Shown here piece by piece: positions 1 through 64,000 of a stretch of 64,000 bases of DNA (its first letter is position 1; each line of letters starts with the position of its first letter). Origin of the DNA: Thermoplasmata archaeon (GTDB lineage: Archaea; Thermoplasmatota; Thermoplasmata; Lutacidiplasmatales; UBA184); contig JAKBSJ010000001.1 of assembly GCA_021844945.1 (NCBI GenBank), positions 62,001 to 126,000 on the forward strand, given 5' to 3'. The translations under genes were made by a program, and so were the position numbers. The notes under the pieces are model-generated. The model made no database searches. It saw nothing but the letters and a program-made list of their open reading frames with translations, and was not told the origin of the DNA.

Positions 1-753
1 GGGCCCCCCATCATCGAAGTGCGGAACTTGAAGGTCGGGGCGTCCGAGCGCACCATCTTGGACGACGTTACGCTCGATGTGTTCGACCGTCAGGTGACGG
101 CGGTCATTGGGCCTTCGGGTTCCGGCAAGACGACCTTCATACGCACGCTCAACCGAATGGTCGAGACGACCCCGGGCCTGCGCGTGGAAGGATCTATCCG
201 CTATCAGGGGCAGGACATCCACGATCCGCGCGTGAACCCCGTGCTCCTGCGCCAACGCATCGGGATGGTGTTCCAGCGGCCGGCCGTGTTTCCTATGTCC
301 ATCTACAACAACGTCGTGTTCGGTCTGCGCCTCAACGGTACTGACCCGAGCGAGTTCGATCGAATCGTCGGCCATTCCCTAGAGCGGGCGGGGCTGCTCA
401 AGGAACTTCAGGGAAACCTCGATCGCCCAGCGTTCGAACTTTCGGGGGGGCAGCAGCAGCGCCTATGTATCGCGCGCGCGCTCGCGGTCAAGCCCCGCGT
501 CCTTTTGATGGACGAACCCACCGGTAGCCTCGACCCGATCTCGACGCAACGGGTCGAGGAGACCGTCGAGGAGCTCCGGCGTGAAATCGCCATCGTCATC
601 GTGACCCATAGCATTGCCCAGGCGGCCCGTGTTTCCGACCGGACCGCATACTTCTACCAAGGCCGTCTTGTGGAAGTCGCCCCCACCGAAGTGCTGTTCG
701 AGCGACCCACTCAGAAGCTCACCGAGGAGTACATCACCGGGAGATTTGGATGA
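1..753 (+). CDS. pstB: Phosphate ABC transporter ATP-binding protein PstB (5' end cut by window)
   Basis: This is the ATPase of the high-affinity phosphate importer, acting at the inner face of the membrane with PstC and PstA. The frame is open to the first base of the window, so the start lies outside; the GTG at 19 is internal because the residues before it (PPIIEV) fit the family. The visible 250 residues carry Walker A (GPSGSGKTT), the Q-loop region with FPMSIYNNV typical of PstB, the signature LSGGQQQRLCIARAL and Walker B (LLMDEPTGSLDP). The gene overlaps phoU by four bases (ATGA), which indicates one transcript. Other phosphate transporter genes are presumably upstream, outside the window. 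Confidence 0.93.
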   Translation, partial: GPPIIEVRNLKVGASERTILDDVTLDVFDRQVTAVIGPSGSGKTTFIRTLNRMVETTPGLRVEGSIRYQGQDIHDPRVNPVLLRQRIGMVFQRPAVFPMSIYNNVVFGLRLNGTDPSEFDRIVGHSLERAGLLKELQGNLDRPAFELSGGQQQRLCIARALAVKPRVLLMDEPTGSLDPISTQRVEETVEELRREIAIVIVTHSIAQAARVSDRTAYFYQGRLVEVAPTEVLFERPTQKLTEEYITGRFG

Positions 754-1532
754 GCGGAACACCACCGGCCAGCCGCGACGCCGCGCGAGGATACGACCGA
801 GAGATCGGCCGGCTCAAGTCCGATGCCGTCGAGATGGGACACTGGGCACTGGCGATGGTCCACGATGGGTGGACCGCGTTCCAGCGGTCCGATCTGAAGC
901 TGGCGCAAGCCGTGCTGGATCGGGATACGCGCCTATCCAAGTACGAGGAGGACATCGAGCACGAGACCATCTCGTTCCTTCTCCTCCGTAAACCGGCGGG
1001 AGGCGATCTGCGGACTGCGGTCGGCCTTCTCAAAGCGACGACGTACCTGGATCGCATCGGCCGACTCGGATTCGACATCGCGCGGATCACGACCCCCGAG
1101 GTCCGATCGGATCTCCCCGAGCTGAGAGACCACTTACAGAACATGGACATCCTCGCGGAGTCCCAAGTGGCTCTCGTTCTCGACGCGCTCGAGCACGACA
1201 AGATCGAAGTCGCCCGCTCGCTGTTCGACCGCGACGACGAGATCGACCGGATGCACCGTGAGACCAATCGCATTGCGGTCCGCCAGCTCCTGTTCGACCC
1301 TCTTTCGGGCCAGCGCACGAGCAACGAGATCCTGATCGCGCGGCACTTCGAGCGGATCGCGGACAACGCCTGCCGCATCGCCGAGAAGGTGATCTATGGC
1401 CTCACCGGACAACGGCCCAGCGAGTACCTGCCCCGCCACCCGTACCTTCCGTACGTGCTCGAGCCGCCTCCCGGGGACGGCGGCCGTGGGGAGGGGGGAT
1501 CGCCGCCGATGCCTCCCGATCGATCGGCTTAG
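750..1532 (+). CDS. phoU: PhoU-like phosphate uptake regulator
   Basis: The 260-residue, all-helical protein has the two three-helix PhoU repeats. The first runs through about residue 110 (with YLDRIGRLGFDIARI), the second from about 125 to 225 with the hallmark ERIADNACRIAEKVIY, whose acidic residues bind metal in this family. PhoU damps phosphate import by acting on the Pst transporter and linked signalling. The ATG overlaps the pstB stop by four bases, so the two are translationally coupled. The last 25 residues are Pro/Gly-rich and probably disordered. The stop shares the tetranucleotide TTAG with the converging phosphatase gene. Confidence 0.9.
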   Translation: MSGTPPASRDAARGYDREIGRLKSDAVEMGHWALAMVHDGWTAFQRSDLKLAQAVLDRDTRLSKYEEDIEHETISFLLLRKPAGGDLRTAVGLLKATTYLDRIGRLGFDIARITTPEVRSDLPELRDHLQNMDILAESQVALVLDALEHDKIEVARSLFDRDDEIDRMHRETNRIAVRQLLFDPLSGQRTSNEILIARHFERIADNACRIAEKVIYGLTGQRPSEYLPRHPYLPYVLEPPPGDGGRGEGGSPPMPPDRSA

Positions 1533-2473
1533 GCGCGATCCCAGGGTGCGTTGTTGCGCGCGGACGGTTTCCCTACCGGCGCTGCCGGCACGTCCTCCAG
1601 GGCGAGATCCACGACCGACGAGACTGCGCGGTCGAGCGGGAGCCGAGCCAGGATCACCCCTCCATAGCGCTGGTAGTAGCGCGTGGTGTGAAGCGTGAGA
1701 CAGCGGCCATCGTAGATCGGGCGTCGCGTCAAGTCCGGGTCGTGTCCGCGAACCAACACCGTGAGGCCCGCCTTCGCGAGGAAGTCGAGGGTATCCGACT
1801 CATGGAAAGGGGGGGCCACTCCGCGGCGGTTGCGGCTCGCCGCGCAGTCCGCCCATGCGATCTCGGCGAGGCGAGCCCGATCCGTCGGGTCGATGGCCCT
1901 CGTCCAAGGCTCCGGCCAGGGAGGTCGCGGGAAGCCGGCGTGCGCGAGGTACGCGCCGGACCGGCTCGTGGCGGCGATCGGGCCTCGGTTCAGGAGACGG
2001 GAAATCCGTTCGGCGCGAAGCGGAGAAGGACCCCAGGCGGCCTCCACTTCGTCCTCGAAGGTACGGGGAGCGACCGGCAGGGAGTTCGTCGTCTCGTGGT
2101 TGCCGCGGATTAGAACGACGCGCGGAGCGTACGTCGCGGCGACCTGGAGCAAGTAGAGTGCGTTAAGAACCGAGCCGTTCGGACAATCGGCCGGGGTCCG
2201 ATCGACGTAGTCCCCCAACCCGACCAGCGCCGTCGACGAGCCGGTGAGGAAGGTTCGGACCACACTCATCGTACTGCGCCAATCCCCGTGCGTGTCCCCG
2301 AAGAGGATCGCCTCTCTCGCGCCCGTGTCCACGAGATCGACCCAGGCGCGTGTCGTCGGGACCGTGGACTCCAGTTGGTCGAGGAGCCGGTCCACCTCGG
2401 CCGCGGGAAGCCGTTGGAGCTGCGTGGGGTCGAGCACGATGGGCCGGGGCGTGGCCGCGGAGGCAGCGGCCAT
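1529..2473 (-). CDS. PPP-family (Ser/Thr protein phosphatase-like) metallophosphoesterase
   Basis: The 314-residue protein has the ordered metal-binding motifs of PPP phosphatases: GDTHGDW near residue 57, GDYVDR near 86, RGNHET near 121, then a LAHAGF motif and VRGHDPD. These ligate a two-metal centre that hydrolyses phosphate esters. The set is closer to eukaryote-like protein phosphatases than to generic calcineurin-like enzymes, but the true substrate cannot be read from sequence. It converges on phoU with a four-base overlap. The ATG at 2473 gives a plausible N terminus. The two tRNA genes lie upstream on the same strand. Confidence 0.8.
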   Translation of the reverse strand: MAAASAATPRPIVLDPTQLQRLPAAEVDRLLDQLESTVPTTRAWVDLVDTGAREAILFGDTHGDWRSTMSVVRTFLTGSSTALVGLGDYVDRTPADCPNGSVLNALYLLQVAATYAPRVVLIRGNHETTNSLPVAPRTFEDEVEAAWGPSPLRAERISRLLNRGPIAATSRSGAYLAHAGFPRPPWPEPWTRAIDPTDRARLAEIAWADCAASRNRRGVAPPFHESDTLDFLAKAGLTVLVRGHDPDLTRRPIYDGRCLTLHTTRYYQRYGGVILARLPLDRAVSSVVDLALEDVPAAPVGKPSARNNAPWDRA

Positions 2474-2505
2474 GCGCTAGCTCCGGGTGGATGCGGGGGG
2501 CCGGA

Positions 2506-2543
2506 ATTTCCGGCTCGAGGGATGGGAGCCGTCCGTCGGGCCG
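2506..2543 (-). other. Predicted intron in the T loop of tRNA-Leu(UAG)
   Basis: The 5' half of the T arm (GCCGGTTCAAA) and its 3' half (TCCGGC) are separated by 38 nt. The T stem acts as outer helix, TTC/GAA as core (one A-G mismatch at its end), with bulges AAC and ATT and an inner GGC/GCC helix. It is less perfect than the other two motifs, but removal gives an exact seven-base T loop. Confidence 0.65.
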
Positions 2544-2591
2544 TTTGAACCGGCGTATGCCCTAGGCAACAGGGTCCTAAGCCCTGCCTCG

Positions 2592-2618
2592 AAGGCCCCG
2601 GACCGGCCGCGGTCCGGT
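2592..2618 (-). other. Predicted intron in the D arm of tRNA-Leu(UAG)
   Basis: The insert folds as a textbook bulge-helix-bulge: outer stem CTC/GAG, four-base core helix GGCC/GGCC, three-base bulges AAA and TTC on opposite strands, and an intron hairpin CCGGACC/GGTCCGG. Cleavage after the second base of each bulge removes 27 nt and leaves GGCCAA joined to CGAG. This is read from sequence; splicing is inferred. Confidence 0.72.
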
Positions 2619-2669
2619 TTGGCCGAGCTGGAGCACCCCCGCATCGTGAATTCTCGCTGTCCCGTAGAG

Positions 2670-2776
2670 TAGCCCCGGCAGGAATTTCGGTCCGCGGTGA
2701 CGGTAGCGCGCGCGGCGTTCGAACCTGCGTCGCGAGATCCAGAGTCTCGCATGATTGGCCACTACACTACGGGGCT
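2670..2776 (-). tRNA. tRNA-Gln(CUG) with a T-loop intron
   Basis: The minus strand gives acceptor AGCCCCG/CGGGGCT with discriminator A, D arm GTG/CAT, and anticodon arm CGAGA-CTCTGGA-TCTCG, anticodon CTG. The gene is 107 nt; 34 of these (about 2684-2717) interrupt the T loop. Removing them gives T stem GCAGG/CCTGC and the consensus loop TTCGAAT, for a 73-nt tRNA. A TATA-like TTATGAA (about 2801-2808, minus strand) sits roughly 28 nt before the 5' end and probably drives both this gene and tRNA-Leu. Confidence 0.85.
2684..2717 (-). other. Predicted intron in the T loop of tRNA-Gln(CUG)
   Basis: A clear bulge-helix-bulge can be drawn: outer stem GCAGG/CCTGC, core helix TTCG/CGAA, bulges AAC and ATT, and inner helix GCCGCG/CGCGG-C with one bulged A. 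Cutting after the second base of each bulge removes 34 nt at position 59/60. This is the same position, with the same bulge sequences, as in the neighbouring tRNA-Leu. Confidence 0.75.
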
Positions 2777-2936
2777 ACGCGGCGGCCGAGCGGGGGTCGG
2801 TTCATAACGGTTCCGCGACCGTCCGCCTCGCGAGCCCGCGATTTTGCCGGCGGGAGCGCTACCCGATGGTCCGCGACCACTCGACACAAATACAGGATGG
2901 AGCGTCGCACCTTCGCCATGCCCAGCCCTGTTCTGC

Positions 2937-4766
2937 ATGGAGGAGGGTCCGACCGTGCGCTCAACTGCGGTCACTGCCGAACCGACGAGCACGTCGGCCC
3001 CTTCGGGGCCGGGCTCGACGGGTTCGCGCGGTTCGCCCACCTCCGCTGATTGGTCCCGCTCGGCCCGCCGGGCCGTGCTGGTGTACGCGGCGATCGCCGC
3101 CGTGGTGATCCCGGCGAGCGCCATCACGTTCGGGGTCGGTGGCAGCTCCTTTCTGAACGATCTACCGGTCGCCGCTCTCGACCTGGGCTACTCGTTCACT
3201 CGGATGGTCGCCGCATACGCGATGAGCCTCGGCTTCGCGCTCGCCTACGGCTACTACGCGGCGACCCGTCGACCGGCGGAGCGCGTGATGATTCCGGTAC
3301 TAGACATCCTACAATCCATCCCGATCCTCGGGTTCTTTCCCGTGGCCATCGCCGTCTTCATCGTGATCTTTGATCAAAGTGGCATCAGCTGGCTCGGCCC
3401 GAATTTCGCGAGCGTCTTCCTGATCTTCACGTCGATGAGCTGGAACATGGTCTTCGGCGTTTACGAGTCGCTGAAGTCGATCCCCACCGATCTACGGGAA
3501 GCCGCAGATTCCTTCGGCTCGAGTGGCCTGCAGCGGGTGCGACGCCTCCTGTACCCCGCGACGGTCAACCGCCTTGTCTACAACTCGATCCTGTCGTGGA
3601 CCGGAGGCTGGTTTTTCCTCGTCGAGGCCGAGATCTTCACGACGGGGACCAGTTCGGTCGCCCTCAAGGGGATCGGGAGCTACCTTTCCTACGCCGCGGG
3701 CGACGGCAACGCCACGGCGTTCACCGTGGGGATCGTCGTTCTGATCACGCTGATCGCTGTCATGGACTTCGCTCTTTGGCGGCCCCTCGGCCGGATCGCC
3801 GAGCGCTACCGCTACGACCAGGCCCCCAGTGGGGAGGGCGGGGAGACGGTCGGGGAACGGCTGGTCCGCATGCGTCGTGCGGCGGAGTACGTTACACGCG
3901 GGGTTCGCGTCGGAGTGAGCCGCATCAGCACCCCTCTCACCCGGCTCGCGGCATACACGGGCCGGGGGCGAGTCCCCCTTCGAGCGCGCACGCGCCTACG
4001 CAACGCCCTCGGATGGACCGCCATCGGCGCGATCGTCGCCCTCGCCGGCTTCATGCTGTATGAGATCGGGGTCGGCGTCTACGGCGTCTTTCGCAACGGC
4101 ATCGTGCCGAGCGTGCAGGCCCAGATGATCCAACTTCCGCTCGCGATGGGCGCATCGGCGTTGCGGCTCCTCGCCGCTTTCGCGATCTGCATCGCGATCG
4201 CTCTTCCGCTCGCGCTCGTCCTCACGCGCCCGTCCCGCGGCGCGCACGCGGGACTCCCGATCATCGAGGTCATCGCGTCGATACCGGCGACCGCCTTCTT
4301 CCCGATCATTATCTTCGATCTCGTGCCGTACATCACGGCCGAGGGAGCGGCGGTTCTGATGCTCCTGACCGGCATGATCTGGTACTTCTTTTTCAACCTC
4401 CTTGCGGGGTTGCGGAGCGTCCCGCCGGACCTGCAAGAAGCGGCGCGCTCGTTCGGGCTCGACCAACGTCAGACGCTCCGACGGGTCCTGCTTCCCGGCG
4501 CGTTCGCCGCGATCGTGACCGGGGCGATCACCGCGTTCGGTGGCGGATGGAACACCCTGATCGTCGCGGAGTACCTGAGTCTCAACGGGCGTACGTTCGA
4601 GCTCTTCGGGGTGGGGGCGTACATCGACATCGGCTACTACGAGCCGAACGGGCTACCTCTGCTGGTCGCGGCCCTGTTCACGCTGGTCGTCACCGTCGTC
4701 GTCATCAACGAAGTGATATGGAAACCCTTGTATCGCAAAGCGACGACGAAGTATCGGTACGACTGA
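2937..4766 (+). CDS. ABC transporter permease with two fused permease domains (anion / NitT-TauT type)
   Basis: The 609-residue membrane protein holds two binding-protein-dependent permease domains in tandem. Each has about six membrane segments and an EAA loop that docks the ATPase: REAADSFGSS-RRLLYPAT in the first half and QEAARSFGLD-RRVLLPGA in the second. This matches the archaeal 'duplicated permease' proteins linked to nitrate, sulfonate or other anion import, so the single chain likely replaces a permease dimer. The frame is open from 2844, but the ATG at 2937 is preferred because it starts just before a short polar N terminus. ATPase and accessory genes follow. No substrate-binding protein is encoded nearby, so the substrate is unknown. 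Confidence 0.85.
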   Translation: MEEGPTVRSTAVTAEPTSTSAPSGPGSTGSRGSPTSADWSRSARRAVLVYAAIAAVVIPASAITFGVGGSSFLNDLPVAALDLGYSFTRMVAAYAMSLGFALAYGYYAATRRPAERVMIPVLDILQSIPILGFFPVAIAVFIVIFDQSGISWLGPNFASVFLIFTSMSWNMVFGVYESLKSIPTDLREAADSFGSSGLQRVRRLLYPATVNRLVYNSILSWTGGWFFLVEAEIFTTGTSSVALKGIGSYLSYAAGDGNATAFTVGIVVLITLIAVMDFALWRPLGRIAERYRYDQAPSGEGGETVGERLVRMRRAAEYVTRGVRVGVSRISTPLTRLAAYTGRGRVPLRARTRLRNALGWTAIGAIVALAGFMLYEIGVGVYGVFRNGIVPSVQAQMIQLPLAMGASALRLLAAFAICIAIALPLALVLTRPSRGAHAGLPIIEVIASIPATAFFPIIIFDLVPYITAEGAAVLMLLTGMIWYFFFNLLAGLRSVPPDLQEAARSFGLDQRQTLRRVLLPGAFAAIVTGAITAFGGGWNTLIVAEYLSLNGRTFELFGVGAYIDIGYYEPNGLPLLVAALFTLVVTVVVINEVIWKPLYRKATTKYRYD

Positions 4767-4787
4767 TGGGATCCACGGAGGCGAACG

Positions 4788-5582
4788 ATGGTGCTGATCG
4801 AGCTGGACCGCGTGGGGAAGAGCTTCGCCGGTCGCCACGGCCAGATGGTCATCATGCAGGACATCTCGTTCCAGGTCAACGATGCGGAGTTCGTCTCCAT
4901 CGTCGGGCCTTCCGGCTGTGGGAAGTCCACCCTGCTTCGGCTCATCCAGGGACTCGATCGGCCCACCGAAGGTGAGATTCGCTTCCGAGGGGAGCCCGTC
5001 CGTACGGTGTGCCTCGGGATGGCGATGGTCTTCCAGAACTTCGCCCTCTACCCGTGGCTCACGGTTCGCGAGAACGTGGGCTTCGGGCTGGAGGCCCTGC
5101 ACAAGCCGCCGGAGCAGATCCGCGCCACGGTCGATCGATACATCTCGGTCACCGGTCTCGTAGGGTTCGAGGAGGCGTATCCCCGGGAGCTTTCGGGGGG
5201 CATGCGACAGCGCGTGGGTCTCGCCCGCGCCCTGGCCGTCGACCCCACGATCCTGCTCATGGACGAACCGTTCAGCGCGCTCGACGCGCTGACGGCCGAG
5301 GGGCTTCGCGAGGAGGTCCTCCAGCTGTGGCAGGACCCGGCGCTCCCTCCCGAAGGGGTTCTTCTGGTCACCCATAACATCGAGGAGGCGATCTCCCTCT
5401 CGGACCGAGTGATCGTCCTCTCCCGACGGCCGGCCCGAATCCTCGAGGACGTGAAGGTCGACCTACCGCGGCCCCGCGACCGGAAGTCGGATGCCTTCTA
5501 CCAGCTGACGGACCACGTGTACTCCCTGATCACGGAGGGGGTACAGGTAAAACCGAGCCCTCCCGGCGGCGCATCCACATAA
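4788..5582 (+). CDS. ABC transporter ATPase, nitrate/sulfonate/taurine type
   Basis: This 264-residue ATPase energises the fused permease encoded 21 bases upstream. It has Walker A GPSGCGKST near residue 40, the Q-loop MVFQNFALYPWLTV, the signature LSGGMRQRVGLARAL and Walker B ILLMDEPFSALD, followed by the switch histidine VTHNIEEA. Sequence and layout match the NitT/TauT subfamily. The C terminus ends about 50 residues after the switch and has no AAA-associated domain; that domain is encoded separately by the next gene. Confidence 0.9.
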   Translation: MVLIELDRVGKSFAGRHGQMVIMQDISFQVNDAEFVSIVGPSGCGKSTLLRLIQGLDRPTEGEIRFRGEPVRTVCLGMAMVFQNFALYPWLTVRENVGFGLEALHKPPEQIRATVDRYISVTGLVGFEEAYPRELSGGMRQRVGLARALAVDPTILLMDEPFSALDALTAEGLREEVLQLWQDPALPPEGVLLVTHNIEEAISLSDRVIVLSRRPARILEDVKVDLPRPRDRKSDAFYQLTDHVYSLITEGVQVKPSPPGGAST

Positions 5583-5653
5583 GCATGTCCCTAGCTGCGG
5601 ACAACGTACTTTAACCCGTCCCGACCTATCCTTGCTGAGGTATAGCAACCCGA

Positions 5654-6265
5654 ATGCCGACGATCGTTCCCAAAAGCTCCGTGTCCGAGGTGACCGGTTT
5701 GGTGGTCCTCTTGGACGCTCACAAGGGCTCCGAGGACATCGCGCGGCTCGCCGACGATCTCGACCTTGAGATTGATGAGATACTGCCGTCCGTCGACTAC
5801 GCCGAAGTGCTCGACCTGCTGACGGTCGAGGACGGGAGGGCGACGCTGACCGAAGCCGGGCGGCGCTTCCTGAAATCCACGATCCGAGGGCGAAAGTCCA
5901 TCATCCGCGACCAGCTGAGCCGGACCACGCTCTTTCGTACCCTCCTGCGCGCGCTCGAGAGCGCGCCGGAACGCACCCTCGGTGAGGACGATGTCGTGCG
6001 CCTGATCGAGTTCACGTCGGCCCCGTCGGACGAGGTACTTCAGAACATCCTGAACTGGGGCCGGTACGCCGAGCTCTTCCGCTACGACGCCGACGAACGG
6101 ACCGTCACCGCGATCCGCCACCTGCCTCCGCGGCAGCCTCCGGCCTCCGGGAAAGCTCCCCCCGACGCTCGGTCGTCTCGAGGGCTAGCCGACCCACCGC
6201 GTGCCGCCGCTCGCCCGACCGGTCCTGAGGAGAAGTCCGCTCCCCTAGCCTCCGCGATCGCCTGA
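5654..6265 (+). CDS. AAA-associated domain protein, stand-alone partner of the ABC ATPase
   Basis: The 203-residue protein resembles the C-terminal AAA-associated domain that is often fused to nitrate/sulfonate-type ATPases in archaea. Residues about 10-155 hold the conserved helical pattern: VTGLVVLLDAHKG at the start, TEAGRRFLKSTIRGRK in the middle, and LQNILNWGRYAELFRYD at the end. That arrangement looks like a winged-helix sensor. The last 45 residues are Pro/Arg-rich and probably disordered. It lies 71 bases after the ATPase gene; a TTTAA stretch there may be its own weak promoter. A regulatory role for the transporter is inference. Confidence 0.72.
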   Translation: MPTIVPKSSVSEVTGLVVLLDAHKGSEDIARLADDLDLEIDEILPSVDYAEVLDLLTVEDGRATLTEAGRRFLKSTIRGRKSIIRDQLSRTTLFRTLLRALESAPERTLGEDDVVRLIEFTSAPSDEVLQNILNWGRYAELFRYDADERTVTAIRHLPPRQPPASGKAPPDARSSRGLADPPRAAARPTGPEEKSAPLASAIA

Positions 6266-6324
6266 ACCCCGTAGTTACGTCCCCTTCCGCGAAAGGATTA
6301 GTGGGCCTGCGCACTGGGCCCGTC

Positions 6325-6906
6325 ATGACCGACCCCCTCCACATTCTGGGAGTCTCCGGAAGCCTGCGGCGCGCGTCTACGAACACGGGACTGCTGCGCG
6401 CCGCCGGGACCTTGCTCCCTCCCGTGGTGACGTTCGAGATTGCGGACATCAGCAAGATCCCTCCCTTCAATCAGGACCTGGAGAACGAGCTCCCCGCGCC
6501 GGTGCGAGAGTTCAAGGATAAGGTTCGGCACGCCGACGGTATCCTTTTCGCGGTCGCCGAGTACAACTACTCCGTATCGGGCGTGCTCAAGAACGCCATC
6601 GACTGGGCGTCCCGCCCCCCCGCCGACAACGTCTGGGCCGGCAAGCCCGCCGCGATCGTCAGCTCTTCGGTCGGGATCCTCGGAGGAAGTCGCGCACAGT
6701 ACCACCTACGACAGTCGTTCGTCTTCCTCGGGATCCGGCCGGTCACCAAGCCCGAGGTCTTCGTGACGTTCAACACGAACAAGTTCGACTCCGTGGGCGA
6801 TCTCACCGACCCCGAGGCGAAGAAATTCCTCGAAGCCCTCGTCATCGAGTTGGTTCGGTTGACGCGCGAGGTCCGGGCGACCGCCCGGCTCGCCGCCGCT
6901 CCCTGA
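6325..6906 (+). CDS. NADPH-dependent FMN reductase (flavodoxin-like)
   Basis: The 193-residue protein has the flavodoxin-like fold of FMN reductases and azoreductases: the phosphate-binding loop GSLRRASTN near residue 12 and the flavin-contacting AEYNYSVSGVLKNAIDW near residue 80. It uses NAD(P)H to reduce FMN or quinone-like acceptors in the cytosol. The ATG at 6325 begins directly before the first strand (LHILGVSGS), so it is chosen over the in-frame GTG at 6301. The gene stands alone and converges on the enolase-family gene with a six-base gap. Confidence 0.85.
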   Translation: MTDPLHILGVSGSLRRASTNTGLLRAAGTLLPPVVTFEIADISKIPPFNQDLENELPAPVREFKDKVRHADGILFAVAEYNYSVSGVLKNAIDWASRPPADNVWAGKPAAIVSSSVGILGGSRAQYHLRQSFVFLGIRPVTKPEVFVTFNTNKFDSVGDLTDPEAKKFLEALVIELVRLTREVRATARLAAAP

Positions 6907-6912
6907 TCGGGC

Positions 6913-8034
6913 TCACGGTGCGAGCGCGTAGGTCCTTCGCCGGCGGACCGCTCGCCGGTGAGCACGGCGATCCAACTCCACACCGATACCCGCGCCGGTG
7001 GGGACGTCGAGGGTTCCATCGGCGTTCAGTACGAACGGGCGTTCGAGGATCTCCTCGCGATAGTATCGGCGACTGGCCGAGATGTCCCCCGGCAGCGAGA
7101 AGACCGGGTGGGAGGCCAGGGCGACGCTGTGCGCCCTTCCGATCCCGCTCTCTAGCATGCCGCCCACCCACGCAACGGCCCCGCTGCGGGTCGCCCGCCG
7201 CGCGAGCGCGATCCCTTCGAGAGGCCCACCGACCCGCCCGGCCTTGACGTTCAGGCTCTGCACGGCGCGGAGCCGGATCGCCTCTTCGAGGCTGTCGGCG
7301 TCCACGACCGATTCATCCAGACAGACCCGGAAGGATGCGTTCCGGGCGAGGGCCGCGTGCGCGGCGAGCGCACGCTCGGGGAACGGCTGCTCCACTTGCC
7401 GGACCTCGTAGCGCTCGGCCCATGCCCGTATCGAAGTCACTGCGGTGGCAGGGTAGCCCTGGTTTGCGTCGACCCAGAGTTCGATGGCCGGGTAGGCTCG
7501 CCGGATCGCGGCCAGGGGCCGCGCGTCCCATCCGGGCATGACCTTGACCTTGATCCGATGGTATCCTTCCTCGAGGTAAGCGCCCACGCGACGGGCCAGC
7601 GCCGTCGGCGTCGACTGGATGCCGACGCTGACCCCCACCTCGATCCGACGGCGTCGGCCCCCCAGCCAGGAGGCGAGCGATCGCCGGCTCGCTCGAGCCT
7701 CTAGGTCGAGTGCCGCCTGCTCGATCGCGGACTTCGCCATCCGGTTCCCGCGAAAAGGCTGCATGAGCCTGCGGACCCCATCCACGCTCATTGGCGGGTG
7801 GCGGCGCCAGCGCGGAACCACGTTCTCCTGAACGAACGCCCACGCACTGGCGGTCGACTCTTCATTGTAGAGCGGGTCGCGCGTCGCCACGCATTCGCCC
7901 CATCCGACGAGCCCCTCGGACGACGCTACCGATACCAGGAGGAACTGCCGACGAAGCTCGACCCCGAAGCTGGTCTCGAACGGTTCGACGAGGGGAAGTT
8001 CCAGTTGCTCTACGCAGAGCGAGCGATACCGCAT
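6913..8034 (-). CDS. Enolase-superfamily enzyme, o-succinylbenzoate synthase / N-acylamino acid racemase type
   Basis: The 373-residue protein has the capping domain and barrel of the muconate-lactonizing subgroup. Visible catalytic motifs are KVKV (the two lysines of KxK) near residue 162, metal ligands in WVDANQGY, VEQPF and CLDES, and the second lysine in LNVKAGRVGG. Sequence similarity fits the OSBS/NSAR branch. OSBS makes menaquinone; NSAR racemises N-succinylamino acids. No menaquinone genes are near, so the choice between them stays open. The start at 8034 gives the normal N terminus YRSLCVEQLELPL. Confidence 0.8.
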   Translation of the reverse strand: MRYRSLCVEQLELPLVEPFETSFGVELRRQFLLVSVASSEGLVGWGECVATRDPLYNEESTASAWAFVQENVVPRWRRHPPMSVDGVRRLMQPFRGNRMAKSAIEQAALDLEARASRRSLASWLGGRRRRIEVGVSVGIQSTPTALARRVGAYLEEGYHRIKVKVMPGWDARPLAAIRRAYPAIELWVDANQGYPATAVTSIRAWAERYEVRQVEQPFPERALAAHAALARNASFRVCLDESVVDADSLEEAIRLRAVQSLNVKAGRVGGPLEGIALARRATRSGAVAWVGGMLESGIGRAHSVALASHPVFSLPGDISASRRYYREEILERPFVLNADGTLDVPTGAGIGVELDRRAHRRAVRRRRTYALAP

Positions 8035-8138
8035 GGGAAGGGGCGAGCCCGCGAAATGTAATCACGGAGCCGACGCGCTGGTCCGGCGCTGTTTTGCCCT
8101 AAACCATTAAACGGGACAGTCAGTGCCGAGCACGAGTT

Positions 8139-8210
8139 GGGCACGTAGATCAGCGGAAGATCGCTGCTTTCGCAAAGCAGAGGTCGGGGGTTCAAATCCC
8201 CCCGTGTCCA
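8139..8210 (+). tRNA. tRNA-Ala(CGC)
   Basis: Acceptor GGGCACG pairs with CGTGTCC and includes the G3-U70 wobble that identifies alanine tRNAs; the discriminator is A. The anticodon arm is CTGCT-TTCGCAA-AGCAG (anticodon CGC) and the T arm GGGGG-TTCAAAT-CCCCC. It has 72 nt and no intron. A TTAAAC element at about 8107 is a possible TATA box. Confidence 0.95.
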
Positions 8211-8736
8211 CTCCCGATCAGCGTCGAATACGCCCCGCCAACGGGACTCAAGAGCAAAGCACGGGCAAGCCTCAGCGGAAGGTACCGCCAATTCGGCGTT
8301 CGGTTCCAAGCGGTTCCAGGAGCGGTCCCATGACTATACACGGTTCGATGAGCTGGGGTTCGAGGTCACGTCGGCGGTAAGCCCCCCCGCGGGAGTGTAG
8401 GGTCACGAAGGGGCTGAGGGCGGCGGTTCTCGCGCGGCTGACACATGCCGCAGCCCTCCGCCTCCTGTGTTGCCGAATCCACGGGATCCCCTTCGAGCTC
8501 GGTCCGGTCCGCTCGGTGTCTTACGTGGGCACACACGTCGCCGTCGGTCGATGCATGGTTCCCGAGCGAAGGCACTCGTAGCACGGGGCTCCTTCCGAAC
8601 CGGTCAACGGTCCTCCGAATCCCTCCCCCGGCCTCGAGACTTCCCGGAATACCCCGATGCACTCCGGATCTCGGGATGAGCCCAAGCGGCCCTGAGCCTC
8701 GCAACTCCATGCCGGGGCTCAGGCGCTCTCGTTGTC
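8211..8736. other. Intergenic stretch without a recognisable gene
   Basis: About 525 bases lie between tRNA-Ala and the AbiEi promoter. Open frames on both strands are Pro/Ser/Arg-rich and overlap each other, as expected for shadows in GC-rich DNA. I see no tRNA, hairpin array or repeated element. The position beside a tRNA gene and before an accessory toxin-antitoxin module would suit an old integration boundary, but no attachment-site duplication is visible. Confidence 0.5.
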
Positions 8737-8748
8737 ACTTTATTATAC
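8736..8748 (+). promoter_or_regulatory. TATA box of the AbiEi-like gene
   Basis: TTTATTATACT is a strong AT-rich patch in GC-rich surroundings, about 25-30 bases before the ATG at 8767. The message would be leaderless or nearly so. Confidence 0.65.
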
Positions 8749-8766
8749 TCCCTGTAGATTACTTGT

Positions 8767-9567
8767 ATGGGAATCTGTGTGGAGCGAAGTAAAGTCGGTC
8801 GGCAGCAGCTCCTCCGGCTCGCCCGGGCCCAGGTCGTTACGACAAGAGAACTGGCCAATATCTTCGGAATCAGCCCACCCCATGCTGCCAAACTCGCCTT
8901 TGATCTCAAGAAGAAGGGTTTCCTTGCTCGGGTTAAGCGAGGAGTCTACGCCAGCGTCCCGCTCGACACAGACCCGAGAGGGTTCCATCCCGATCCCTTC
9001 CTCACCGCCCAAAAAGCGCTCGGAGAAGGCTACACCTTCAGCCACCAGAGCGCCCTGACCCTCCTCGGTGGCGAGCAGACGGTTCCGAGGACCGTGGATG
9101 TCAGTGCATCGGGGGTGCGTTCTCGCCGACGCAATCTGGGAAGCTTCGTCGCTCACATCCATTCCGTTCCCGTGGGGAGCCTGAAGTACGTCACCACTCG
9201 CGTACGCCGCGGTGGGGCCACACTAGAGGTCACCTCCCCCGAGCGGACCCTTGTGGACCTCGCTGCGCTCCCGAATCCGGTGCAGGACTACGAGGCGGCT
9301 CTTGAGGCGTTCCGCGCACTCCTTCCGAGGTCGGACCTGAAGAGGCTGCTAGCGGTCGCGCGTGCGACCGAGAACGCCGCCACCCTTGCGCGGGTCGGAC
9401 ACCTTCTCCAGGTCAGCGCTCGGTCCTCCTCCGAGCTGACCGACGTGCTCCGATCAATCCGGAGCTCGTTGGTCCACGCGGGACCCGTGTACTTCGCGAC
9501 GCGTCCCAGAGACCCTTCGAATCGCTTCGACCACGAGTTCAAGCTCGTCTACCCGGGAGGGCACTGA
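8767..9567 (+). CDS. AbiEi-like antitoxin / transcriptional repressor of an AbiE (type IV) toxin-antitoxin module
   Basis: The 266-residue protein starts with a winged helix-turn-helix (about residues 15-65: VVTTRELANIFGISPPHAAKLAFDLKKKG, given here only as a region) followed by the AbiEi core with FSHQSALTLLGG near 95 and the TSPERTLVDLAA motif near 155. In AbiE systems this protein binds the operon promoter and counteracts a nucleotidyltransferase toxin. The partner begins two bases after the stop, which is the normal order, but it is broken. The reading frame here is intact and a TATA box precedes it, so a conserved regulator without toxin is possible. Confidence 0.75.
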   Translation: MGICVERSKVGRQQLLRLARAQVVTTRELANIFGISPPHAAKLAFDLKKKGFLARVKRGVYASVPLDTDPRGFHPDPFLTAQKALGEGYTFSHQSALTLLGGEQTVPRTVDVSASGVRSRRRNLGSFVAHIHSVPVGSLKYVTTRVRRGGATLEVTSPERTLVDLAALPNPVQDYEAALEAFRALLPRSDLKRLLAVARATENAATLARVGHLLQVSARSSSELTDVLRSIRSSLVHAGPVYFATRPRDPSNRFDHEFKLVYPGGH

Positions 9568-9568
9568 G

Positions 9569-10524
9569 GTGGTCGACGTGGACCTAGCCGACCTGGCAGC
9601 GGCTCGCAGCCAGGGCTTCGAACAGGCGACCGCAGAGAAGGTGGTCCGTCTGCTGGGAATCCTGAGAGAGGTTCAGTCCCTCGGTTCGACCATGGACCGA
9701 TTCACTCTGAAGGGAGGGACCGCGCTCAACGTGTTTCACTTTCCCGAAGTCCCACGACTAAGCGTAGATCTCGATCTCATGGTCACGGGATGGCCGGCGG
9801 CTTCACCGGAGTCCGACGAGCGCCGCTAGCTTCTCAAGGACGTACGTAACTTGGTCAAGGGCCTCGACTACTCGCTCTCCGAACAGAACGAGCAGGCTGG
9901 AGTTGCAATCTCGTGCTCTTACCGCAATAGCCTGGGCTCGCCGGACAGGGTCAAGATCGACCTCGATCTTCTGAACCGGATGACGCTGCTCCCCCCCGTC
10001 GTACGAGCGGGGCCGGACCTCTTCGCCGCCGACGACATGAGCTTCCCCGTGGTGAGCGAGCCCGAACTTCTCGGTCAGAAGTTGACGGCGGTGGCGTACC
10101 GCGCCGCCCCGCGGGACCTCTTCGACATGGACATCATGCTCACGGCGGACTGACACCGAAATCCCCGGGCCAGGACGATGTATCTTGCCTACTCGTTCCT
10201 CCAGGACGAGGAGTGGTATCGGTTATCCTACCCAGTCCGGCTTGATGTGCGCTACAAGTCGGCCCAGCTCACAGACGTACTTCGTGGCGAGAACCTGGCC
10301 CCCACTCTGGAAAGAATTCGACATGGCGCAGAGCGCGCCTTGGAACGAGCGAACCCCCCTACACATCCGCAACTGACCAGGAGCAAGCCCTCCGTCGGGC
10401 GCTGCTTAGGGGAGACCTGAACGCGTTCGCGGACATCGGGGGACAACCCGATCGCGCGCGCAGGTCCGCCCTTGCGGAGCATCCTGGTCTCGCTTGGCGC
10501 CTCCGTCAGGCGAGAAGGCCCTAG
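9569..10524 (+). pseudogene. AbiEii-like nucleotidyltransferase toxin, inactivated
   Basis: The frame begins with GTG two bases after the antitoxin. It keeps the nucleotidyltransferase motifs (FTLKGGTALNVF, then RLSVDLDLMV with the metal-binding Asp pair). A TAG at 9827-9829 interrupts it; the same frame continues with DYSLSEQNEQAG and the family motif RDLFDMDIML. A TGA at 10151-10153 interrupts it again, and the frame resumes through YLAYSFLQDEEW. Near 10330-10380 the frame shifts, and a typical AbiEii tail (ALLRGDLNAFAD, EHPGLAWRLR) ends at TAG 10522-10524. Total length of about 318 codons equals that of an intact toxin. Decay rather than sequencing error is likely, since three lesions are present. 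Confidence 0.75.
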
Positions 10525-10755
10525 CTCGGTAGCGCTCGGGGTGAGGCGCTCTCCCCCGCGTCGCCCCGGTTCCAGCATGTGGGTCGCGAGCGCGCGATTG
10601 GCCCCGGCTCAAAACGACCTGCCCACCGTTCGCGCCGGGATCACGTACCCCCGTGTCCTCTCCCCACGGGCCGGCGATGCGGCCCGTACCATCGACCCTT
10701 GCAGGTATCCATCCGACCGCGACCTCTCAGACGTGGGCCTTACCCCGGCCGCGCT

Positions 10756-11487
10756 TCAGACGCCCGGCCGTACGGCGACAAAGATTCGCCGGGCCGGATA
10801 CGACGGGCTCTTTCGGGCTCGGGCGTGGAAACCAACGCGTTCGAGGCTCCGAAGGATATCGGTGGGTTCTACGAGCGCCATGCGATGCTCCTCTTCGAAG
10901 CTTCGGACCGGTCGCCCGGGTTCAGCGGCGAGGTAGTACATGCGCATCACGGACGTGGTCCCGACCCGAGACGATGTCGTTACCCGCGCGATCTTGGCGT
11001 CGTCGCCGTTGTAGGTGAGCAGGTGTACCGTGTTGGGCCGGAATTCTGGGGGAACTATCCATCCCTCGACGACCGCGACGCCGCCCGGGACCAGGTGACG
11101 GAAGAAGTTGGCGAAGGCGGCCTCCCGGTCCCGTGGGGTCAGGAGGTAGCCGATGGCACTAAACAGGCAGAACACCGCGTCGAAGGCTCGATGGAGTCGA
11201 ATCGTGCGCATGTCTCCACGGAAGAGGGACGCCGAGCGTTCCAGCCGTCCCCGCGCGATCCGGAGCATCGCCGGGCTGCGATCCACTCCGGCCCGCGCGA
11301 TCGAAGGGGGAAGCATCGCGAGATGGTGGCCCGTGCCGCATGCCATGTCGAGAACCGACCGGATCGGGCGGCCGCCCGCCGTGCGTGCGAACCGAAGGAT
11401 CTCCCGTGTCTACTTCGCGTAGTCCTTCGATGCGTACACGCGGTCGTAGTACCGTGCCAGTGCCGAGTACGGCCGTTCCCGGGCCAT
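10756..11487 (-). pseudogene. Class I SAM-dependent methyltransferase interrupted by one in-frame TAG
   Basis: Read from ATG 11487 the frame gives YSALARYYDRVYASKDYAK, then TAG at 11410-11412, then the same frame continues TREILRFARTAGG and motif I VLDMACGTGHH, an Asp-containing motif near AGVDRSP, FRGDMRTI, and a full C-terminal half to 10756. Apart from the one stop the gene is complete (about 243 codons), of the small-molecule methyltransferase type. A start at the internal ATG 11346 would fall inside the SAM-binding loop, so the downstream part is unlikely to work alone. It is either a young pseudogene or needs readthrough. It lies next to the decayed AbiEii gene. Confidence 0.7.
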
Positions 11488-11540
11488 CGCGTCGACATGC
11501 GCGCGGCGCGGAATATCCTTTGGAAGTCGGCGGATGGTCC

Positions 11541-12080
11541 TTACGAGGGAACGTAGATCAACGGGCAATAGTTCTCGGCGGTCGGTCGAAGGGCCTCTCG
11601 CAACCACCCGGGCATCGGAAGGTCGATCGCTCGGACGACGCGGCCCGGGTGCCTTTGCTCGAGGTAGTCCTGCCATCGATCGAGCGCTTCGACCACCCGG
11701 AAGTAGGCTCGCTCGGACGCCGCGGCTCGAGGATCGCTCTTCGGTAGGCCCATCGAGTAGAACAGCAGGAGGTCGATCGGGCTGAACGCGCTTTCCTCGC
11801 GGAGCACCGGGTACAAAAGTACCTCGCAGGGCTGGTCGGACGGACGGTTGACGTCCAAGGTCATGATCTCGAGCCGGTCAGGGTCGACGGAAATGGACTC
11901 GACGCCCGGTTTGCGAGACAGAAGGCCGCGGATCTCCGGAACGGTCGTCGCGGGCGTTCGCCAGCGCCACCGCCCCCGGACCTCGCCAACGAGATCTCGG
12001 TCGGAGTCCCAAACAGCGCGCAGGAGCTGGGGAACTGCTTCCGCCTCTCTCGGAAGCAGCAGATCGGCCGAGACCGCCAT
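11541..12080 (-). CDS. Uncharacterised protein
   Basis: The 179-residue frame from ATG 12080 has a balanced composition, with aromatic and acidic residues, unlike the Arg/Pro-rich shadows around it. The most distinctive segments are the early RAVWDSDRDLVGEVRGRW, SISVDPDRLEIMTLDVN in the middle and YFRVVEALDRWQDYLEQRHPG near the end. There is no signal peptide, membrane segment or catalytic motif that I recognise. The open frame extends to 12326, but the extra N terminus is Arg-rich and doubtful. It is followed on the same strand by the interrupted methyltransferase 53 bases downstream. I do not assign a function. Confidence 0.5.
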   Translation of the reverse strand: MAVSADLLLPREAEAVPQLLRAVWDSDRDLVGEVRGRWRWRTPATTVPEIRGLLSRKPGVESISVDPDRLEIMTLDVNRPSDQPCEVLLYPVLREESAFSPIDLLLFYSMGLPKSDPRAAASERAYFRVVEALDRWQDYLEQRHPGRVVRAIDLPMPGWLREALRPTAENYCPLIYVPS

Positions 12081-12177
12081 TGCTGCCGAGTCCACTCCGC
12101 AGTCCCTCTCATAAAGACGTTGTTCGAGTCGGCCGGGGGACCCATCACCGGCATCGCGTCTTCGGACCACGGTAGCT

Positions 12178-12687
12178 ATGGACCCCGAACGTCGAAGGCT
12201 TGAACCCTCGAGGCTCCGAGAGCTCGTGGGAGCCACGGGGAAGGCCATGTCTCGCTCGGTGCGCACCGCGCGATGGATCGCATGGATCTCCATCGCTCTC
12301 TTGATCGCCACGGCGGCCCTGGTCACCCTGGGGAGCTCTTCGGATACGATCCAGTGCCCTGCCTTTCCGTCCTGCCTCGCAAACCCCGGCAGCCTCGTGG
12401 GACTCGTTCACACCAGCTCCGCGGGAGTCCTGGTGGTACTGGTGCTCGCCTTGACGGTCCTGAGCTTGATGGCCTCGGCACGAGCGTACCGGATCACTCT
12501 CCCATCGATCGGAGCCTTCATCGCCCTGATCGTTACCGCCACCTTCGGCTCGCTGTTCGCGACCGGGACACTGCCGACGTCCCTGGCGCCGCTCCAGTAC
12601 CTGTGGCTCGGAATCACCCTCGTCCTGCTCGTGGTCGTGGCCGCGCGGTTGCGGCACCTCCCTAGTGAGCCGGTACGGGGGGTGTGA
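12178..12687 (+). CDS. Four-helix membrane protein, distantly like half of a heme A synthase
   Basis: The 169-residue protein has a basic N terminus and four membrane helices at about residues 33-53, 75-98, 104-124 and 134-155. Between helices 1 and 2 is a loop with two cysteines (CPAFPSC), and helix 2 starts with GLVHTSSAG. A Cys-pair loop followed by a histidine at a helix start recalls one half of heme A synthase (CtaA/Cox15), but it is too short for the full enzyme. The resemblance is weak. Start could also be the ATG at 12247. moaA follows 51 bases downstream. Confidence 0.6.
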   Translation: MDPERRRLEPSRLRELVGATGKAMSRSVRTARWIAWISIALLIATAALVTLGSSSDTIQCPAFPSCLANPGSLVGLVHTSSAGVLVVLVLALTVLSLMASARAYRITLPSIGAFIALIVTATFGSLFATGTLPTSLAPLQYLWLGITLVLLVVVAARLRHLPSEPVRGV

Positions 12688-12738
12688 GCTTTCCGGGCGC
12701 GAATCTATGGTTATAGCCCGGCGGGCCTTCGTCCGAGC

Positions 12739-13713
12739 GTGCTGAGCGATGCCTTCGGTCGTGAGGTCACCGACGTCCGCTTCAGCGTCACGAAGCGGTG
12801 CAACTTTGGATGCGTGTACTGCCACGACGAGGGATTGGGCCCCACCGGACGGCCCCGGGACCCGCACGACGAAGAGATGTCTCCCCTCGAAGTCGAGCGG
12901 ATCGTCCGGGTGGCAAGGGAGTTCGGGATCCGGTCCGTGAAGTTCACCGGGGGGGAACCGCTGATCCGCGGCGATCTCGAAGAAATCGTCGACCGGACGG
13001 TACGCCAGATCCCCGACGTCTCTTTGACGACGAACGGCTCGATGCTCGCCGCGCGCGCCGAGGGCCTCCGCGACGCGGGGGTCAAACGCGTGAACGTATC
13101 GGTAGATTCGATTCGACCGGCGGAGTTCCGCTCTATACGACAGGGTTCTCTCGCCCCGGTGCTGAAGGGTGTACGCGAAGCCCTCCGAGTCGGTCTCAAG
13201 CCCGTGAAGCTCAACATGGTCGTATTCCGATCGACGGTCGACCGGTTGGGCGAGATGATCGACTACGTCGCCGCCTCGGCGGGCCTCAAGCTCCAGCTCA
13301 TCCAGTTCATGCCGGAGCTCGTCCAACACCGGGAGTGGATGGTCGACATCGACTCGGTGCGTTCGTGGCTCGAAACCCACTCCGAGCGGGTGGTGGTGCG
13401 GGAGATGCACCACCGGCGTATCTACCTCTTCCGAGGCGCGGAAGTCGAGCTGGTGGACCCGGTCGGGAACGCCGAGTTCTGCGCGAACTGCCATCGGATT
13501 CGGGTGACGCATCGGGGAGAGCTCAAGGGATGCCTGAACCGGAGCGACGACCTGATCCCAACCCGGGGGCTCGACGACGCGGGTCTGCGAGACGCGTTCC
13601 GGACCGTAGTCGCGCGGCGGGTCCCGTTCTACGGAGGGTACCGACCAGCGGACGGGGGGTTCCGGACGGCCGACGTGCAACGCACGGTCCCATCCGTACC
13701 GTGTAAGAATTAG
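12739..13713 (+). CDS. moaA: GTP 3',8-cyclase MoaA (molybdenum cofactor biosynthesis)
   Basis: MoaA is a radical SAM enzyme that converts GTP to the cyclic intermediate of molybdopterin. The 324-residue protein carries the SAM-cluster motif CNFGCVYC near residue 22, the glycine-rich KFTGGEPLIRGDL, and the C-terminal second-cluster motif CANC followed 13 residues later by C (RVTHRGELKGC), as in archaeal MoaA. It starts at GTG 12739, which gives the normal N terminus VLSDAFGREVTDVRFSVT. A TTATAG stretch (about 12711-12716) lies 25 bases before the start and may be its TATA box. Confidence 0.93.
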   Translation: MLSDAFGREVTDVRFSVTKRCNFGCVYCHDEGLGPTGRPRDPHDEEMSPLEVERIVRVAREFGIRSVKFTGGEPLIRGDLEEIVDRTVRQIPDVSLTTNGSMLAARAEGLRDAGVKRVNVSVDSIRPAEFRSIRQGSLAPVLKGVREALRVGLKPVKLNMVVFRSTVDRLGEMIDYVAASAGLKLQLIQFMPELVQHREWMVDIDSVRSWLETHSERVVVREMHHRRIYLFRGAEVELVDPVGNAEFCANCHRIRVTHRGELKGCLNRSDDLIPTRGLDDAGLRDAFRTVVARRVPFYGGYRPADGGFRTADVQRTVPSVPCKN

Positions 13714-13725
13714 AGCAGGGCTGAA

Positions 13726-15486
13726 CTACCAGCCGAGCTCTTCTCCCCGGTTTTGCTCGTCGAGCCAGCGTTGGAGGGGCCGGAAGTATTCGAGGAGGCC
13801 CGCGGCGCTCATGGCGCGCTCGCCCGTGAGCGTCTCCAGGGCGTCCCGCCAGTCCCGGGATGATCCCATCGCGAGCATCGCGCCGAGCCTCTCCCCGGCG
13901 CGTCGATCTCCGTAGATCGACACGCGATGGAGCGGGCCTGCGGCCCCGATCGTGCGAGCGAGGGCACGATGGAACTGGAACTGGAGGATGTGCGCGAGGA
14001 AGTAGCGCATGTACGGGACGCTGGCCGGAACATGGAACTTGGCGCCCGGATCGAACTCCGTTTCATCGCGGGGAGTCGGTGGTCGGACGCCCTGGTATCG
14101 CTCGCGCATCTCCCACCACGTTCGGTTGTACTCTTCCGGCGAGATCTCGCCCGAGAACACTCGCCAGCGCCACTGGTCGACCACCAACCCGAACGGAAGG
14201 AACGCGATCTTCTCGAGCGCGGTGGCCAGGAGGAGCCCGAGGTCGTTTTCGACCGGCGGCACCTCTGCGAGGAGTCCGACCCGGACCAAGTACTCCGGGG
14301 TCACGGAGAGTCCGATGGTATCGCCGATCGCTTCGTGGAATCCATCGTGAGCGCTGTCTCGGAAGAGGAACGGCTGACCGGCGTACGCACGCTGGTAGTA
14401 GTTGTGACCGAGCTCGTGGTGCAGTGTCCGGAAGTCTTCGGCAGTGATCTCGATGCACATCTTGATCCGCAGGTCCGCAACGTAGTCGAGGTCCCAGGCG
14501 GAGGCGTGGCAAACGACCTCCCGACCCGGAGGGCGCACGAACATGGACCGCTCCCAGAAGGAAGCGGGCAGGGGATCGAGCCCCATGGAAACGAAGAATC
14601 GCTCGGCGAATCGAACCATATCGACCGGCTCGGTCCCGCGCCTACGGAGGATCTCGGTGAGATCGTAGGCAGGAGTGGACCCGGGTGGGGCCACATCCGC
14701 CGCGAGAGCCTCCCACGACTGAGCCCACATGTTCCCGAGGAGGTGGATCGGGATGGGTCCGTGGTCCGGCACGATCGACGCACCGTAGCGCTCCCTCAGG
14801 CGCCGCCGGACATACGCGTGCAGCGACCGGTAAAGAGGCTCCACCTCCGACCAGAGTCGCTCCACCTCGCGGGCCAACGTATCCTCAGGCATGTCGTATC
14901 TCGATCTCCACAACGCGCCGGTGTCGGCGAACCCGAGCTCGCGCGCGCCGGAGTTGGCAAGTCGGACGTACTCGGTGAAGTCCGAGCGCATCGATCTTCC
15001 GACCGCATGCCAGCCCGTCCATACATCCTCCAGGACGTCGGGGCGCCGGTTCTCCGAGAGGATCCGGGACAGAGCTTGGAGGTCGACCGGGGTCGAAGTT
15101 CCCTTGGGCGCATACGTCCCCTTCGCGTAGATCCCTTGCATCCGGGCCACGAGGGTGGCGAGGCGCTCGGGTCCCCCCGCTGCGGACGGCGCCACGAGCG
15201 GAAGCGAAACTCGGAGAAGGTTAGCCTTGCGAGCCCGGATCGCATCCGACGGCGGCGGAGTTGCCGTGATCTCCTTGGCGAGCGCAACCGTCCGTTCGAT
15301 GAGACGAGCGTTCGCCCGCGAGCTCAGAGCTTCGGTGTCCCTCGTGAGGTAGGTGTTGTAGACCCAGTCGGCCTGCTGTGCCTCGATCGAGAGCGCGAGC
15401 AGTTCCTGTTCGGCCTCGTCGATCCGAGCGTCGGAGCGCGAGTCCTTCGCCGGCACGGTGGGCGCGATTCGGCCGCCCCATATCAA
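13726..15486 (-). CDS. M2-family peptidyl-dipeptidase (angiotensin-converting enzyme-like)
   Basis: This 586-residue zinc peptidase contains HHELGHNYY (HExxH) with the third ligand in FHEAIGD downstream, spaced as in family M2. The nearby segment FLFRDSAHDGFHEAIGD is the M2 hallmark and differs from the M3/M32 pattern. The N-terminal half is helical and contains WVYNTYLT, also typical of M2. It lacks a signal peptide, so a cytosolic role in peptide turnover is likely. M2 enzymes are best known from animals and some bacteria; an archaeal copy suggests transfer. The gene converges on moaA with 12 bases between them. Confidence 0.85.
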   Translation of the reverse strand: MIWGGRIAPTVPAKDSRSDARIDEAEQELLALSIEAQQADWVYNTYLTRDTEALSSRANARLIERTVALAKEITATPPPSDAIRARKANLLRVSLPLVAPSAAGGPERLATLVARMQGIYAKGTYAPKGTSTPVDLQALSRILSENRRPDVLEDVWTGWHAVGRSMRSDFTEYVRLANSGARELGFADTGALWRSRYDMPEDTLAREVERLWSEVEPLYRSLHAYVRRRLRERYGASIVPDHGPIPIHLLGNMWAQSWEALAADVAPPGSTPAYDLTEILRRRGTEPVDMVRFAERFFVSMGLDPLPASFWERSMFVRPPGREVVCHASAWDLDYVADLRIKMCIEITAEDFRTLHHELGHNYYQRAYAGQPFLFRDSAHDGFHEAIGDTIGLSVTPEYLVRVGLLAEVPPVENDLGLLLATALEKIAFLPFGLVVDQWRWRVFSGEISPEEYNRTWWEMRERYQGVRPPTPRDETEFDPGAKFHVPASVPYMRYFLAHILQFQFHRALARTIGAAGPLHRVSIYGDRRAGERLGAMLAMGSSRDWRDALETLTGERAMSAAGLLEYFRPLQRWLDEQNRGEELGW

Positions 15487-15528
15487 GGGGCGCCCGGATC
15501 CGGACCTCTACCCCGGAAGTGGAGACCG

Positions 15529-15541
15529 AGCTTTAAGTAGG
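15529..15541. promoter_or_regulatory. TATA-like element between divergent genes
   Basis: AGCTTTAAGTAGG lies between the M2 peptidase start (15486, minus) and the small frame at 15587 (plus). TTTAAG reads as TATA-like on both strands and is about 45 bases from each start. Confidence 0.45.
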
Positions 15542-15586
15542 AACAGAATTGATACATCCCCGAGGCGAGAGAAACCGGGCAACGCG

Positions 15587-15808
15587 ATGTCCGATGGAAC
15601 GGTGAGCCGGGCGCTGATGGGTCCTGTTTCCTCGACGGCCCGCGGCTTCCCCTCGTCGGCCGTTCCGGAACCTCCCTTCACCGGTCCGCGCCCCCACCAT
15701 CGTTTGACGTTGGAAGCGGCCGCGGCGTACGCGACCCATGTCGACGCCGCGCGAGTTCGCGCCGCGGTCGAGGGACGGACCTTCGTCTATACCGTGCGTT
15801 GGGTTTAG
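15587..15808 (+). CDS. Small hypothetical protein
   Basis: The 73-residue frame starts at ATG 15587, 50 bases after a TATA-like element. Its N-terminal half is Ser/Pro-rich and its C-terminal half (LEAAAAYATHVDAARVRAA, then GRTFVYTVRWV) looks like one helix followed by a strand. Its stop codon shares the tetranucleotide TTAG with the converging RNase HI gene, an arrangement repeated elsewhere in this window between real genes. That modestly supports it. No homologue comes to mind. Confidence 0.4.
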   Translation: MSDGTVSRALMGPVSSTARGFPSSAVPEPPFTGPRPHHRLTLEAAAAYATHVDAARVRAAVEGRTFVYTVRWV

Positions 15809-16326
15809 TGTCTTGGGCCCGAGGGTCGGGTGTCTCCCCCACGGCGAAGCGTACTTCGTTCGGCCTCGATCGCGAGCTTGCTCAGCTCGTCAGCCCGCCG
15901 GTTCTCTTCCCGGGGGACCCACTCGAAGCGTACGATCGGGAACTCGCGTACCAGTTGCGCGAGACGCTCGTGATAGGCCCTCAGATGCTCGGATTTTACC
16001 TCGTACTCGCCGGACATCTGACGGATGATGAGTTGACTGTCGCCGCGAAGGACGACCCGGCCTCGATACCCATCGGCGAGCAATCGTTCGAGCGCGCAGA
16101 TCGCTGCTGAGTATTCCGCCACGTTGTTCGTAGCATGGGGTACGCCGGGTCGGACCGCAAGTCCCATGCCCTCTACGTGCCCGTCCGCACCATCGATTGT
16201 GTAGCCATACGATGCGATTCCTCCGCCGCGCGGAGGCTGGCAGGCGCCGTCGAAGTGCACGACCACCTCCTCCTGCTCGGTGGGGAGCGATGCAACGCCT
16301 CGGGGAATCGACCGGTCCTCGACCAT
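15805..16326 (-). CDS. Ribonuclease HI, archaeal type
   Basis: The enzyme cleaves RNA in RNA-DNA hybrids. All four catalytic acidic residues are visible in family context: VVHFDGAC (Asp), NNVAEYSA (Glu), LRGDSQLI (Asp) and RRADELSK (Asp). The glycine loop PPRGGGIASYGY follows the first strand. At 173 residues it is slightly longer than the archaeal minimum of about 150, with a 20-residue polar N-terminal lead and a short Arg-rich tail. No hybrid-binding domain is present. The start at ATG 16326 is the first in frame. Confidence 0.9.
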   Translation of the reverse strand: MVEDRSIPRGVASLPTEQEEVVVHFDGACQPPRGGGIASYGYTIDGADGHVEGMGLAVRPGVPHATNNVAEYSAAICALERLLADGYRGRVVLRGDSQLIIRQMSGEYEVKSEHLRAYHERLAQLVREFPIVRFEWVPREENRRADELSKLAIEAERSTLRRGGDTRPSGPRH

Positions 16327-16877
16327 GCTCCGCGTTCATCCCTGTCGGGCATAAGAGACCGCGGCGGGTCCCCGGTTCTCGGAGGCTTCGCATCTACGCA
16401 TCGTCGAGTACGTTCCGGCGGTCACAGTGTCCCAAGTTCGTCCCGCCGGAGTATGATCGTCGAACTCGGGTTCGAGGTCGTGGGACTCTTGTCATCCGCC
16501 GGGGGCGCGACCCTCCGGCTTATGCGGCCCTCCCGACAGGGTCGCGTCTATTCGCGGTCTCGGTTCTCTTCACTTTGGACGAGCAAGGGCACTCTACCAG
16601 CGGCGCTAGCGTTCGTGCTCGGCCTGGGAACTCTCGCGATCGGATCCAGGCTCCGCACCGGCGCTTCTCCGCCCATCGGCGGGTCTTCTTCGCCCGCCTT
16701 CCGAGCGAGGCAGGACCCGGCGGGCGTCACCTCCTGGGCTGGACCTCACTGCGGGATCGAACTCGGGCACAGTGACCAGCGTGGGGGTCATCGAGGGGGC
16801 GGTGGACATGGCGGCGCTCGCGCACTACGTTTTCGCGCGCGACGACTTCATCTAGCCTCGTGTCCCGTAGGGGACTG
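16327..16877. other. Intergenic stretch with mixed, possibly decayed coding signal
   Basis: No complete gene can be supported over these 550 bases. Fragments that look protein-like occur in different plus-strand frames: YASSSTFRRSQCPKFVPPEY near 16395-16450, MIVELGFEVVGLLSS near 16452, AALAFVLGLGTLAIGS near 16600, and [20 protein letters not shown] ending at TAG 16853-16855. Frame changes between them would be needed to join them. This could be a pseudogene of one small protein, or chance. Confidence 0.35.
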
Positions 16878-17345
16878 ATGAGCAACCCCACCGTGCTCCT
16901 GCGTACGACGCAGGGCGAGATCCGAGCCGAGATCTTTATGGACCGCGCACCGAAGACCGCGGAGAACTTCCTCGCCCTCGTGCGGAAGGGATTCTACAAT
17001 GGCCTGACGTTCCATCGAGTGATTCCGGGGTTTATGATCCAGGGCGGATGCCCGAAGGGCGACGGCACGGGAGGACCGGGATACTCCATCCCCGACGAGT
17101 TCGGGGCGGACCTTCGCCACGATGGTCCCGGAGTTCTGTCGATGGCGAATGCCGGTCCGAACACCGGGGGCAGTCAGTTCTTCATCACGCTCGGCGCGAC
17201 CCCCTGGTTGGACCGCCGTCATGCGGTCTTTGGACGCGTTCGGTCCGGCCAATCGGTGGTGGAGAAGATCGCCGCGGTGCCTCGGGACGGCCAGGACCGC
17301 CCCCGTTCACCCGTTCGGATTGTCGAGGCCTCGGTCAGCGGCTAG
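16878..17345 (+). CDS. Cyclophilin-type peptidyl-prolyl cis-trans isomerase
   Basis: The 155-residue single-domain cyclophilin speeds proline isomerisation during folding. The catalytic core is evident: [13 protein letters not shown] near residue 50 (catalytic Arg), the [11 protein letters not shown] strand near 95 and [12 protein letters not shown] near 115. There is no signal peptide, so it is cytosolic. The ATG at 16878 is chosen because the family begins right there ([13 protein letters not shown]); the in-frame GTG at 16860 would add only six residues. Confidence 0.93.
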
Positions 17346-17370
17346 CCCGCCGCTCTGAAACTCCTTCTCC

Positions 17371-17919
17371 TCACCGCACCGGGTAGGTCCGCCATAACCG
17401 CTCCCCGGGCCGGCGAAAGTCCCGGATCGTGATGGCCGCGTTTCTCGCAAGGTTGATCACCGAACCTACGGCCAGGATCAGGAGGACGACAGCCAGTCCG
17501 ATGGTGACGGCTTCGTTCGCGCTTCCCCCGAGGCCGCTCAGCGAGAAGTGGTAGGGAGACGCCAGGTAGAACGCGTACAGGTAGGCCAGTTCACCGATGT
17601 CGGTAGCGATACCGATCGGGCCGTAGGCGATCGTGGGCCGAACGGCGTAGTACGCGGCGGTCAGGATCGCGAGCAGGATCCCTACGTAGACGAGGTCCCC
17701 CGCAGAAAAGGAAATGGGAATCCCGTTCGAACGGAGAAGATCGACGATGTACGGCGGAAGAACCACCAGCACGACGAACACGCCCAGGAAGATCAGCACA
17801 CCGATGGCGACCCGGGTCATCACGGAAGGGTACCGCGGTCTCGCGAACGGATCGGTGACGTACGCTGGGCGGTATGCGGGAACTTTGGAAGCGTTGTCGT
17901 TCGCCGCCGGTGGTTCCAT
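17371..17919 (-). CDS. Uncharacterised membrane protein
   Basis: The 182-residue protein has a 35-residue Pro-rich cytoplasmic N terminus and four predicted membrane helices at about residues 36-58, 68-88, 100-120 and 135-160. It ends in a basic tail. No conserved catalytic residue stands out, so transport or scaffolding cannot be decided. It converges on the cyclophilin gene with a 25-base gap. An AGGAGGT sequence at 17925-17931 on the minus strand lies five bases before the ATG, a rare clear Shine-Dalgarno site in this window. Confidence 0.7.
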   Translation of the reverse strand: MEPPAANDNASKVPAYRPAYVTDPFARPRYPSVMTRVAIGVLIFLGVFVVLVVLPPYIVDLLRSNGIPISFSAGDLVYVGILLAILTAAYYAVRPTIAYGPIGIATDIGELAYLYAFYLASPYHFSLSGLGGSANEAVTIGLAVVLLILAVGSVINLARNAAITIRDFRRPGERLWRTYPVR

Positions 17920-18311
17920 GTTACCTCCTGACCGGTCGTAGAATGCCCCGGGTCACGCAACCGTCCTGGGGATCGACGGTACTCCGGGAATCGCGTGGGG
18001 GGGTCGGCGAGACATCGATCGCGACGCCGTACGACTTCAATGCGATCACCCCTTGCCCACGGCATCGCCCTCTTTGAATACCATTCGGCCCACACGAGGA
18101 CCGTCGCTTCGGCGACTCGAGAGAGACGGCGCGTCGGAGTCGCTCGCGACCGAGGAGACGCGAGGAACCTCGACGACGTTCGACCGTTGGAACACGCTCG
18201 TTACCCGCCTGGGATAGCGTCGCCAAGGCCATCCGGGTAGTCCGGGTCTGGCCGGTGGTCTCTTTGAAGTCTCTCGCGCTCGATAGGGGAGCGAAATGCA
18301 GGTGTAGCGAT
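17920..18311. other. Intergenic stretch, no supported gene
   Basis: Nearly 400 bases separate the membrane protein start from the phosphoribosyltransferase. A minus-strand frame (VIALKSYGVAIDVS, ending at 17921) is preceded in another frame by MVFKEGDAVGKG. This hints at a frameshifted small gene, but too little remains to name it. No RNA gene or repeat is evident. Confidence 0.35.
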
Positions 18312-18977
18312 ATGCGGCGAAGCAAGGACAGGCTGCACGACCGGGCCGAAGCCGGCCGCGCGCTCGCCCTACGTCTCAAGCAAATGAACCTCGAGCGCCC
18401 GTTGGTGGTCGCCCTGCCCCGAGGCGGGGTCCCTGTCGGGGCGGAGATCGCTCGAGAGCTTTCCGCCCCGCTCGACGTCCTGATCGTGCGAAAGATCGGC
18501 GCTCCGGGCGACCCGGAGTATGGCTTAGGTGCGTTGGCCGAAGACGGGACGTACGTACTCGACCACGAGCGCCTCGCGGAGGCCGGTTACGCCGAGTCCG
18601 ACCTCTCGGACGCCCTTCAGAGAGAGATGGCGGAGGCGCAGCGTCGGACCCGGGTCTACCGGTCCGTCGCGCCGGCCATCGAACGGAAGGATCGGGATGT
18701 GATCCTCGTCGACGACGGCGCGGCCACCGGCGGCACCGCGATGATGGCCGCCCGGCTCATCCGAGCCCAAGGGGCGCATCGACTCGTGATCGCGCTGGGC
18801 GTCGCCCCTCCCGATACGTGCCGCCGGCTCGAGCACGAAGCGGACGAACTGGTCGTCCTGATCCGCCCGGCCGACTTCTACGCGGTCGGGCAGTTCTACG
18901 AGGAGTTCGATCCCGTCGAGGACCCGGAGGTTCTGCGGATCCTCGAGGCGGCGTCCCAATCGCGACGGCCGGCCTAG
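18312..18977 (+). CDS. Phosphoribosyltransferase-fold protein
   Basis: The 221-residue protein has the type I phosphoribosyltransferase core: VALPRGGVPVG near residue 35, a flexible-loop region KIGAPGDPEYGLGA near 60, and the PRPP-binding motif VILVDDGAATGGTAM near 135. The last replaces the usual DDVxxTG with DDGAATG, as in the family of predicted phosphoribosyltransferases often found beside hydrolases or stress genes. Substrate is unknown. The ATG at 18312 begins a lysine/arginine-rich N terminus normal for the family. Its stop shares CTAG with the converging radical SAM gene. Confidence 0.82.
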   Translation: MRRSKDRLHDRAEAGRALALRLKQMNLERPLVVALPRGGVPVGAEIARELSAPLDVLIVRKIGAPGDPEYGLGALAEDGTYVLDHERLAEAGYAESDLSDALQREMAEAQRRTRVYRSVAPAIERKDRDVILVDDGAATGGTAMMAARLIRAQGAHRLVIALGVAPPDTCRRLEHEADELVVLIRPADFYAVGQFYEEFDPVEDPEVLRILEAASQSRRPA

Positions 18978-20590
18978 TTGGGCATCGGCATCGTGGGCGG
19001 CGCGGTCGATCTGTCTCCGGGCGTTACCGTTGCCTGAAGGAGCCACATCACCGACTTCAGGATCCCCACCGTTCCCCCGAGATCGATCTTTCGATACTTG
19101 TACGCGGACCGTCCGTGGGTGTCGCGGAACTGCTCGAAGACCTTGGTCACGTGCGGCGCGACCCGCTCCACGAAGTGGGTCGTCATCTGCCGAGCCAGGG
19201 GGTTCTTCATGCGCCCCACAAGGCTCGGGAGCATGGCGCGCGATAGCCGCAGGTCGTGCTCCCAGCATATCTGGAGCAGATCCCAGTAGCGCGAGGGGAG
19301 CGTTTCCAACTGGGGCATGGCGTTCCCGTGGATGCGGCTCGTCGAGATCGGAATGACCGGCAGGGGGAAGACGAACGCGCGGAAGCCCTGCGCGATCATC
19401 GTGTCGACCAGCGAGATCGACTCGTCGACGTCCGCGTCCGTCTCGTCCGGAAACCCTATGGTCATCGTGTAACAAGGGTCGATGCCCGAGTCGTTCATGA
19501 TCCGGGTCGCGTCGAGGACCGTCTCCCGCCACTGCTCGGGTTTGAAGGGGAAGGACTTCGCGGGCATGTATTTCTTGAAGATCCGGAGGCTGCCGGTCTC
19601 CAGGCCGACGACCGGCGTGAGGCCGCGGCGTTGGTCCCACTCCGCGATCCGGCCCATCTCGAGCATGGTCTCGGGAGCCTCGCGTACCGCGGGTGCCGAA
19701 ACGTGCGCGAATCCGATCTGATCCGCGCCGGTGGCCTTGATCCTGGTCATCAGGCCGACGACCGCGTCGTGGTTGGTACGCAGCTTCTTGGCCCCATAGA
19801 GGAGGATGTCGTCCGTCACGATCTCGACGTTGAACTCGCCGGCGGCGCGGTTAACCATGATCTCTCGTTCGATGGATTCCCAGGGAATGGTGCGGTACCG
19901 GTCGGGGGTGATGGAACAGAACTCGCATCCGCGGGGGCAACCGCGAGTGACCTGAACCTCCCCGATCCGTGCCGCCCTGACGATCGTCGGTATCTCTTCG
20001 AGCTTCGGGGGAGTCCCGTGAACCGTGAGCGGCACGAAACCCCCCTCGATCGCGGTCTTCACGATACGGGGGAAGTCGATCTCCGCTTCACCCTGGTAGA
20101 TCGTGTCGATCCAGTCCGGCCGCCGGTAGCTCATCTGCCAGATCCCCGGCCCGCCGGCGATGACCCGGAACGGCGCTCGGTAGCGAAGGCGCTGGATCCG
20201 CTCGCCGAGCTCCTGGAAGAACGTTTCGTTCCAGCTCGGCCCTCCTCCGAAGAGCATTGTCAGTTTCGTGCTGACGGGGCTAAAGCCGAAGGGGTCGTGG
20301 GCCGTGACGCCCACGACGCGCGTGCGTGGCCCGACCGCATGATCGAGGCGCTCGGGCGGAACGACGGCGACATCGGCGATCCCGTTCGCCCGGAGCGATG
20401 CCTCGACCTTTCGCAGGGCGTACGGGGCGGTGCGGGTCTCGTCGCCATGCACCGGCTCGACCGGAGGGCTGAAGAGACGATTCATCAGCACCCGAGGCAC
20501 GAGGCGCGCGGGCATGCAGCAGAAGTAGCCTAGCGCGCTCGATCGAGAGTAGTCGGAAAAGCTCCCTCGGTCCGAGGTCAGCACCACCAC
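18974..20590 (-). CDS. Radical SAM protein with an N-terminal B12-binding-like domain
   Basis: The 538-residue protein opens with VVLTSDRGSFSDYSRSSALGYF, a region like the Rossmann domain of B12-type radical SAM proteins. The cluster motif CPRGCEFC lies near residue 215 (RGEV-type strand QVTRGCPRGC before it). The middle segment GFPDETDADVDESISLVD resembles methylthiotransferase and MiaB-like relatives. The C-terminal 120 residues are helical and basic. The reaction is not known for this archaeal group. GTG 20590 is chosen because it starts the first strand. A TTAAAC element at about 20634-20642 on the same strand is a probable TATA box. Confidence 0.8.
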   Translation of the reverse strand: MVVLTSDRGSFSDYSRSSALGYFCCMPARLVPRVLMNRLFSPPVEPVHGDETRTAPYALRKVEASLRANGIADVAVVPPERLDHAVGPRTRVVGVTAHDPFGFSPVSTKLTMLFGGGPSWNETFFQELGERIQRLRYRAPFRVIAGGPGIWQMSYRRPDWIDTIYQGEAEIDFPRIVKTAIEGGFVPLTVHGTPPKLEEIPTIVRAARIGEVQVTRGCPRGCEFCSITPDRYRTIPWESIEREIMVNRAAGEFNVEIVTDDILLYGAKKLRTNHDAVVGLMTRIKATGADQIGFAHVSAPAVREAPETMLEMGRIAEWDQRRGLTPVVGLETGSLRIFKKYMPAKSFPFKPEQWRETVLDATRIMNDSGIDPCYTMTIGFPDETDADVDESISLVDTMIAQGFRAFVFPLPVIPISTSRIHGNAMPQLETLPSRYWDLLQICWEHDLRLSRAMLPSLVGRMKNPLARQMTTHFVERVAPHVTKVFEQFRDTHGRSAYKYRKIDLGGTVGILKSVMWLLQATVTPGDRSTAPPTMPMPN

Positions 20591-20951
20591 ATGACCCGGC
20601 CTATCCGCAAACGTACTTTCCTCCCCGCGGAGATGTTTAACTGACTAAATATTAGGCAGAATTGGCTTAAAAAGCAAACGGCGAGGGGAGTTGACGGTGG
20701 CCGCTCTCCGAAACCATTCGTATCGGTCTTCTCCCTCTCTCCACGGTCCCGCCGAGCCATTGACGTTCGACCGAGCTCGCGAGGGCATGGGGCCATCGAC
20801 CCGACCCAGGTCGGTTCGAGAACGTGAGGTTCGAACTCGGCTCTTCCGGGGGAGGAGGAGCCCGCCGCAGCGAAGCTCCTCATCCGATCTCTCGGTTCTC
20901 CGGCGCGATGCGTACATGCCCGCGTCGGGCGTCGCTCCGGATCCGAGGGGG

Positions 20952-21024
20952 AGCCACTGGAGGGACTTGAACCCCCGACCTGCTGATTACGAATCAGCCG
21001 CTCTGCCAACTGAGCTACAGTGGC
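20952..21024 (-). tRNA. tRNA-Thr(CGT)
   Basis: Acceptor GCCACTG pairs with CAGTGGC and the discriminator is T, as in archaeal threonine tRNAs. The anticodon arm is GCTGA-TTCGTAA-TCAGC, anticodon CGT. The 73-nt gene has no intron and a normal T loop (TTCAAGT). Confidence 0.95.
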
Positions 21025-21080
21025 GCGATCCCGGGTCGATGGGGTTCGGGGTATAATGGTGGCGGGAGCACGCGTGAGAA

Positions 21081-21629
21081 CTACGGCCGCCGCGATGGCG
21101 TGGCCCAGTTCTCGCCGATGCTCCGTAGGCGGGCGGACGCCTGGTGGCGGTCGAGCCATTGGGCGACCGCGGGCGGAACGAGCGAGTCCACCGGCGAGCC
21201 GCGTTCGAGTGCCGCACGGATCTGCAGGCCCTCCCAGCGCTCTCGCTCGAACAGCGTGGGGGACTCGACCGTGTATCCGCCCGTCTCGAACAGGATCCGA
21301 GTGAGAGGATTGTTCGTGTAGACCCGGGCGAACGGCGGTAGGAGGCCCTCGACGTAACGAACCCAAAGGGCATGGCGGTGGATGTCGGGGATTGGAACCG
21401 GGATCGCGTCGGAGAGATGGGCCTCCTGGAGCGAGAGTTCGATCATCTCGAACCGCTCACCCGCCGTGAACGGGTTTTCGCGGGTGTAGGACTCTTGGGC
21501 GCTTCCGATGCCGATGAGGACCACCTCGGCGGGTCGTCCGCGACGGATCGCACGTATCGTTTCCAGATGCCCTCGATGGAAGGGCTGGAAGCGACCTACG
21601 AAGAGCGCGCGAGGAGCCCCGTCGCTCAT
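21081..21629 (-). CDS. nadM: Nicotinamide-nucleotide adenylyltransferase NadM
   Basis: This 182-residue nucleotidyltransferase joins NMN and ATP to make NAD. Its N terminus has the HxGH signature in VGRFQPFHRGHLETI near residue 12, then IGIGSAQESYTRENPF, diagnostic of archaeal NadM, and PIPDIHRHALWVRYVEG in the middle. The start ATG 21629 overlaps the stop of the upstream zinc protein (ATGA). The lonB - zinc protein - nadM order thus forms a tightly coupled operon. The C terminus extends about 15 polar residues beyond the usual helix. Confidence 0.92.
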   Translation of the reverse strand: MSDGAPRALFVGRFQPFHRGHLETIRAIRRGRPAEVVLIGIGSAQESYTRENPFTAGERFEMIELSLQEAHLSDAIPVPIPDIHRHALWVRYVEGLLPPFARVYTNNPLTRILFETGGYTVESPTLFERERWEGLQIRAALERGSPVDSLVPPAVAQWLDRHQASARLRSIGENWATPSRRP

Positions 21630-21877
21630 TCCGGACCGAGATCGTCGACGTCGTCCAAGAATTCGTCGATCTCCGGGCACCGCGGCGTCAGGTAATGCCG
21701 GCAGTGCACGCAGCGGCGATCGTTCGCCGTCGTGCGGAGACGGGCGTTGAACTCGTAGCAAGGGCGGTTGACGAAAGGATCCGCGCCCGGCCCTTCCCCG
21801 AGTTCTTCGAGTACGGGGATCGGCGAGCGCATCTTGGAGGGAGGACGATGAGTGGGGGGTTGAAACGACCCTTTCAT
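21626..21877 (-). CDS. Small cysteine-containing protein between lonB and nadM
   Basis: The 83-residue protein overlaps lonB and nadM by four bases on each side (ATGA at both ends), which strongly supports translation. The C-terminal half has a zinc-ribbon-like cysteine set: RPCYEF, then [14 protein letters not shown], followed by a very acidic tail ([12 protein letters not shown]). The N-terminal 15 residues may be absent if translation starts at the second ATG (21832). Cysteine spacing suggests metal binding. A role linked to LonB or to NAD synthesis is only a guess from position. Confidence 0.7.
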
Positions 21878-23775
21878 GAACCGCCCGGAGCTGGCCGGCT
21901 CGATGCGGACGTGCTGGCCGCAGCGGCATCGTCGATCGAGGTCCGGGCCGTCGCGTGAACCATCGCGCTGAGGCGCTCGAGGAGGCTCTCCTTCTGCGAT
22001 CCTTGGCCCACCAGAGCGTACTTGAGGACGTCCCGCAGCGTGCTGACCGGGATGATCTCGATCTGTCCCCGGTAACGTTGCTCGAGGACCATGTCGTTCA
22101 CATTGTCTTCGGGGATGAGCACGCGCCGAATCCCCGAGTCCGCGGCCGCCTCTACCTTCGCGGTCACGCCGCCCACCGGAAGGACGTTGCCGCGCACGCT
22201 CAGCGAACCGGTCATCGCGACCGACTGATCGACCGGAACGCCCTCGAGGGCGCTGATGACCGCGGTGGCGATCGAAACGCTGGCCGAATCTCCCTCGACT
22301 CCGTCCGACGTCCCGACGAACTGGATGTGGATGTCGTAACGAGAGATGTCGGCGCCGGTGTACTTCTTGATTAGTGCGCTCACGTTCTGCACCGCTTCCT
22401 TGGCAATCTCACCCAGCTTCCCGGTCGCGACGACGACCCCACCGTCCCGCGTCTGGGCAGGAGTGACCTCGGCTACGATCGGAAGGACGATCCCGGAGAA
22501 CTCGGACATCCCGCTCTGGGCGTTGATCGCGGCGAGTCCGTTGACCGATCCGACGGCTGCTCCTTCGACGGAGAACATGCGGTATTCCCGGCGGCGTTCG
22601 ATGTAGCGGTCCGCGATCTGCTGCTCCAGCGAGCGGCTCGCACGCTTCGCCTTGACCACGTGCTCCGCTCGGACGGTCGCCGATCCCTCGGAGTTTGCGA
22701 TATCCCCCGCCACTCGGATGAGGCCCCCGAGCTCGCGCAGGCGGAGCGTGAGCTGGCCCGAGCGGCCCGCGCGGCGCTGGGCCTCGCGGATGACCTCGGT
22801 GACCGCCGCCATGTCAAAATGGGAGATCTTCTTGTCCTTCGTGACCTCCTGAGCGACGAATCGGACGAGCTTCATCCGGTTCTCCGGCGTGTCCGCCATC
22901 GTGGTCTTCACGTACAGCTCGTAGCCGTAGCCGCGTATGCGCGAGCGCAGCGCCGGGTGCATCGCTTGGATGCTATCGACGTTGCCCGCCGCCACCAAGA
23001 CGAAGTCCGCGGGAACGGGCTCGGTCTTGACCATCGCTCCCGCAGAGCGCTCGGACTGACCGACGATCGGGAATTTGCGCTCCTGTAGCGCGGTCAGCAG
23101 CGAATGCTGGCTCTCGATCTTCAGCAGGTTGATCTCGTCGATGAACAGCACTCCGCCGTTCGCCTTGTGGATGGCCCCGATCTCGACGCGTTCGTGAGGA
23201 GGGGTCTCAAGTCCACCGGACTGGAACGGATCGTGCTTGACGTCCCCGAGCAGAGCTCCCGCATGCGCGCCGGTGGCGTCGATGAACGGGGGCTTCTCAT
23301 CGGGCGTGTGGGTGACGAGCAGCTTCGCGACCTGAGCTCCCGGATCCGACCGACTGCCCGAGAAACGCATGATCAGATAGAGCACGACCACGAAGATGAA
23401 TCCCAGAAGGATCGCGGTGAGATCCCGCGTGATGTACGTGTAGTAGATGGACAGGCCGAGGACAAGGATCGCCACGACCACGAACAAGATCGTGCGCTGC
23501 TCCTTCTTCTGCGCCGCCTCCAGCTTTTGGGCGGCCACGATCTCCTTTCCCTTCCCCGCCGGTACGACTCGGATCTTGGGCTCGTTCGGGTCCTCCGCGT
23601 TCGGGTACGCGAGGATGTCTTGGAGCTGCTCCTTCGGAAGGCAGTCGACCATGGCCCGGGCGATCATGCTCTTTCCCGTGCCGGGCTCACCGATCAGGAT
23701 CATGTGCCGACGCTGGGTGGCCGCCTTCTTGGCGACCTCGACCGCGTCGTCCTGCCCGATGACTTGATCGAGCAA
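21874..23775 (-). CDS. lonB: Archaeal membrane-anchored ATP-dependent protease LonB
   Basis: LonB degrades unfolded proteins at the membrane. From TTG 23775 the chain has Walker A GEPGTGKS at residues 29-36, two adjacent membrane helices at about 95-138 inserted in the ATPase domain as in all archaeal LonB, Walker [11 protein letters not shown], and the protease domain with the Ser-Lys dyad (Ser about 497 in GDSAS, Lys about 540 in [10 protein letters not shown]). The frame is open further upstream, and its translation ([11 protein letters not shown]) matches the normal LonB N terminus, so the real start is upstream. No ATG, GTG or TTG is available before the TAG at about 23940; CTG at 23838 is a candidate. 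Confidence 0.93.
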
Positions 23776-23964
23776 CCGCGGAGGAACCTCGACCTGCGAG
23801 GTGTTCGCGTAGGGAAGTGTTCGCCCCCACTCGTCCAGATCGCTCGGGGTCGAACCGGAGGTGGCCGTGTCCCCTCCACTGCGCTCGGACGGTGTTCCCG
23901 TAGTTCCCCCTGAAGCGGCGCGACCCTATGTTGTTGGCCGGTCCGTTAGAAAACAAACCTGCCT

Positions 23965-23977
23965 CGCTATAAATGGT
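23965..23977. promoter_or_regulatory. Bidirectional TATA element between lonB and folD
   Basis: GCTATAAATGGT reads as a TATA box on the plus strand (towards folD, ATG 24053) and as CATTTATAG on the minus strand (towards lonB). It is the only AT-rich core in the divergent gap. Confidence 0.6.
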
Positions 23978-24052
23978 TTAACTAACCTGCCGTTGGGCGC
24001 GCCGGCCCGGACGCGTCTCTCTGTTATCTACGTAGCTCGGCTCCGCTGGCCG

Positions 24053-24940
24053 ATGGCGGTCGCGACGGCCCGTCTCGAAGGAAGGTCGATCGCCGAAGAG
24101 CGGACGCGCGAGTGTGCGGCCCTACTGGCCCGCGCGGGTCCCGGGGTTCGGCCCGCCACGCTGGCGAGCGTTCATCGACCCGTTTCGGGCCCGTTCGAGC
24201 TCTACCGGCGCCGTCAACAGAAATCGGCCGAAGCGTTGGGCATTCGCTTTCGGGACGAGGCGCTTTCCGGCACCTCGGGCGACGCCGAGCTCTACGAGAG
24301 GATCCGGAGCCTCGCGTCGGACCCAACGGTGCATGGAGTCATCGTCGAGCACCCGCTACCCGCGCCCTTTGACTTCCACCGAGCGGTCGACGAGCTGCCG
24401 GTCGAGAAGGACATCGATGGCCTTTCCACGTCCAGCTTGGGGCGCCTGGTCTCGAGCCGGCCGATCCATGTCCCCGCCGTGGCGCGAGCGGCCGTGCGGA
24501 TCGCGCGCCACTACGGTCTCGTCCCGCCGGGAGAGCGCGTCGCCGTGATCGGACGAAGCGAGACCGTGGGATTGCCCCTAGCGCACCTCCTTCTGGAGCG
24601 CGGTACCGACGCCACCGTGACGATCGCCCACTCCAAGACGGCGGATCTCACCAGCGCAATCTCGGGCGTACGCACGATCTTCAGCTGCGTGGGACATCCC
24701 CAACTCCTCGATCGGTCGAACGTTCCGAGGGGGGCGGCCATCATCGATATCGGGCTCTCCTCGACGCCCGATCCCGCTCGACCGGGGCGGTCACTCTCGG
24801 TCGGGGATGCCGATGCGGCGGCGCTGGAGGGCTGGGCGCGCGCGATCACGCCCGTTCCGGGCGGCGTGGGCCCGGTGACCGTCGCGGAACTAATGGGCAA
24901 TCTGATAGACGCGTGGGCGCGCCAGGAGCGTGTCGCTTGA
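24053..24940 (+). CDS. folD: Bifunctional methylenetetrahydrofolate dehydrogenase / cyclohydrolase FolD
   Basis: FolD interconverts methylene-, methenyl- and formyl-tetrahydrofolate in the cytosol. The 295-residue chain has the catalytic Tyr/Lys region LYRRRQQKSAEALG near residue 48, the conserved VEHPLPAPFD and EKDIDGLS segments, the Rossmann loop VIGRSETVGLPLAHLL near 168, and TPVPGGVGPVTVAELM near 265. ATG 24053 is chosen because it starts right before the first helix; the open frame reaches further upstream but through the promoter. The following small gene starts within the stop codon. Confidence 0.93.
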   Translation: MAVATARLEGRSIAEERTRECAALLARAGPGVRPATLASVHRPVSGPFELYRRRQQKSAEALGIRFRDEALSGTSGDAELYERIRSLASDPTVHGVIVEHPLPAPFDFHRAVDELPVEKDIDGLSTSSLGRLVSSRPIHVPAVARAAVRIARHYGLVPPGERVAVIGRSETVGLPLAHLLLERGTDATVTIAHSKTADLTSAISGVRTIFSCVGHPQLLDRSNVPRGAAIIDIGLSSTPDPARPGRSLSVGDADAAALEGWARAITPVPGGVGPVTVAELMGNLIDAWARQERVA

Positions 24941-25275
24941 CTCCGTGCCCCCCTCCGTCGCCAGATCCCACGCTCGTTTGCCGGGACTGCCCGATGTGGT
25001 ACGGCGCGGAAGACGAGGGATGGGGGCCCTGCTCGATCAAACACCGGCGCGGGGACCGCCGGTATCTGACCTGGGGTGGCCACGTGTGCGACGAAGGCTA
25101 CGTCCCGCCGAAACCCGGAAAGGCCGCTCGATTGACCGGTTCTCGCTCGACCTCGAGGGCGTCGGCCGTCGGGTATTCCTCGACCACGAAGGCGGGAGCG
25201 CGCAGGCGCGTCGCCACCCGCCGAAGGTCGGCTTCCGACAACTCTACCCGACGCCGATCGAAATCGACGCGATAG
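24937..25275 (+). CDS. Small cysteine-rich protein downstream of folD
   Basis: The frame starts at TTG 24937, overlapping the folD stop (TTGA). Its first 60 residues look real: LVCRDCPMWYGAEDEGWGPC, then SIKHRRGDRRYLTW and HVCDEGYVPP. Four cysteines (CxxC, C, C) could bind zinc or an iron-sulfur cluster. After residue 65 the translation becomes Arg/Ser-rich and lies opposite the end of the radical SAM gene, so that portion is probably a poorly constrained tail. The 178-base antisense overlap is among the largest in the window. I cannot name the family. Confidence 0.5.
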   Translation: MTPCPPPSPDPTLVCRDCPMWYGAEDEGWGPCSIKHRRGDRRYLTWGGHVCDEGYVPPKPGKAARLTGSRSTSRASAVGYSSTTKAGARRRVATRRRSASDNSTRRRSKSTR

Positions 25276-26225
25276 GTCTCCCGGTCCAGTCCGGCCAGTG
25301 CGGCCACCCGCTCGGCGAGGCGCGCCACGTTTCCACGAAGAGGGGTCTCGATGATCCCGTAGATCACGGTACCGTCCTCGGTCCGAGCGGCGAACGATGG
25401 AGCCATGCGCTCGGCGCGTCGGATCAGGCGCTGTCGTAGCTGCACCGAATCCTTGAATCTCGAGCTGCAGTAATGGATCGGGATGCGAAGGCCGGGCGTC
25501 CGCACGATCCGCTGGGCGACCGCGCGGCTTCCTTGGACCCCCCAGCCGTTGCGCACGTCCACGCGATAGCCGCGCGCGTGGAGCTTCTCTTCGTTGGTTT
25601 CTGAGAACTCGAGCTCGTTGAGGTTGACGAAGTCCACGCCGATGCGGTCAAGCGCCCGAAGGAGGTGGACCAGTTCCGCCTCCTTTTCGGGAAGTACCGG
25701 TATTTCCACGCCGCGTCGGATCCCCCACGTCGAAGCCTCCTCGAGCACGTGACGGAAGGCGGAACCGTCTCCCTCGAGAGATCCCCAGAGGTAGTGTGGG
25801 ATGTGCAGGCGGACCTCGTCCATCCCCGCCCGAGCGAGCCGTCGGAGCTTCTCGGCGTTCGGTTCGTGGGTGTAGAGGTGGATGTGGTGCTCCGGCCCGA
25901 ACGCCCCTTTCAGGAGGCGGACGTAGTGTTCCACCCGGTCGATTGACCCGAGCGGATCGCCTCCGGTGATGCCGGTGCCGCTGGCCCCGATCGCGCGCAC
26001 CTCCGCGAGCACATCCTCGTCGCAGTGCACGGGCCGTTCGTTCGCGTAGGTGACGTCCTTCTGGTTGCGCGTCGGCGAAACGGGGCAGTAAAAGCAACGG
26101 AACCGGCACAGGCCCGTGACGAAGAGGACCATCTTGCGCCCCTCCGCGCACTGGATGCACGCCGTGCTCAGCGCGCCGCGGTGGCTCGAGGCCATCGGGA
26201 GCGGAACGATCGCTTCGTTCTCCAT
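25098..26225 (-). CDS. Radical SAM protein related to pyruvate formate-lyase activating enzyme
   Basis: The 375-residue protein has the cluster motif CRFRCFYCPVS near residue 43, preceded by a second cysteine pair (TACIQCAEG near 20), GTGITGGDPLGSID near 85, and a C-terminal half rich in conserved charged residues including RIPIHYCSSRFKDS with a further cysteine. This matches a widespread archaeal group annotated only as activating-enzyme-like; its substrate is unknown. ATG 26225 is preferred since the upstream extension is Ser/Arg/Pro-rich. It is divergent from psmA. Confidence 0.8.
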   Translation of the reverse strand: MENEAIVPLPMASSHRGALSTACIQCAEGRKMVLFVTGLCRFRCFYCPVSPTRNQKDVTYANERPVHCDEDVLAEVRAIGASGTGITGGDPLGSIDRVEHYVRLLKGAFGPEHHIHLYTHEPNAEKLRRLARAGMDEVRLHIPHYLWGSLEGDGSAFRHVLEEASTWGIRRGVEIPVLPEKEAELVHLLRALDRIGVDFVNLNELEFSETNEEKLHARGYRVDVRNGWGVQGSRAVAQRIVRTPGLRIPIHYCSSRFKDSVQLRQRLIRRAERMAPSFAARTEDGTVIYGIIETPLRGNVARLAERVAALAGLDRETYRVDFDRRRVELSEADLRRVATRLRAPAFVVEEYPTADALEVEREPVNRAAFPGFGGT

Positions 26226-26383
26226 CGATCCGCGGCGAGGGCACGGGGAGGATGAGGGTTTCGCAGGACGGGTCGGCGCGAAGCTCGAGGAGCCCCGATA
26301 GCTGGTGGTGCGAGCGACATCGGCCCCGGCACTTTCAAATCCCCGTCCGGGCTGGCACGGCCAGCGAAAGGAGCGCAACAGCG

Positions 26384-27154
26384 ATGGAGATGCAACCGGG
26401 ACAGATGGCGTACGACCGGGCGAGCACGGTCTTTTCCCCGGACGGGCGCCTATTCCAGGTCGAGTACGCCCTCCAAGCGATCCAGATGGGCGGGACCGCC
26501 GTCGCCGTCACCTACGAGGGCGGGATCGTCTTCGTCGCCTACCGCAATCTTCCCGTCAGCTCGCTCGCGGATGCCGGATCGATCGAGAAGAGCTTCGCCA
26601 TCGACACGGGCCTCGGGTGCGTCACCGCCGGGCTGATCGCGGATTCCCGCGTGCTCGTCGAGTTTCTCCGCGTCGAAGCGCAGCGTCACCGCCTCCTCTA
26701 CAACGAGGTTGCCCCGTACACGCTTCTCGGCAGCAGCCTCGGGACCCTCCTGCAGCAGTACACCCAGTATGGCGGAACGCGACCGTTCGCCGTCTCGCTG
26801 CTCCTGGGCGGATTCACGAACGGAGTCCCCGGCCTCATCGAACTCGATCCGAGCGGCGCGACGATCGGGTGGAAAGCCTACGCGATCGGCCGAAACCGAC
26901 GGGCCGTGGCCGACTTCCTCGAGGAAAAGATCCCCGACAAGCGGACGGAAGAGACCGCGTTCCAGCTCGCGGTCCAGGCGGTCGCGGAGGGCTCGCAGAC
27001 CCCGTTCCCGCCGGACGCGCTCGATGTCTCGATCCTGACGCCGGAGAGCGAGCTCCACCGAGTTGCGCCGGCCGAGATCGCCCGCCGCGTCCAGGGAATG
27101 CCGTTCATCGGCACTCCGGACCGCTCGGGCGGGAAGTCGAACGCCAAAGCCTAG
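26384..27154 (+). CDS. psmA: Proteasome alpha subunit PsmA
   Basis: The alpha subunit forms the outer rings and gate of the archaeal 20S proteasome. The 256-residue chain begins with the gate segment MAYDRASTVFSPDGRLFQVEYA, whose YDRA motif and Pro-turn are diagnostic of alpha subunits. It has no catalytic threonine. The ATG at 26384 gives eight residues before YDRAS, the usual spacing. The C-terminal tail is short and basic and unlike the HbYX motif of the regulatory ATPase. It converges on uvrC with ten bases between. Confidence 0.95.
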   Translation: MEMQPGQMAYDRASTVFSPDGRLFQVEYALQAIQMGGTAVAVTYEGGIVFVAYRNLPVSSLADAGSIEKSFAIDTGLGCVTAGLIADSRVLVEFLRVEAQRHRLLYNEVAPYTLLGSSLGTLLQQYTQYGGTRPFAVSLLLGGFTNGVPGLIELDPSGATIGWKAYAIGRNRRAVADFLEEKIPDKRTEETAFQLAVQAVAEGSQTPFPPDALDVSILTPESELHRVAPAEIARRVQGMPFIGTPDRSGGKSNAKA

Positions 27155-27164
27155 GCACCCGACG

Positions 27165-28910
27165 CTACGCGCGGTGGGGGGAACCCGCCGTGCGCGCGCG
27201 GTGCGAGGCCGCCTCGTCCATCTCGTCCCGGAGCCGCATCCGTCGGCGCGTACGATGGTACGTGATGGCGAAGCGGTGGGCCTCGTCGCGCACCGCCCGT
27301 AGGAGCAGCATCGGCGCTGCGTTGGGGTTCGGCCTGCGCGGCTCCCTCCGGTCGGGGACGTAGATCTCCTCCTCGCGTTTCGCGAGGCCGATGGTCGGGA
27401 ACCTCTCCGCGATTCCAAGCGCCGCAAGGCTCGATAGGGCGCTCCCCAGCTGGCCCGGCCCGCCGTCGATGAGCAGGAGGTCCGGTAGGACCTCCGCGTC
27501 CGCCAGCCGCCGAGCGTAGCGCCGACGTACCACCTCGGCGATCATCGCGAAGTCGTTCGTCCCCTCGACCGAGCGAATCCGGTAGCGTCGGTACTCCGAT
27601 TTCTTCGGAGCGCCGTTCTCGAAGACCACCACCGACCCCACCGCCTCGTATCCCTGGAAGATCGAGATGTCGATCCCTTCGATCCTCCGAGGCAAGGTCG
27701 GGAGCTCGAGCAGGTTCTGAAGCGCGACGAGCACCTCGCGGGGAGCCGCCCGGGGTTCCACATGCGTGAGGCTCGAGCGCGCGAGGCTCGCGGCGAGCCG
27801 AGCGAGGGAGGCGTAGCGTCCCGTGGGCCGGAATTGCACGTCGATCCCGCGCGCGCCGAACAGCTCGTCCAACGCGGAATCGATGCCGGCCGGCCGCGCT
27901 GCATCGACGTAGATCCTCTCGGGCAGCTCGACCTGGTTCCCGTAGTACTGGGCGAGGAACTGACGGAGGACCTCGCCCGGCTCGGGAACGTCGTCGGCCG
28001 GTATGGCGAGCACGTGCGGCTCGGTCTCCCGGACCTCTCCGTCCTCGATCCGAAGGAGGCCCACCGCCACCCGGAGCGTCGACGGTTCGTCGGGATAGGC
28101 GAGGCTGAGGACATCGACCCGGCCGGACCCACGGCCGATGACATGCTGGCGGTCGAGCAAGGCTCCGAGCCCCTCAAGGGCGTCGCGCAGGTGGCCGGCC
28201 CGCTCGTACTCCTGGGCCCGGGCGGCCGCGCGCATCTGCTCTTCCAGGATCGGCTTCATCTCGGCCCCATGGCCGCGGAGGATCTGCGCGGATAGTTCGG
28301 CTCGATGGCGGTACTCCTCGTTCGAGATCGCCCCGATGCACGGCGCGCTGCACACGCCGAGGTGGTAGTACAGACACGCCTCCCGCGGGAGACGAATGCA
28401 ACGTCGGAGCTGGAAGGTGTCCGTGAGGAGCTTCTGCACCCCGCGGGCCTCGCGGGCGCTGACGTACGGTCCGAAGAGGAGGGTACCCGATCCCCGTCGG
28501 GGTCGCCGGACGAACAGCAGCCGAGGAAGCTCTTCGCCCATCGTGAGGGCCAGGTACGGGAAGCTCCGGTCGTCTTTCAGGAGGGTGTTGAGAGGGGGTT
28601 GATACTGCTTGATCAGGCTGGCTTCGAGAAGCAGCGCTTCCCGCTCGCTCGTGGTCGGAACGAACTCGACGCTCGAGCTCTGGGCGAGGATCGACCCGTC
28701 CTTCTCGATGCGGGCCCGCAGGTGGTCCAGCACCCGGCGCCGGAGGCTCCGGGCCTTCCCAACGTAGACGACCGTTCCCTGCGGCGAGCGAAAGAGGTAG
28801 ACCCCGGGGACGTCCGGTCCTCGCCGGAACCCCTCTCCCGACGCCGCGGCAAGTTGGCTCGCCGGCACGAACGACGGCGGCTCGATCGGCGCGTGGGGCG
28901 GCTCGGTCAT
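27165..28910 (-). CDS. uvrC: Excinuclease ABC subunit C, lacking the C-terminal helix-hairpin-helix region
   Basis: UvrC cuts DNA on both sides of a lesion. The 581-residue protein has the GIY-YIG nuclease domain (VPGVYLFRS, VVYVGKARSLRRRV, about residues 30-65), four conserved cysteines (CIRLPREACLYYHLGVCSAPC region), the UVR helix near 205, and the RNase H-like second nuclease (GIDISIFQGYEAVGS, PDLLLIDGGPGQL). It stops about 25 residues after HRFAITYHR, so the usual tandem helix-hairpin-helix DNA-binding domain is absent, and psmA immediately follows, leaving no room for it. It overlaps uvrA by four bases (ATGA). Confidence 0.92.
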   Translation of the reverse strand: MTEPPHAPIEPPSFVPASQLAAASGEGFRRGPDVPGVYLFRSPQGTVVYVGKARSLRRRVLDHLRARIEKDGSILAQSSSVEFVPTTSEREALLLEASLIKQYQPPLNTLLKDDRSFPYLALTMGEELPRLLFVRRPRRGSGTLLFGPYVSAREARGVQKLLTDTFQLRRCIRLPREACLYYHLGVCSAPCIGAISNEEYRHRAELSAQILRGHGAEMKPILEEQMRAAARAQEYERAGHLRDALEGLGALLDRQHVIGRGSGRVDVLSLAYPDEPSTLRVAVGLLRIEDGEVRETEPHVLAIPADDVPEPGEVLRQFLAQYYGNQVELPERIYVDAARPAGIDSALDELFGARGIDVQFRPTGRYASLARLAASLARSSLTHVEPRAAPREVLVALQNLLELPTLPRRIEGIDISIFQGYEAVGSVVVFENGAPKKSEYRRYRIRSVEGTNDFAMIAEVVRRRYARRLADAEVLPDLLLIDGGPGQLGSALSSLAALGIAERFPTIGLAKREEEIYVPDRREPRRPNPNAAPMLLLRAVRDEAHRFAITYHRTRRRMRLRDEMDEAASHRARTAGSPHRA

Positions 28911-31753
28911 CGCGCCGGCAGTCGGCGAGGTGCGGCGCGGGCCGCCGGAAGCATCGGGGCAAGGAACTTCGCGGTGTACGAGCCTTTCGCCTGCGCCACG
29001 TCCTCGGGCGTTCCGCTCGCGAGGAGGTGGCCCCCCTCGGCGCCGCCCTCGGGCCCGAGGTCGATGAGCCAATCCGCGGACTTGAGCACGTCCAGATTGT
29101 GTTCGATGACCAGCACGGTGTTGCCGCCCTCGCGGAGCCGGAAGAGGACCTGCAGGAGCCGGTCCACATCCGCGAAGTGGAGGCCCGTCGTCGGTTCGTC
29201 GAGCAGGTAGAGGGTCCGCCCGGTCGGGGGCTTCCCGAGCTCGAAGGCGATCTTGATACGCTGCGCTTCGCCCCCGGACAAGGTGGTGGCGCTCTGGCCA
29301 AGGGTGATGTAGCCGAGCCCGACCTCGCTCAAAAGGCGCAGGCGGGACTCGATGCGTCGGTGGTTCGCAAAGAAGCCGAGCGCGTCGTCGACCGTCAGCG
29401 CGAGGACATCGGCGATCGACTTCCCCTTGAAGCGGACCTCGAGCGTCTCGGCGTTGAAGCGCTGGCCGTGGCACTCCTCGCAGACCACGTAGACGTCCGG
29501 GAGGAAGTGCATCTCGTAGCGGATCACCCCGTCGCCGTCGCACGCTTCGCAGCGCCCTCCCGGAACGTTGAAGCTGAAGCGTCCGGGAGCGAAGCCGCGC
29601 GCCTTCGCCTCGGGAAGGCTCGCGAACAGCTCCCGGATCGGGGTCATCAACCCGGTGTAGGTTGCCGGGTTGCTGCGGGGCGTGCGGCCGATCGGGGACT
29701 GGTCGATGAGAAGGACCCGGTCGATCTGGTCGATCCCCTCGATGTAGTCGTGCCGGCCCGGTGTATCCCGGCCCAGGCCGAGGTGTCGGCACACGGCCTT
29801 GTACAGGATCTCGTCCATCAACGTCGACTTGCCACTGCCCGATACCCCGGACAGCGCCACGAACAGGCCCAGCGGGATTCGGATATCATCGCCCTTGAGA
29901 TTGTTCTCGCGAGGTCCGTGGATCACGAGCTCGCGCTCGGTCGGTCGCCGCCGCGCGCTCGGTACGGCGATAGACCGTCGGCCGCTGAGGAATTCTCCGG
30001 TGAGGGAACCGGGTGCCGCTCCGATAGCTCCCGGGGGCCCGGTGTAGAGGACCTGTCCGCCGTGGAGGCCGGCCCCGGGGCCGAGGTCCACGAGCCAGTC
30101 CGACTCGCGCATCGTTTCCTCGTCGTGCTCGACTACGAGCAGCGTGTTGCCCAGGTCCCGTAGCGCCTTCAACGTCGTCAGGAGCCGCCGATTGTCCCGG
30201 GGGTGGAGTCCGATCGAGGGTTCGTCCAAGATGTACAGCACGCCGACGAGCCCGCTCCCGATCTGGGTGGCGAGGGCGATTCGCTCGGCCTCGCCTCCGC
30301 TGAGCGTGGAGCTCGCGCGGTCGAGGGAGAGGTACGTGAGGCCCACGTTCCGAAGGAAACCCAGCCGCGAGCGGATCTCTCGTACGACCTGACCGGCGAT
30401 GGACTCTTCCCGGTCGTCGAGCCGGAGGTCTTCGAACCACGCGCTCGACTCCGCGACGGTCATACAAGCCACGTCGGCGATCGATCGGTCCCGGACCGTG
30501 ACCGCGAGGCTCTCGGGCTTCAGTCGCCGGCCGCCGCAGCTTCGGCACGGATGGAACGCCATGAAGCCCATGTAGAACTCCTTCACGCTCTCGGACTTCG
30601 TCTGCTTCCATCGCCGCTCGACCGCGGCGACCAGTCCCTCGGTGAGCCACGCGCCGCCCCACCACCAGCGGGACCATCGCGGGCTCCCTCCGAGGGTTTT
30701 CTCGGAGCCCTGCATCAACGCCTTCCAGCCGGCCTCCGAGAGTTCGCGCACCGGCCGCCGCGGGTTGTAGCCGTAGAGGGCGCCGAACCGCTCGAGCGCC
30801 TCCCGGCCCGGCGTGAGCCCCCAGACGGCGATCGCCTTGGTGAGTGGCTTGTCACGGTCCGGGATGATCAGGTCCGGATCGGCGTGCAGGGTAGCGCCGA
30901 TGCCGAGACACTCGGGACAGGCGCCGAACGGATTGTTGAAGCTGAACATCCGCGGCGCGAGCTCGTCCATCGAGAACCCGCACACCGGGCAGCCGCGGCG
31001 GCTGGAGAAGACGCTGCGTTCTCCCTTCGGGCCGCGCACGATCACGAGGCCGTCGGCGAGCGTGCGTCCGAGTTCGACCGCTTCGGCGAGCCGTGTCGTC
31101 TCGCCCGCGTCGAGGACGAACGAGTCCACGATGACCTCGATCGAGTGCTGGCGGTTCTTGTCGAGCTTCGGTGCGGTTCCCGTCGCCCTCACTTCGGTGC
31201 CATCGATGACGAGGCGTCGATAGCCGTCGGCGCGGAGCTTCTCGATCGCCTCGCGGTGTTCGCCTTTCTTTGCGCTCACCACCGGCGCGAGGATCTCGAT
31301 CCGTTGTCCCGTCGAGCGGGCGGCGATCGTGTGCACGATGCGGTCGACCGATTGCGGCACGATCTCGGTCCCGTCGTTCGGACAGTGCGGGACGCCGACG
31401 CGCGCGAAGAGCAGGCGCAGGTAGTCGTGGATCTCGGTGACCGTGCCGACCGTGGAGCGCGGGTTGCGGCTCCCCGCTCTCTGCTCGATCGCGATGGCCG
31501 GAGATAGCCCGTCGATCGAGTCGACGTCGGGCTTGTCCATCTGCCCGAGGAACTGGCGAGCGTAGGCGGAGAGGCTCTCGATGTACCGGCGTTGTCCCTC
31601 GGCGTAGAGCGTATCGAACGCTAAGGACGACTTACCGGAGCCACTGACCCCGGTGATCACGATGAACCGGTTGCGGGGCAGGTCGAGCGAGATGTTCTTC
31701 AGGTTGTGCTGTCGAGCACCGCGAACGCGGATGGCGTCGGTGGGTTCGGGCAC
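28907..31753 (-). CDS. uvrA: Excinuclease ABC subunit A
   Basis: UvrA is the damage-sensing ATPase of nucleotide excision repair. The 948-residue protein is full length, with two ABC modules (Walker A ITGVSGSGKSSLAF near residue 33 and LSGVSGSGKSTLMD near 630) and signature motifs TLSGGEAERI and TLSGGEAQRI. Zinc-binding cysteines occur in CPVCGFSM/ACPEC, CRSCGGRRL and CEACDGDG/VCEEC. It is co-transcribed with uvrC. UvrB is not in the window. Archaeal uvr genes are generally thought to have been acquired from bacteria. Confidence 0.96.
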   Translation of the reverse strand: MPEPTDAIRVRGARQHNLKNISLDLPRNRFIVITGVSGSGKSSLAFDTLYAEGQRRYIESLSAYARQFLGQMDKPDVDSIDGLSPAIAIEQRAGSRNPRSTVGTVTEIHDYLRLLFARVGVPHCPNDGTEIVPQSVDRIVHTIAARSTGQRIEILAPVVSAKKGEHREAIEKLRADGYRRLVIDGTEVRATGTAPKLDKNRQHSIEVIVDSFVLDAGETTRLAEAVELGRTLADGLVIVRGPKGERSVFSSRRGCPVCGFSMDELAPRMFSFNNPFGACPECLGIGATLHADPDLIIPDRDKPLTKAIAVWGLTPGREALERFGALYGYNPRRPVRELSEAGWKALMQGSEKTLGGSPRWSRWWWGGAWLTEGLVAAVERRWKQTKSESVKEFYMGFMAFHPCRSCGGRRLKPESLAVTVRDRSIADVACMTVAESSAWFEDLRLDDREESIAGQVVREIRSRLGFLRNVGLTYLSLDRASSTLSGGEAERIALATQIGSGLVGVLYILDEPSIGLHPRDNRRLLTTLKALRDLGNTLLVVEHDEETMRESDWLVDLGPGAGLHGGQVLYTGPPGAIGAAPGSLTGEFLSGRRSIAVPSARRRPTERELVIHGPRENNLKGDDIRIPLGLFVALSGVSGSGKSTLMDEILYKAVCRHLGLGRDTPGRHDYIEGIDQIDRVLLIDQSPIGRTPRSNPATYTGLMTPIRELFASLPEAKARGFAPGRFSFNVPGGRCEACDGDGVIRYEMHFLPDVYVVCEECHGQRFNAETLEVRFKGKSIADVLALTVDDALGFFANHRRIESRLRLLSEVGLGYITLGQSATTLSGGEAQRIKIAFELGKPPTGRTLYLLDEPTTGLHFADVDRLLQVLFRLREGGNTVLVIEHNLDVLKSADWLIDLGPEGGAEGGHLLASGTPEDVAQAKGSYTAKFLAPMLPAARAAPRRLPAR

Positions 31754-31771
31754 AGGGTCGTCGCTCCCAAC

Positions 31772-32500
31772 TCACGCCGGGAGCAGCTCCCGAACGGTCG
31801 CTTCCAGGCGTCGCAGCACGTGCTCTTGGATCTTCAGTCCGATCTGAGCGCTGGCGGGCCGCGTGTCGCCGATGACGCTCTCCGGCCATGCCTCGGGTCC
31901 GACCGGCCCGGGGACGAAGCCGCTGCCGCGGGTCGCGACCACCGGTCGCACCGGCCCCACCGTCTGCGGAGCAAGCGCGAGGACCCGAGAGGTCTCAAGG
32001 AGACCCGCGTGACCGTCCGTCGCGGGCGCCAGCTCCCCCCGGAGCTCGTAGACGAATTCGTAGTCCGACAGGACCACGATCCGCGTCCCCGGGTAGCTGC
32101 GCATGGTATAGTCGGCGGCCTCCCGAAGAGCCGCCATGTGGCCCCGCTGGGCGTGACCCGAGATCACGAGCGTGCGCCGCACCCCCATCCGGGCAAGCTC
32201 TCCGAGAACTCCCGCCGCATACCGGTCCAGGTCGTGCATGGGGAGGGACACGGTGCCGGCGAAGCGGCTCGCTTCTGGAGCTACTCCGTAGGGCAGGGTC
32301 GGCGCGATGACCGCATCGACGCGCTCGGCGAGCATCCGGGAGGTCACCTCGGCCTGGATCTGGTCGGCGCCCAGAGGAAGGTGGGGCCCGTGGGCCTCCA
32401 GGGCGCCCACCGGCACGATCACGAGCGGATTCGTCGAGAGGCGAGCCTCCCACGATCTCGAGTCAAGGTTCAAAAGGTACGTCGCGGTCCCCATTCTCAC
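31772..32500 (-). CDS. Creatininase-family amidohydrolase
   Basis: The 242-residue protein has the metal-binding motifs of the creatininase fold: VPVGALEAHGPHLPLGADQ near residue 30 (Glu, His, Asp ligands), VISGHAQRGHM near 115, and TDGHAGLLETS near 160. In archaea one member (ArfB) opens formylated intermediates in riboflavin and F420 biosynthesis; creatinine hydrolysis is bacterial. The expected HGNGGN motif is GHAQRGHM here. ArfB-like function is plausible but unproven. The first codon (GTG 32500) lies about 24 bases after a TTAAATA box, so the message is leaderless. Confidence 0.78.
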   Translation of the reverse strand: MRMGTATYLLNLDSRSWEARLSTNPLVIVPVGALEAHGPHLPLGADQIQAEVTSRMLAERVDAVIAPTLPYGVAPEASRFAGTVSLPMHDLDRYAAGVLGELARMGVRRTLVISGHAQRGHMAALREAADYTMRSYPGTRIVVLSDYEFVYELRGELAPATDGHAGLLETSRVLALAPQTVGPVRPVVATRGSGFVPGPVGPEAWPESVIGDTRPASAQIGLKIQEHVLRRLEATVRELLPA

Positions 32501-32517
32501 GTATCCAAGTCGGTGAG

Positions 32518-32530
32518 GCTATTTAAGGCG
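32518..32530 (-). promoter_or_regulatory. TATA box of the creatininase-family gene
   Basis: CGCCTTAAATAGCC on the minus strand is a good archaeal TATA box about 24 bases before GTG 32500. Confidence 0.65.
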
Positions 32531-32570
32531 CAACGGGAGGGAACGTAACACCCTACCCGTACCGCCGAGT

Positions 32571-35066
32571 TCAAGGGACCGGATCCGCCGGCCCCGCCTC
32601 CGGCTGGACCGGCTCCGGGGTGACGGCAGGCGTGCGGCGCGGGCGAGTACGTCCCGCAGTCACCGCCCGGGAGCGGCGTTTGGGTTCGACGCCTTTCCTC
32701 GCGGCCGAGACCGGCGAGGAGCCTGAACGGCCCCGAGGCCTCGCGATGGTTCGAGCCTTCACCTTCTTCTCGCGCTTCTCCGGCGCGGCACGGGTGGGGC
32801 AGTTCGGGTTGATGCACAAGGTCCAGGGGGGCCGGCCGGCTTCGATGGCGGTGACGACCGGGGCGTGACAGACCGGGCATGGTTCGGGCGAACGCTCGAG
32901 CTTTCCGCGCTGAGGTAGCGGGTACGTCGTACGGCACTCGGGATAGCCCGAGCATCCCACGAAGCGCTTGCCGAGGAACGAGTAGCGGATCTCGAGCGGC
33001 TTACCGCAGGTGGGGCAGGTACCCGCGCGGAACGCTCGGTGGTGCTCCTCGCATTCGGGGTTCATGCAAAAGAGCTCGGGCCGCTGTCCCCGAAAGACGA
33101 TCTTGACCCGCGGCATCCCACACTTCGCGCAGAGAAATTCCGGTGCGGGTTCGACGAAGCCCGCGGCCGGGAGGGGGAAGCTGACCGAGCAGGACGCCGG
33201 ATTGTTGGAGCACTGGATCCACCGCATCCCGCGCGGGCTGCGCTCGATGCGCAGAGCTCCTCCGCACTTCGCGCACGGCCCGACGAAGCGCTGGCGGTCG
33301 AGCGCGCCCCGAATCGTAGCGCGAACCCCCTCGACGTTCTTCGAGAGGAGCGCATAGGCCTCCCGCAGCATCTCGCGGGACTCGCTCAGAACCTCCTCCT
33401 TCGGCTTCTTCGACTCGGCGACGAGCTCCATATCGTCCTCGAGTCGGTGCGTCATCTCAGGGCGGGTGATCACCGGGGCGTAGGCCTTGAGGGCCTCCGT
33501 CACGGCGATCCCGGTGCCGGTGGGCTCGAGCCCGCGCTGGCCCACGTATCGGCGGTCGAAGAGCTTCTGGAGGACATCGTGGCGGGTCGACTTCGTGCCG
33601 AGGCCCAGCCGTTCCATCTCCTGGATCAGCGAGCCTTGCGTGTAGCGTCGCGGAGGCTTCGTCTGCTCCTCGACCAGTCGCACGTCTCGGACCGGGAGCG
33701 TCGCTCCGACGGTGAGGGTCGGTATCGGAATCTCCTCCGGCGTCGAGTACGGATAGACATGATACCATCCCGCGTCCGTGATGGTCTGTCCGGCCGCCTC
33801 GAACGGTTCCGCCCGGATCGCGACCTTCGCGGTGCGCTTGCGGCCGATGGCATCGGGAGCAAGGGTCGCGAGGAAGCGTCGAACCACGAGCTCGTAGACC
33901 TTGGCATGGTCGGGCTTGAGCTTCCGAGGGTCGACGACGCCGGTAGGGTAGATCGGGGGATGGTCCGTCGTCTCGGTGCGACCGCGCGTCGCTCGGAACG
34001 TAGGCTGATCGAGCACGTAGGCGGCTGCCTCGGCGAAAACGCTGTCCCGGAACTTCTCCGCGAGCGTCTTCAGGCCGACGCCGCGGGGATAGACCGTGTT
34101 GTCCGTTCGCGGGTAGCTGATCAGTCCCTGCGTGTACAGATCCTCGGCGATGCGCATCGCGTTGGCAGCGCCCAGCCCGAGACGAGTCGCTTCCGCGACG
34201 AAGAGCGTCGTGGAGAACGGAACCGGAGGGCGCCGGCGTGTCTCTTCCTCGGCGAACTCCTGCACGATCCCTTCGCTCGCGCCCTCGACTTTCGCGAACG
34301 TCCTCAGGGCCTCGGCGTGATCCTCCCAAACCCCATGCGCGTGCTTGAGCTCGAAGCTCTCCTCGCCCACGACGCCGGTTGCGGCAAGCTGCCAGTAGGG
34401 GGTGGGCACGAACTCCTTGATCGTCTGGTCCCGCTCGACCAGCAGCGCGAGGGTCGGGGTTTGGACGCGTCCTACGGAGAGGAAGCTACGGCCCCGCTGT
34501 TCCGCGGTGATCGATAGGAAGCGGGTGAGGACCGCGCCCCATACGAGGTCGATCTCCTGGCGAGCTTCGGCGGCCATCGCCAGCGCGCGGTCGAGCGACT
34601 CGAGGTGTTCGAAGCTCTGCTCGATGGCTTCGCGCGTGAGGGCGCTATAGCGCGCGCGCTTGACCTCGATCGTCGGGTGAACCTTCTGGAGAAGCTCGAG
34701 GCACTCGAGCCCGATCAGCTCCCCTTCCCGGTCGAAGTCGGTAGCGAGGACCACTCGGTCGAACTCGCGCACGATCGACTGGAGCGTCCCGACGATCCCG
34801 CTCTCGGTGACCCGCTTGATTGGAGGTGCGTCCAGGAGCTTGGGAAGGATTTCGAGCTCCCAACCTGCCAGCTCCTCGGGATAATCGAGCTCGACGATAT
34901 GGCCACGGAGGCCCACCACCGCGTACGGACCTTCCGGCCGCTCGAACCGGAAGACGTTCGTCCCCGCGACGCGCGAGCGTTGCATGTGGCCGTCGGAGAG
35001 CACGATGGCGATGCGGAGAGCGGTGTTGAACTTCTCCGCCACCACGAGCGTTCGGATCGGAGCCAT
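32571..35066 (-). CDS. topA: DNA topoisomerase I (type IA) with four zinc ribbons
   Basis: TopA relaxes negatively supercoiled DNA. The 831-residue chain has an N-terminal Toprim domain (LVVAEKFNTALR and VVLATDFDREGE near 105-115), the active-site tyrosine Tyr318 in GLISYPRTDNTVYP, and after about residue 610 four cysteine ribbons: CAKCGGALRI/CSNNPASC, CAKCGMPRV/CMNPEC, CPTCGKPLE/CSGYPEC and CPVCHAPVV/CINPNC. A Lys/Arg/Pro-rich tail of about 70 residues follows. No reverse gyrase helicase domain is fused. It lies 70 bases upstream of the creatininase-family gene on the same strand. Confidence 0.95.
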   Translation of the reverse strand: MAPIRTLVVAEKFNTALRIAIVLSDGHMQRSRVAGTNVFRFERPEGPYAVVGLRGHIVELDYPEELAGWELEILPKLLDAPPIKRVTESGIVGTLQSIVREFDRVVLATDFDREGELIGLECLELLQKVHPTIEVKRARYSALTREAIEQSFEHLESLDRALAMAAEARQEIDLVWGAVLTRFLSITAEQRGRSFLSVGRVQTPTLALLVERDQTIKEFVPTPYWQLAATGVVGEESFELKHAHGVWEDHAEALRTFAKVEGASEGIVQEFAEEETRRRPPVPFSTTLFVAEATRLGLGAANAMRIAEDLYTQGLISYPRTDNTVYPRGVGLKTLAEKFRDSVFAEAAAYVLDQPTFRATRGRTETTDHPPIYPTGVVDPRKLKPDHAKVYELVVRRFLATLAPDAIGRKRTAKVAIRAEPFEAAGQTITDAGWYHVYPYSTPEEIPIPTLTVGATLPVRDVRLVEEQTKPPRRYTQGSLIQEMERLGLGTKSTRHDVLQKLFDRRYVGQRGLEPTGTGIAVTEALKAYAPVITRPEMTHRLEDDMELVAESKKPKEEVLSESREMLREAYALLSKNVEGVRATIRGALDRQRFVGPCAKCGGALRIERSPRGMRWIQCSNNPASCSVSFPLPAAGFVEPAPEFLCAKCGMPRVKIVFRGQRPELFCMNPECEEHHRAFRAGTCPTCGKPLEIRYSFLGKRFVGCSGYPECRTTYPLPQRGKLERSPEPCPVCHAPVVTAIEAGRPPWTLCINPNCPTRAAPEKREKKVKARTIARPRGRSGSSPVSAARKGVEPKRRSRAVTAGRTRPRRTPAVTPEPVQPEAGPADPVP

Positions 35067-35230
35067 GTCCGCGTTACATGGCCGGGTCAGCTAGATAACC
35101 GTAGGGGCGGACGTTCGCGGACCGGGCGCTCTGAACGCCCGCACGCGCGCGCGCATGCCCTAGGGAGGGCAAGGGCCGGAGGCTCGCTCGACCGGCATTC
35201 GGGTCGCGGCGCTCATCCATCGCCAACCTG

Positions 35231-35240
35231 TCATATACCC
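35231..35240 (+). promoter_or_regulatory. TATA box of tRNA-Phe
   Basis: CATATACCC lies about 33 bases before the tRNA 5' end at 35269. Confidence 0.5.
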
Positions 35241-35268
35241 GGAACGATAGGCGAGCGCACGTCGTGAT

Positions 35269-35342
35269 GCCGCGGTAACTCAGTTTGGGAGAGTGCAAGA
35301 CTGAAGATCTTGAAGCCGCCGGTTCAAGCCCGGCCCGCGGCA
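35269..35342 (+). tRNA. tRNA-Phe(GAA)
   Basis: Acceptor GCCGCGG pairs with CCGCGGC, discriminator A. The anticodon arm is CAAGA-CTGAAGA-TCTTG with anticodon GAA, and the T arm is GCCGG-TTCAAGC-CCGGC. It has 74 nt and no intron. Confidence 0.95.
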
Positions 35343-35429
35343 TCTCCTCGCGACGGCGCGATCGGCTCCGGTTCGAGCGGTTGAATCCGGCGGCCCCACC
35401 GGGCCGCCGGGGAACGAGTTCTCCTCGAC

Positions 35430-35960
35430 CTAGCGGACCGGGACAAACCAGACGTCCGTGATGGAGTACTTCGGGTTCGGATCGAACCTCGCCTCGACCG
35501 GCATGCCGACGTAGAGGTCGGATTCGACCGCGTCCTTGAGGCGTACGAGCATCACGCTACCGATCCCTTCGAACTCGACCAGCGCGAGGTTGTACGGGGT
35601 CTCCTTGAGGAACGCTTCGCTGCCGAAGTGGCACGTCGTCCACGAGTGGACCTTGCCCCGCAGCGGAAGATCGATCCACTCCGTCGCTGCGCCGCAGCGC
35701 ATGCAGTGACCCCTCGGGGTCGCGAACGTAGCGCCACAGCGTCGCGCGGTGCACTTCGAACCCATCAGCTTCCCGTTCGCCAGCCCGAGAAAGAACGGGG
35801 AGTCTTCGGCGTAGCTGTGGATGTAGTTGATCGAGTACGGGTAGTGGATGACGAGGCTTTCCACGCCGTTCGCGTCCCGGAATATCGCGGCGCCGCTCCT
35901 CTCGATCTCGGCCTGTACGTCACGGAACTTCTCGTAGACCGGAGGTGGAGCGCGCGCCAT
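35430..35960 (-). CDS. DUF35 zinc-ribbon/OB-fold protein, thiolase partner
   Basis: The 176-residue protein has a rubredoxin-like zinc ribbon (CTARRCGATFATPRGHCMRC region, about residues 70-92) followed by an OB fold ending in MLVRLKDA and ARFDPNP. In archaea DUF35 proteins bridge acetoacetyl-CoA thiolase and HMG-CoA synthase, channelling the first steps of the mevalonate pathway. The gene overlaps the upstream thiolase by one base (ATGA arrangement), as expected for that partnership. HMG-CoA synthase is not in the window. The zinc ligands are all present. Confidence 0.85.
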   Translation of the reverse strand: MARAPPPVYEKFRDVQAEIERSGAAIFRDANGVESLVIHYPYSINYIHSYAEDSPFFLGLANGKLMGSKCTARRCGATFATPRGHCMRCGAATEWIDLPLRGKVHSWTTCHFGSEAFLKETPYNLALVEFEGIGSVMLVRLKDAVESDLYVGMPVEARFDPNPKYSITDVWFVPVR

Positions 35961-37390
35961 CAGCGGAACCCCCTCTCGAGGATAGAAACGGTCACCGACG
36001 ATCCCGTACCGGCGTGAGAGTGGATCGCCCCTCGCCGAGGGTTCTTGAGCTGGAGCGTTCCGTCCCCGAAGTGCTTGCGGATCGTTCCTTGGAGCTGCCA
36101 GAAGGCAAACACGCCTTGCATCAATCCGGTGGCCCCGACCGGATGACCGCAGGCGATGAGGCCTCCCGAGGGGTTGACCGGGATCGCTCCCGCGTTCGGG
36201 GTCGGGAACGGGTAGCGGATGTTCTTGAGGAACGGGTCACCCTGCTCCACGAACGAGTAGCCCTCGCCGTACCGGCAAAGTCCGAGGTCCTCGTACGTCT
36301 GTATCTCGCTCGAGGCGTAGGCGTCGTGCAGCTCGATGAAGTCGAGCTCCTTCTTCGGGTCCGTGATGCCGGCCATGCGGTACGCTTCGATCCCCGCCGC
36401 GCGACCCGCGCGGAAGGAGTGGACGCCCGGATAGGGCAGCCCCTCGTAGTCCGAGGCCTTCTCGCGAGGCAGCAGCGGGACGGTACCGAAGGGCCGGTCC
36501 GCGAGACGCATCGTGTCCGTGCCGGTCCCGACGCCGATGATGCGCACGGGCTTGTCGGTGAACTCGCGTGCGCGCCGCTCGTCGCAAAGGATCGCCACCG
36601 CCGCGCCGTCGCTCATCGTACAAATCTGCTCGCGCGTCAATGGGTAGCTGATCATCTCGGAGTTCAGCACATCGTCCACGGTGAGCTGCTTCGGATACTG
36701 GGCATAGGGATTGTGCATCGCGTTGAGGTGGTTCTTGACCGAGACAAGGCTCATGATGCGCTGGCCCTCGGCAATCGCCCTGCGCTGGGCTTCGCGTTCG
36801 TCGGTGATGTGGGCGAAACGGGTCAGCCGCAGGTACTGGTAGATGTGTCGAATGACCATCAATGCGTAGTATCCCGTGTAAAAGCCTCCGAGGGGGAAAT
36901 CGAAGTTCGTGTCCGAGGCGAGTGCGATGAATTCGTTTCCCTTCCACGTGGCGACCCGGCTCATCGTCTCGTAGCCGGCCGCCAGGCAGACGTCCATCCG
37001 TCCGCTGGCGATCGCTTCGTAGGCCGCCTGGAAGCACTCGCCTCCGGTCGCGCCTCCCCATTCGATACGGACCGAGCCCTTCGGGTTCATCCCCAGATAG
37101 TCCTGCACCATGCTGGCGGCCTTGAGCTGCCGAGAGAAGTGATCGGAGAAGTACGAGATACGGGTCCCATCGATCCGGTCTTTGGTCAGGTTCGGGATTC
37201 CTTTGAGCGCGTAATCGTAGGCGCGCTTGACCATGAGGCGGAAGTCCATCGCCGGGTGGGCCTTCGCGAACTTCGTGACCCCTCCGGTGACCATGTAGAC
37301 CTTCCGGCCCGAGGCTCCCGTCCGAGGGCGAGTCACGCGTCTTCGAGGGCGCGGTCGCGCGTGCGCGGTTCGTTTCGAGCGAGCGGGCAT
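35960..37390 (-). CDS. Thiolase-family acyl-CoA acetyltransferase
   Basis: The 476-residue thiolase carries the nucleophilic cysteine in GGATGGECFQAA near residue 125 and the C-terminal His in GLIACGHPVGATG. ELHDAYASSE, GGFYTGYYALM and a long middle insertion place it with archaeal/SCP2-type thiolases rather than bacterial biosynthetic ones. Together with the DUF35 gene that follows it probably condenses acetyl-CoA for mevalonate synthesis. ATG 37390 is followed by a 25-residue Arg/Pro-rich leader before RKVYMVTGG. The frame stays open upstream for another 460 bases. Confidence 0.87.
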   Translation of the reverse strand: MPARSKRTAHARPRPRRRVTRPRTGASGRKVYMVTGGVTKFAKAHPAMDFRLMVKRAYDYALKGIPNLTKDRIDGTRISYFSDHFSRQLKAASMVQDYLGMNPKGSVRIEWGGATGGECFQAAYEAIASGRMDVCLAAGYETMSRVATWKGNEFIALASDTNFDFPLGGFYTGYYALMVIRHIYQYLRLTRFAHITDEREAQRRAIAEGQRIMSLVSVKNHLNAMHNPYAQYPKQLTVDDVLNSEMISYPLTREQICTMSDGAAVAILCDERRAREFTDKPVRIIGVGTGTDTMRLADRPFGTVPLLPREKASDYEGLPYPGVHSFRAGRAAGIEAYRMAGITDPKKELDFIELHDAYASSEIQTYEDLGLCRYGEGYSFVEQGDPFLKNIRYPFPTPNAGAIPVNPSGGLIACGHPVGATGLMQGVFAFWQLQGTIRKHFGDGTLQLKNPRRGAIHSHAGTGSSVTVSILERGFR

Positions 37391-37855
37391 TCTTCCTTCC
37401 TCGCGGCGCGCGAAGTACGTCCCGCTCTTAGCGATGCCGGGAAGCGACGATCCTGAGAACGTCCAAGGGAATCCTCCTCGGATCTGGCGGCAATCCCGTT
37501 CGAGCGCCCGTCGGAAACGACCCCACGTGGCACGCGGGTTCCGATCCACCTGAGCCTTCGAGAGCCGGGGGATCGCGATGCTGTGAAACCGAGGTCGAAA
37601 GCGCAGGTCGAGGGGCGTACGCTCCGCCCCGATCGGGGTCCGCACGTATTCCACCGAGTAATCCCGTCGATTGCCGCGGCGCTCCGCAGGCCATCGCTTC
37701 AGAGGGCGGAGGTCGGCGGTCACCCGGCTCCCCGTCCATCCGGGCCGGTCCTCCTCTAGGTCCTCGAAGGCGATCCGGCGCTTCGACCATGAGATGATCT
37801 TGCGTTCGTACCGACCCTCCTCCTTCTTCGCGTCGTCGGGTCGGAAGTCCGTGCA
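37391..37855 (-). pseudogene. Coding-like segment in frame upstream of the thiolase, start unresolved
   Basis: From 37855 down to the thiolase start one minus-strand frame is open and has the composition of a real protein: FRPDDAKKEEGRYERKIISW, RRIAFEDLEEDRPGWTG, then RDYSVEYVRTPIGAERTP and FRRALERDCRQI. Third codon positions are mostly G or C. A TAG at 37856-37858 cuts it off from a further upstream run (YRIQVEFDLPLPHADR). The only usual start codon before the thiolase is GTG 37723. No stop separates it from the thiolase. It may be a broken gene, or a gene missing its start by a mutation. I do not recognise the family. Confidence 0.45.
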
Positions 37856-38061
37856 CTATCGATCGGCGTGCGGGAGCGGCAGGTCGAATTCAACCTGTAT
37901 ACGATAGGCGGACGGCGACCGGGTGGCTGGTTCGCTCGGCGGCATGTGGGCGGGGGTGAGGGCCCGCGGGGGACCTGGCGACCGAGGTTCGGCTCGACGG
38001 CACGGTCTCGTGAAGTCCGCCTCACCGATGCCGTATTGAACCACAAACTCGTGACTCGTTC

Positions 38062-39021
38062 GTGCCGCTCCCGCCACAACCTCGACACATCCTATCGGTC
38101 CTGGATTATGCCGACGATCTCCCCCAAATCCTTCGACGCGGAGTCGAGCTCAAGGCCGAGCGCCGGCGCGGGCGCAGCCCCCCCGTGCTGAAGGGGAAGA
38201 CCCTTGCCCTGATCTTCGAGAAGTCCTCGACCCGGACGCGGACCTCATTCGAGGTAGGTGCGCATGATCTCGGGGGCCAGTCACTCTACCTGTCCTCCAA
38301 AGACCTTCAGCTCGGACGCGGAGAGACGATTGCCGACACCGCGCGCGTCCTCTCCCGGTTCGTGGACGTGATCGGTTACCGGGCCTACCGCCACTCCGAC
38401 GTGACGGAGCTGGCTCGGTGGGCCTCGATCCCGGTCATCAACGCTCTCGATGACCTCGAGCACCCGTGCCAGATTGCCGCGGACCTCCTTACCCTGCACG
38501 AACGGTGGGGCGGGAAGTTCAAAGGACGAAGGTTGGCGTTCATCGGGGACGGCAACAACGTCCTGCATTCGCTCCTGCTCGGAGCCGCGAGCGTGGGGCT
38601 CGATATCGCCGCCGCGACACCCCGAGATTATGGACCGCGCCCCGACATCGTGGCCGCGGCGAGAGAACGGGCCAAGGAATCGGGCTCGGCCATCGATCTC
38701 ACCGACGATCCGAAGACCGCGGCCAAGGGTGCCGACGCCATCTACACCGACGTCTGGGTGTCGATGGGCGAAGAAGCCGAGGCCGCCCAGCGTGAAGGGG
38801 CCTTCAAGGGTTACCAAGTAAACGACGCGTTGCTGGATCTCGGCAAGCCCGGGGTCTTTGCGATGCACGATCTCCCCGCCCATCGCGGCCAAGAGATCAC
38901 CGACGCCGTCATGGACGGAACGCGACAGGCGATATGGGACCAAGCCGAGAACCGCTTGCACGCCCAGAAGGCGCTCATCGAGTGGATCTTTCGCCCGGCG
39001 CGGGCGACGTCCCGCCGCTAG
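38062..39021 (+). CDS. argF: Ornithine carbamoyltransferase
   Basis: ArgF makes citrulline from ornithine and carbamoyl phosphate. The 319-residue chain starts at GTG 38062 and contains the carbamoyl phosphate loop KSSTRTRTSFEV near residue 53, HPCQIAADLLT near 133, FIGDGNNVLHS near 155, and the ornithine-specific SMG loop VWVSMGEEAEA near 231. The usual HCLPAHR motif reads HDLPAHRG: Asp270 (codon at 38869) replaces the Cys that normally contacts ornithine. Everything else supports ArgF over aspartate or other transcarbamoylases. Stop shares CTAG with MBF1. Confidence 0.92.
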   Translation: MPLPPQPRHILSVLDYADDLPQILRRGVELKAERRRGRSPPVLKGKTLALIFEKSSTRTRTSFEVGAHDLGGQSLYLSSKDLQLGRGETIADTARVLSRFVDVIGYRAYRHSDVTELARWASIPVINALDDLEHPCQIAADLLTLHERWGGKFKGRRLAFIGDGNNVLHSLLLGAASVGLDIAAATPRDYGPRPDIVAAARERAKESGSAIDLTDDPKTAAKGADAIYTDVWVSMGEEAEAAQREGAFKGYQVNDALLDLGKPGVFAMHDLPAHRGQEITDAVMDGTRQAIWDQAENRLHAQKALIEWIFRPARATSRR

Positions 39022-39464
39022 GAGCTCCTTTCGGGGTCGGCCCGCAGTCGGATACCGAGATGGTGCTCGAGCTTGCGGACGAGCGCATCCGTAGGGTGGA
39101 AGTTCCCTGACTCGAGCTTGAGCACGAGGGAACGCTTCTCGTTGAGGCGCTTCGCGAGATCGTCCGGGGTCCACTGGCGGCTCTCCCGGGCGGTGCGGAT
39201 GCGCCGACCCCAGTCCGGGGCGAGCTCCAGCTCGCCCATGTCCGAGAACACGTCTCGTTCGTCGCTGCGCCGGGTCGCCCCCCGCTGCGGGACAAGGCTC
39301 GCGGGGGGTCTCCGAAGCCCACCGCCCGCAACGATCACGGCCGCGGGAGGAGGGTCGAGCACGACACCGAATCGGGCACAGTCGGTACAGAGCAAGAGGA
39401 CGGATCCCTCGATTCGCGTCCGACTGGTGCGCTCCACATCCTTGCCGCACATCTCGCAGAGCAT
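39018..39464 (-). CDS. Multiprotein bridging factor 1-like transcription factor (zinc ribbon plus Cro-type HTH)
   Basis: The 148-residue protein has an N-terminal zinc ribbon (CEMCGKD near residue 3 and CTDCARF near 27), a linker of about 50 residues, and a Cro/C1-type helix-turn-helix (DWGRRIRTARESRQWTPDDL, then NEKRSLVLKLESG and LEHHLGIRL). This domain order is that of archaeal MBF1, which has been linked to translation and transcription. It converges on argF with a shared CTAG stop. An unknown gene ends three bases upstream of its ATG. Confidence 0.9.
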   Translation of the reverse strand: MLCEMCGKDVERTSRTRIEGSVLLLCTDCARFGVVLDPPPAAVIVAGGGLRRPPASLVPQRGATRRSDERDVFSDMGELELAPDWGRRIRTARESRQWTPDDLAKRLNEKRSLVLKLESGNFHPTDALVRKLEHHLGIRLRADPERSS

Positions 39465-39466
39465 CG

Positions 39467-39979
39467 CTACCGGCTCCGGGGAGGTGAGAGTTCGGCGGCG
39501 CGGTCCAGGGTGCGCGCGCGAACGTTCCGCTCGCGTTCTGCCAACGGTCGCCCTGCGTCGTCGGGGGTCAAGATGACCCCTGGCAGGAGGCGAGGCTTCT
39601 TATCGGAACCGACGGCGATCTTTGCGAGGAACGCATCGTCCATCCGGCTCGGGAACCGCCCGCACCCGGATCCGGCTCGGATCCCGGGTCCCATTGAACC
39701 CCGTCCGGAGGAGAAGGCGGCCGCGTAGGGAGATATGGAGTCGACAGCGAATCCCCCCACGGTGCGGTCGCGGGAATCCCATCTCCCGTTCACGCCCCGG
39801 ACCCGGGAGTCTCGCGGTGCATGGGTGGGAGCCCCGCACTCGGCACGGCCGGCGGTACAGCCATCGAAGAACGAGCCCAGCTCGTGGCGATCGCCGCAGG
39901 GGAGGCATCGCGGCATCCGCACCCGAAGTACGGGCGACGATCCTTCGACGATTCCGGTGGTCACGGTCTGCAACGCCAC
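39467..39979 (-). CDS. Hypothetical protein upstream of MBF1
   Basis: The 170-codon frame from GTG 39979 ends two bases before MBF1, as in an operon. Its C-terminal part from ATG 39643 (FLAKIAVGSDKKPRLLPGVI, GRPLAERERNVRARTLDRAA) looks like a real short helical protein of about 58 residues. The N-terminal part has a cysteine cluster (MPRCLPCGDRHELGSF, CTAGRAEC) but also Arg/Ser-rich runs. The short version is the safer reading. A competing plus-strand frame (39821-40051) overlaps the N-terminal part. Confidence 0.4.
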   Translation of the reverse strand: MALQTVTTGIVEGSSPVLRVRMPRCLPCGDRHELGSFFDGCTAGRAECGAPTHAPRDSRVRGVNGRWDSRDRTVGGFAVDSISPYAAAFSSGRGSMGPGIRAGSGCGRFPSRMDDAFLAKIAVGSDKKPRLLPGVILTPDDAGRPLAERERNVRARTLDRAAELSPPRSR

Positions 39980-40165
39980 GAGGTGATCCGCGCTCTTCGG
40001 GAGGCTACGGGAGATTTGAGCGCGTCGGCGCGCGGGTCCGACCCCCCGTAACCGCAGCGCGGGCTACGCACGCCGTTCGAGAACCGATGCGCAGAGCGCG
40101 ATCCCGGTAGGGAGCACGATAGCGGCCGACCGTCTCCGTCAGTATCGGGCCACCTGCTCAACAAG

Positions 40166-40178
40166 TCCTATATAGGGG
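40166..40178 (+). promoter_or_regulatory. TATA box of the EF-1A operon
   Basis: CCTATATAGG is a near-perfect TATA box about 40 bases before ATG 40212, giving a predicted leader of about 15 bases. Confidence 0.75.
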
Positions 40179-40211
40179 GACCTTTTGAGCGCGCCCGGAA
40201 GGAACACCCCA

Positions 40212-41492
40212 ATGGCAACCAAGCCCCACCTGAACATTGTCTTCATCGGCCACGTGGACCACGGAAAGTCGACGACCGTGGGTCGCCTGCTCTTGGACAC
40301 GGGGTACATCCGCCAGGAAGAGATCGACAAGTTCCGTGCCGAGGCCGAGGCGAAGGGCAAGGCAACGTTCGAATTCGCTTGGGTCATGGACGACCTCAAG
40401 GAGGAGCGCGAGCGCGGGGTCACGATCGACATCGCGCACCGGCGCTTTGACACCCAGAAGTACTACTTCACGATCATCGACGCGCCGGGGCACCGTGACT
40501 TCGTCAAAAACATGATCACGGGGACGAGCCAGGCCGACGCGGCCGTGCTCGTCTGTTCGGCTGCGGAAGGGGTCCAGGAGCAGACCAAGGAGCACATCTT
40601 CCTGTCCCGCACGCTCGGGGTCACGCAGTTGATCTGCGCGATCAACAAGATGGACCGCCAGGAGGTCAACTACTCCGAGGCGAAGTTCAACGAGCTTAAG
40701 GAGGAGCTGACGAAGCTCCTGAAGAACGTCGGGTACAAGGTCGCCGAGCAGGTGGTATTCGTCCCGATCTCCGCCTTCAAGGACGACAACATCAACAGGG
40801 CGAGCCCGAACATGCCTTGGTTCAAGGGCCCGACGCTCCTCCAGGCGCTGGACAACCTCAAGGTCCCCGAGAAGCCGACCGACAAGCCCCTGCGACTCCC
40901 GATCCAGGACGTCTACACGATCACGGGGATCGGGACGGTGCCCGTCGGCCGCGTCGAGACCGGCAAGGTCAAGGTCGGCGACAAGATCATCTTCATGCCC
41001 GGCGGCAAATCCGGTGAAGTGAAGTCGATCGAGATGCACCACGAGACCGTAGCCGAAGCTCAGCCGGGCGACAACATCGGGTTCAATGTCCGGGGCATCG
41101 ACAAGAACGACATCCACCGCGGCGAAGTGGCGGGCCCGGCGTCCAATCCCCCGACGGTCGTGGAGAGCTTCACGGCCAACATCCAGGTCCTGAACCATCC
41201 CAGCGTGATCACCGCCGGCTACACGCCGGTCTTCCATGCGCACACCGCCCAAGTCGCGTGCGAGTTCACGAAGCTCGTCCGCCGTCTCGACCCGAAGACC
41301 GGACAGACCGCGGAAGAGAACCCGCAGACCCTCAAGACGGGAGACGCGGCGGTGGTGGAGATCACCCCGAAGCGCCCGCTGGTCATCGAGCGGTACAAGG
41401 AGTTCCCCCAGCTCGGTCGCTTCGCCGTCCGCGACATGGGTCAGACGGTCGCCGCGGGCGTCGTCACCGACCTCAAGAAGCGCGCCGCGTAG
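40212..41492 (+). CDS. tuf: Translation elongation factor 1-alpha (aEF1A)
   Basis: EF-1A brings aminoacyl-tRNA to the ribosome. The 426-residue protein has all GTPase motifs: GHVDHGKST (G1), RGVTIDIAH (G2), DAPGHRDF (G3), NKMD (G4) and PISAF (G5), then domains II and III including [15 protein letters not shown] 40212 starts the standard [18 protein letters not shown]; upstream TTG 40185 is rejected. A strong TATA box precedes it, and ribosomal protein S10 follows 53 bases after the stop, the conserved archaeal pairing. Confidence 0.98.
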
Positions 41493-41545
41493 GGCATCGC
41501 TAAGGGCACCCGCGACTTGGATCTCGGAAGAGGGTGGTTCGACCG

Positions 41546-41857
41546 ATGCCGCAAGTAGCGCGTATCTCGCTGAGCGGCACCGAGTCAAAGAAGGTCGACT
41601 CGATCTGCAAGCAGATCCGAGAGATCTCGCAGAAGACCGGTGTTCGGATCTCGGGCCCGATCCCCCTCCCGACCAAGAGGCTCAAGGTGCCGGTCCGTAA
41701 AGGGCCGGACGGCGGAGGGACCAGCACGATCGACCACTGGGAGATGCGGATCCATAAGCGCCTGATCGACATTGACGCCGACGAGCGCGCCTTGCGCCAG
41801 GTCATGCGCATCCAGGTGCCGGACGGTGTCAACATCGAGATCGTCCTGACGAGCTAG
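41546..41857 (+). CDS. rps10: 30S ribosomal protein S10
   Basis: The 103-residue protein has the conserved S10 core: [41 protein letters not shown], and the C-terminal [18 protein letters not shown]. It binds the head of the small subunit. It follows EF-1A in the same direction, as in most archaea, and shares its promoter. ATG 41546 is selected over GTG 41534, since family members begin at about that residue. The stop is followed 11 bases later by the decarboxylase gene, so the transcript may continue. Confidence 0.97.
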
Positions 41858-41868
41858 TCGCGCGGCGT

Positions 41869-42486
41869 ATGTTCGCGCCGGGATCCGGCCGCTATCTGGC
41901 GGTCGGTTTCGTGCTCGTGGCGATCGCCTTTGCGGCGTGCCTTGCGCTCCGAGCGTTCCTCGACCTGATTCCCGTCGCCGTCGTGCTGGGTCTCGTGGCC
42001 TTTCTCGCCGCCTTCTTCCGAGATCCGGAGCGCGCTCCCGGTCCGGGGATCGTCAGCCCTGCGGATGGAAGGGTGTGCGTCGTCCTCCGGGAGGATGCGC
42101 GCTGGCGCATCGCCGTCTTCATGAACGTCACCGACGTTCACGTGAACCGTATCCCGATTGAAGGGACGGTACGCGCGACGCGCGACTCGGGGAGCGGATT
42201 CCGGCCCGCCTACACTCCGGACGCGCAGCACAACTGCCAACGGGACTACGTGATCGACACCGTGCTCGGCGAGGTCGAGGTGGTCCAGATGACCGGGATC
42301 GTTGCTCGCCGGCTGGTGAGCTTCGTCCGGGTGGGGGACCATCTACCGAAGGGCCGGCGGTTCGGGATGATCGTGCTCGGCTCTCGGGTCGACGTTCTCT
42401 TACCCGCCGACCGCGTCCGGCCCACCGTGCGGGTCGGAGACCGGGTCTGGGCGGGCACGTCCCAGATCGCCGAGGTCGTCGGATGA
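41869..42486 (+). CDS. Archaetidylserine (phosphatidylserine-type) decarboxylase
   Basis: The 205-residue protein decarboxylates archaetidylserine to archaetidylethanolamine. It has two N-terminal membrane helices (about residues 8-26 and 30-48), then FFRDPER and SPADGRV, FMNVTDVHVNRIP near 85, and the self-cleavage site in IVLGSRVD near 168, where LGS gives the pyruvoyl group. Short length and motif set match the archaeal/group II proenzyme. It overlaps the synthase gene that follows (ATGA), so both membrane-lipid steps are co-translated. Confidence 0.9.
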   Translation: MFAPGSGRYLAVGFVLVAIAFAACLALRAFLDLIPVAVVLGLVAFLAAFFRDPERAPGPGIVSPADGRVCVVLREDARWRIAVFMNVTDVHVNRIPIEGTVRATRDSGSGFRPAYTPDAQHNCQRDYVIDTVLGEVEVVQMTGIVARRLVSFVRVGDHLPKGRRFGMIVLGSRVDVLLPADRVRPTVRVGDRVWAGTSQIAEVVG

Positions 42487-43244
42487 ACGGCTGGCGGATC
42501 TCCGCGAACCTCGCCACGCTCGCCAACGCGCTTGTCGGAGTCGGCGCCATCGCGTACCTCCTCCTCGGGAACCCCCTCTTCGCGATGCTCCTCATCGCGA
42601 TCGGCATCGGCTTCGATGGGCTCGACGGCATCCTCTCGCGCCGCAGCGGGATGGGAGGGTCGACGTTCGGTCGGATCGCGGACTCGATCGCGGACTCGGT
42701 CACCTTCGGCATCGCGCCCGCGCTCCTGATCGCCGACCACGCAAATCAAGGGAGCCTCTGGGGCTCGTATGCGGTCGTGGGATACGCGGTGGGGGCGCTC
42801 TATCTCGCGCTGGCCCTCACGCGACTCGTTCGGTTTACCGCCCATCACTACCGTCAGCCGGACTTCTTCGGAACGCCGACACCCATCGCTGCGCTCGTGA
42901 TCATTTGGTTCGGCGCGGCGTTCTACGTGCCGGCGTTCCTGACCGTTCAGCCTCTCGTCTTCTACGGCTTCGCGACCGTCTTCGCGCTCCTCATGGTCGC
43001 ACCGTGGGCCTATCCGAAGATGCGACGTGGGGCGCGCCTCCGCATCCCGATGGCGATCACGGGAGTCGCGGCCGCAGCGATGCTGGTCCCATTCCAGTTC
43101 CGCCCGGCCCCGGACTCGGCCGCGTACGCGGTCGCGCTCGCCGCTAGCGCGGTCATGGGCGCCGGCCTCTTCCTGTACTACGTGATCGGGCCGTTCACCC
43201 TGCCCCACCGCTCGCACGATCCTCCGTCCGCCGTGGTCCCATGA
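42483..43244 (+). CDS. CDP-alcohol phosphatidyltransferase, probable archaetidylserine synthase
   Basis: The 253-residue membrane enzyme has the CDP-alcohol transferase signature: DGLDGILSRR near residue 43, then FGRIADSIADSVTFGIAPALL with the two downstream Asp ligands. About eight membrane helices follow the amphipathic start. Adjacent decarboxylase and motif pattern (PssA type) support the transfer of serine to CDP-archaeol. It overlaps both neighbours by four bases, decarboxylase before and mptD after. Confidence 0.88.
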   Translation: MNGWRISANLATLANALVGVGAIAYLLLGNPLFAMLLIAIGIGFDGLDGILSRRSGMGGSTFGRIADSIADSVTFGIAPALLIADHANQGSLWGSYAVVGYAVGALYLALALTRLVRFTAHHYRQPDFFGTPTPIAALVIIWFGAAFYVPAFLTVQPLVFYGFATVFALLMVAPWAYPKMRRGARLRIPMAITGVAAAAMLVPFQFRPAPDSAAYAVALAASAVMGAGLFLYYVIGPFTLPHRSHDPPSAVVP

Positions 43245-43735
43245 AGATCCGAACCCGATCCCCCCTCGTGCTGTCGGTCCGAGAACGGCTGATGTTCGAG
43301 GCCGGGATCAAGCTCGGCGGGATCTTCCACCAATACCTGGGGACCCCCATCACGGCGCGCACCGCGCCCGGACTCGCGCGGGCGATCGAGTCGGCGGTCC
43401 GCCTCCAGCCCTACGTCGTCGGGGCCCGAGTGCGGATACGGCCCGAAGCCGGCGGACCGGTCGGCCGCGGAAGATACGCCTACCGCTACCTGACGGCTGA
43501 GATGCTCCATGTGACGGTCCACCTCGCCGATGGGCCGGTGCGGGTGACCGCGCGTCTTGCGCACCGGGCCGACCTGCGCTACCCGCTGATGAGCGTCGAT
43601 GCGGTGAAGGGCCCGCTCACTTTCGCTCCGCGATCGGCACGTAGCGCTGCTCGGGCGGTCCGACGTACGCGGCCGTCGGGCGGATCAACCGGAGGTCGTC
43701 GTACTCCTCGAGTACGTGCGCGGTCCAGCCGCTGA
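43241..43735 (+). CDS. mptD: Archaeal dihydroneopterin aldolase MptD
   Basis: MptD cleaves dihydroneopterin (or its phosphate) on the path to tetrahydromethanopterin or folate. The core includes ERLMFEAGIKLGGIFHQYLGTP near residue 15 and GRYAYRYLTAEMLHVTVHL near 75, both diagnostic. The family is usually about 115-120 residues; here it is 164, because the frame runs on for about 40 Arg/Ser-rich residues opposite the 3' end of citrate synthase (119-base convergent overlap). The added tail is unlikely to be functional. With FolD in this window it points to a working folate-type C1 pathway. Confidence 0.82.
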   Translation: MKIRTRSPLVLSVRERLMFEAGIKLGGIFHQYLGTPITARTAPGLARAIESAVRLQPYVVGARVRIRPEAGGPVGRGRYAYRYLTAEMLHVTVHLADGPVRVTARLAHRADLRYPLMSVDAVKGPLTFAPRSARSAARAVRRTRPSGGSTGGRRTPRVRARSSR

Positions 43736-44747
43736 CCCGGCTGGCGGCGAAGATCGGCGTGAAAAGGTCGTGCGGGATACCGAGCAGAGTGTAGATCGAC
43801 CCCGAGTACAGGTCGACGTTCGGGTAGAGCCCCTTTTCCTTCATGACGACCAGTTCGACCGCACGCAGCAGGTCGTAGTAGTGGAGGTCCTTCTTCTCCT
43901 CCCCGATCTTGCGCGACCACTCCCGTAGGACCGTGGCGCGAGGGTCCTCCACGCGATACACGCGGTGGCCGAAGCCCATGATCCTCTCGTGCTTGGCGAG
44001 CCGGGCCTGCACCACGGCCTCGGCCCGGTCGGGGGACGGGATCTCGTCGAGCAGCTCCATGACGCGCTCGTTCGCTCCCCCATGCAGCGGCCCCTTGAGC
44101 GTACCGATCGCGCTCGTCACCGCGCTGTAGAGGTCGCTGAGCGTAGAGGCGGTGACCCGTGCGGCAAACGTGGACGCGTTGAGCTCGTGGTCGGCGTGCA
44201 GGATGAGGGCGACGTCGATCGCGTTCACGTCGAGCGGGCTCGGCTCCGCGTTCAAGAGCGCGTAGAGGAGATACGCCGCGTGCGACAGCTCTGGGCGCGG
44301 CCGAATCGCCGGTAGTCCCGCGCGTCGGCGGTGGAAGTGCCCGAGGATGGTCGGGAGGGCCGCCGTGAGGCGCTGAGCCCCGCCGATCGAACTCGGCCCG
44401 GACTTGGTCTCTCCGGGCTCGAAGATCGCGAGGGCGCTGACCGTCGTGCGAAGGACGTCCATCGGGTTCGCGTCCTTCGGCATCCGATCGAGGATCTCGG
44501 TCACTTGGGGAGGCAGGGCTCGCAGGCCGGCGAACGTCGTGCGGAGACTGGCGAGCTCGGCGGCCGTGGGGAGGCGACCGTACCAGAGCAGGTAGGCAAC
44601 CTCCTCGAACGTTGACTGCGCCGCAAGGTCCCGGATGTCGTAGCCCCGATAGATGAGACGACCCTGCTTGCCGTCAATGAAGCAGATCCTCGATTCGAGC
44701 GCGACGACGTCCTGAAGCCCTCTTTGAACGACCGACTCGCTACCCAT
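43617..44747 (-). CDS. gltA: Citrate synthase
   Basis: The 376-residue enzyme condenses oxaloacetate with acetyl-CoA. Catalytic residues appear in ADHELNAS (His), LHGGANERVM (His), GFGHRVYR (His) and DLYSGSIY (Asp). The N terminus GLQDVVALESRICFIDGKQGR and short length identify the archaeal/Gram-positive type. It stands alone with the MFS gene starting upstream on the same strand. The mptD frame overlaps its last 119 bases in antisense. Confidence 0.96.
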   Translation of the reverse strand: MGSESVVQRGLQDVVALESRICFIDGKQGRLIYRGYDIRDLAAQSTFEEVAYLLWYGRLPTAAELASLRTTFAGLRALPPQVTEILDRMPKDANPMDVLRTTVSALAIFEPGETKSGPSSIGGAQRLTAALPTILGHFHRRRAGLPAIRPRPELSHAAYLLYALLNAEPSPLDVNAIDVALILHADHELNASTFAARVTASTLSDLYSAVTSAIGTLKGPLHGGANERVMELLDEIPSPDRAEAVVQARLAKHERIMGFGHRVYRVEDPRATVLREWSRKIGEEKKDLHYYDLLRAVELVVMKEKGLYPNVDLYSGSIYTLLGIPHDLFTPIFAASRVSGWTAHVLEEYDDLRLIRPTAAYVGPPEQRYVPIAERK

Positions 44748-44782
44748 GGTGCCCTCGTGGTGATCGGGCCAACCGAGCGACG

Positions 44783-46219
44783 TTAATCACCCTTGGCCGG
44801 CGAGGCCCCCTCGGGCATCGTTTCGCGGCGGCGCGGGGGTTGCAACGGTTCGCTCCTCGATGGATCCGGGGGAGGCGGGGTGCGCACCTCGGGGTGGCGA
44901 TGGTGCCGCTCGTAGGCAACGGTCGCCGCCGCCCAGACGGGCAGCGAGACCAGGAGCGAGCCGGTCGCCACTAAGAACACGAGAACGTAGCTGTTCGCGA
45001 GGGCGAGGAGCCCCGAGGCGCCGGCTCCTGCGACGGCCGCGAGGCCACCCAAGGCGCTGTTCACCCCGAGTACACGGCCCGAGTCCCGACCCCGGAGGCT
45101 CCGAAAGAGCATGAGCGACGAGGCGATGGTGAAGAAGGCGATCGCTCCCCCGGAGATCCCATAAGCAATGAGATTCGCGCCAAACGCGCCGGGGGCGACG
45201 AGCAGGGCCACCGCGAAGCCGGCCGTGGCGAGATAGGAGAGGCTGCGGATGTACGTCGAATACCGGACAAGGCGGTCCGCTCCAATGCGAGCGGTCAGCC
45301 CCCCCGAGAACGGGTACATAAGCCCCTGTCCCGCGCTGTTGCTAAAATTGATGAGGAAGATCGCCGACGCGGCGAGTCCGATAGACGCCAGGTACGGCGT
45401 CAATGAGATGTTGAAGAGGTTCGCGGCAAAGTTGAACAGGAAGATGGCAGCGAGAACGAGCGGGATCTCATGCGTGAGCTCTTCGCGGACCCAGCCACGA
45501 AAGCGGTTCCATGCGGCTCGGGTGAATTTCGGCCGAACGGGGAAGAATGGGATCGAAATGCGAAGACCGGGGATCTGCCGGGTGCGTGCGGTCAGGCTGT
45601 CGATGTGGTGAGCCACCTGGGTGGTGCGCGCGATGCGCTCGCCTTCGCGAACGCTGAACCAGATCGCGATCGCTGAGGCACCCGCGAGGCCGCCGAGCAC
45701 ATAGAGGAGGGTGTAGAGGGTGAGCGTGTCGGCCGTCCACGCGAAGCCGAGCATGAGCCCGACCATGCTACCGATAATGGACACCTCTTGGAAGGAAGCG
45801 TAAGCGGTGGCTCGCTGGGGTTCGGGAAACTTCTCTAAGATGAGCAGCGTCGACGCGCTCGCTCCCGCCGGCGCCACGAGCCCGATGAAGGCGTAGAGGA
45901 GGTACAGCGCATTGATCGAGGGGAGCAGCGCGATGAGCGCGTAGAGGGCCGCGTAAGCCCCGTAGTTGATGACGAGGAACCACCGGCGGCGTGGGTACCG
46001 GTCCGCGAGGTGACCCCAGACGACGGACGAGGCGATGACCGCCGAGTTGTAGATCGTAGCCGCGAGGGCGACCTCGCCCCAGGTCCCGTGCAGCGGGAGC
46101 AGGATGATCAGAGGAAGGACGACGCCGAACCCGGCGGTCGCGGCGTTGACCGGAACGAACGCGAGCAGCCACGGCTTTGCGAGCAGTCGCCCGGGCCACG
46201 TCGCAGGCGGACTGCTCAT
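44783..46219 (-). CDS. Major facilitator superfamily transporter
   Basis: The 478-residue protein has 12 predicted membrane helices in two bundles. The loop between helices 2 and 3 has the MFS signature GHLADRYPRRRW, and a central cytoplasmic region of about 65 residues (around GERIARTTQV to FRGWVREE) links the halves. The C terminus is Pro/His-rich and cytoplasmic. Substrate cannot be told. ATG 46219 is selected because the extension to 46279 crosses a TTAAGTAT element (about 46255-46262) that looks like the TATA box of this gene. Confidence 0.85.
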   Translation of the reverse strand: MSSPPATWPGRLLAKPWLLAFVPVNAATAGFGVVLPLIILLPLHGTWGEVALAATIYNSAVIASSVVWGHLADRYPRRRWFLVINYGAYAALYALIALLPSINALYLLYAFIGLVAPAGASASTLLILEKFPEPQRATAYASFQEVSIIGSMVGLMLGFAWTADTLTLYTLLYVLGGLAGASAIAIWFSVREGERIARTTQVAHHIDSLTARTRQIPGLRISIPFFPVRPKFTRAAWNRFRGWVREELTHEIPLVLAAIFLFNFAANLFNISLTPYLASIGLAASAIFLINFSNSAGQGLMYPFSGGLTARIGADRLVRYSTYIRSLSYLATAGFAVALLVAPGAFGANLIAYGISGGAIAFFTIASSLMLFRSLRGRDSGRVLGVNSALGGLAAVAGAGASGLLALANSYVLVFLVATGSLLVSLPVWAAATVAYERHHRHPEVRTPPPPDPSRSEPLQPPRRRETMPEGASPAKGD

Positions 46220-46387
46220 CTCTTCGGAGCCTCGCTCTGGTCTCTGAGGAGGTCGATACTTAAGCGCCGGCGCTTGCACTGGACGCGGGCCGGGCCACTG
46301 CGACGACCAACGCGGGGGATCGGGCGGAAGCGCGGCGCCTGCTCGTACCTCGTATCAGACGAGAATAACGTGCTCGCTCTCGACAAT

Positions 46388-46397
46388 CCTTATAAAG
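46388..46397 (+). promoter_or_regulatory. TATA box of the stand-alone RAM-domain gene
   Basis: CCTTATAAAG is a strong TATA box about 40 bases before GTG 46435. Confidence 0.65.
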
Positions 46398-46434
46398 TAG
46401 GCCGTTGTCCGCGCGATATCTACACCGGTGAACT

Positions 46435-46668
46435 GTGGCGATCGGCTTTGTGTTGATCAGTACGGCCCCGGCCAAGGAGCACGACGTGTACAACGAACTC
46501 CTTCGCGTCAAGGGGATCGTGGAGTTGCATCCGCTCTTCGGAGAGTATGACTTGATCGCGAAGGTCGAAGCAGAGGACTTCAACGCGCTCGGTCAGTTGG
46601 TTGTCGACCAGATCCGAAGCGTTCCGGGCGTGATCGACACCAAGACGTTGACCGGTATCCGGTTCTGA
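46435..46668 (+). CDS. Stand-alone Lrp/AsnC ligand-binding (RAM) domain protein
   Basis: The 77-residue protein is the effector-binding domain of Lrp/AsnC regulators without a DNA-binding domain. The fold is evident in IGFVLISTAPAKEHDVYNEL, HPLFGEYDLIAKVEAED and IRSVPGVIDTKTLTGI. Such small modules oligomerise, bind amino acids and modulate full-length Lrp proteins. GTG 46435 sits about 40 bases after a clear TATA box. A small membrane protein follows 10 bases later. Confidence 0.88.
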   Translation: MAIGFVLISTAPAKEHDVYNELLRVKGIVELHPLFGEYDLIAKVEAEDFNALGQLVVDQIRSVPGVIDTKTLTGIRF

Positions 46669-46678
46669 ACACGAGGGA

Positions 46679-47026
46679 GTGAATCATTCGATGGTAGGAT
46701 GGGCAATCATGGGCGCCGCGAATTCGCTGAGCGTGGGCGGCTGGCAGTTCATCACGATCCTGCTGCTGATCTTCGGGCTGTTCCTGGTCCTCGCCGGCGC
46801 GTTCACCGCCTACTTCGGGAGCGGACGGAGCCGGGGAATCGGGGTAGCGCTCCTCGTCGTCGGTCTGGTCGTGGGGCTGCTCTTCGCCTTCGTGTACAGC
46901 TACTACGGCTCGCCGCCGCACCAGCTCGGAACGCTGCTCTGGCAATCGTTCCTCGTGATCATCGCGGCGGTCATCGGCGCCTTGGCGGCGATCGGGATCT
47001 TCCTGGTCGCCATCATGAAGTCGTAG
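46679..47026 (+). CDS. Small membrane protein with three helices
   Basis: The 115-residue protein has three strongly hydrophobic helices at about residues 22-45, 52-72 and 88-113, with a short GSGRSRG loop between the first two. The start could be GTG 46679 or ATG 46691; a GAGGGA sequence at 46671-46676 is compatible with the latter. No family is recognised. It lies between the RAM-domain protein and the SAM hydrolase-like protein in one direction. Confidence 0.65.
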   Translation: MNHSMVGWAIMGAANSLSVGGWQFITILLLIFGLFLVLAGAFTAYFGSGRSRGIGVALLVVGLVVGLLFAFVYSYYGSPPHQLGTLLWQSFLVIIAAVIGALAAIGIFLVAIMKS

Positions 47027-47038
47027 ACGGGTCCGGTC

Positions 47039-47962
47039 ATGGCCCGTAGAACACGGGTCGTTCGGGGCGGTCGACCGATTGTCACGCTGACCAGCGACAC
47101 CGGCAGCGTCTACGCGGCCCAGATGCGCGCGGTGCTGGCCCAGAGCTTGCACGCTGCCGAGATTTTCGACTTGGCCCACGACCTGCCGGCCCACGGTATC
47201 CGCGAGGCCGGCTTTCTCCTACGGGCGATGGCCGAACGATTCCCGGCCGGCTCGATCCACATCGCCGTGATCGACCCCGGCGTGGGGGGAGCTCGAGCTC
47301 CCATCGTGATCGAATGCCGCGATGGTTCCGTTCTGGTGGGACCGGACAACGGAGTCTTGTGGCCGCTCGCGGAACGTCTCGGATATCACTGCGCGTATCG
47401 CATCGACGCTCGTCGACTCCCTCCCCGTCGCCGCGTGGGTCGCACTTTTGACGGCCGCGACCTCTTCGCACCTGCCGCGGCTCGGATCGCTCGGGGAAAC
47501 CCGCCTTCGGAACTCGGTCCGCGCGTCCGACCCCGGCGCGTCCGCCTACCTCCGGCTCGGATCCGTGAGGGAGCGCTCACGGGCGAGGTCCTCCACGTCG
47601 ACCGGTTCGGGAACCTTGTCACCAACATCCCGAGCAAGGCCTGGCCGGCGGGAGCCCGGTCGTCTCAGTTGCGTCTCCGCGCGGGTCCCCTCCGCCCACT
47701 CCCGTTCGCGAAGTCGTACGAAGCGCTTGGCATCGGTCGGCTCGGCATCCTTCCTTCGAGCTTCGGCCTGTTGGAGATTGCCGTTGGCCAGGGGAGCGCC
47801 GCCCGTCACTTGGAGGCTCGATCGGCCGACCGGATCGAGGTTCGCGTCTCGGGCGCACACCTCCGGGTCCGCGGGGCGTCCGGCCGCCGGCGGACGAGCG
47901 ATAGCTCGGGGCCGCGGGATCCGGTGCGTCCTCGCGTCGCTCGTCGACCACCGGCGACCTAA
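47039..47962 (+). CDS. SAM hydroxide adenosyltransferase-like protein (DUF62)
   Basis: DUF62 enzymes split S-adenosylmethionine with water into adenosine and methionine. The 307-residue chain has the family blocks VTLTSDTGSVYAAQMRAVL, VIDPGVGGARAPI (Asp79, Arg86), VGPDNGVLWPL, RTFDGRDLFAPAAARI and VLHVDRFGNLVTNIP. In characterised members the fourth block reads FHGRD, with a catalytic His; here it is Asp138 (codon at 47450), so activity may be altered. The last 45 residues are Arg/Ser-rich. ATG 47039 follows the membrane gene by 12 bases. Confidence 0.85.
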   Translation: MARRTRVVRGGRPIVTLTSDTGSVYAAQMRAVLAQSLHAAEIFDLAHDLPAHGIREAGFLLRAMAERFPAGSIHIAVIDPGVGGARAPIVIECRDGSVLVGPDNGVLWPLAERLGYHCAYRIDARRLPPRRRVGRTFDGRDLFAPAAARIARGNPPSELGPRVRPRRVRLPPARIREGALTGEVLHVDRFGNLVTNIPSKAWPAGARSSQLRLRAGPLRPLPFAKSYEALGIGRLGILPSSFGLLEIAVGQGSAARHLEARSADRIEVRVSGAHLRVRGASGRRRTSDSSGPRDPVRPRVARRPPAT

Positions 47963-48040
47963 AGCGGTCCGACTCTAACCTAGGAAAGCGAGATGGGACC
48001 GCGCGAGTCGAGAGATACCTGATCCGCAAACGGTGAAGGC

Positions 48041-49174
48041 ATGGCACGTCGGGATTACTACGAGGTTCTGGGAGTACCCAAGACCGCGAGCGCGGACGAC
48101 ATCAAGGCGGCATACCGTCGGCTGGCTCGCGAGCACCACCCCGATATGAACCGGGACAATCCAAAGGCGGCGGAAGAGAAGTTCAAGGAGCTCAGCGAGG
48201 CGTACGAGGTGCTCGCGGATCCGGAGCGCCGCAAGCGCTACGACACGATGGGCTTCTCGGCCGTGGAGAGCGACTTCGGACCGCAAGGGTTCACGTGGCA
48301 GAACTTCACCCACGCCTCGGATCTCGAGGACCTTCTCGGCTCCAACCCCATCTTCCAGCAACTCTTCGGCAGCATGTTCGGCGGGGGACCGGGGTTCGGC
48401 GGGCCGATGCCGGGCCGCAACATCGAGGTGACCATTCGCGTACCCTTGGCCGCAGCGCTCACCGGGGCTCGCTCGTCGATCTCGATCCCGGTCGTCGGCC
48501 CGTGCCCCGTGTGCAAAGGCACGGGCGCCCGGGACGGTACCGCCTTCGAGACCTGCCCGACCTGCCAGGGGCGGGGACAGGTCCAGCGGGTCCTCCGGCA
48601 GATGGGGGGTCAATTCGTCACGATCGGACCGTGCCCGACCTGCCGGGGAACCGGTCGCAAGATCCTGGAGAAGTGCAAGAACTGCAAGGGCACGGGACAG
48701 GCTCGGATTACAAAGCATCTCGAGGTGCAGATACCGCCGGGCGTGGACACCGGAACGCGCCTGCGGCTGGCGGGTCAGGGCCTACCTTCATCGACCGGTG
48801 GGCCGCCGGGAGACCTCTATGCCAAGATCGAGATCGAGAGTCACGCGACCTTTCGTCGGGATGGCCAGGATCTCTTCACCGACGTGTCCGTGCCGCTGCG
48901 CACGGCGATCTTAGGCGGCGAGGTAACCGTGCGGTCCCTCGATGGCCACGACCTCCACCTGAAGATCCCCTCCGGCACGCAGTGCGGGCACGAGCTCCGG
49001 CTCAAGGGCCAAGGGTTGCCTAAGTTCGGCGGCGGGAGCCGCGGGGATCTCTACGCCATCGCGATGGTGGAGATCCCGAAGTCGTTGTCCGGCCGGCAGA
49101 AGCAGCTCCTCGAGGAAGCGTTCCCCGAGGAGGCGACGTCGCGTCGGAGCTCCCTCTTCGGGCGCGGGGAGTGA
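48041..49174 (+). CDS. dnaJ: Chaperone DnaJ
   Basis: DnaJ stimulates DnaK and binds unfolded proteins. The 377-residue chain has the J domain with HPD in REHHPDMN near residue 33, a short glycine/phenylalanine region ([13 protein letters not shown]), four zinc-binding CxxCxGxG repeats ([32 protein letters not shown]) and two C-terminal substrate domains. It is a full type I protein. DnaK and GrpE are not in this window. The gene overlaps the following methyltransferase by four bases (GTGA). Confidence 0.96.
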
Positions 49175-49824
49175 GGACTTTGCCGGACGACGGCGACCCT
49201 GGGGCGAACGATACGTACTTCACGGCGCAGCCCCGTTCCCGCTCGGCGCGACGCCATCTGCGGTTCCTGTATCGTGGCGAGGTGATCGAGGTCGAGGTCG
49301 ATCGGGGCGTCTTCGCAAGCTCCGGCCTCGACCGGGGTACCGAGCTCCTCATCGAGAGCACCGTCATCGGACCCTCGGACCGGGTCCTCGACATCGGGTG
49401 CGGATGGGGGGCGGTAGGCATCGCGGCCGCGAAGTCCGCAGACTCCGGCCATGTCATCTTGGTCGACGTCAACCGGCGAGCCGCTCATCTCGCGCGTCGC
49501 AACCTCGAGCGCAACCACATCGAGAACGCGGAGGTCCGGATCGGTTCACTCTTCCAGCCCGTGGACGGCGAGCGTTTCGATCTGATCATCTCGAACCCTC
49601 CGTACCGGGCGGGCCGTCCGCTGATCCAGCAGCTGATCGCCGAGGCGCCCCGTCACCTCGCCCCGAGCGGTCGCCTGGTCGTCGTCGGCAAGAAGAGCCA
49701 AGGGATCAAGTTCTACCAAGACCTCCTCGAAACAACCTGGCCGGGGCCGGTCGAGGTCCTCGGTCGCGGCTCCGGCTACCGCGTGGTCGAGGCGCGCCTC
49801 GCTCCGCACAAGCATGCCCCGTAG
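49171..49824 (+). CDS. RsmC-like class I methyltransferase
   Basis: The 217-residue protein has SAM motif [17 protein letters not shown] near residue 70, an acidic loop [11 protein letters not shown], and the base-methyltransferase motif SNPPYRAG near 130. NPPY indicates N-methylation of a nucleobase, and the overall pattern fits the small methyltransferase domain of RsmC (16S rRNA guanine) found in archaea. Start at GTG 49171 overlaps dnaJ. The target RNA is not certain. The S13 operon follows. Confidence 0.85.
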
Positions 49825-49887
49825 GGATTCTCGGCCCCGGGCGCCCGGGCGTCCGCCCCCGTGGTCCGCCGCCGTCTTTTTGGCGAA

Positions 49888-49900
49888 GCGCTTAAAAAGG
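49888..49900 (+). promoter_or_regulatory. TATA-like element before the S13-S4-S11-RpoD operon
   Basis: GCGCTTAAAAAGG is an AT-rich core about 85-90 bases before the chosen S13 start, which implies a leader of about 60 bases. Confidence 0.5.
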
Positions 49901-49981
49901 GGGGCCTGTTGCGCGCCGACACTCCCGCGGCGAGCCGGCGACGCGAGGCTCAAACGCTCGTGCGGGCATACTCTCACGAAG

Positions 49982-50722
49982 GTGGAACTCGCGCCGAAGA
50001 ACCCGAAGGACGAGCAGGGACCCGCCGCACCTCCAGCGGAAGCGCCGCCCGCGGGGACCGAGAAGACCCCGGCGAAGAAGGAAAAGCCGGGCCGCAGCAA
50101 GGCCGAGGAGAAGGAAGCGGGAGGTCACGGAAAGGGAAAGAAGGGACCCCTCGCCCCGACCGCTAAGGCCGGTGCACCGGTGTCCACGAACCCGAACTTC
50201 CGCTACATCGTCCGCGTCGCGAACACGGACCTCGACGGCCGGCGGCGTACCGCTCTGGCCCTCACCGGAGTGAGCGGCGTGGGGATCCGCATAGCCGAAG
50301 CGACCTGCCAGCTGGCGGGGGTCGACCCCCACGGTCTGATCGGTGATCTCCCGGAGCCGACGGTCGATCAGATCGAGGCGACGCTGGTGGACCTTCCGAA
50401 GAAGCTCCCGGCGTGGATGACGAACGAGCCACGCGATTACATCGGAGGCGACACGTTCCACCGCTTCGGGCCGGATCTCGAGACCGCCGACCGCGACGCG
50501 ATCAATCAGATGAAGATGATCCGATCCTACCGGGGCGTTCGTCATGAGCGCGGGCAGAAGGTCCGCGGTCAGCGCACTCGTTCCAACGGTCGGACGGGCA
50601 TGGCGGCTGGCGTGCTGAAGAAGGCGGCCAAGGAGGCTGCGCAGACGAAGGCGAGGGAGGAGGCGGCGCCCGCTGCCGCTCCGGCGGCCAAGCCCGCGGC
50701 CCCGAAGAAGGAGGCCGCGTAG
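49982..50722 (+). CDS. rps13: 30S ribosomal protein S13 with long low-complexity extensions
   Basis: The central region, about residues 67-205, is a normal archaeal S13: NPNFRYIVRVANTDLDGRR, LTGVSGVGIRIAEATC, and the C-terminal MIRSYRGVRHERGQKVRGQR motif that binds rRNA. GTG 49982 gives a 65-residue Pro/Ala/Lys/Glu-rich extension (EKTPAKKEKPG, KKGPLAPTAKAGA), and the C terminus has about 40 Ala/Lys/Pro-rich residues. GTG 50180 would remove the N-terminal extension, but the extension is open, in frame and downstream of the promoter. S4, S11 and RpoD follow with small gaps. Confidence 0.9.
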   Translation: MELAPKNPKDEQGPAAPPAEAPPAGTEKTPAKKEKPGRSKAEEKEAGGHGKGKKGPLAPTAKAGAPVSTNPNFRYIVRVANTDLDGRRRTALALTGVSGVGIRIAEATCQLAGVDPHGLIGDLPEPTVDQIEATLVDLPKKLPAWMTNEPRDYIGGDTFHRFGPDLETADRDAINQMKMIRSYRGVRHERGQKVRGQRTRSNGRTGMAAGVLKKAAKEAAQTKAREEAAPAAAPAAKPAAPKKEAA

Positions 50723-50725
50723 AGC

Positions 50726-51325
50726 ATGGGAGATCCGAAGTTCGTCCGCCGCTTCTACGACCGGCCGAAACACCCGTGGGAAGCGACGCGGATGGAGGAG
50801 GAGCGTAAGCTCCTCGTGAAGTACGGCCTCAAGAACAAGCGCGAGCTTTGGAAGGCCCAATCGACGCTCCGCGGGTTCCGTCGACAGGCGCGCGACCTGC
50901 AGGCGCGGTTGCGGGCAGCCGAGCCTCAGGCGCAGCGCGAGACCACCTTACTGCTCGACCGCTTGGTGCGGCTCGGCGTCCTCTCCGTCGGCACGCCCAC
51001 GATCGACGACGTGCTGGCCCTTACCACCGAGGAGATCCTGCGCCGCCGTCTCGAGTGGATCGTCGCAACGAAGGGCCTTGCACCGACGCCCCGCGGCGCC
51101 CGACAGATCATCGTTCACGGCCACATCGCGATCGGCGACCACCGGGTCACGCGTCCCGGGTATCTCGTCAAATCGGCCGAGGAGGCCGGGATCGCGTACG
51201 ATCCGACGAGCCCGCTCACCAGCGACGAGCATCCATTGCGCGTCGCCTTGCGCGAACGCGAGGCGGCTCGAGAGGCGACGCGTGCGAGCCCGGTCCCGCC
51301 CCCCGAAGCCCAGGAGGCGTCGTAG
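50726..51325 (+). CDS. rps4: 30S ribosomal protein S4
   Basis: The 199-residue primary rRNA-binding protein has the archaeal N terminus DPKFVRRFYDRPKHPWEATR and the S4 RNA-binding domain (LEWIVATKGLAPTPRGARQI, then HGHIAIGDHRVTRPGYLV). It starts three bases after S13. The last 25 residues are Ala/Pro/Glu-rich. Confidence 0.97.
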   Translation: MGDPKFVRRFYDRPKHPWEATRMEEERKLLVKYGLKNKRELWKAQSTLRGFRRQARDLQARLRAAEPQAQRETTLLLDRLVRLGVLSVGTPTIDDVLALTTEEILRRRLEWIVATKGLAPTPRGARQIIVHGHIAIGDHRVTRPGYLVKSAEEAGIAYDPTSPLTSDEHPLRVALREREAAREATRASPVPPPEAQEAS

Positions 51326-51331
51326 ATTCCC

Positions 51332-51715
51332 GTGGCGAAGATCGGCATCGCGCACATCTACGCGAGCTACAACAACATTCACATCACGGTCACCGACATC
51401 ACCGGCTCCGAGACGCTCGCAAAGGCGACCGGAGGCATGGTCGTGAAGGCGGCGCGCGACGAGTCGAGTCCCTACGCCGCGATGAAGGCGGCCGACCAGG
51501 TGGCCGCCATCCTCAAGGAGAAGGGGTACGAGACCCTCCACGTTCGGGTCCGCGCTCCCGGTGGGAACCGTTCCCGCTCCCCGGGCCCGGGGGCCCAAGC
51601 TGCGATCCGGGCCCTCGCCCGGGCGGGCGTGAAAATTCACCGGATCGAGGACGTTACCCCGGTGCCCCACGATGGCACAAAGCCTAAGGGTGGTCGACGC
51701 GGACGACGAGTGTAA
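51332..51715 (+). CDS. rps11: 30S ribosomal protein S11
   Basis: The 127-residue protein is a complete S11: [40 protein letters not shown], and the conserved [20 protein letters not shown] with the [15 protein letters not shown] tail. GTG 51332 is six bases after the S4 stop. It is part of the S13-S4-S11-RpoD cluster. Confidence 0.97.
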
Positions 51716-51728
51716 CGGAGCCCGATCC

Positions 51729-52574
51729 ATGCAGGTCACGATCCAAGAGCTCAAGACGCGGCACGCGAGCCTCGAGATCGACGAAGCGAGCGCGAACCGA
51801 GTAAATGCCATCCGACGCACCCTGATCGCGGACGTTCCGAAGCTCGCGATCGAGGACGTCGAATTCCATCTCGGCCCGATCCGGGACGAGGCCACGGGCA
51901 AGGACTACGACTCCTCCACGAGCATGTTCGACGAGGCCGTCGCGCTTCGCCTCGGACTCTTGCCGCTTCCTACGGACCTCGGCCAGTTCCGGCGCAAGTC
52001 CGAGTGCACCTGCGGAGGCGCGGGTTGCCCGAGCTGCCAGGTGATGTACTCGATCGACAAGAAGGGTCCCTGCACGGTCTACGCCCGCGATGTCGTCCCC
52101 CTCGGCGACCCGAGCCTAGCGGTCCTCGAGCCCGAGGTGCCGATCGTCCGGCTGGGGGCGCATCAAGCCCTCCTCGCCTACGCAACCGCCGTCGTAGGGT
52201 CGGCCCGCGATCACGCAAAGTGGCAAGTCGCCCACGCGGTCGGGATGAGTCCCTATCCCCACGTGAAGATTGCCAAGAAGGCGGGCTGCTCGGACGCGTG
52301 CCTTCGGCGCGTGAGCGGCGTGTGCCCGGTGAAGATCCTCCCGTACGCCGACGGGAAGCTCTCCGTCACCGACGAATCGAAGTGCATCTTGTGCGGTGCA
52401 TGTGAGAAGGAGTGTGAGCACGGTTCAATCACGGTGGTTCCGGACGAGCACAAGTTCCTGTTCGAGTTCGAAACCGATGGCTCGCTCAGCGCCCGCGAGG
52501 CGCTTCGCTACGCGCTCAAGGACCTGAAGCGCCGATTCGAGGAACTGCGCGAAGCGGTCCAGGCTATCCCGTAG
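51729..52574 (+). CDS. rpoD: DNA-directed RNA polymerase subunit D (Rpb3-like) with iron-sulfur domain
   Basis: Subunit D nucleates polymerase assembly with L, N and P. The 281-residue chain has the alpha-like dimerisation domain (NAIRRTLIADVPKLAIEDVEF near residue 25). An insert holds the ferredoxin-like cysteine set CILCGACEKEC near residue 220, preceded by CSDACLRRVSGVC; two cysteine pairs also occur near CTCGGAGCPSC. A [4Fe-4S] cluster is expected, as in Sulfolobus and Methanosarcina. ATG 51729 is selected over 51672, which lies inside S11. The end overlaps pelota by 11 bases. Confidence 0.96.
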   Translation: MQVTIQELKTRHASLEIDEASANRVNAIRRTLIADVPKLAIEDVEFHLGPIRDEATGKDYDSSTSMFDEAVALRLGLLPLPTDLGQFRRKSECTCGGAGCPSCQVMYSIDKKGPCTVYARDVVPLGDPSLAVLEPEVPIVRLGAHQALLAYATAVVGSARDHAKWQVAHAVGMSPYPHVKIAKKAGCSDACLRRVSGVCPVKILPYADGKLSVTDESKCILCGACEKECEHGSITVVPDEHKFLFEFETDGSLSAREALRYALKDLKRRFEELREAVQAIP

Positions 52575-53631
52575 GCCGCGCGCTCGTCCAATCGTAGCGC
52601 AGGATCGCCGCGATCCCGCCGAACGATCGCAACTGGGTTCCCGGACCCTCGGTGTCCCGCACGACGAAGATCCGCGCGCGTCCGCTGCGAGCTCGATCGA
52701 GCACTTTGGACACGTTCGGGTCCGCGAGGTGGGATTCCCCCACGAGCAGGGTCTCGACGGCGCCCGCATCGACTGCCTCCCCGACCTCTTCCGCGCCCAC
52801 CGCAGCTCGGACCCGGGATGCGAGCCCTTTGATCAGCGCCTCCACGAGGGTCGCTTCCTCGGCCGCGACCGTGCCTCGAAGGGCATCGGCCGCGCGCCCC
52901 GATCGGAGGAGCTCGTCCGCACCGGACCGGCCCGACTCCGCCGTCGCGTAGACGCGAATCTTGCTCTTGAGCGGAGGATCCTCCTCGATCAGCCGGCGCG
53001 AAAGCTCCTCCTTGAGGAATCCGGGGCCCGCGATCGCCACGACGCTCGCCTCGCGGGCCGAGCGACGAACGAGGGCGACCAGCTCCGTCAGATAGGTCTC
53101 GCGGTCCTTCGAGGCCTGCGTGGCTCCGAACTGCTTGCCCGCAAGCGTCCGTCGTAGATCGACGATGGGCTCGACCGCGCGACCGCGGACCCGCAGGAGG
53201 GAAGACTCTCCCCAATCGACCGAGGCGATCAGGATCTCGGGGTCCCCACGGTGCTGGAGCCCCTCCTCGAGCAGCGAACGATCGGCCCCGGAGAGTTCGG
53301 GCTTGAACCAGGCGACCTCGTCTCCGAGCCCGATGTCGAGCGTATGGTGCCGTCCGAGGTCGAACGGCCCGTCGACGATCGGGCCGGAAACGCGCACATG
53401 TTGGCTAAAGCCATGGAACTCGACCGAGTCGGTAGCGACGACCAGCCACACGCGCCGTCGGGTCCGCTCGGCGGCCGCGACGTCCACCGGAGCCTCGGGA
53501 TCACGTCGGGTCGTCGAACTGCCCACTCGGTCCCCCGGGTGGACGAGGCGCGCGAGGCGCCAAAGGTCGCTCGGAGTCTCCAGGCGCAGTCGAATCTCCC
53601 CGGTCGTACGATCCTGGCGGACTAGGCGCAC
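52564..53631 (-). CDS. pelA: mRNA surveillance protein Pelota (Dom34)
   Basis: Pelota rescues stalled ribosomes with an EF-1A-like GTPase. The 355-residue protein has the three domains: an Sm-like N terminus (LRLETPSDLWRLARLVHPGD), a central eRF1-like domain (WGESSLLRVRGR, ASVVAIAGPGFLKEELSRRL) and a C-terminal L30e-like domain (VETLLVGESHLADP, GGIAAILRYD). The N-terminal 130 residues match Dom34 and lack the NIKS stop-reading motif. GTG 53631 is the first codon of the family alignment. It converges on rpoD with an 11-base overlap. Confidence 0.93.
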   Translation of the reverse strand: MRLVRQDRTTGEIRLRLETPSDLWRLARLVHPGDRVGSSTTRRDPEAPVDVAAAERTRRRVWLVVATDSVEFHGFSQHVRVSGPIVDGPFDLGRHHTLDIGLGDEVAWFKPELSGADRSLLEEGLQHRGDPEILIASVDWGESSLLRVRGRAVEPIVDLRRTLAGKQFGATQASKDRETYLTELVALVRRSAREASVVAIAGPGFLKEELSRRLIEEDPPLKSKIRVYATAESGRSGADELLRSGRAADALRGTVAAEEATLVEALIKGLASRVRAAVGAEEVGEAVDAGAVETLLVGESHLADPNVSKVLDRARSGRARIFVVRDTEGPGTQLRSFGGIAAILRYDWTSARPTG

Positions 53632-53855
53632 GTTCGCGACCCCGGGGGGCCATGCACCTTCGGCGAATTGAGGGTTCGCAACGGCTCGCGGGGGCCGGAA
53701 CGGTCGAACCGGGGAGGCTGCCGTCGAGTGCGATCTCCCGAGAGGTGGCGACTGCCGCTAGAGATCGGAGCGCGCACTTTCCCGGGTCCCGGTCTCGCTG
53801 ACCGGGGGGCGAAGGTCCGCCGAACGGCGCGATCTCACCGGTGGAGCGCTGGGAG

Positions 53856-53929
53856 TGGACTGGTCGGGATTTGAACCCGAGGCCTCCGGTTTGCAAAACC
53901 GGCGATCTTCCGGACTGATCTACCAGCCC
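53856..53929 (-). tRNA. tRNA-Ala(TGC)
   Basis: Acceptor GGGCTGG pairs with CCAGTCC, including the G3-U70 pair of alanine tRNAs, discriminator A. The anticodon arm is CCGGT-TTTGCAA-ACCGG, anticodon TGC; the T loop is TTCAAAT. It has 74 nt and no intron. Confidence 0.95.
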
Positions 53930-54068
53930 GCGCAGAGCCCTACGCTCGCTCGATGCATGCGCCGCAGAACGGCGGAGGATTCCTTGCGATCTTGCCTCCT
54001 CACCCTTCGGGCCGGAACTCGTTGGAAGCGGGCCCATCTGTCGCCGGCCGCCCCTCCGACCTCGCCAC

Positions 54069-54080
54069 GCTTATAATAGG
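54069..54080 (+). promoter_or_regulatory. TATA box of L15e
   Basis: GCTTATAATAGG lies about 30 bases before ATG 54105, so the message should be leaderless. Confidence 0.7.
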
Positions 54081-54104
54081 CACGCGAGTCCCCCGCCGAC
54101 CATC

Positions 54105-54719
54105 ATGGGGGAGTCGTCCTATCGCTATATGGCGAGCTCGTTCCGCCAGACCCTCGGGGACGAGGGCGCTGCGCTTCGGCACGAGCGACTGCTTTCGTGG
54201 CGGCGGGAAAGCACCGTTACGCGCGTGGAGCATCCTCTGCGCCTCGACCGAGCGCGGGCGGTCGGCTACCGAGCGAAGGAAGGGTTCATCGTAGTTCGCG
54301 TCCGCGTGCGACGAGGCGGTCAGAACAAGCGTGCGATCATCGCCGGTCGTCGCCCCAAGCACAAGGGAATCGCGCGCATGACGCTCGCCAAGAGCTTGAA
54401 GCGCATCGCGGAGGAGCGGGCGCAGAAGCACTATCCGAACCTCGAGGTCCTCAACTCCTACTGGATCGGAGAGGACGGGAAGGAGAAGTTCTTCGAAGTG
54501 ATTCTTCTCGATCCGGCGCACCCCCAGATCGCCCACGATCCCCGCCTGGAGTGGATCACGGGCGCGATGCACAAGGGCCGCGTGTATCGCGGTCTCACGA
54601 GCACCGGGAAGGAGGGCCGCGGGCTTCGCTGGAAGGGTAAGGGCGCCGAGCGCATGCGCCCCTCCCGCGCCCAGAACCGCCGCGAAGAGCGGCGCACGCA
54701 GACCAAGGTTATCCCGTAG
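54105..54719 (+). CDS. rpl15e: 50S ribosomal protein L15e
   Basis: The 204-residue protein is a typical archaeal/eukaryotic L15e: RLDRARAVGYRAKEGFIVVR, RRPKHKGIARMTLAKSLKRI near residue 85, LEVLNSYWIGEDGKEKFFEV, and the basic RWKGKGAERMRPSRAQNRRE end. ATG 54105 is supported both by the family N terminus (YRYM) and by the TATA box about 30 bases upstream. The following gene runs towards it from the other strand. Confidence 0.96.
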   Translation: MGESSYRYMASSFRQTLGDEGAALRHERLLSWRRESTVTRVEHPLRLDRARAVGYRAKEGFIVVRVRVRRGGQNKRAIIAGRRPKHKGIARMTLAKSLKRIAEERAQKHYPNLEVLNSYWIGEDGKEKFFEVILLDPAHPQIAHDPRLEWITGAMHKGRVYRGLTSTGKEGRGLRWKGKGAERMRPSRAQNRREERRTQTKVIP

Positions 54720-54731
54720 ACCCCGGGAAGG

Positions 54732-55178
54732 CTACCTCTCCCGGTCGACGCACTCGGACCAGGTGGTGCCGGCGCGCTCCGCGAGGTGCCGTGCCCAGGT
54801 ATCAAGGCCCTCCACGTGGACGAGCTCCCCCCGCAACGTCCGGCCGAGACGGCGCCGAAAGTCGACGTCGACGTCGATCCCGTCGGCCTCGAGGAACTCT
54901 GCCAAGCGCCGGGAGAGCTGACCCCCCGTGCGGTCCCAGTCGGTCAGGAGGATCGTGCGCGAATACCGCGAAGAGAGCGCGTGCGTGACGTGAGATAGTG
55001 ACGCTCCCCGATGCACCAGGACGATCGGCCCTCCCAGCCCGAGACGCGAGAGCGATCGGCGATCGCGTACCCCCTCGACCACGACCACGGTCCCAGGTTC
55101 CTGCACGGCGTCCCGGAGGTGGCGCCAAAGCCCCAGAAACTCTTCGAGAACTTCCCCGACCGGCTCTCGACTCGGCAT
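54732..55178 (-). CDS. Toprim-domain protein (archaeal primase/RNase M5-like)
   Basis: The 148-residue protein is a single Toprim domain. VVVVEGVRDRRSLSRLG near residue 32 holds the catalytic Glu, and ILLTDWDRTGGQLSRRL near 78 the DxD pair. Small archaeal Toprim proteins of this type have no confirmed role; candidates are RNase M5-like maturation or nucleic acid nicking. ATG 55178 is selected since the 55205 start adds only Arg/Ser residues. It is divergent from the GINS gene; a TATA-like TCTATAGC (55208-55215) lies between. Confidence 0.78.
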   Translation of the reverse strand: MPSREPVGEVLEEFLGLWRHLRDAVQEPGTVVVVEGVRDRRSLSRLGLGGPIVLVHRGASLSHVTHALSSRYSRTILLTDWDRTGGQLSRRLAEFLEADGIDVDVDFRRRLGRTLRGELVHVEGLDTWARHLAERAGTTWSECVDRER

Positions 55179-55206
55179 CGCCCGGCTCCCGCGCGACCCT
55201 CGCAAC

Positions 55207-55216
55207 GTCTATAGCC
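55207..55216 (+). promoter_or_regulatory. TATA box of the GINS gene
   Basis: GTCTATAGCC lies about 30 bases before ATG 55243, predicting a leaderless message. Confidence 0.55.
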
Positions 55217-55242
55217 TCCCCCTCCCGTCGACCGGGCGCTCC

Positions 55243-55908
55243 ATGCCGGACCCCTACACGCAGCTCCTCGACCAACGGCGGAACGAAGGGGCTGTGCGGG
55301 GGCTCGCGAAGCTTCCGAAGGATTTCTACACCTCGACCACCACGTACCTCGAGGAGACCCGCCGCTCCTACGAGACCGACCTCCGGGAGAACCCGTCGAG
55401 CCGCAAGGGCGAGATCTCCCGGCAAACGTACCAGCGGGCGAGCCAGCTCGCGCGCGATATCGTAGAGGCGCGGACCTCGAAGCTTCTTTCCGCGGCATTC
55501 CAGGCGAGCGTCGGCGGGACACGAGAGGTCGCGAACGCTCTTCCTGAGGAACGTGCGTTGTTCGATCGCCTGGTCCAAAACCTCACCGAATACCGTCGAA
55601 CCTCCGCTCCCTACCTCGAGCCCGGTGCTCCGTCCGCCGCCATTCCTCTTGCCGCCGCCGTGCCGGCCCCTTCCCCGGCGGCGCCGCGGCCCGAGAGCGC
55701 TCCGAGGGCCGCGACCGAATCGCACCCGCCCGCGCGCCTCGAGTACGTCCGGATCCTCAAAGACTCGCGTCCCCTCCAGATCGGCCCGGACACGGTGGAC
55801 CTCCGGCGAGAGGACATACTCCAAGTCCCCGCTGAAACGGCCCAGCTCCTGGTCGCGAGCAAGCTCGCCGAGCGCCTCCGCCCCGCGGGACCGAGCCCCG
55901 CGACCTAG
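55243..55908 (+). CDS. GINS complex subunit (Gins15/51-like) for DNA replication
   Basis: GINS joins the MCM helicase and the Cdc45/RecJ-like factor at the replication fork. The 221-residue protein has a helical A domain (LPKDFYTSTTTYLEETRRSY, ASQLARDIVEARTSKLLSAA), a flexible Pro/Ala linker from about residue 125 to 165, and a C-terminal B domain EYVRILKDSRPLQIG-REDILQVPAETAQLLV. A domain before B domain is the order of the Gins15/51 type. Stop shares CTAG with the converging methyltransferase. Confidence 0.85.
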   Translation: MPDPYTQLLDQRRNEGAVRGLAKLPKDFYTSTTTYLEETRRSYETDLRENPSSRKGEISRQTYQRASQLARDIVEARTSKLLSAAFQASVGGTREVANALPEERALFDRLVQNLTEYRRTSAPYLEPGAPSAAIPLAAAVPAPSPAAPRPESAPRAATESHPPARLEYVRILKDSRPLQIGPDTVDLRREDILQVPAETAQLLVASKLAERLRPAGPSPAT

Positions 55909-56978
55909 CATCCGGTCGCCGTCACAAACTCCAAGGCGCGGAATCGCTCGAACCCGAACAGCAAGTTCTTCAGCCCCAGCTGGAGACGCACTCCGTCCTC
56001 GGCTCCCCGGGGTTTGGCCTGCGCGGCGCGTGCGAGGGGTTCGATTCCCCAGGCCAGGAGGGCGCGCGAGAGGGGTTCGTCCGCGATCAGACGGAGCCCA
56101 GCCCGTTCGGCGGCTCGGCGCAAGCGAGTCCAGTTCACGAAGACGCTGAGGTCCCTAGGTCCGTCCGCTTGGAGCGGGTCCGAGACCACCCGATGGCCCC
56201 GGAGGCCCTCGAGGGTGCCTCGCGGGTGACCACGCACCAGTTCATCCTCTTCCATCCCGTAGTCGACGACGATCGCCACCCCCTCCACGAGGAGGTCGCC
56301 CACGTCGCGCAACAACGTCTCCGCGGCGGGTGCGACCTCTACGATCGTCCCGTCCTCAAGAGCTCCCGCCTCTGGCATCGCGGGAGGCAGGCACCGGGCG
56401 ACTCGACGCTGAGGCGTTCGCCGGCCCCGGTCGCTCGAGACCCCGAGCTCGCGCCACGCTCCTTGGCCGACCTCGAAACGGCGAACCGGCTGGGCGTCCA
56501 GCAGTTCGTGGAAGATCACGACGCCCCGAAATGGCCCCTCTTCGCCCAAACGCATGGCTCGGCGGACGCGGATCGACGTCGATTCGGCCGCGCGCTCGGC
56601 CGCTCGGAACGATTGCTCAAGGCGAGGGGCCGCACGGTCTACGAGAGTGTAGCCGAGTCCGGGCGGAGCGTCATTCTCCTGGGCCAGGGCGGAGAGGATC
56701 CCGGCCGCCAGCCGGCCGTCCCCGGGGCCGACTTCCACGATTCGTGGAGCCGGCGGACCGACGAGGCTCCGGAGCGCCGCGGAGATTCGTCGTGCGAAGG
56801 TCGCTGCGTAGAGGGGGCTCGCGTGAGGGGCCGTGTAGTAGGCTCCACGCGGTCCGACGACCTCGGACTCCTGCTGGTAGAACCCTTCTTCCCGGGAATA
56901 CAACGCCTCTTCCATGTACAGATCGAACGGCACGAACCCCTCCGCGGGGGATGCGCCGAATTCGGTCGGCCCCGGCAT
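55905..56978 (-). CDS. MidA/NDUFAF7-like SAM-dependent methyltransferase
   Basis: The 357-residue protein belongs to the DUF185 family, whose mitochondrial member methylates an arginine in a complex I subunit. Motifs: PFDLYMEEALYSREEGFY near residue 17, YYTAPHASPLYAATFA, SAM motif I IVEVGPGDGRLAAGIL near 80, and VVIFHELLDAQPVRRFEV near 150. The conserved VVDYGMEEDEL also matches. In archaea the target is not known. It lies 19 bases after the PAC2 gene on the same strand. Confidence 0.82.
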   Translation of the reverse strand: MPGPTEFGASPAEGFVPFDLYMEEALYSREEGFYQQESEVVGPRGAYYTAPHASPLYAATFARRISAALRSLVGPPAPRIVEVGPGDGRLAAGILSALAQENDAPPGLGYTLVDRAAPRLEQSFRAAERAAESTSIRVRRAMRLGEEGPFRGVVIFHELLDAQPVRRFEVGQGAWRELGVSSDRGRRTPQRRVARCLPPAMPEAGALEDGTIVEVAPAAETLLRDVGDLLVEGVAIVVDYGMEEDELVRGHPRGTLEGLRGHRVVSDPLQADGPRDLSVFVNWTRLRRAAERAGLRLIADEPLSRALLAWGIEPLARAAQAKPRGAEDGVRLQLGLKNLLFGFERFRALEFVTATGC

Positions 56979-56997
56979 CGGCGACGGACCGGTCGAC

Positions 56998-57792
56998 TCA
57001 GCCGATGTAGCCGAGGTCGTCGCGCGCTCGGCCGCTTCCGCCCGCGCCGGCGGGCTCGCCCGCCGCGTGCTGCTCGACGTCGTGAATCCGCTGAGCGATC
57101 CGGTCGATCTCTTGGGCCTTGCTCTCGAGGTCGGTGAAGTCGACCTTGACGTTCAGCACCTGAACCAGGACCTTGAGGACCGCTTGGGCGCTCCGGGGAT
57201 CGACGAAGTAGCCCGACGTCTCTCCCATCAGGCACACGCCCTCCATCCCGAACAAACGGCCGATTCCGAGGAAGAGCCCGCTCGCGCCGATGAGTCCCCC
57301 ACCGGGGTCGTTCCGCGAGAAGACCACGCCGAACTTCTTCATCGACTCGACTCGATCCTGCGAGGTGGCGGCTCCCAGCACCCGGGGTTCCTCAACGACA
57401 TGACCTTGGGCAAAGCCCGCGAGCGTGACGATCTCGCGGACGCCGAGCGACTGGCAGAACTCGAGCACGCGGTGGGTGATCTCGTACTGTCCCTCGGGGC
57501 TGATCCCCTGGTAATCTCCGCCGAGGATGAGGACGTCGCGCGCCTTAGCGCCGGTCGGTTGGTAGAAGTGAAGGTCGTTCGAGACCATTCGGATGATTCC
57601 TTCCTCGCTGACGTAGACCTGGGGCGGGAAGAAGCGCGAATAGATCGTCGCGAGCGGCTTCGCACCGAGCTGGTCCTTGAGGTAGTCCGCGGCCAGCTTG
57701 CCCACGTTGCCCACGCCCGGAAGGCCCTCGACCAGGATCGGGTTGCGCAGCGCCGGCAACGGGTCGATGGCTCGGATCACCACATCTTCCAT
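56998..57792 (-). CDS. PAC2-family proteasome assembly chaperone-like protein
   Basis: The 264-residue protein has the PAC2 fold shared with eukaryotic proteasome assembly chaperones: ILVEGLPGVGNVGKLAADYL near residue 19, LILGGDYQGISPEGQYEI near 88, VTLAGFAQGHVVEEPRVLG, and IGRLFGMEGVCLMGETSGYF. Archaeal PbaA/PbaB relatives assist 20S proteasome assembly, and psmA is in this window. The C-terminal 25 residues are Gly/Ala-rich. A TATA-like CTCTTATC about 30 bases before ATG 57792 predicts a leaderless message. Confidence 0.85.
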   Translation of the reverse strand: MEDVVIRAIDPLPALRNPILVEGLPGVGNVGKLAADYLKDQLGAKPLATIYSRFFPPQVYVSEEGIIRMVSNDLHFYQPTGAKARDVLILGGDYQGISPEGQYEITHRVLEFCQSLGVREIVTLAGFAQGHVVEEPRVLGAATSQDRVESMKKFGVVFSRNDPGGGLIGASGLFLGIGRLFGMEGVCLMGETSGYFVDPRSAQAVLKVLVQVLNVKVDFTDLESKAQEIDRIAQRIHDVEQHAAGEPAGAGGSGRARDDLGYIG

Positions 57793-57953
57793 GGGAGCAC
57801 CGTTGAGACGGGACCTCGATAGATAAGAGTTCGGTAACTTCGCCGCCGCTCGATAGCTCCCGCCGGCCCTCCTCCCCTACCCCCCGTCCCGGGGCGGCAC
57901 CGTCAAGTATCGGGGGGTGTCCCAATCCCTCGGAGCTCCTCGCGGACACGCGC

Positions 57954-59072
57954 ATGTCGTCGATCGAGGACGAGATCGCCGCGTTGGAAGAGGAGATCCG
58001 AACCACTCAGTACAACAAGGCGACCCAGCGGCACATCGGGCGTCTCCGCGCCAAGATCGCCGTCTTGCGGCTGGAGCGGGAAGCGCGGGCCAAGGGGAAA
58101 GGCAGCGCCGTCGGCTACGCGGTCCGCAAGAGCGGGCATGCGACCGTAGGTCTCGTCGGATACCCCTCCGTGGGCAAGTCGACGTTGCTGAACCAGATCA
58201 CCGCCGCCGACAGCGCCAGCGGAGCCTACGACTTCACGACGGTATCGATTATTCCGGGTATGCTACGCTGGCACGGGGCCTCGATCCAGGTGCTGGATAT
58301 GCCCGGTCTCGTCCCGGGGGCCTCGAAGGGCCGCGGACGGGGCCGAGAGGTCCTGTCGGTTGTCCGCTCGGTCGACCTGGTGGTCTTCCTCGTGGACCCC
58401 GAGCACACCAACCTGCGGGCACTCGTCCAGGAGCTCGAGTCGAGCGGCGTTCGCTTGAACGGACGACCTCCGAAGATCGTGATCACCCGGGCCGAACGCG
58501 GAGGGCTCACGATTGCGAGCACGGTCAAGCTCACCCACCTTGCCGGCGGGCTCGCGGTCGACATCGCGCGCGAGTTCGGGCTCCACAACGGCGCGATCGT
58601 CTTTCGGGAGGATGCGACCGCCGACCAACTCATCGATGCGCTCGCCGGCAATCGCGTCTACATCCCCGCGATCCTCGTCGTGAACAAGAGCGAGCTGCTT
58701 TCCTCGGTCGAGCGCGAGCATCTGCGCGCCGACCTCCGACCGTATCAGCCGGTCTTCGTGTCCGCGCGCAACCGAGAAGGGCTCGAGGACCTCGTCGAAG
58801 CGATCGGGACCGCGCTGAAGTTCCTCCGCGTGTACGTGAAGCCGCCCGGGCGGCCCCCGGATCGCGACGAACCGGTGATCCTTCGCGAGGGCTCGACCGT
58901 ATCGAGCTTGCTCGATCGATTGCCGGCCGATCTCAGGACTTCGTTCCGCGCCGCTCAGGTCTGGGGGCCGAGCGCCCGCTTCCCCGGTCAGACCGTCGGC
59001 CGGGACCATCGGTTGCGCGACGAGGATGTGGTAACCATCGTGATCGCACGGGGCGCGCGGGCGACGGCGTGA
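57954..59072 (+). CDS. Drg-type (Obg-family) GTP-binding protein
   Basis: The 372-residue protein has the Drg layout: an N-terminal helical region (IEEEI..., about residues 1-45), GTPase domain with GYPSVGKSTLLNQ (G1), DMPGLVPGASKGRGRGREVL (G3 with Obg glycine stretch), NKSE (G4) and SARN (G5), then a C-terminal TGS domain (VWGPSARFPGQTVGRDHRLRDEDVVTI region). Drg proteins bind ribosomes and help rescue stalled translation. The last 140 bases lie opposite the fibrillarin tail. Confidence 0.93.
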   Translation: MSSIEDEIAALEEEIRTTQYNKATQRHIGRLRAKIAVLRLEREARAKGKGSAVGYAVRKSGHATVGLVGYPSVGKSTLLNQITAADSASGAYDFTTVSIIPGMLRWHGASIQVLDMPGLVPGASKGRGRGREVLSVVRSVDLVVFLVDPEHTNLRALVQELESSGVRLNGRPPKIVITRAERGGLTIASTVKLTHLAGGLAVDIAREFGLHNGAIVFREDATADQLIDALAGNRVYIPAILVVNKSELLSSVEREHLRADLRPYQPVFVSARNREGLEDLVEAIGTALKFLRVYVKPPGRPPDRDEPVILREGSTVSSLLDRLPADLRTSFRAAQVWGPSARFPGQTVGRDHRLRDEDVVTIVIARGARATA

Positions 59073-59790
59073 GATCCGGTTCTGCGGCCCACCGGCCGGC
59101 GCGGGCGCGTCCTCCGATCATATAGTGGCCCCGGTGCCAAGGGTTCAATCGGACCGGCTCGGCGAGATCGAAGTACGGCTCGAGGCTCGCCAGGGCCCGT
59201 TCGAGGTGCACGGGGGCCGGCGCGTCGCGGCCCATGCTCGCCGTCTTCAGCGCGAGCAGGAACGAGCCCCCATCGCGCAGGCGTCTACGGGCGTTTTCGA
59301 GAGCGATCTCGACTTGGTCGGGCTGGGCGACGTCCGTGTAGACGCCGTCGACCCAGGGGACGCGTTGGGCGTAGGAGAGCGGAGCGCGCGCGTCGGCGAG
59401 GATCGGGAGAACATTGGGCCATCGATCGACCCATCCGAGCAGGCGGCGGAACGCGCGGGGGCTCCGCTCGATGGCGAAGACGGCCCCCTCGCGGCCCACG
59501 AGGTCCGCCACGTGCGAGGTCGTGGTTCCCGTCGCCGCCCCCAGGTAGAGCCATCGTTCTCCTTCGTCGGGCAGGCCCCCCGCCCATCCTACCTCTAGGG
59601 CGGCCGCGATCTTGCTCCGGCTCGGGTCCCAGGACCGCAGGACACCCGGACCGCGCTCGATCCATCGCTCGCCGTATACCGATGGGGGCGCCCCCACGGT
59701 CCGGGTCCACCATGTCTCGCGATCCTCGTGTCGTTCCCGAACGAGGCGCGCCGGTAACGCTCGCTCCACAGGGTATCGGGGGGGTCTCAT
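58933..59790 (-). CDS. flpA: Fibrillarin-like 2'-O-methyltransferase FlpA
   Basis: Fibrillarin methylates ribose in rRNA and tRNA, guided by C/D box RNAs. The core is clear: YGERWIERGPGVLRSWDPSRSKIAAAL, LYLGAATGTTTSHVADLVG near residue 83, YTDVAQPDQVEIALENAR near 152, and LLALKTASMG near 178. A normal fibrillarin ends near HYMIGG (about residue 226); here about 60 Arg/Pro-rich residues follow, overlapping the 3' end of drg in antisense. The ATG at 59790 overlaps the nop5 stop (ATGA), so the C/D RNP pair is an operon. Confidence 0.93.
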   Translation of the reverse strand: MRPPRYPVERALPARLVRERHEDRETWWTRTVGAPPSVYGERWIERGPGVLRSWDPSRSKIAAALEVGWAGGLPDEGERWLYLGAATGTTTSHVADLVGREGAVFAIERSPRAFRRLLGWVDRWPNVLPILADARAPLSYAQRVPWVDGVYTDVAQPDQVEIALENARRRLRDGGSFLLALKTASMGRDAPAPVHLERALASLEPYFDLAEPVRLNPWHRGHYMIGGRARAGRWAAEPDLTPSPARPVRSRWLPHPRRATDGPGRRSDRGSGRSAPRPERRGTKS

Positions 59791-60704
59791 CGCCGGCTCC
59801 GTTGCAGGGCCCCCAGTCGGCGATCGCGTCGTGCGACGAGCGGTATCGCCCGGTCCAGCGGTGCATGCGCGGCATCCAGGCGGGCGGCGATCACTGCGAG
59901 CGCGGCGAGGCTTCGGGCATACGCTCCGCGGCGGGCGAGGGGCAGGTCCTCCATTCGGTAGGCCCGATAGAGAACGCCATACCGGGGCCCCCGGTCATGG
60001 CTCGGCCGGCGACGCGTCCCGAGCAGCTGAAGTCGAGACGCGGACATGCGCGCCAGTCCCGCGAGGCCTCCGGCCCGCGCGATCAGGCGCGCGGCCGCTT
60101 TCGGGCCGGTGAGCTCGCTCAGGATGGGTGCGAGCTCTCGCGTCGCGGATTCGAGGCGAGCCTCCAGCTCGCCGTGGTGCCGTTCGAACTGAGCGCCGAA
60201 GCGCTCCGCCGCCCGCACGTACGCTTCGAGATGGGGTGCATCCGATCCGGTGACCTCGGCCACAGCGTTGCGCTCCCGTCCGAGCAACCTCTCGAGCCGT
60301 TCTTCTTCCCGGGCGAGCGCGAGAAGAACTTCGGTCGGGTCCCGCATCGCCTCCGCGAGCGCTTGCCGAGCCGAGGCCAGCGCGATCTCTCGGCACTCCG
60401 GGGCAGGAGCCGGGGGAAGACGAGGCCACGCGTCGCGCACCTCCGCGATAGTGGCGATCCGGCCGGGACAGCCCCACCGCGACGCGAGGCGCAGCAGCGG
60501 CGGGGTCTCGGTGGCGATCGTCTGCGAACGGTCCCCGAGGACGTCCGGGTCTCCGGGAGGATCGACCCAGAGCTCGTCCGCGCCGCGAAGTTGACGCGCA
60601 ACCTCCGCATCCGAGCCACGGAGCGGAAGACCGACCACCGGGTACGGAGGATCACGGACCAGGTACACTCGGCAGCCCCGGCCGATCAGGACCGCGGAGG
60701 CCAC
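59787..60704 (-). CDS. nop5: Nop5 (Nop56/58-like) C/D box RNP protein
   Basis: Nop5 links fibrillarin to the L7Ae-bound guide RNA. The 305-residue protein has a short N-terminal fibrillarin-binding domain (VYLVRDPPYPVVGLPL), coiled-coil helices (about residues 120-200) and a Nop domain with LTGPKAAARLIARAGGLAGL and MSASRLQLLGTRR, then RGPRYGVLYRA. Family members are usually 360-400 residues, so this is compact. GTG 60704, four bases after purF, is chosen; the longer frame to 60788 lies inside purF. The Lys/Glu-rich tail typical of the family is absent. Confidence 0.88.
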   Translation of the reverse strand: MASAVLIGRGCRVYLVRDPPYPVVGLPLRGSDAEVARQLRGADELWVDPPGDPDVLGDRSQTIATETPPLLRLASRWGCPGRIATIAEVRDAWPRLPPAPAPECREIALASARQALAEAMRDPTEVLLALAREEERLERLLGRERNAVAEVTGSDAPHLEAYVRAAERFGAQFERHHGELEARLESATRELAPILSELTGPKAAARLIARAGGLAGLARMSASRLQLLGTRRRPSHDRGPRYGVLYRAYRMEDLPLARRGAYARSLAALAVIAARLDAAHAPLDRAIPLVARRDRRLGALQRSRR

Positions 60705-60708
60705 CGCC

Positions 60709-62115
60709 TCAGAACTCCTCGAGAGAGCGCTGGAAGCGGTGACGCTCCTCGGGGACCTCGACCGGGTAGCTCCCCGTGATGCAGCCAAGGCACAAATCCT
60801 CGGAGCGGAGGCCGATCGAGCGGACGAGACCGTCGATGGAGAGATAGTGAACGCTGTCGGCGCCGATGAGCTGCGCGACCTCTTCGGACGTCCGACCCGC
60901 CGCGGCCAACTGCTTGCGGTCCTTCATGTCGATCCCAAAGTAGCACGGCGCGCGGATCGGAGGGCATCCGATACGTACATCGACCCGTATCGCGCCGGCG
61001 CCCCGCACCATCTGAACGATCTCGCGCAGGGTCGTCCCCCGAACGATGGAGTCGTCGAGGAGGGCGACGCGCTTTCCCTGCAGGAGGCCCGGAACGGGGT
61101 GCAGCTTCACTCGCACCTCGAGTTCGCGACGGTGCTGATCGGGCAGAATGAACGTCCGCTCGACGAATCGGTTCTTGATCAGGGCTTCCGCGTAGGGGAT
61201 GCGCGAAGCCTCGGAGAAGCCCAGCGCCTGAGGACGCGCGGAATCTGGGACCGGCACGACGATGTCGGCTTCGACGGGCGCCTCGCGGGCGAGCGCCTCG
61301 CCGATGCGGTGCCGTACGTCGTAGACCGACTTCCCCTCGGCGACGGAATCGGGCCGAGAGAAGTAGACCCACTCGAACATGCAATGCGCCCGGCCCTCGG
61401 CGCCGGGGATCTGGGTCGAGCTGGCGAGCTCCCCGTGATTGAGGATGACGATCTCGCCCGGCTTGAGGTCGCGCACCGTGCGCCCTCCCATGAGGTCGAG
61501 GGCCACCGACTCGCTCGCGACCGCCATGCCGCCGTCGAGCTGTCCCAAGACGAGCGGCCGAATTCCGAGAGGATCGCGGAAGCCGACGACGCGCGAACCC
61601 GTGAGGAGGACCACCGAGTAGCCTCCGACGATCTCCTGGCAGGAGCGGCGGATCGCGGATTCGAGATCGCGCGTGCGCGTGTACTCGAGCGCGATCAACT
61701 GTCCCATCGTCTCGGTGTCGGCGTTGCCGAGGAGCTCGACGCCCTGGGCCTGCAGCCGGTGCTTCACCCGCTCGAAGTTCACGATGTCGCCGTTGTGCCC
61801 GATCGCGGCGTCCTCCTGGCGGAGTTTGAAGACGAGGGGCTGGGCGTTCTCGAGATCGCTCGAGCCCGTTGTCGAGTAACGCACGTGCCCGATCCCGGCG
61901 GCCCCGGGTAGTTCGTCCAGGCGCTCCGAATGGAAGATCTCATGGACGAGGCCCATCCCCTTCCGGTGATGGAGGCTGCCATGCGAGGTCGTCGCCATTC
62001 CGGCGGACTCTTGACCGCGGTGCTGGAGTGCGCGAAGGCCCCGGAACAGGAACGGACCGGCCGGCTTACCCTGCAACGACACCCCGACGACGCCGCAGAA
62101 CTCTCGTGCCGGCAT
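60709..62115 (-). CDS. purF: Amidophosphoribosyltransferase PurF
   Basis: PurF makes phosphoribosylamine, the first step of purine synthesis. The 468-residue chain begins MPAREFCGVVG: Cys7 is the N-terminal nucleophile after removal of a six-residue leader. Other motifs are GIGHVRYSTTG, GHNGDIVNF, GGYSVVLL, VVPVPDSARPQALGF and the PRPP loop VALLDDSIVRGTTL. C-terminal cysteines (CPPIRAPC, CLGC) suggest a [4Fe-4S] cluster as in the Bacillus enzyme. It precedes nop5 and fibrillarin on one strand. A CTTAAGT element (62168-62174) about 55 bases upstream may be its promoter. Confidence 0.96.
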   Translation of the reverse strand: MPAREFCGVVGVSLQGKPAGPFLFRGLRALQHRGQESAGMATTSHGSLHHRKGMGLVHEIFHSERLDELPGAAGIGHVRYSTTGSSDLENAQPLVFKLRQEDAAIGHNGDIVNFERVKHRLQAQGVELLGNADTETMGQLIALEYTRTRDLESAIRRSCQEIVGGYSVVLLTGSRVVGFRDPLGIRPLVLGQLDGGMAVASESVALDLMGGRTVRDLKPGEIVILNHGELASSTQIPGAEGRAHCMFEWVYFSRPDSVAEGKSVYDVRHRIGEALAREAPVEADIVVPVPDSARPQALGFSEASRIPYAEALIKNRFVERTFILPDQHRRELEVRVKLHPVPGLLQGKRVALLDDSIVRGTTLREIVQMVRGAGAIRVDVRIGCPPIRAPCYFGIDMKDRKQLAAAGRTSEEVAQLIGADSVHYLSIDGLVRSIGLRSEDLCLGCITGSYPVEVPEERHRFQRSLEEF

Positions 62116-62204
62116 TCTCGGAACGAAGGACGCCCGCTCGCCCTCGACCGGCCCACTCGGCCGCGGGACTTAAGCGAAGCGCTATCCCCGGCGTTAGCGC
62201 GCGC

Positions 62205-62240
62205 AAAAATGGGACCCTCCCACGGATCCGTGGGAGGGTC
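62205..62240 (-). terminator. Hairpin with T-run after the L1-L10-L12 operon
   Basis: Bases 62213-62240 form a perfect 28-base palindrome (GACCCTCCCACG, loop GATC, mirror half), followed on the minus strand by CCATTTTTGC. A strong GC stem then five T is bacterial-like intrinsic terminator architecture, 25 bases after the L12 stop and before purF. It would separate ribosomal and purine transcription. Confidence 0.75.
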
Positions 62241-62265
62241 GGGATCCCCGGGAAAACGGTTCTCT

Positions 62266-62583
62266 TCAGCCGAAGAGAGCAGAAAGTCCCTCGGCCGCCT
62301 CTTCCTCGGAGACGCCCTTCTCTTCCTTCTTTTCCTCTTCCTTCTTCTCGCCCTTGGCGCCCTTCTCGGCCGCGGGGGCCGGGGCTGCCGCAGGTGCGGC
62401 CGCGATCATCTCGGACTTCGCGAGAACATCCGCGAGGTTGACGCCGTCCAGCGAAGCGATCAGCGCCTTGACCTGGGCCACGTCGGGGGTGACCCCTGCC
62501 GCGCTCAGGACGCTCGTCAGTCCCTTTTCGTCGATCGGCTTGCCCGCTGCGTTGAGTAGCAGCGCACCATACACGTACTCCAT
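62266..62583 (-). CDS. rpl12: 50S ribosomal protein L12 (P1-like stalk protein)
   Basis: The 105-residue archaeal stalk protein has the N-terminal dimerisation helices ([35 protein letters not shown]), an Ala/Pro hinge, a Lys/Glu-rich acidic region and the conserved factor-binding end EGLSALFG. It recruits elongation factors, including EF-1A. It is the last gene of the L1-L10-L12 operon and is followed by a palindromic terminator. Confidence 0.97.
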
Positions 62584-62622
62584 CGTTGTTCACTCCTTAC
62601 GGTTGTGTTTTCGGGGGGACCC

Positions 62623-63483
62623 CTACTTGCCTTTGAGACCTTCGACCGCGCGTGCCTCCCGGACCGCGCGGGCGAGAAGATGCGGCAGCGTCTCCTTCGT
62701 CGGGTAGCCGGCGGCCACCGCGACGGCGAGCGCCTGTCGATGCGCCTTGCCGATCAGAAGAGGCGCCGTGAGCTTGGTGGGATAGGCGATGGAGAGCGCG
62801 AGCCCGATAGCACCCCGATAGGCGCGGAGCACGTCGTTCCGTCGGGCGTCGAGGTCGACGCTCAGGACCTCGGGAGCGTAGAACGTGGTGCCGTCTACGA
62901 GCGCGCGAAGATTGAGACCGACCTCGAGGGGAAAAATATCCATCCGAGTCAGGAGACCCGCGACCTCACGGGAGATCGGTTGGCCGGCTTTGACGATGAT
63001 CGTGTCCTTCTTGAGCACGACCTTTCCCTTCTCGATCGCGGCAGGGAAGCCGGCATGCTGGAGCTCGCCGACGATGGGGCCGGGCTTGAAGCTGGTCGTC
63101 CCGGCGGGTACTTCGATGTCCTTCGGTGCGATCTCGCCCCCACGCGCCGGGGTGGGCGAGCGAGTGCGCGCGAGTTCCTGATACAGGCTGAACGGGTTTC
63201 CCTCCGCTGAGAGGACCGCGGTCTGGTCCGTCACTTCCTCGAGAAGCGGGGCGAGCGCGGGGCGTTCCCGGGTCGCACTCTCGATGGCATGGCGGATCGT
63301 GCTGTTCGGTGCCACCGCGATCGGATGGCCCCGATCGCGCAGTTCCCGCCGCATCCTCTGGAGAGCCGAAGCGGGGACTCCACGGACTCCGACCAACGCC
63401 GTGATGGGTCGCTGGACGAGCGTTGACCGAACACTGTCTACGCGTTGGATCTTCTCGGGCCGAACCGACTCGCGACCGGGCAT
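62623..63483 (-). CDS. rpl10: 50S ribosomal protein L10 (P0), short form
   Basis: L10 anchors L12 dimers to the stalk base. The 286-residue chain has the N-terminal rRNA-binding domain (VQRPITALVGVRGVPASALQ), the archaeal insert (PAGTTSFKPGPIVGELQHAG, KDTIIVKAGQPI) and part of the C-terminal helical spine (KAHRQALAVAVAAGYPTKET). It ends at ARAVEGLKGK and has no charged GLxxLFG tail, so it is shorter than the 310-340 residues usual for archaeal P0. Fewer L12 dimers may bind. It lies between L1 and L12. Confidence 0.95.
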   Translation of the reverse strand: MPGRESVRPEKIQRVDSVRSTLVQRPITALVGVRGVPASALQRMRRELRDRGHPIAVAPNSTIRHAIESATRERPALAPLLEEVTDQTAVLSAEGNPFSLYQELARTRSPTPARGGEIAPKDIEVPAGTTSFKPGPIVGELQHAGFPAAIEKGKVVLKKDTIIVKAGQPISREVAGLLTRMDIFPLEVGLNLRALVDGTTFYAPEVLSVDLDARRNDVLRAYRGAIGLALSIAYPTKLTAPLLIGKAHRQALAVAVAAGYPTKETLPHLLARAVREARAVEGLKGK

Positions 63484-63496
63484 GGGAAAAACCTCG

Positions 63497-64000
63497 TTAC
63501 CAGAGCCGGACCGCCGGCCCCATCGTCGTCTTCACGTAGACGCTCTCGATGTTCGTCCGTCCCCGCTCGAGTTTGCCGACGATACGGTTGAGCACCGCGT
63601 CGACGTTCTGAGCCACCTGCTCCGGAGGCATGGTACGCGTTCCTACTGGGGCGTGGAAGGTACGGTTGCCCTTCGAGCGGACCCGAATGGAGCGCTGGAG
63701 GGCGCGGATGAGGTTGGAGGGATCGCTGCCCGGCGCAATGGGGCGAGGCATCTTCCCTCGAGGACCCAGGACCGTTCCGAGCCTCTTTCCGATGGTCGGC
63801 ATGAGCGGAGCTTCGGCGAGGAAGAAGTCGACGCGTCCCGCGAGCTTCTTCGCGTTTTTCACCGCTTCATCGAGGTCGGTGGATGCGATAACCTCGTCTG
63901 CCACCCCCCGGACCTTCTGCGCCATCTCGGGCGAGGCAATCACCGCGACTCGGACGGGGCGGCCCCGGCCGTTGGGGAGCGGGATCTCGTCTTCGAGCCG
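63497..64000 (-). CDS. rpl1: 50S ribosomal protein L1 (5' end beyond window)
   Basis: The visible 167 residues are the C-terminal part of L1. They begin RLEDEIPLPNGRGRPVRVAVIA at the window edge, continue with VDFFLAEAPLMPTIGKRLGTVL, LGPRGKMPRPIAPGSD and TMPPEQVAQNVDAVLNRIVG, and end NIESVYVKTTMGPAVRLW. The frame is open to base 64000, so the gene starts outside; GTG 63943 is internal. L1 is the first gene of this operon, and L10 begins 13 bases after its stop. Confidence 0.95.
   Translation of the reverse strand, partial: RLEDEIPLPNGRGRPVRVAVIASPEMAQKVRGVADEVIASTDLDEAVKNAKKLAGRVDFFLAEAPLMPTIGKRLGTVLGPRGKMPRPIAPGSDPSNLIRALQRSIRVRSKGNRTFHAPVGTRTMPPEQVAQNVDAVLNRIVGKLERGRTNIESVYVKTTMGPAVRLW

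Follow-up and report, generated by a model that had tools for sequence, protein, structure and literature searches.

Gene structure at the locus

Two adjoining tRNA genes are found near the start of the window, by which we mean the whole 64,000-nucleotide stretch of DNA that was analysed. One encodes a class II tRNA-Leu(UAG) and is split by two inserts, in the D arm and in the T loop. Both inserts had been proposed in a preliminary description of this DNA, made by a model from the letters and a list of open reading frames; its coordinates and insert lengths turned out to be exact to the base, for a class II cloverleaf with anticodon UAG on the minus strand. The other gene, tRNA-Gln(CUG), was absent from that description, and carries a T-loop intron at the same site. 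The features are collected in Table 1, where the intron position numbers (21/22 and 59/60) have been assigned by hand.

Table 1. tRNA genes and introns at the locus, and short T-loop inserts in a genome of the same order
Feature	Position in the window, or loci	Strand	Structure	Evidence
tRNA-Leu(UAG) gene, class II, two introns	2492..2642	-	exons 2619-2642, 2544-2591, 2492-2505	ARAGORN after removal of both inserts
D-arm intron of tRNA-Leu(UAG), 27 nt, position 21/22	2592..2618	-	bulge-helix-bulge	fold, motif scan, intron-less allele in G023
T-loop intron of tRNA-Leu(UAG), 38 nt, position 59/60	2506..2543	-		removal test, covariation, model R1
tRNA-Gln(CUG) gene, one T-loop intron	2670..2776	-	exons 2718-2776, 2670-2683	removal test
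T-loop intron of tRNA-Gln(CUG), 34 nt, position 59/60	2684..2717	-	4-bp core UUCG/CGAA, T stem as outer helix	
Inserts of 13-14 nt in genome G038	L144, L153, L157, L160, L161, L162			4/6 give tRNA: Leu UAG, Trp, Arg UCG, one unreadable anticodon

Standard tools do not see these genes as they are. The tRNA-Leu(UAG) gene is missing from the listings of both ARAGORN (five tRNAs in the window) and Rfam (four). In the tRNA-Leu stretch ARAGORN reports nothing on the raw DNA or when a single insert is removed, and a tRNA-Leu(tag) when both are. The tRNA-Gln gene is mis-ended by ARAGORN as 2702-2777, its true 3' part lying beyond the 34-nt insert, and is not listed by Rfam at gathering score. ARAGORN also accepts removals slid by several bases at these loci and does not, therefore, fix the cuts, so that the exact junctions are given by the bulge-helix-bulge (BHB) rule, to which an intron-less allele in genome G023 adds evidence in the case of the D arm only. 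The preliminary description had considered the case of another complete tRNA-Leu(UAG) elsewhere; none was found in the host assembly, where the other leucine tRNAs are those with anticodons CAA, GAG, CAG and UAA. Directly downstream of the tRNA-Leu gene, an open reading frame (1529-2473, minus strand) contains a GDTHGDW...RGNHE pattern, which we take to be metallophosphatase-like.

Bulge-helix-bulge motifs and covariation

The D-arm insert forms the BHB motif that had been described, with a GGCC/GGCC core, bulges AAA and TTC, and an inner stem CCGGACC/GGTCCGG. The CTC directly 5' of the core pairs moreover with the GAG behind the TTC bulge, which yields a strict hBHBh' motif, and the minimum-energy fold of the tRNA-Leu precursor reproduces this helix with its long inner stem. 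In the T loop of the same tRNA, the GAA of the intron stands opposite U54-U55-C56, the core is made of U54-A, U55-A and C56-G followed by an A57-G mismatch, and the T stem serves as the outer helix. Two 3-nt bulges and a 4-bp helix are present in the Leu D arm and in the Gln T loop; the Leu T loop has three base pairs and the mismatch instead of the full 4-bp core.

Such motifs are frequent by chance in DNA of this composition. Both strands of the GC-rich window contain 25 BHB motifs of the same strictness, compared with 12-25 in six Markov controls, and the motif count was thus rejected as evidence. Compared with shuffled versions, the Leu precursor has only a slight advantage in folding (z -2.07) and the Gln precursor none (z -0.93), since 35 of its 200 shuffles equal or surpass it. 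What goes beyond chance is the location within tRNAs, the conservation and covariation, the intron-less allele of G023, and the recovery of a tRNA only when both inserts are removed.

Covariation could be analysed for both Leu introns. The D-arm alignment (A3) comprises the 30 D-arm copies, out of 37, that are 46 nt long, and thus neither copies of any other length nor G023, which has no intron there. In its 29 distinct rows, 92.4% of the cells are paired, versus 32-53% when the partners are slid, and 52 cells are changed on both sides, versus 20.0 ± 3.3 in shuffles that ignore the relatedness of the rows (0/500). The T-loop alignment (A4; 24 of 37 copies, those of 52 nt, giving 24 rows) has 89.9% of its cells paired and 24 double changes, versus 11.1 ± 2.3 in shuffles of the same kind (0/500). 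When base pairs are counted instead of cells, those with a change on both sides (seven in the D arm, five in the Leu T loop) lie within the shuffled range (107/500 and 131/500, respectively). Pairing is kept across species in both Leu introns. For tRNA-Gln, the alignment (A5) includes 36 of the 37 copies, leaving out L090, where U54 faces U (the fragment L106 was not among the scanned copies). All 33 distinct rows show complete pairing of the T-loop core, which hardly varies, so that the covariation test tells nothing there.

Conservation within the host genus

A DNA search with the Gln-Leu pair gave a match in 38 of the 41 genomes of the host genus, the host included, and the full pair in 36; no full pair was found in the drafts G004, G017, G020, G030 and G034. 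Alignment across the genus reveals almost invariant exons and diverging introns. Among the aligned copies, 37 extend into the Leu D arm, and the D-arm intron is present in 36 of them. The exception is G023 (L092), whose tRNA-Leu lacks the D-arm intron, reading GGCCAACGAGG, and keeps the T-loop intron. This sequence is the predicted junction, GGCCAA joined to CGAGG, as it would result if each bulge were cut behind its second nucleotide.

Introns in the tRNA genes of the genus

The two genes of the window belong to a larger set. A total of 43 tRNA genes were identified in genome G029, which is estimated to be 100% complete. Introns occur in 20 of these 43, and are non-canonical in 16 of the 20: 14 genes have a T-loop intron, 2 a D-arm intron only and 4 a canonical intron only, the remaining 23 being intron-less. 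The reference tRNA set comprises 46 isoacceptors; in G029 no gene was recognized for Ile GAU or for two of the Pro isoacceptors. G029, G018 and G001 each have 14 T-loop introns at position 59/60, in the same isoacceptors (Gln CUG, Leu UAG, Glu CUC, Ser CGA/GGA/GCU, His, Asn, Gly UCC, Arg UCU/UCG, Ala GGC, Asp and Lys UUU), and the host genome has 11 tRNA genes with an insert at this site.

A second two-intron tRNA is provided by the tRNA-Lys(UUU) of G029 (L321), in which a D-arm and a T-loop intron were recognized by the removal test. The same two introns are seen by eye in G018 (L325); in G001 (L338) the tRNA is recovered by T-loop removal alone, and the D-arm intron seems absent. In several genomes of the genus, the D arm is also interrupted by an intron in the initiator tRNA-Met and in tRNA-Arg(GCG) (L023, L308, L342; L315, L332, L343). 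Insert removal restores a standard tRNA for Leu, Gln, Lys, initiator Met and Arg GCG (the last two in one copy each), as well as for other isoacceptors; the removal scan also produces spurious removals in ordinary tRNAs.

The design of the T-loop introns was analysed on 53 examples from four genomes (14, 14, 14 and 11). As these were hand-picked, inserts ending in the expected pattern are favoured at the positions facing U54-C56, the partner of R57 being free of this bias. The nucleotide opposite G57 is C in 19 of 20 cases; of the 33 introns with A57, 30 have G at this place and 2 have U. In tRNA-Asn and tRNA-Gly(UCC), R57 and its partner change together between genomes. The core is fully paired in 18/53 introns, made of three base pairs and A57-G in 30/53, and otherwise broken in 5/53, including three of the four tRNA-Asn, in which C56 faces C. 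A search with model R1, which describes a T arm with its intron, gave matches in all 37 genus genomes that were searched (37/37), 4-15 times each. One of them, in G029 (C6:92433), is likely a false positive, since no tRNA is seen around it. Many tRNAs of these archaea are thus missed or mis-ended by ARAGORN and Rfam.

Occurrence beyond the genus

With strict filters, model R1 found no more than one match per genome in 24 class members outside the genus, which suggested an origin of the T-loop introns within the genus only. R1 was trained on the GC-rich introns of the host genus and is therefore biased towards them. At E <= 1, 26 weaker matches appeared in 14 of these 24 genomes; 12 of the 26 gave a tRNA after insert removal and 14 gave none, and the genus-only origin was rejected on the basis of these 12. 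The recovered cases come from G037, G039, G038, G040, G041 and G054, in the four families f2, f3, f4 and f5. G038, of the same order as the host, has six T-loop inserts at 59/60 that are shorter (Table 1) and devoid of an inner stem.

A broader model, R2, was trained partly on the weaker R1 matches. At E <= 0.01 it matched 65 of 110 class genomes, 4-13 times in the 12 listed genomes of the host family and 1-4 times in the 53 others. A sample of 145 genomes of the phylum yielded matches in 28, the highest number, 9, being reached in family f29, which lies outside the class; the eight listed genomes of family f19 had none. A total of 63 loci were checked, some of them from the host genus. Taking out a T-arm insert restored a tRNA at 34 of these loci and none at 29; in at least 4 of the 34 recoveries (L362, L370, L385, L392) the removed stretch differed from the modelled one. 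By these looser surveys, 59/60 introns occur elsewhere in the class and in the phylum. In G191, of family f29, an identical 45-nt T-loop intron is present in tRNA-Gly(UCC) and tRNA-Arg(CCU) (L393, L394), whose bodies and flanks differ. This combination points to a transfer of the intron between tRNA genes, which was likely recent.

Splicing endonuclease and ligase

A single frame with two PF01974 repeats was found in the host genome, around C3:144565-145362, with no other PF01974 match at E <= 1. This EndA has the features of an alpha'2 enzyme: its two repeats lie in one chain, which is colinear with the A. fulgidus alpha'2 enzyme (query 46-354 versus chain 20-292), and the active-site residues Tyr, His and Lys, whose role is taken from PMC12397907, can be read from the alignment in the second repeat. 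One loop of the A. fulgidus chimera 3p1y carries an insertion; at this loop, the catalytic repeat of the host enzyme shows none of CSL or ASL size, ASL and CSL being said to occupy analogous positions (PMC12397907). Compared with M. jannaschii 1a79, the host chain is longer here by one residue at most; just upstream, it exceeds A. fulgidus 1r0v by four residues. Most of the 28 class members that were aligned share a longer hairpin in their first repeat, and this feature does not, therefore, set the host genus apart. The single two-repeat frame and the lack of an insertion where 3p1y has one do not correspond to the crenarchaeal (alpha-beta)2 type; nor do two repeats without an insertion of ASL size correspond to the epsilon2 type of ARMAN, with its three fused units and 11-residue ASL.

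The EndA gene is located behind a gene that reads, by eye, like pyrE, and orthologs are present in Thermoplasmata archaeon MAGs, including UBA184 and SubAcS10-22. In a survey of 61 genomes, host included, the PF01974 family was detected in 55, with exactly two matches in 52 of these 55, among them G029. A third match was observed in G011 (C108, L046), as a 111-codon frame at a contig edge, which may be either a fragment or a second gene. One RtcB ligase is encoded in the host genome.

These results modify the interpretation given in the preliminary description. It was right to see two non-canonical introns in a euryarchaeal (Thermoplasmatota) genome, the tRNA genes of which are indeed rich in introns. 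The requirement that it attached to them, a heterotetrameric or ARMAN-like endonuclease, has found no support: the sole enzyme detected is of the two-repeat alpha' type, without a CSL- or ASL-sized insertion.

Proposed splicing mechanism and alternative explanations

Both inserts are very probably archaeal tRNA introns of the BHB type, cut by EndA, likely of the alpha'2 type, and joined by RtcB. In the precursor, each insert and its flanking exons would pair to form a bulge-helix-bulge. The endonuclease would cut each bulge between its second and third nucleotides (GGCCAA^A...GGCCTT^C in the D arm and UUCAAA^C...AAAU^U in the T loop, where ^ is the predicted cut), and ligation by RtcB would then restore the D loop as well as a T loop of 7 nt, UUCAAAU. 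In the T-loop introns, the near-invariant U54 U55 C56 R57 would provide one strand of the core, and the T stem the outer helix. Since the motif borrows the T-loop sequence and the T stem, a single intron design could fit many tRNAs, and about 14 isoacceptors of the host genus keep an intron at exactly 59/60. The enzyme at work would be the single-chain, two-repeat EndA, presumably acting as a homodimer.

A decayed tRNA pseudogene with random insertions, another tRNA doing the work, could in principle explain why ARAGORN and Rfam miss the tRNA-Leu(UAG) gene. This is scarcely credible: the exons are near invariant in 36 genomes, with introns that diverge and yet keep their pairing, no other UAG isoacceptor was found among the leucine tRNAs read in the host assembly, and the same T-loop architecture recurs in 13 other isoacceptors of the genus. 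Another possibility is that the introns are real and are cut by another endonuclease of broad specificity, an alpha-beta heterotetramer or an ARMAN-like enzyme, missing from an assembly that is estimated to be 86.67% complete. Non-canonical introns have been tied to enzymes with a CSL or ASL (PMC12397907, PMC6379350, PMC4033280), and the incomplete pairing of 35 of the 53 T-loop cores would also suit such an enzyme. However, the host has its one two-repeat frame only, at a threshold as loose as E <= 1, and exactly two PF01974 matches are the rule in the survey, including in G029 with its full estimated completeness, which makes this second enzyme improbable.

Cleavage by the two-repeat EndA and joining by RtcB remain the preferred explanation, to which a selective role of the introns may be added. 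In a proposal by Randau and Soell, as told in PMC4090602, tRNA introns break up the target sites of integrases. The T-loop introns could have been kept for this reason, which would complement the splicing explanation and not replace it. The T arm is named, together with the anticodon loop, as an integration site of Sulfolobus viruses (PMC4090602), but 23 of the 43 tRNA genes identified in G029 go without any intron, and we regard this role as rather unlikely.

A conserved T-loop hot spot

Judged from sequence, the putative BHB tRNA introns described here form a conserved T-loop hot spot in Thermoplasmatota. The T loop might even act in this phylum as a universal landing pad: the GRR of a 59/60 intron would pair with the UUC of any tRNA, the introns would pass from one tRNA gene to another, and they would be removed by an alpha'2 enzyme of the narrow type, without specificity loop, the host genus having settled on a fixed set of about 14 isoacceptors. 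This broader reading is tentative, and we give it somewhat less than an even chance; passage between tRNA genes is suggested by the identical introns of G191. If true, it would speak against the rule that specificity loops and unusual introns co-evolve. Non-canonical introns are abundant here, in 16 of the 43 tRNA genes of G029, a member of a lineage where only a loop-less two-repeat enzyme has been found. Either this EndA would be broader than its class, or near-strict BHB motifs could sit anywhere without the need for such loops.

Comparison with known systems

Introns of this kind are known, 59/60 being already among the non-canonical sites of some archaeal genomes (PMC4090602), and 673 non-canonical introns have been counted in 217 archaeal genomes (PMC8450103). 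The host, the scale, the bias for one site and the enzyme context are new as far as we have searched. No paper on T-loop introns in Thermoplasmatota was found in the open-access literature by titles and abstract openings, and the article that places UBA184 in Lutacidiplasmatales does not contain the word "intron" in the main text (PMC9287336). Intron-containing tRNA genes have been estimated at about 8% in Euryarchaeota and 48% in Crenarchaeota, and species with alpha4 or alpha2 enzymes are described as having canonical introns only (PMC4090602). More generally, euryarchaea with alpha4 or alpha'2 enzymes are said to be poor in tRNA introns, all of them at the canonical site, non-canonical ones following the CSL or ASL (PMC4090602, PMC4033280, PMC6379350). 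Broad specificity has been tied to these two loops (PMC12397907), and alpha'2 enzymes have been called narrow (PMC6379350, PMC4090602). Another view is given in PMC8707768, according to which homodimers also cut BHL-like motifs and the Ferroplasma enzyme cuts minimal BHBs; the present case fits this view of homodimers.

The closest parallel in intron content is offered by Thermoproteales, whose tRNAs can bear more than one BHB intron, in the D arm and in the T arm, and where similar introns in different tRNAs have been read as intron transposition (PMC4033280, PMC4090602). The differences are the host, here a member of Thermoplasmatota, the dominance of 59/60, an interrupted set that is identical in G029, G018 and G001, and the two-repeat alpha'-type enzyme in place of an alpha-beta heterotetramer. 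ARMAN-2 is likewise a non-crenarchaeal lineage with non-canonical tRNA introns, but its epsilon2 enzyme has a three-unit chain and an 11-residue ASL (PMC12397907), whereas the host chain has two repeats and no insertion of such a size. In Korarchaeum cryptofilum, a dimeric-type (alpha2) enzyme coexists with non-canonical introns, as in no other archaeon according to PMC4033280 (2014); that enzyme carries a loop of the alpha-beta type (PMC4033280), unlike the one described here. The enzymes of Ferroplasma and Thermoplasma are alpha'2 homodimers of the two-repeat type (PMC8707768), a type to which the host EndA is assigned from its sequence; unlike for the host genus, no set of T-loop introns is described for these two in the accessible part of that source. 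Euryarchaeal tRNAs with more than one intron have already been listed in Methanopyrus and Methanothermobacter, Methanopyrus, which has an alpha-beta type enzyme, being named as an exception (PMC4033280).
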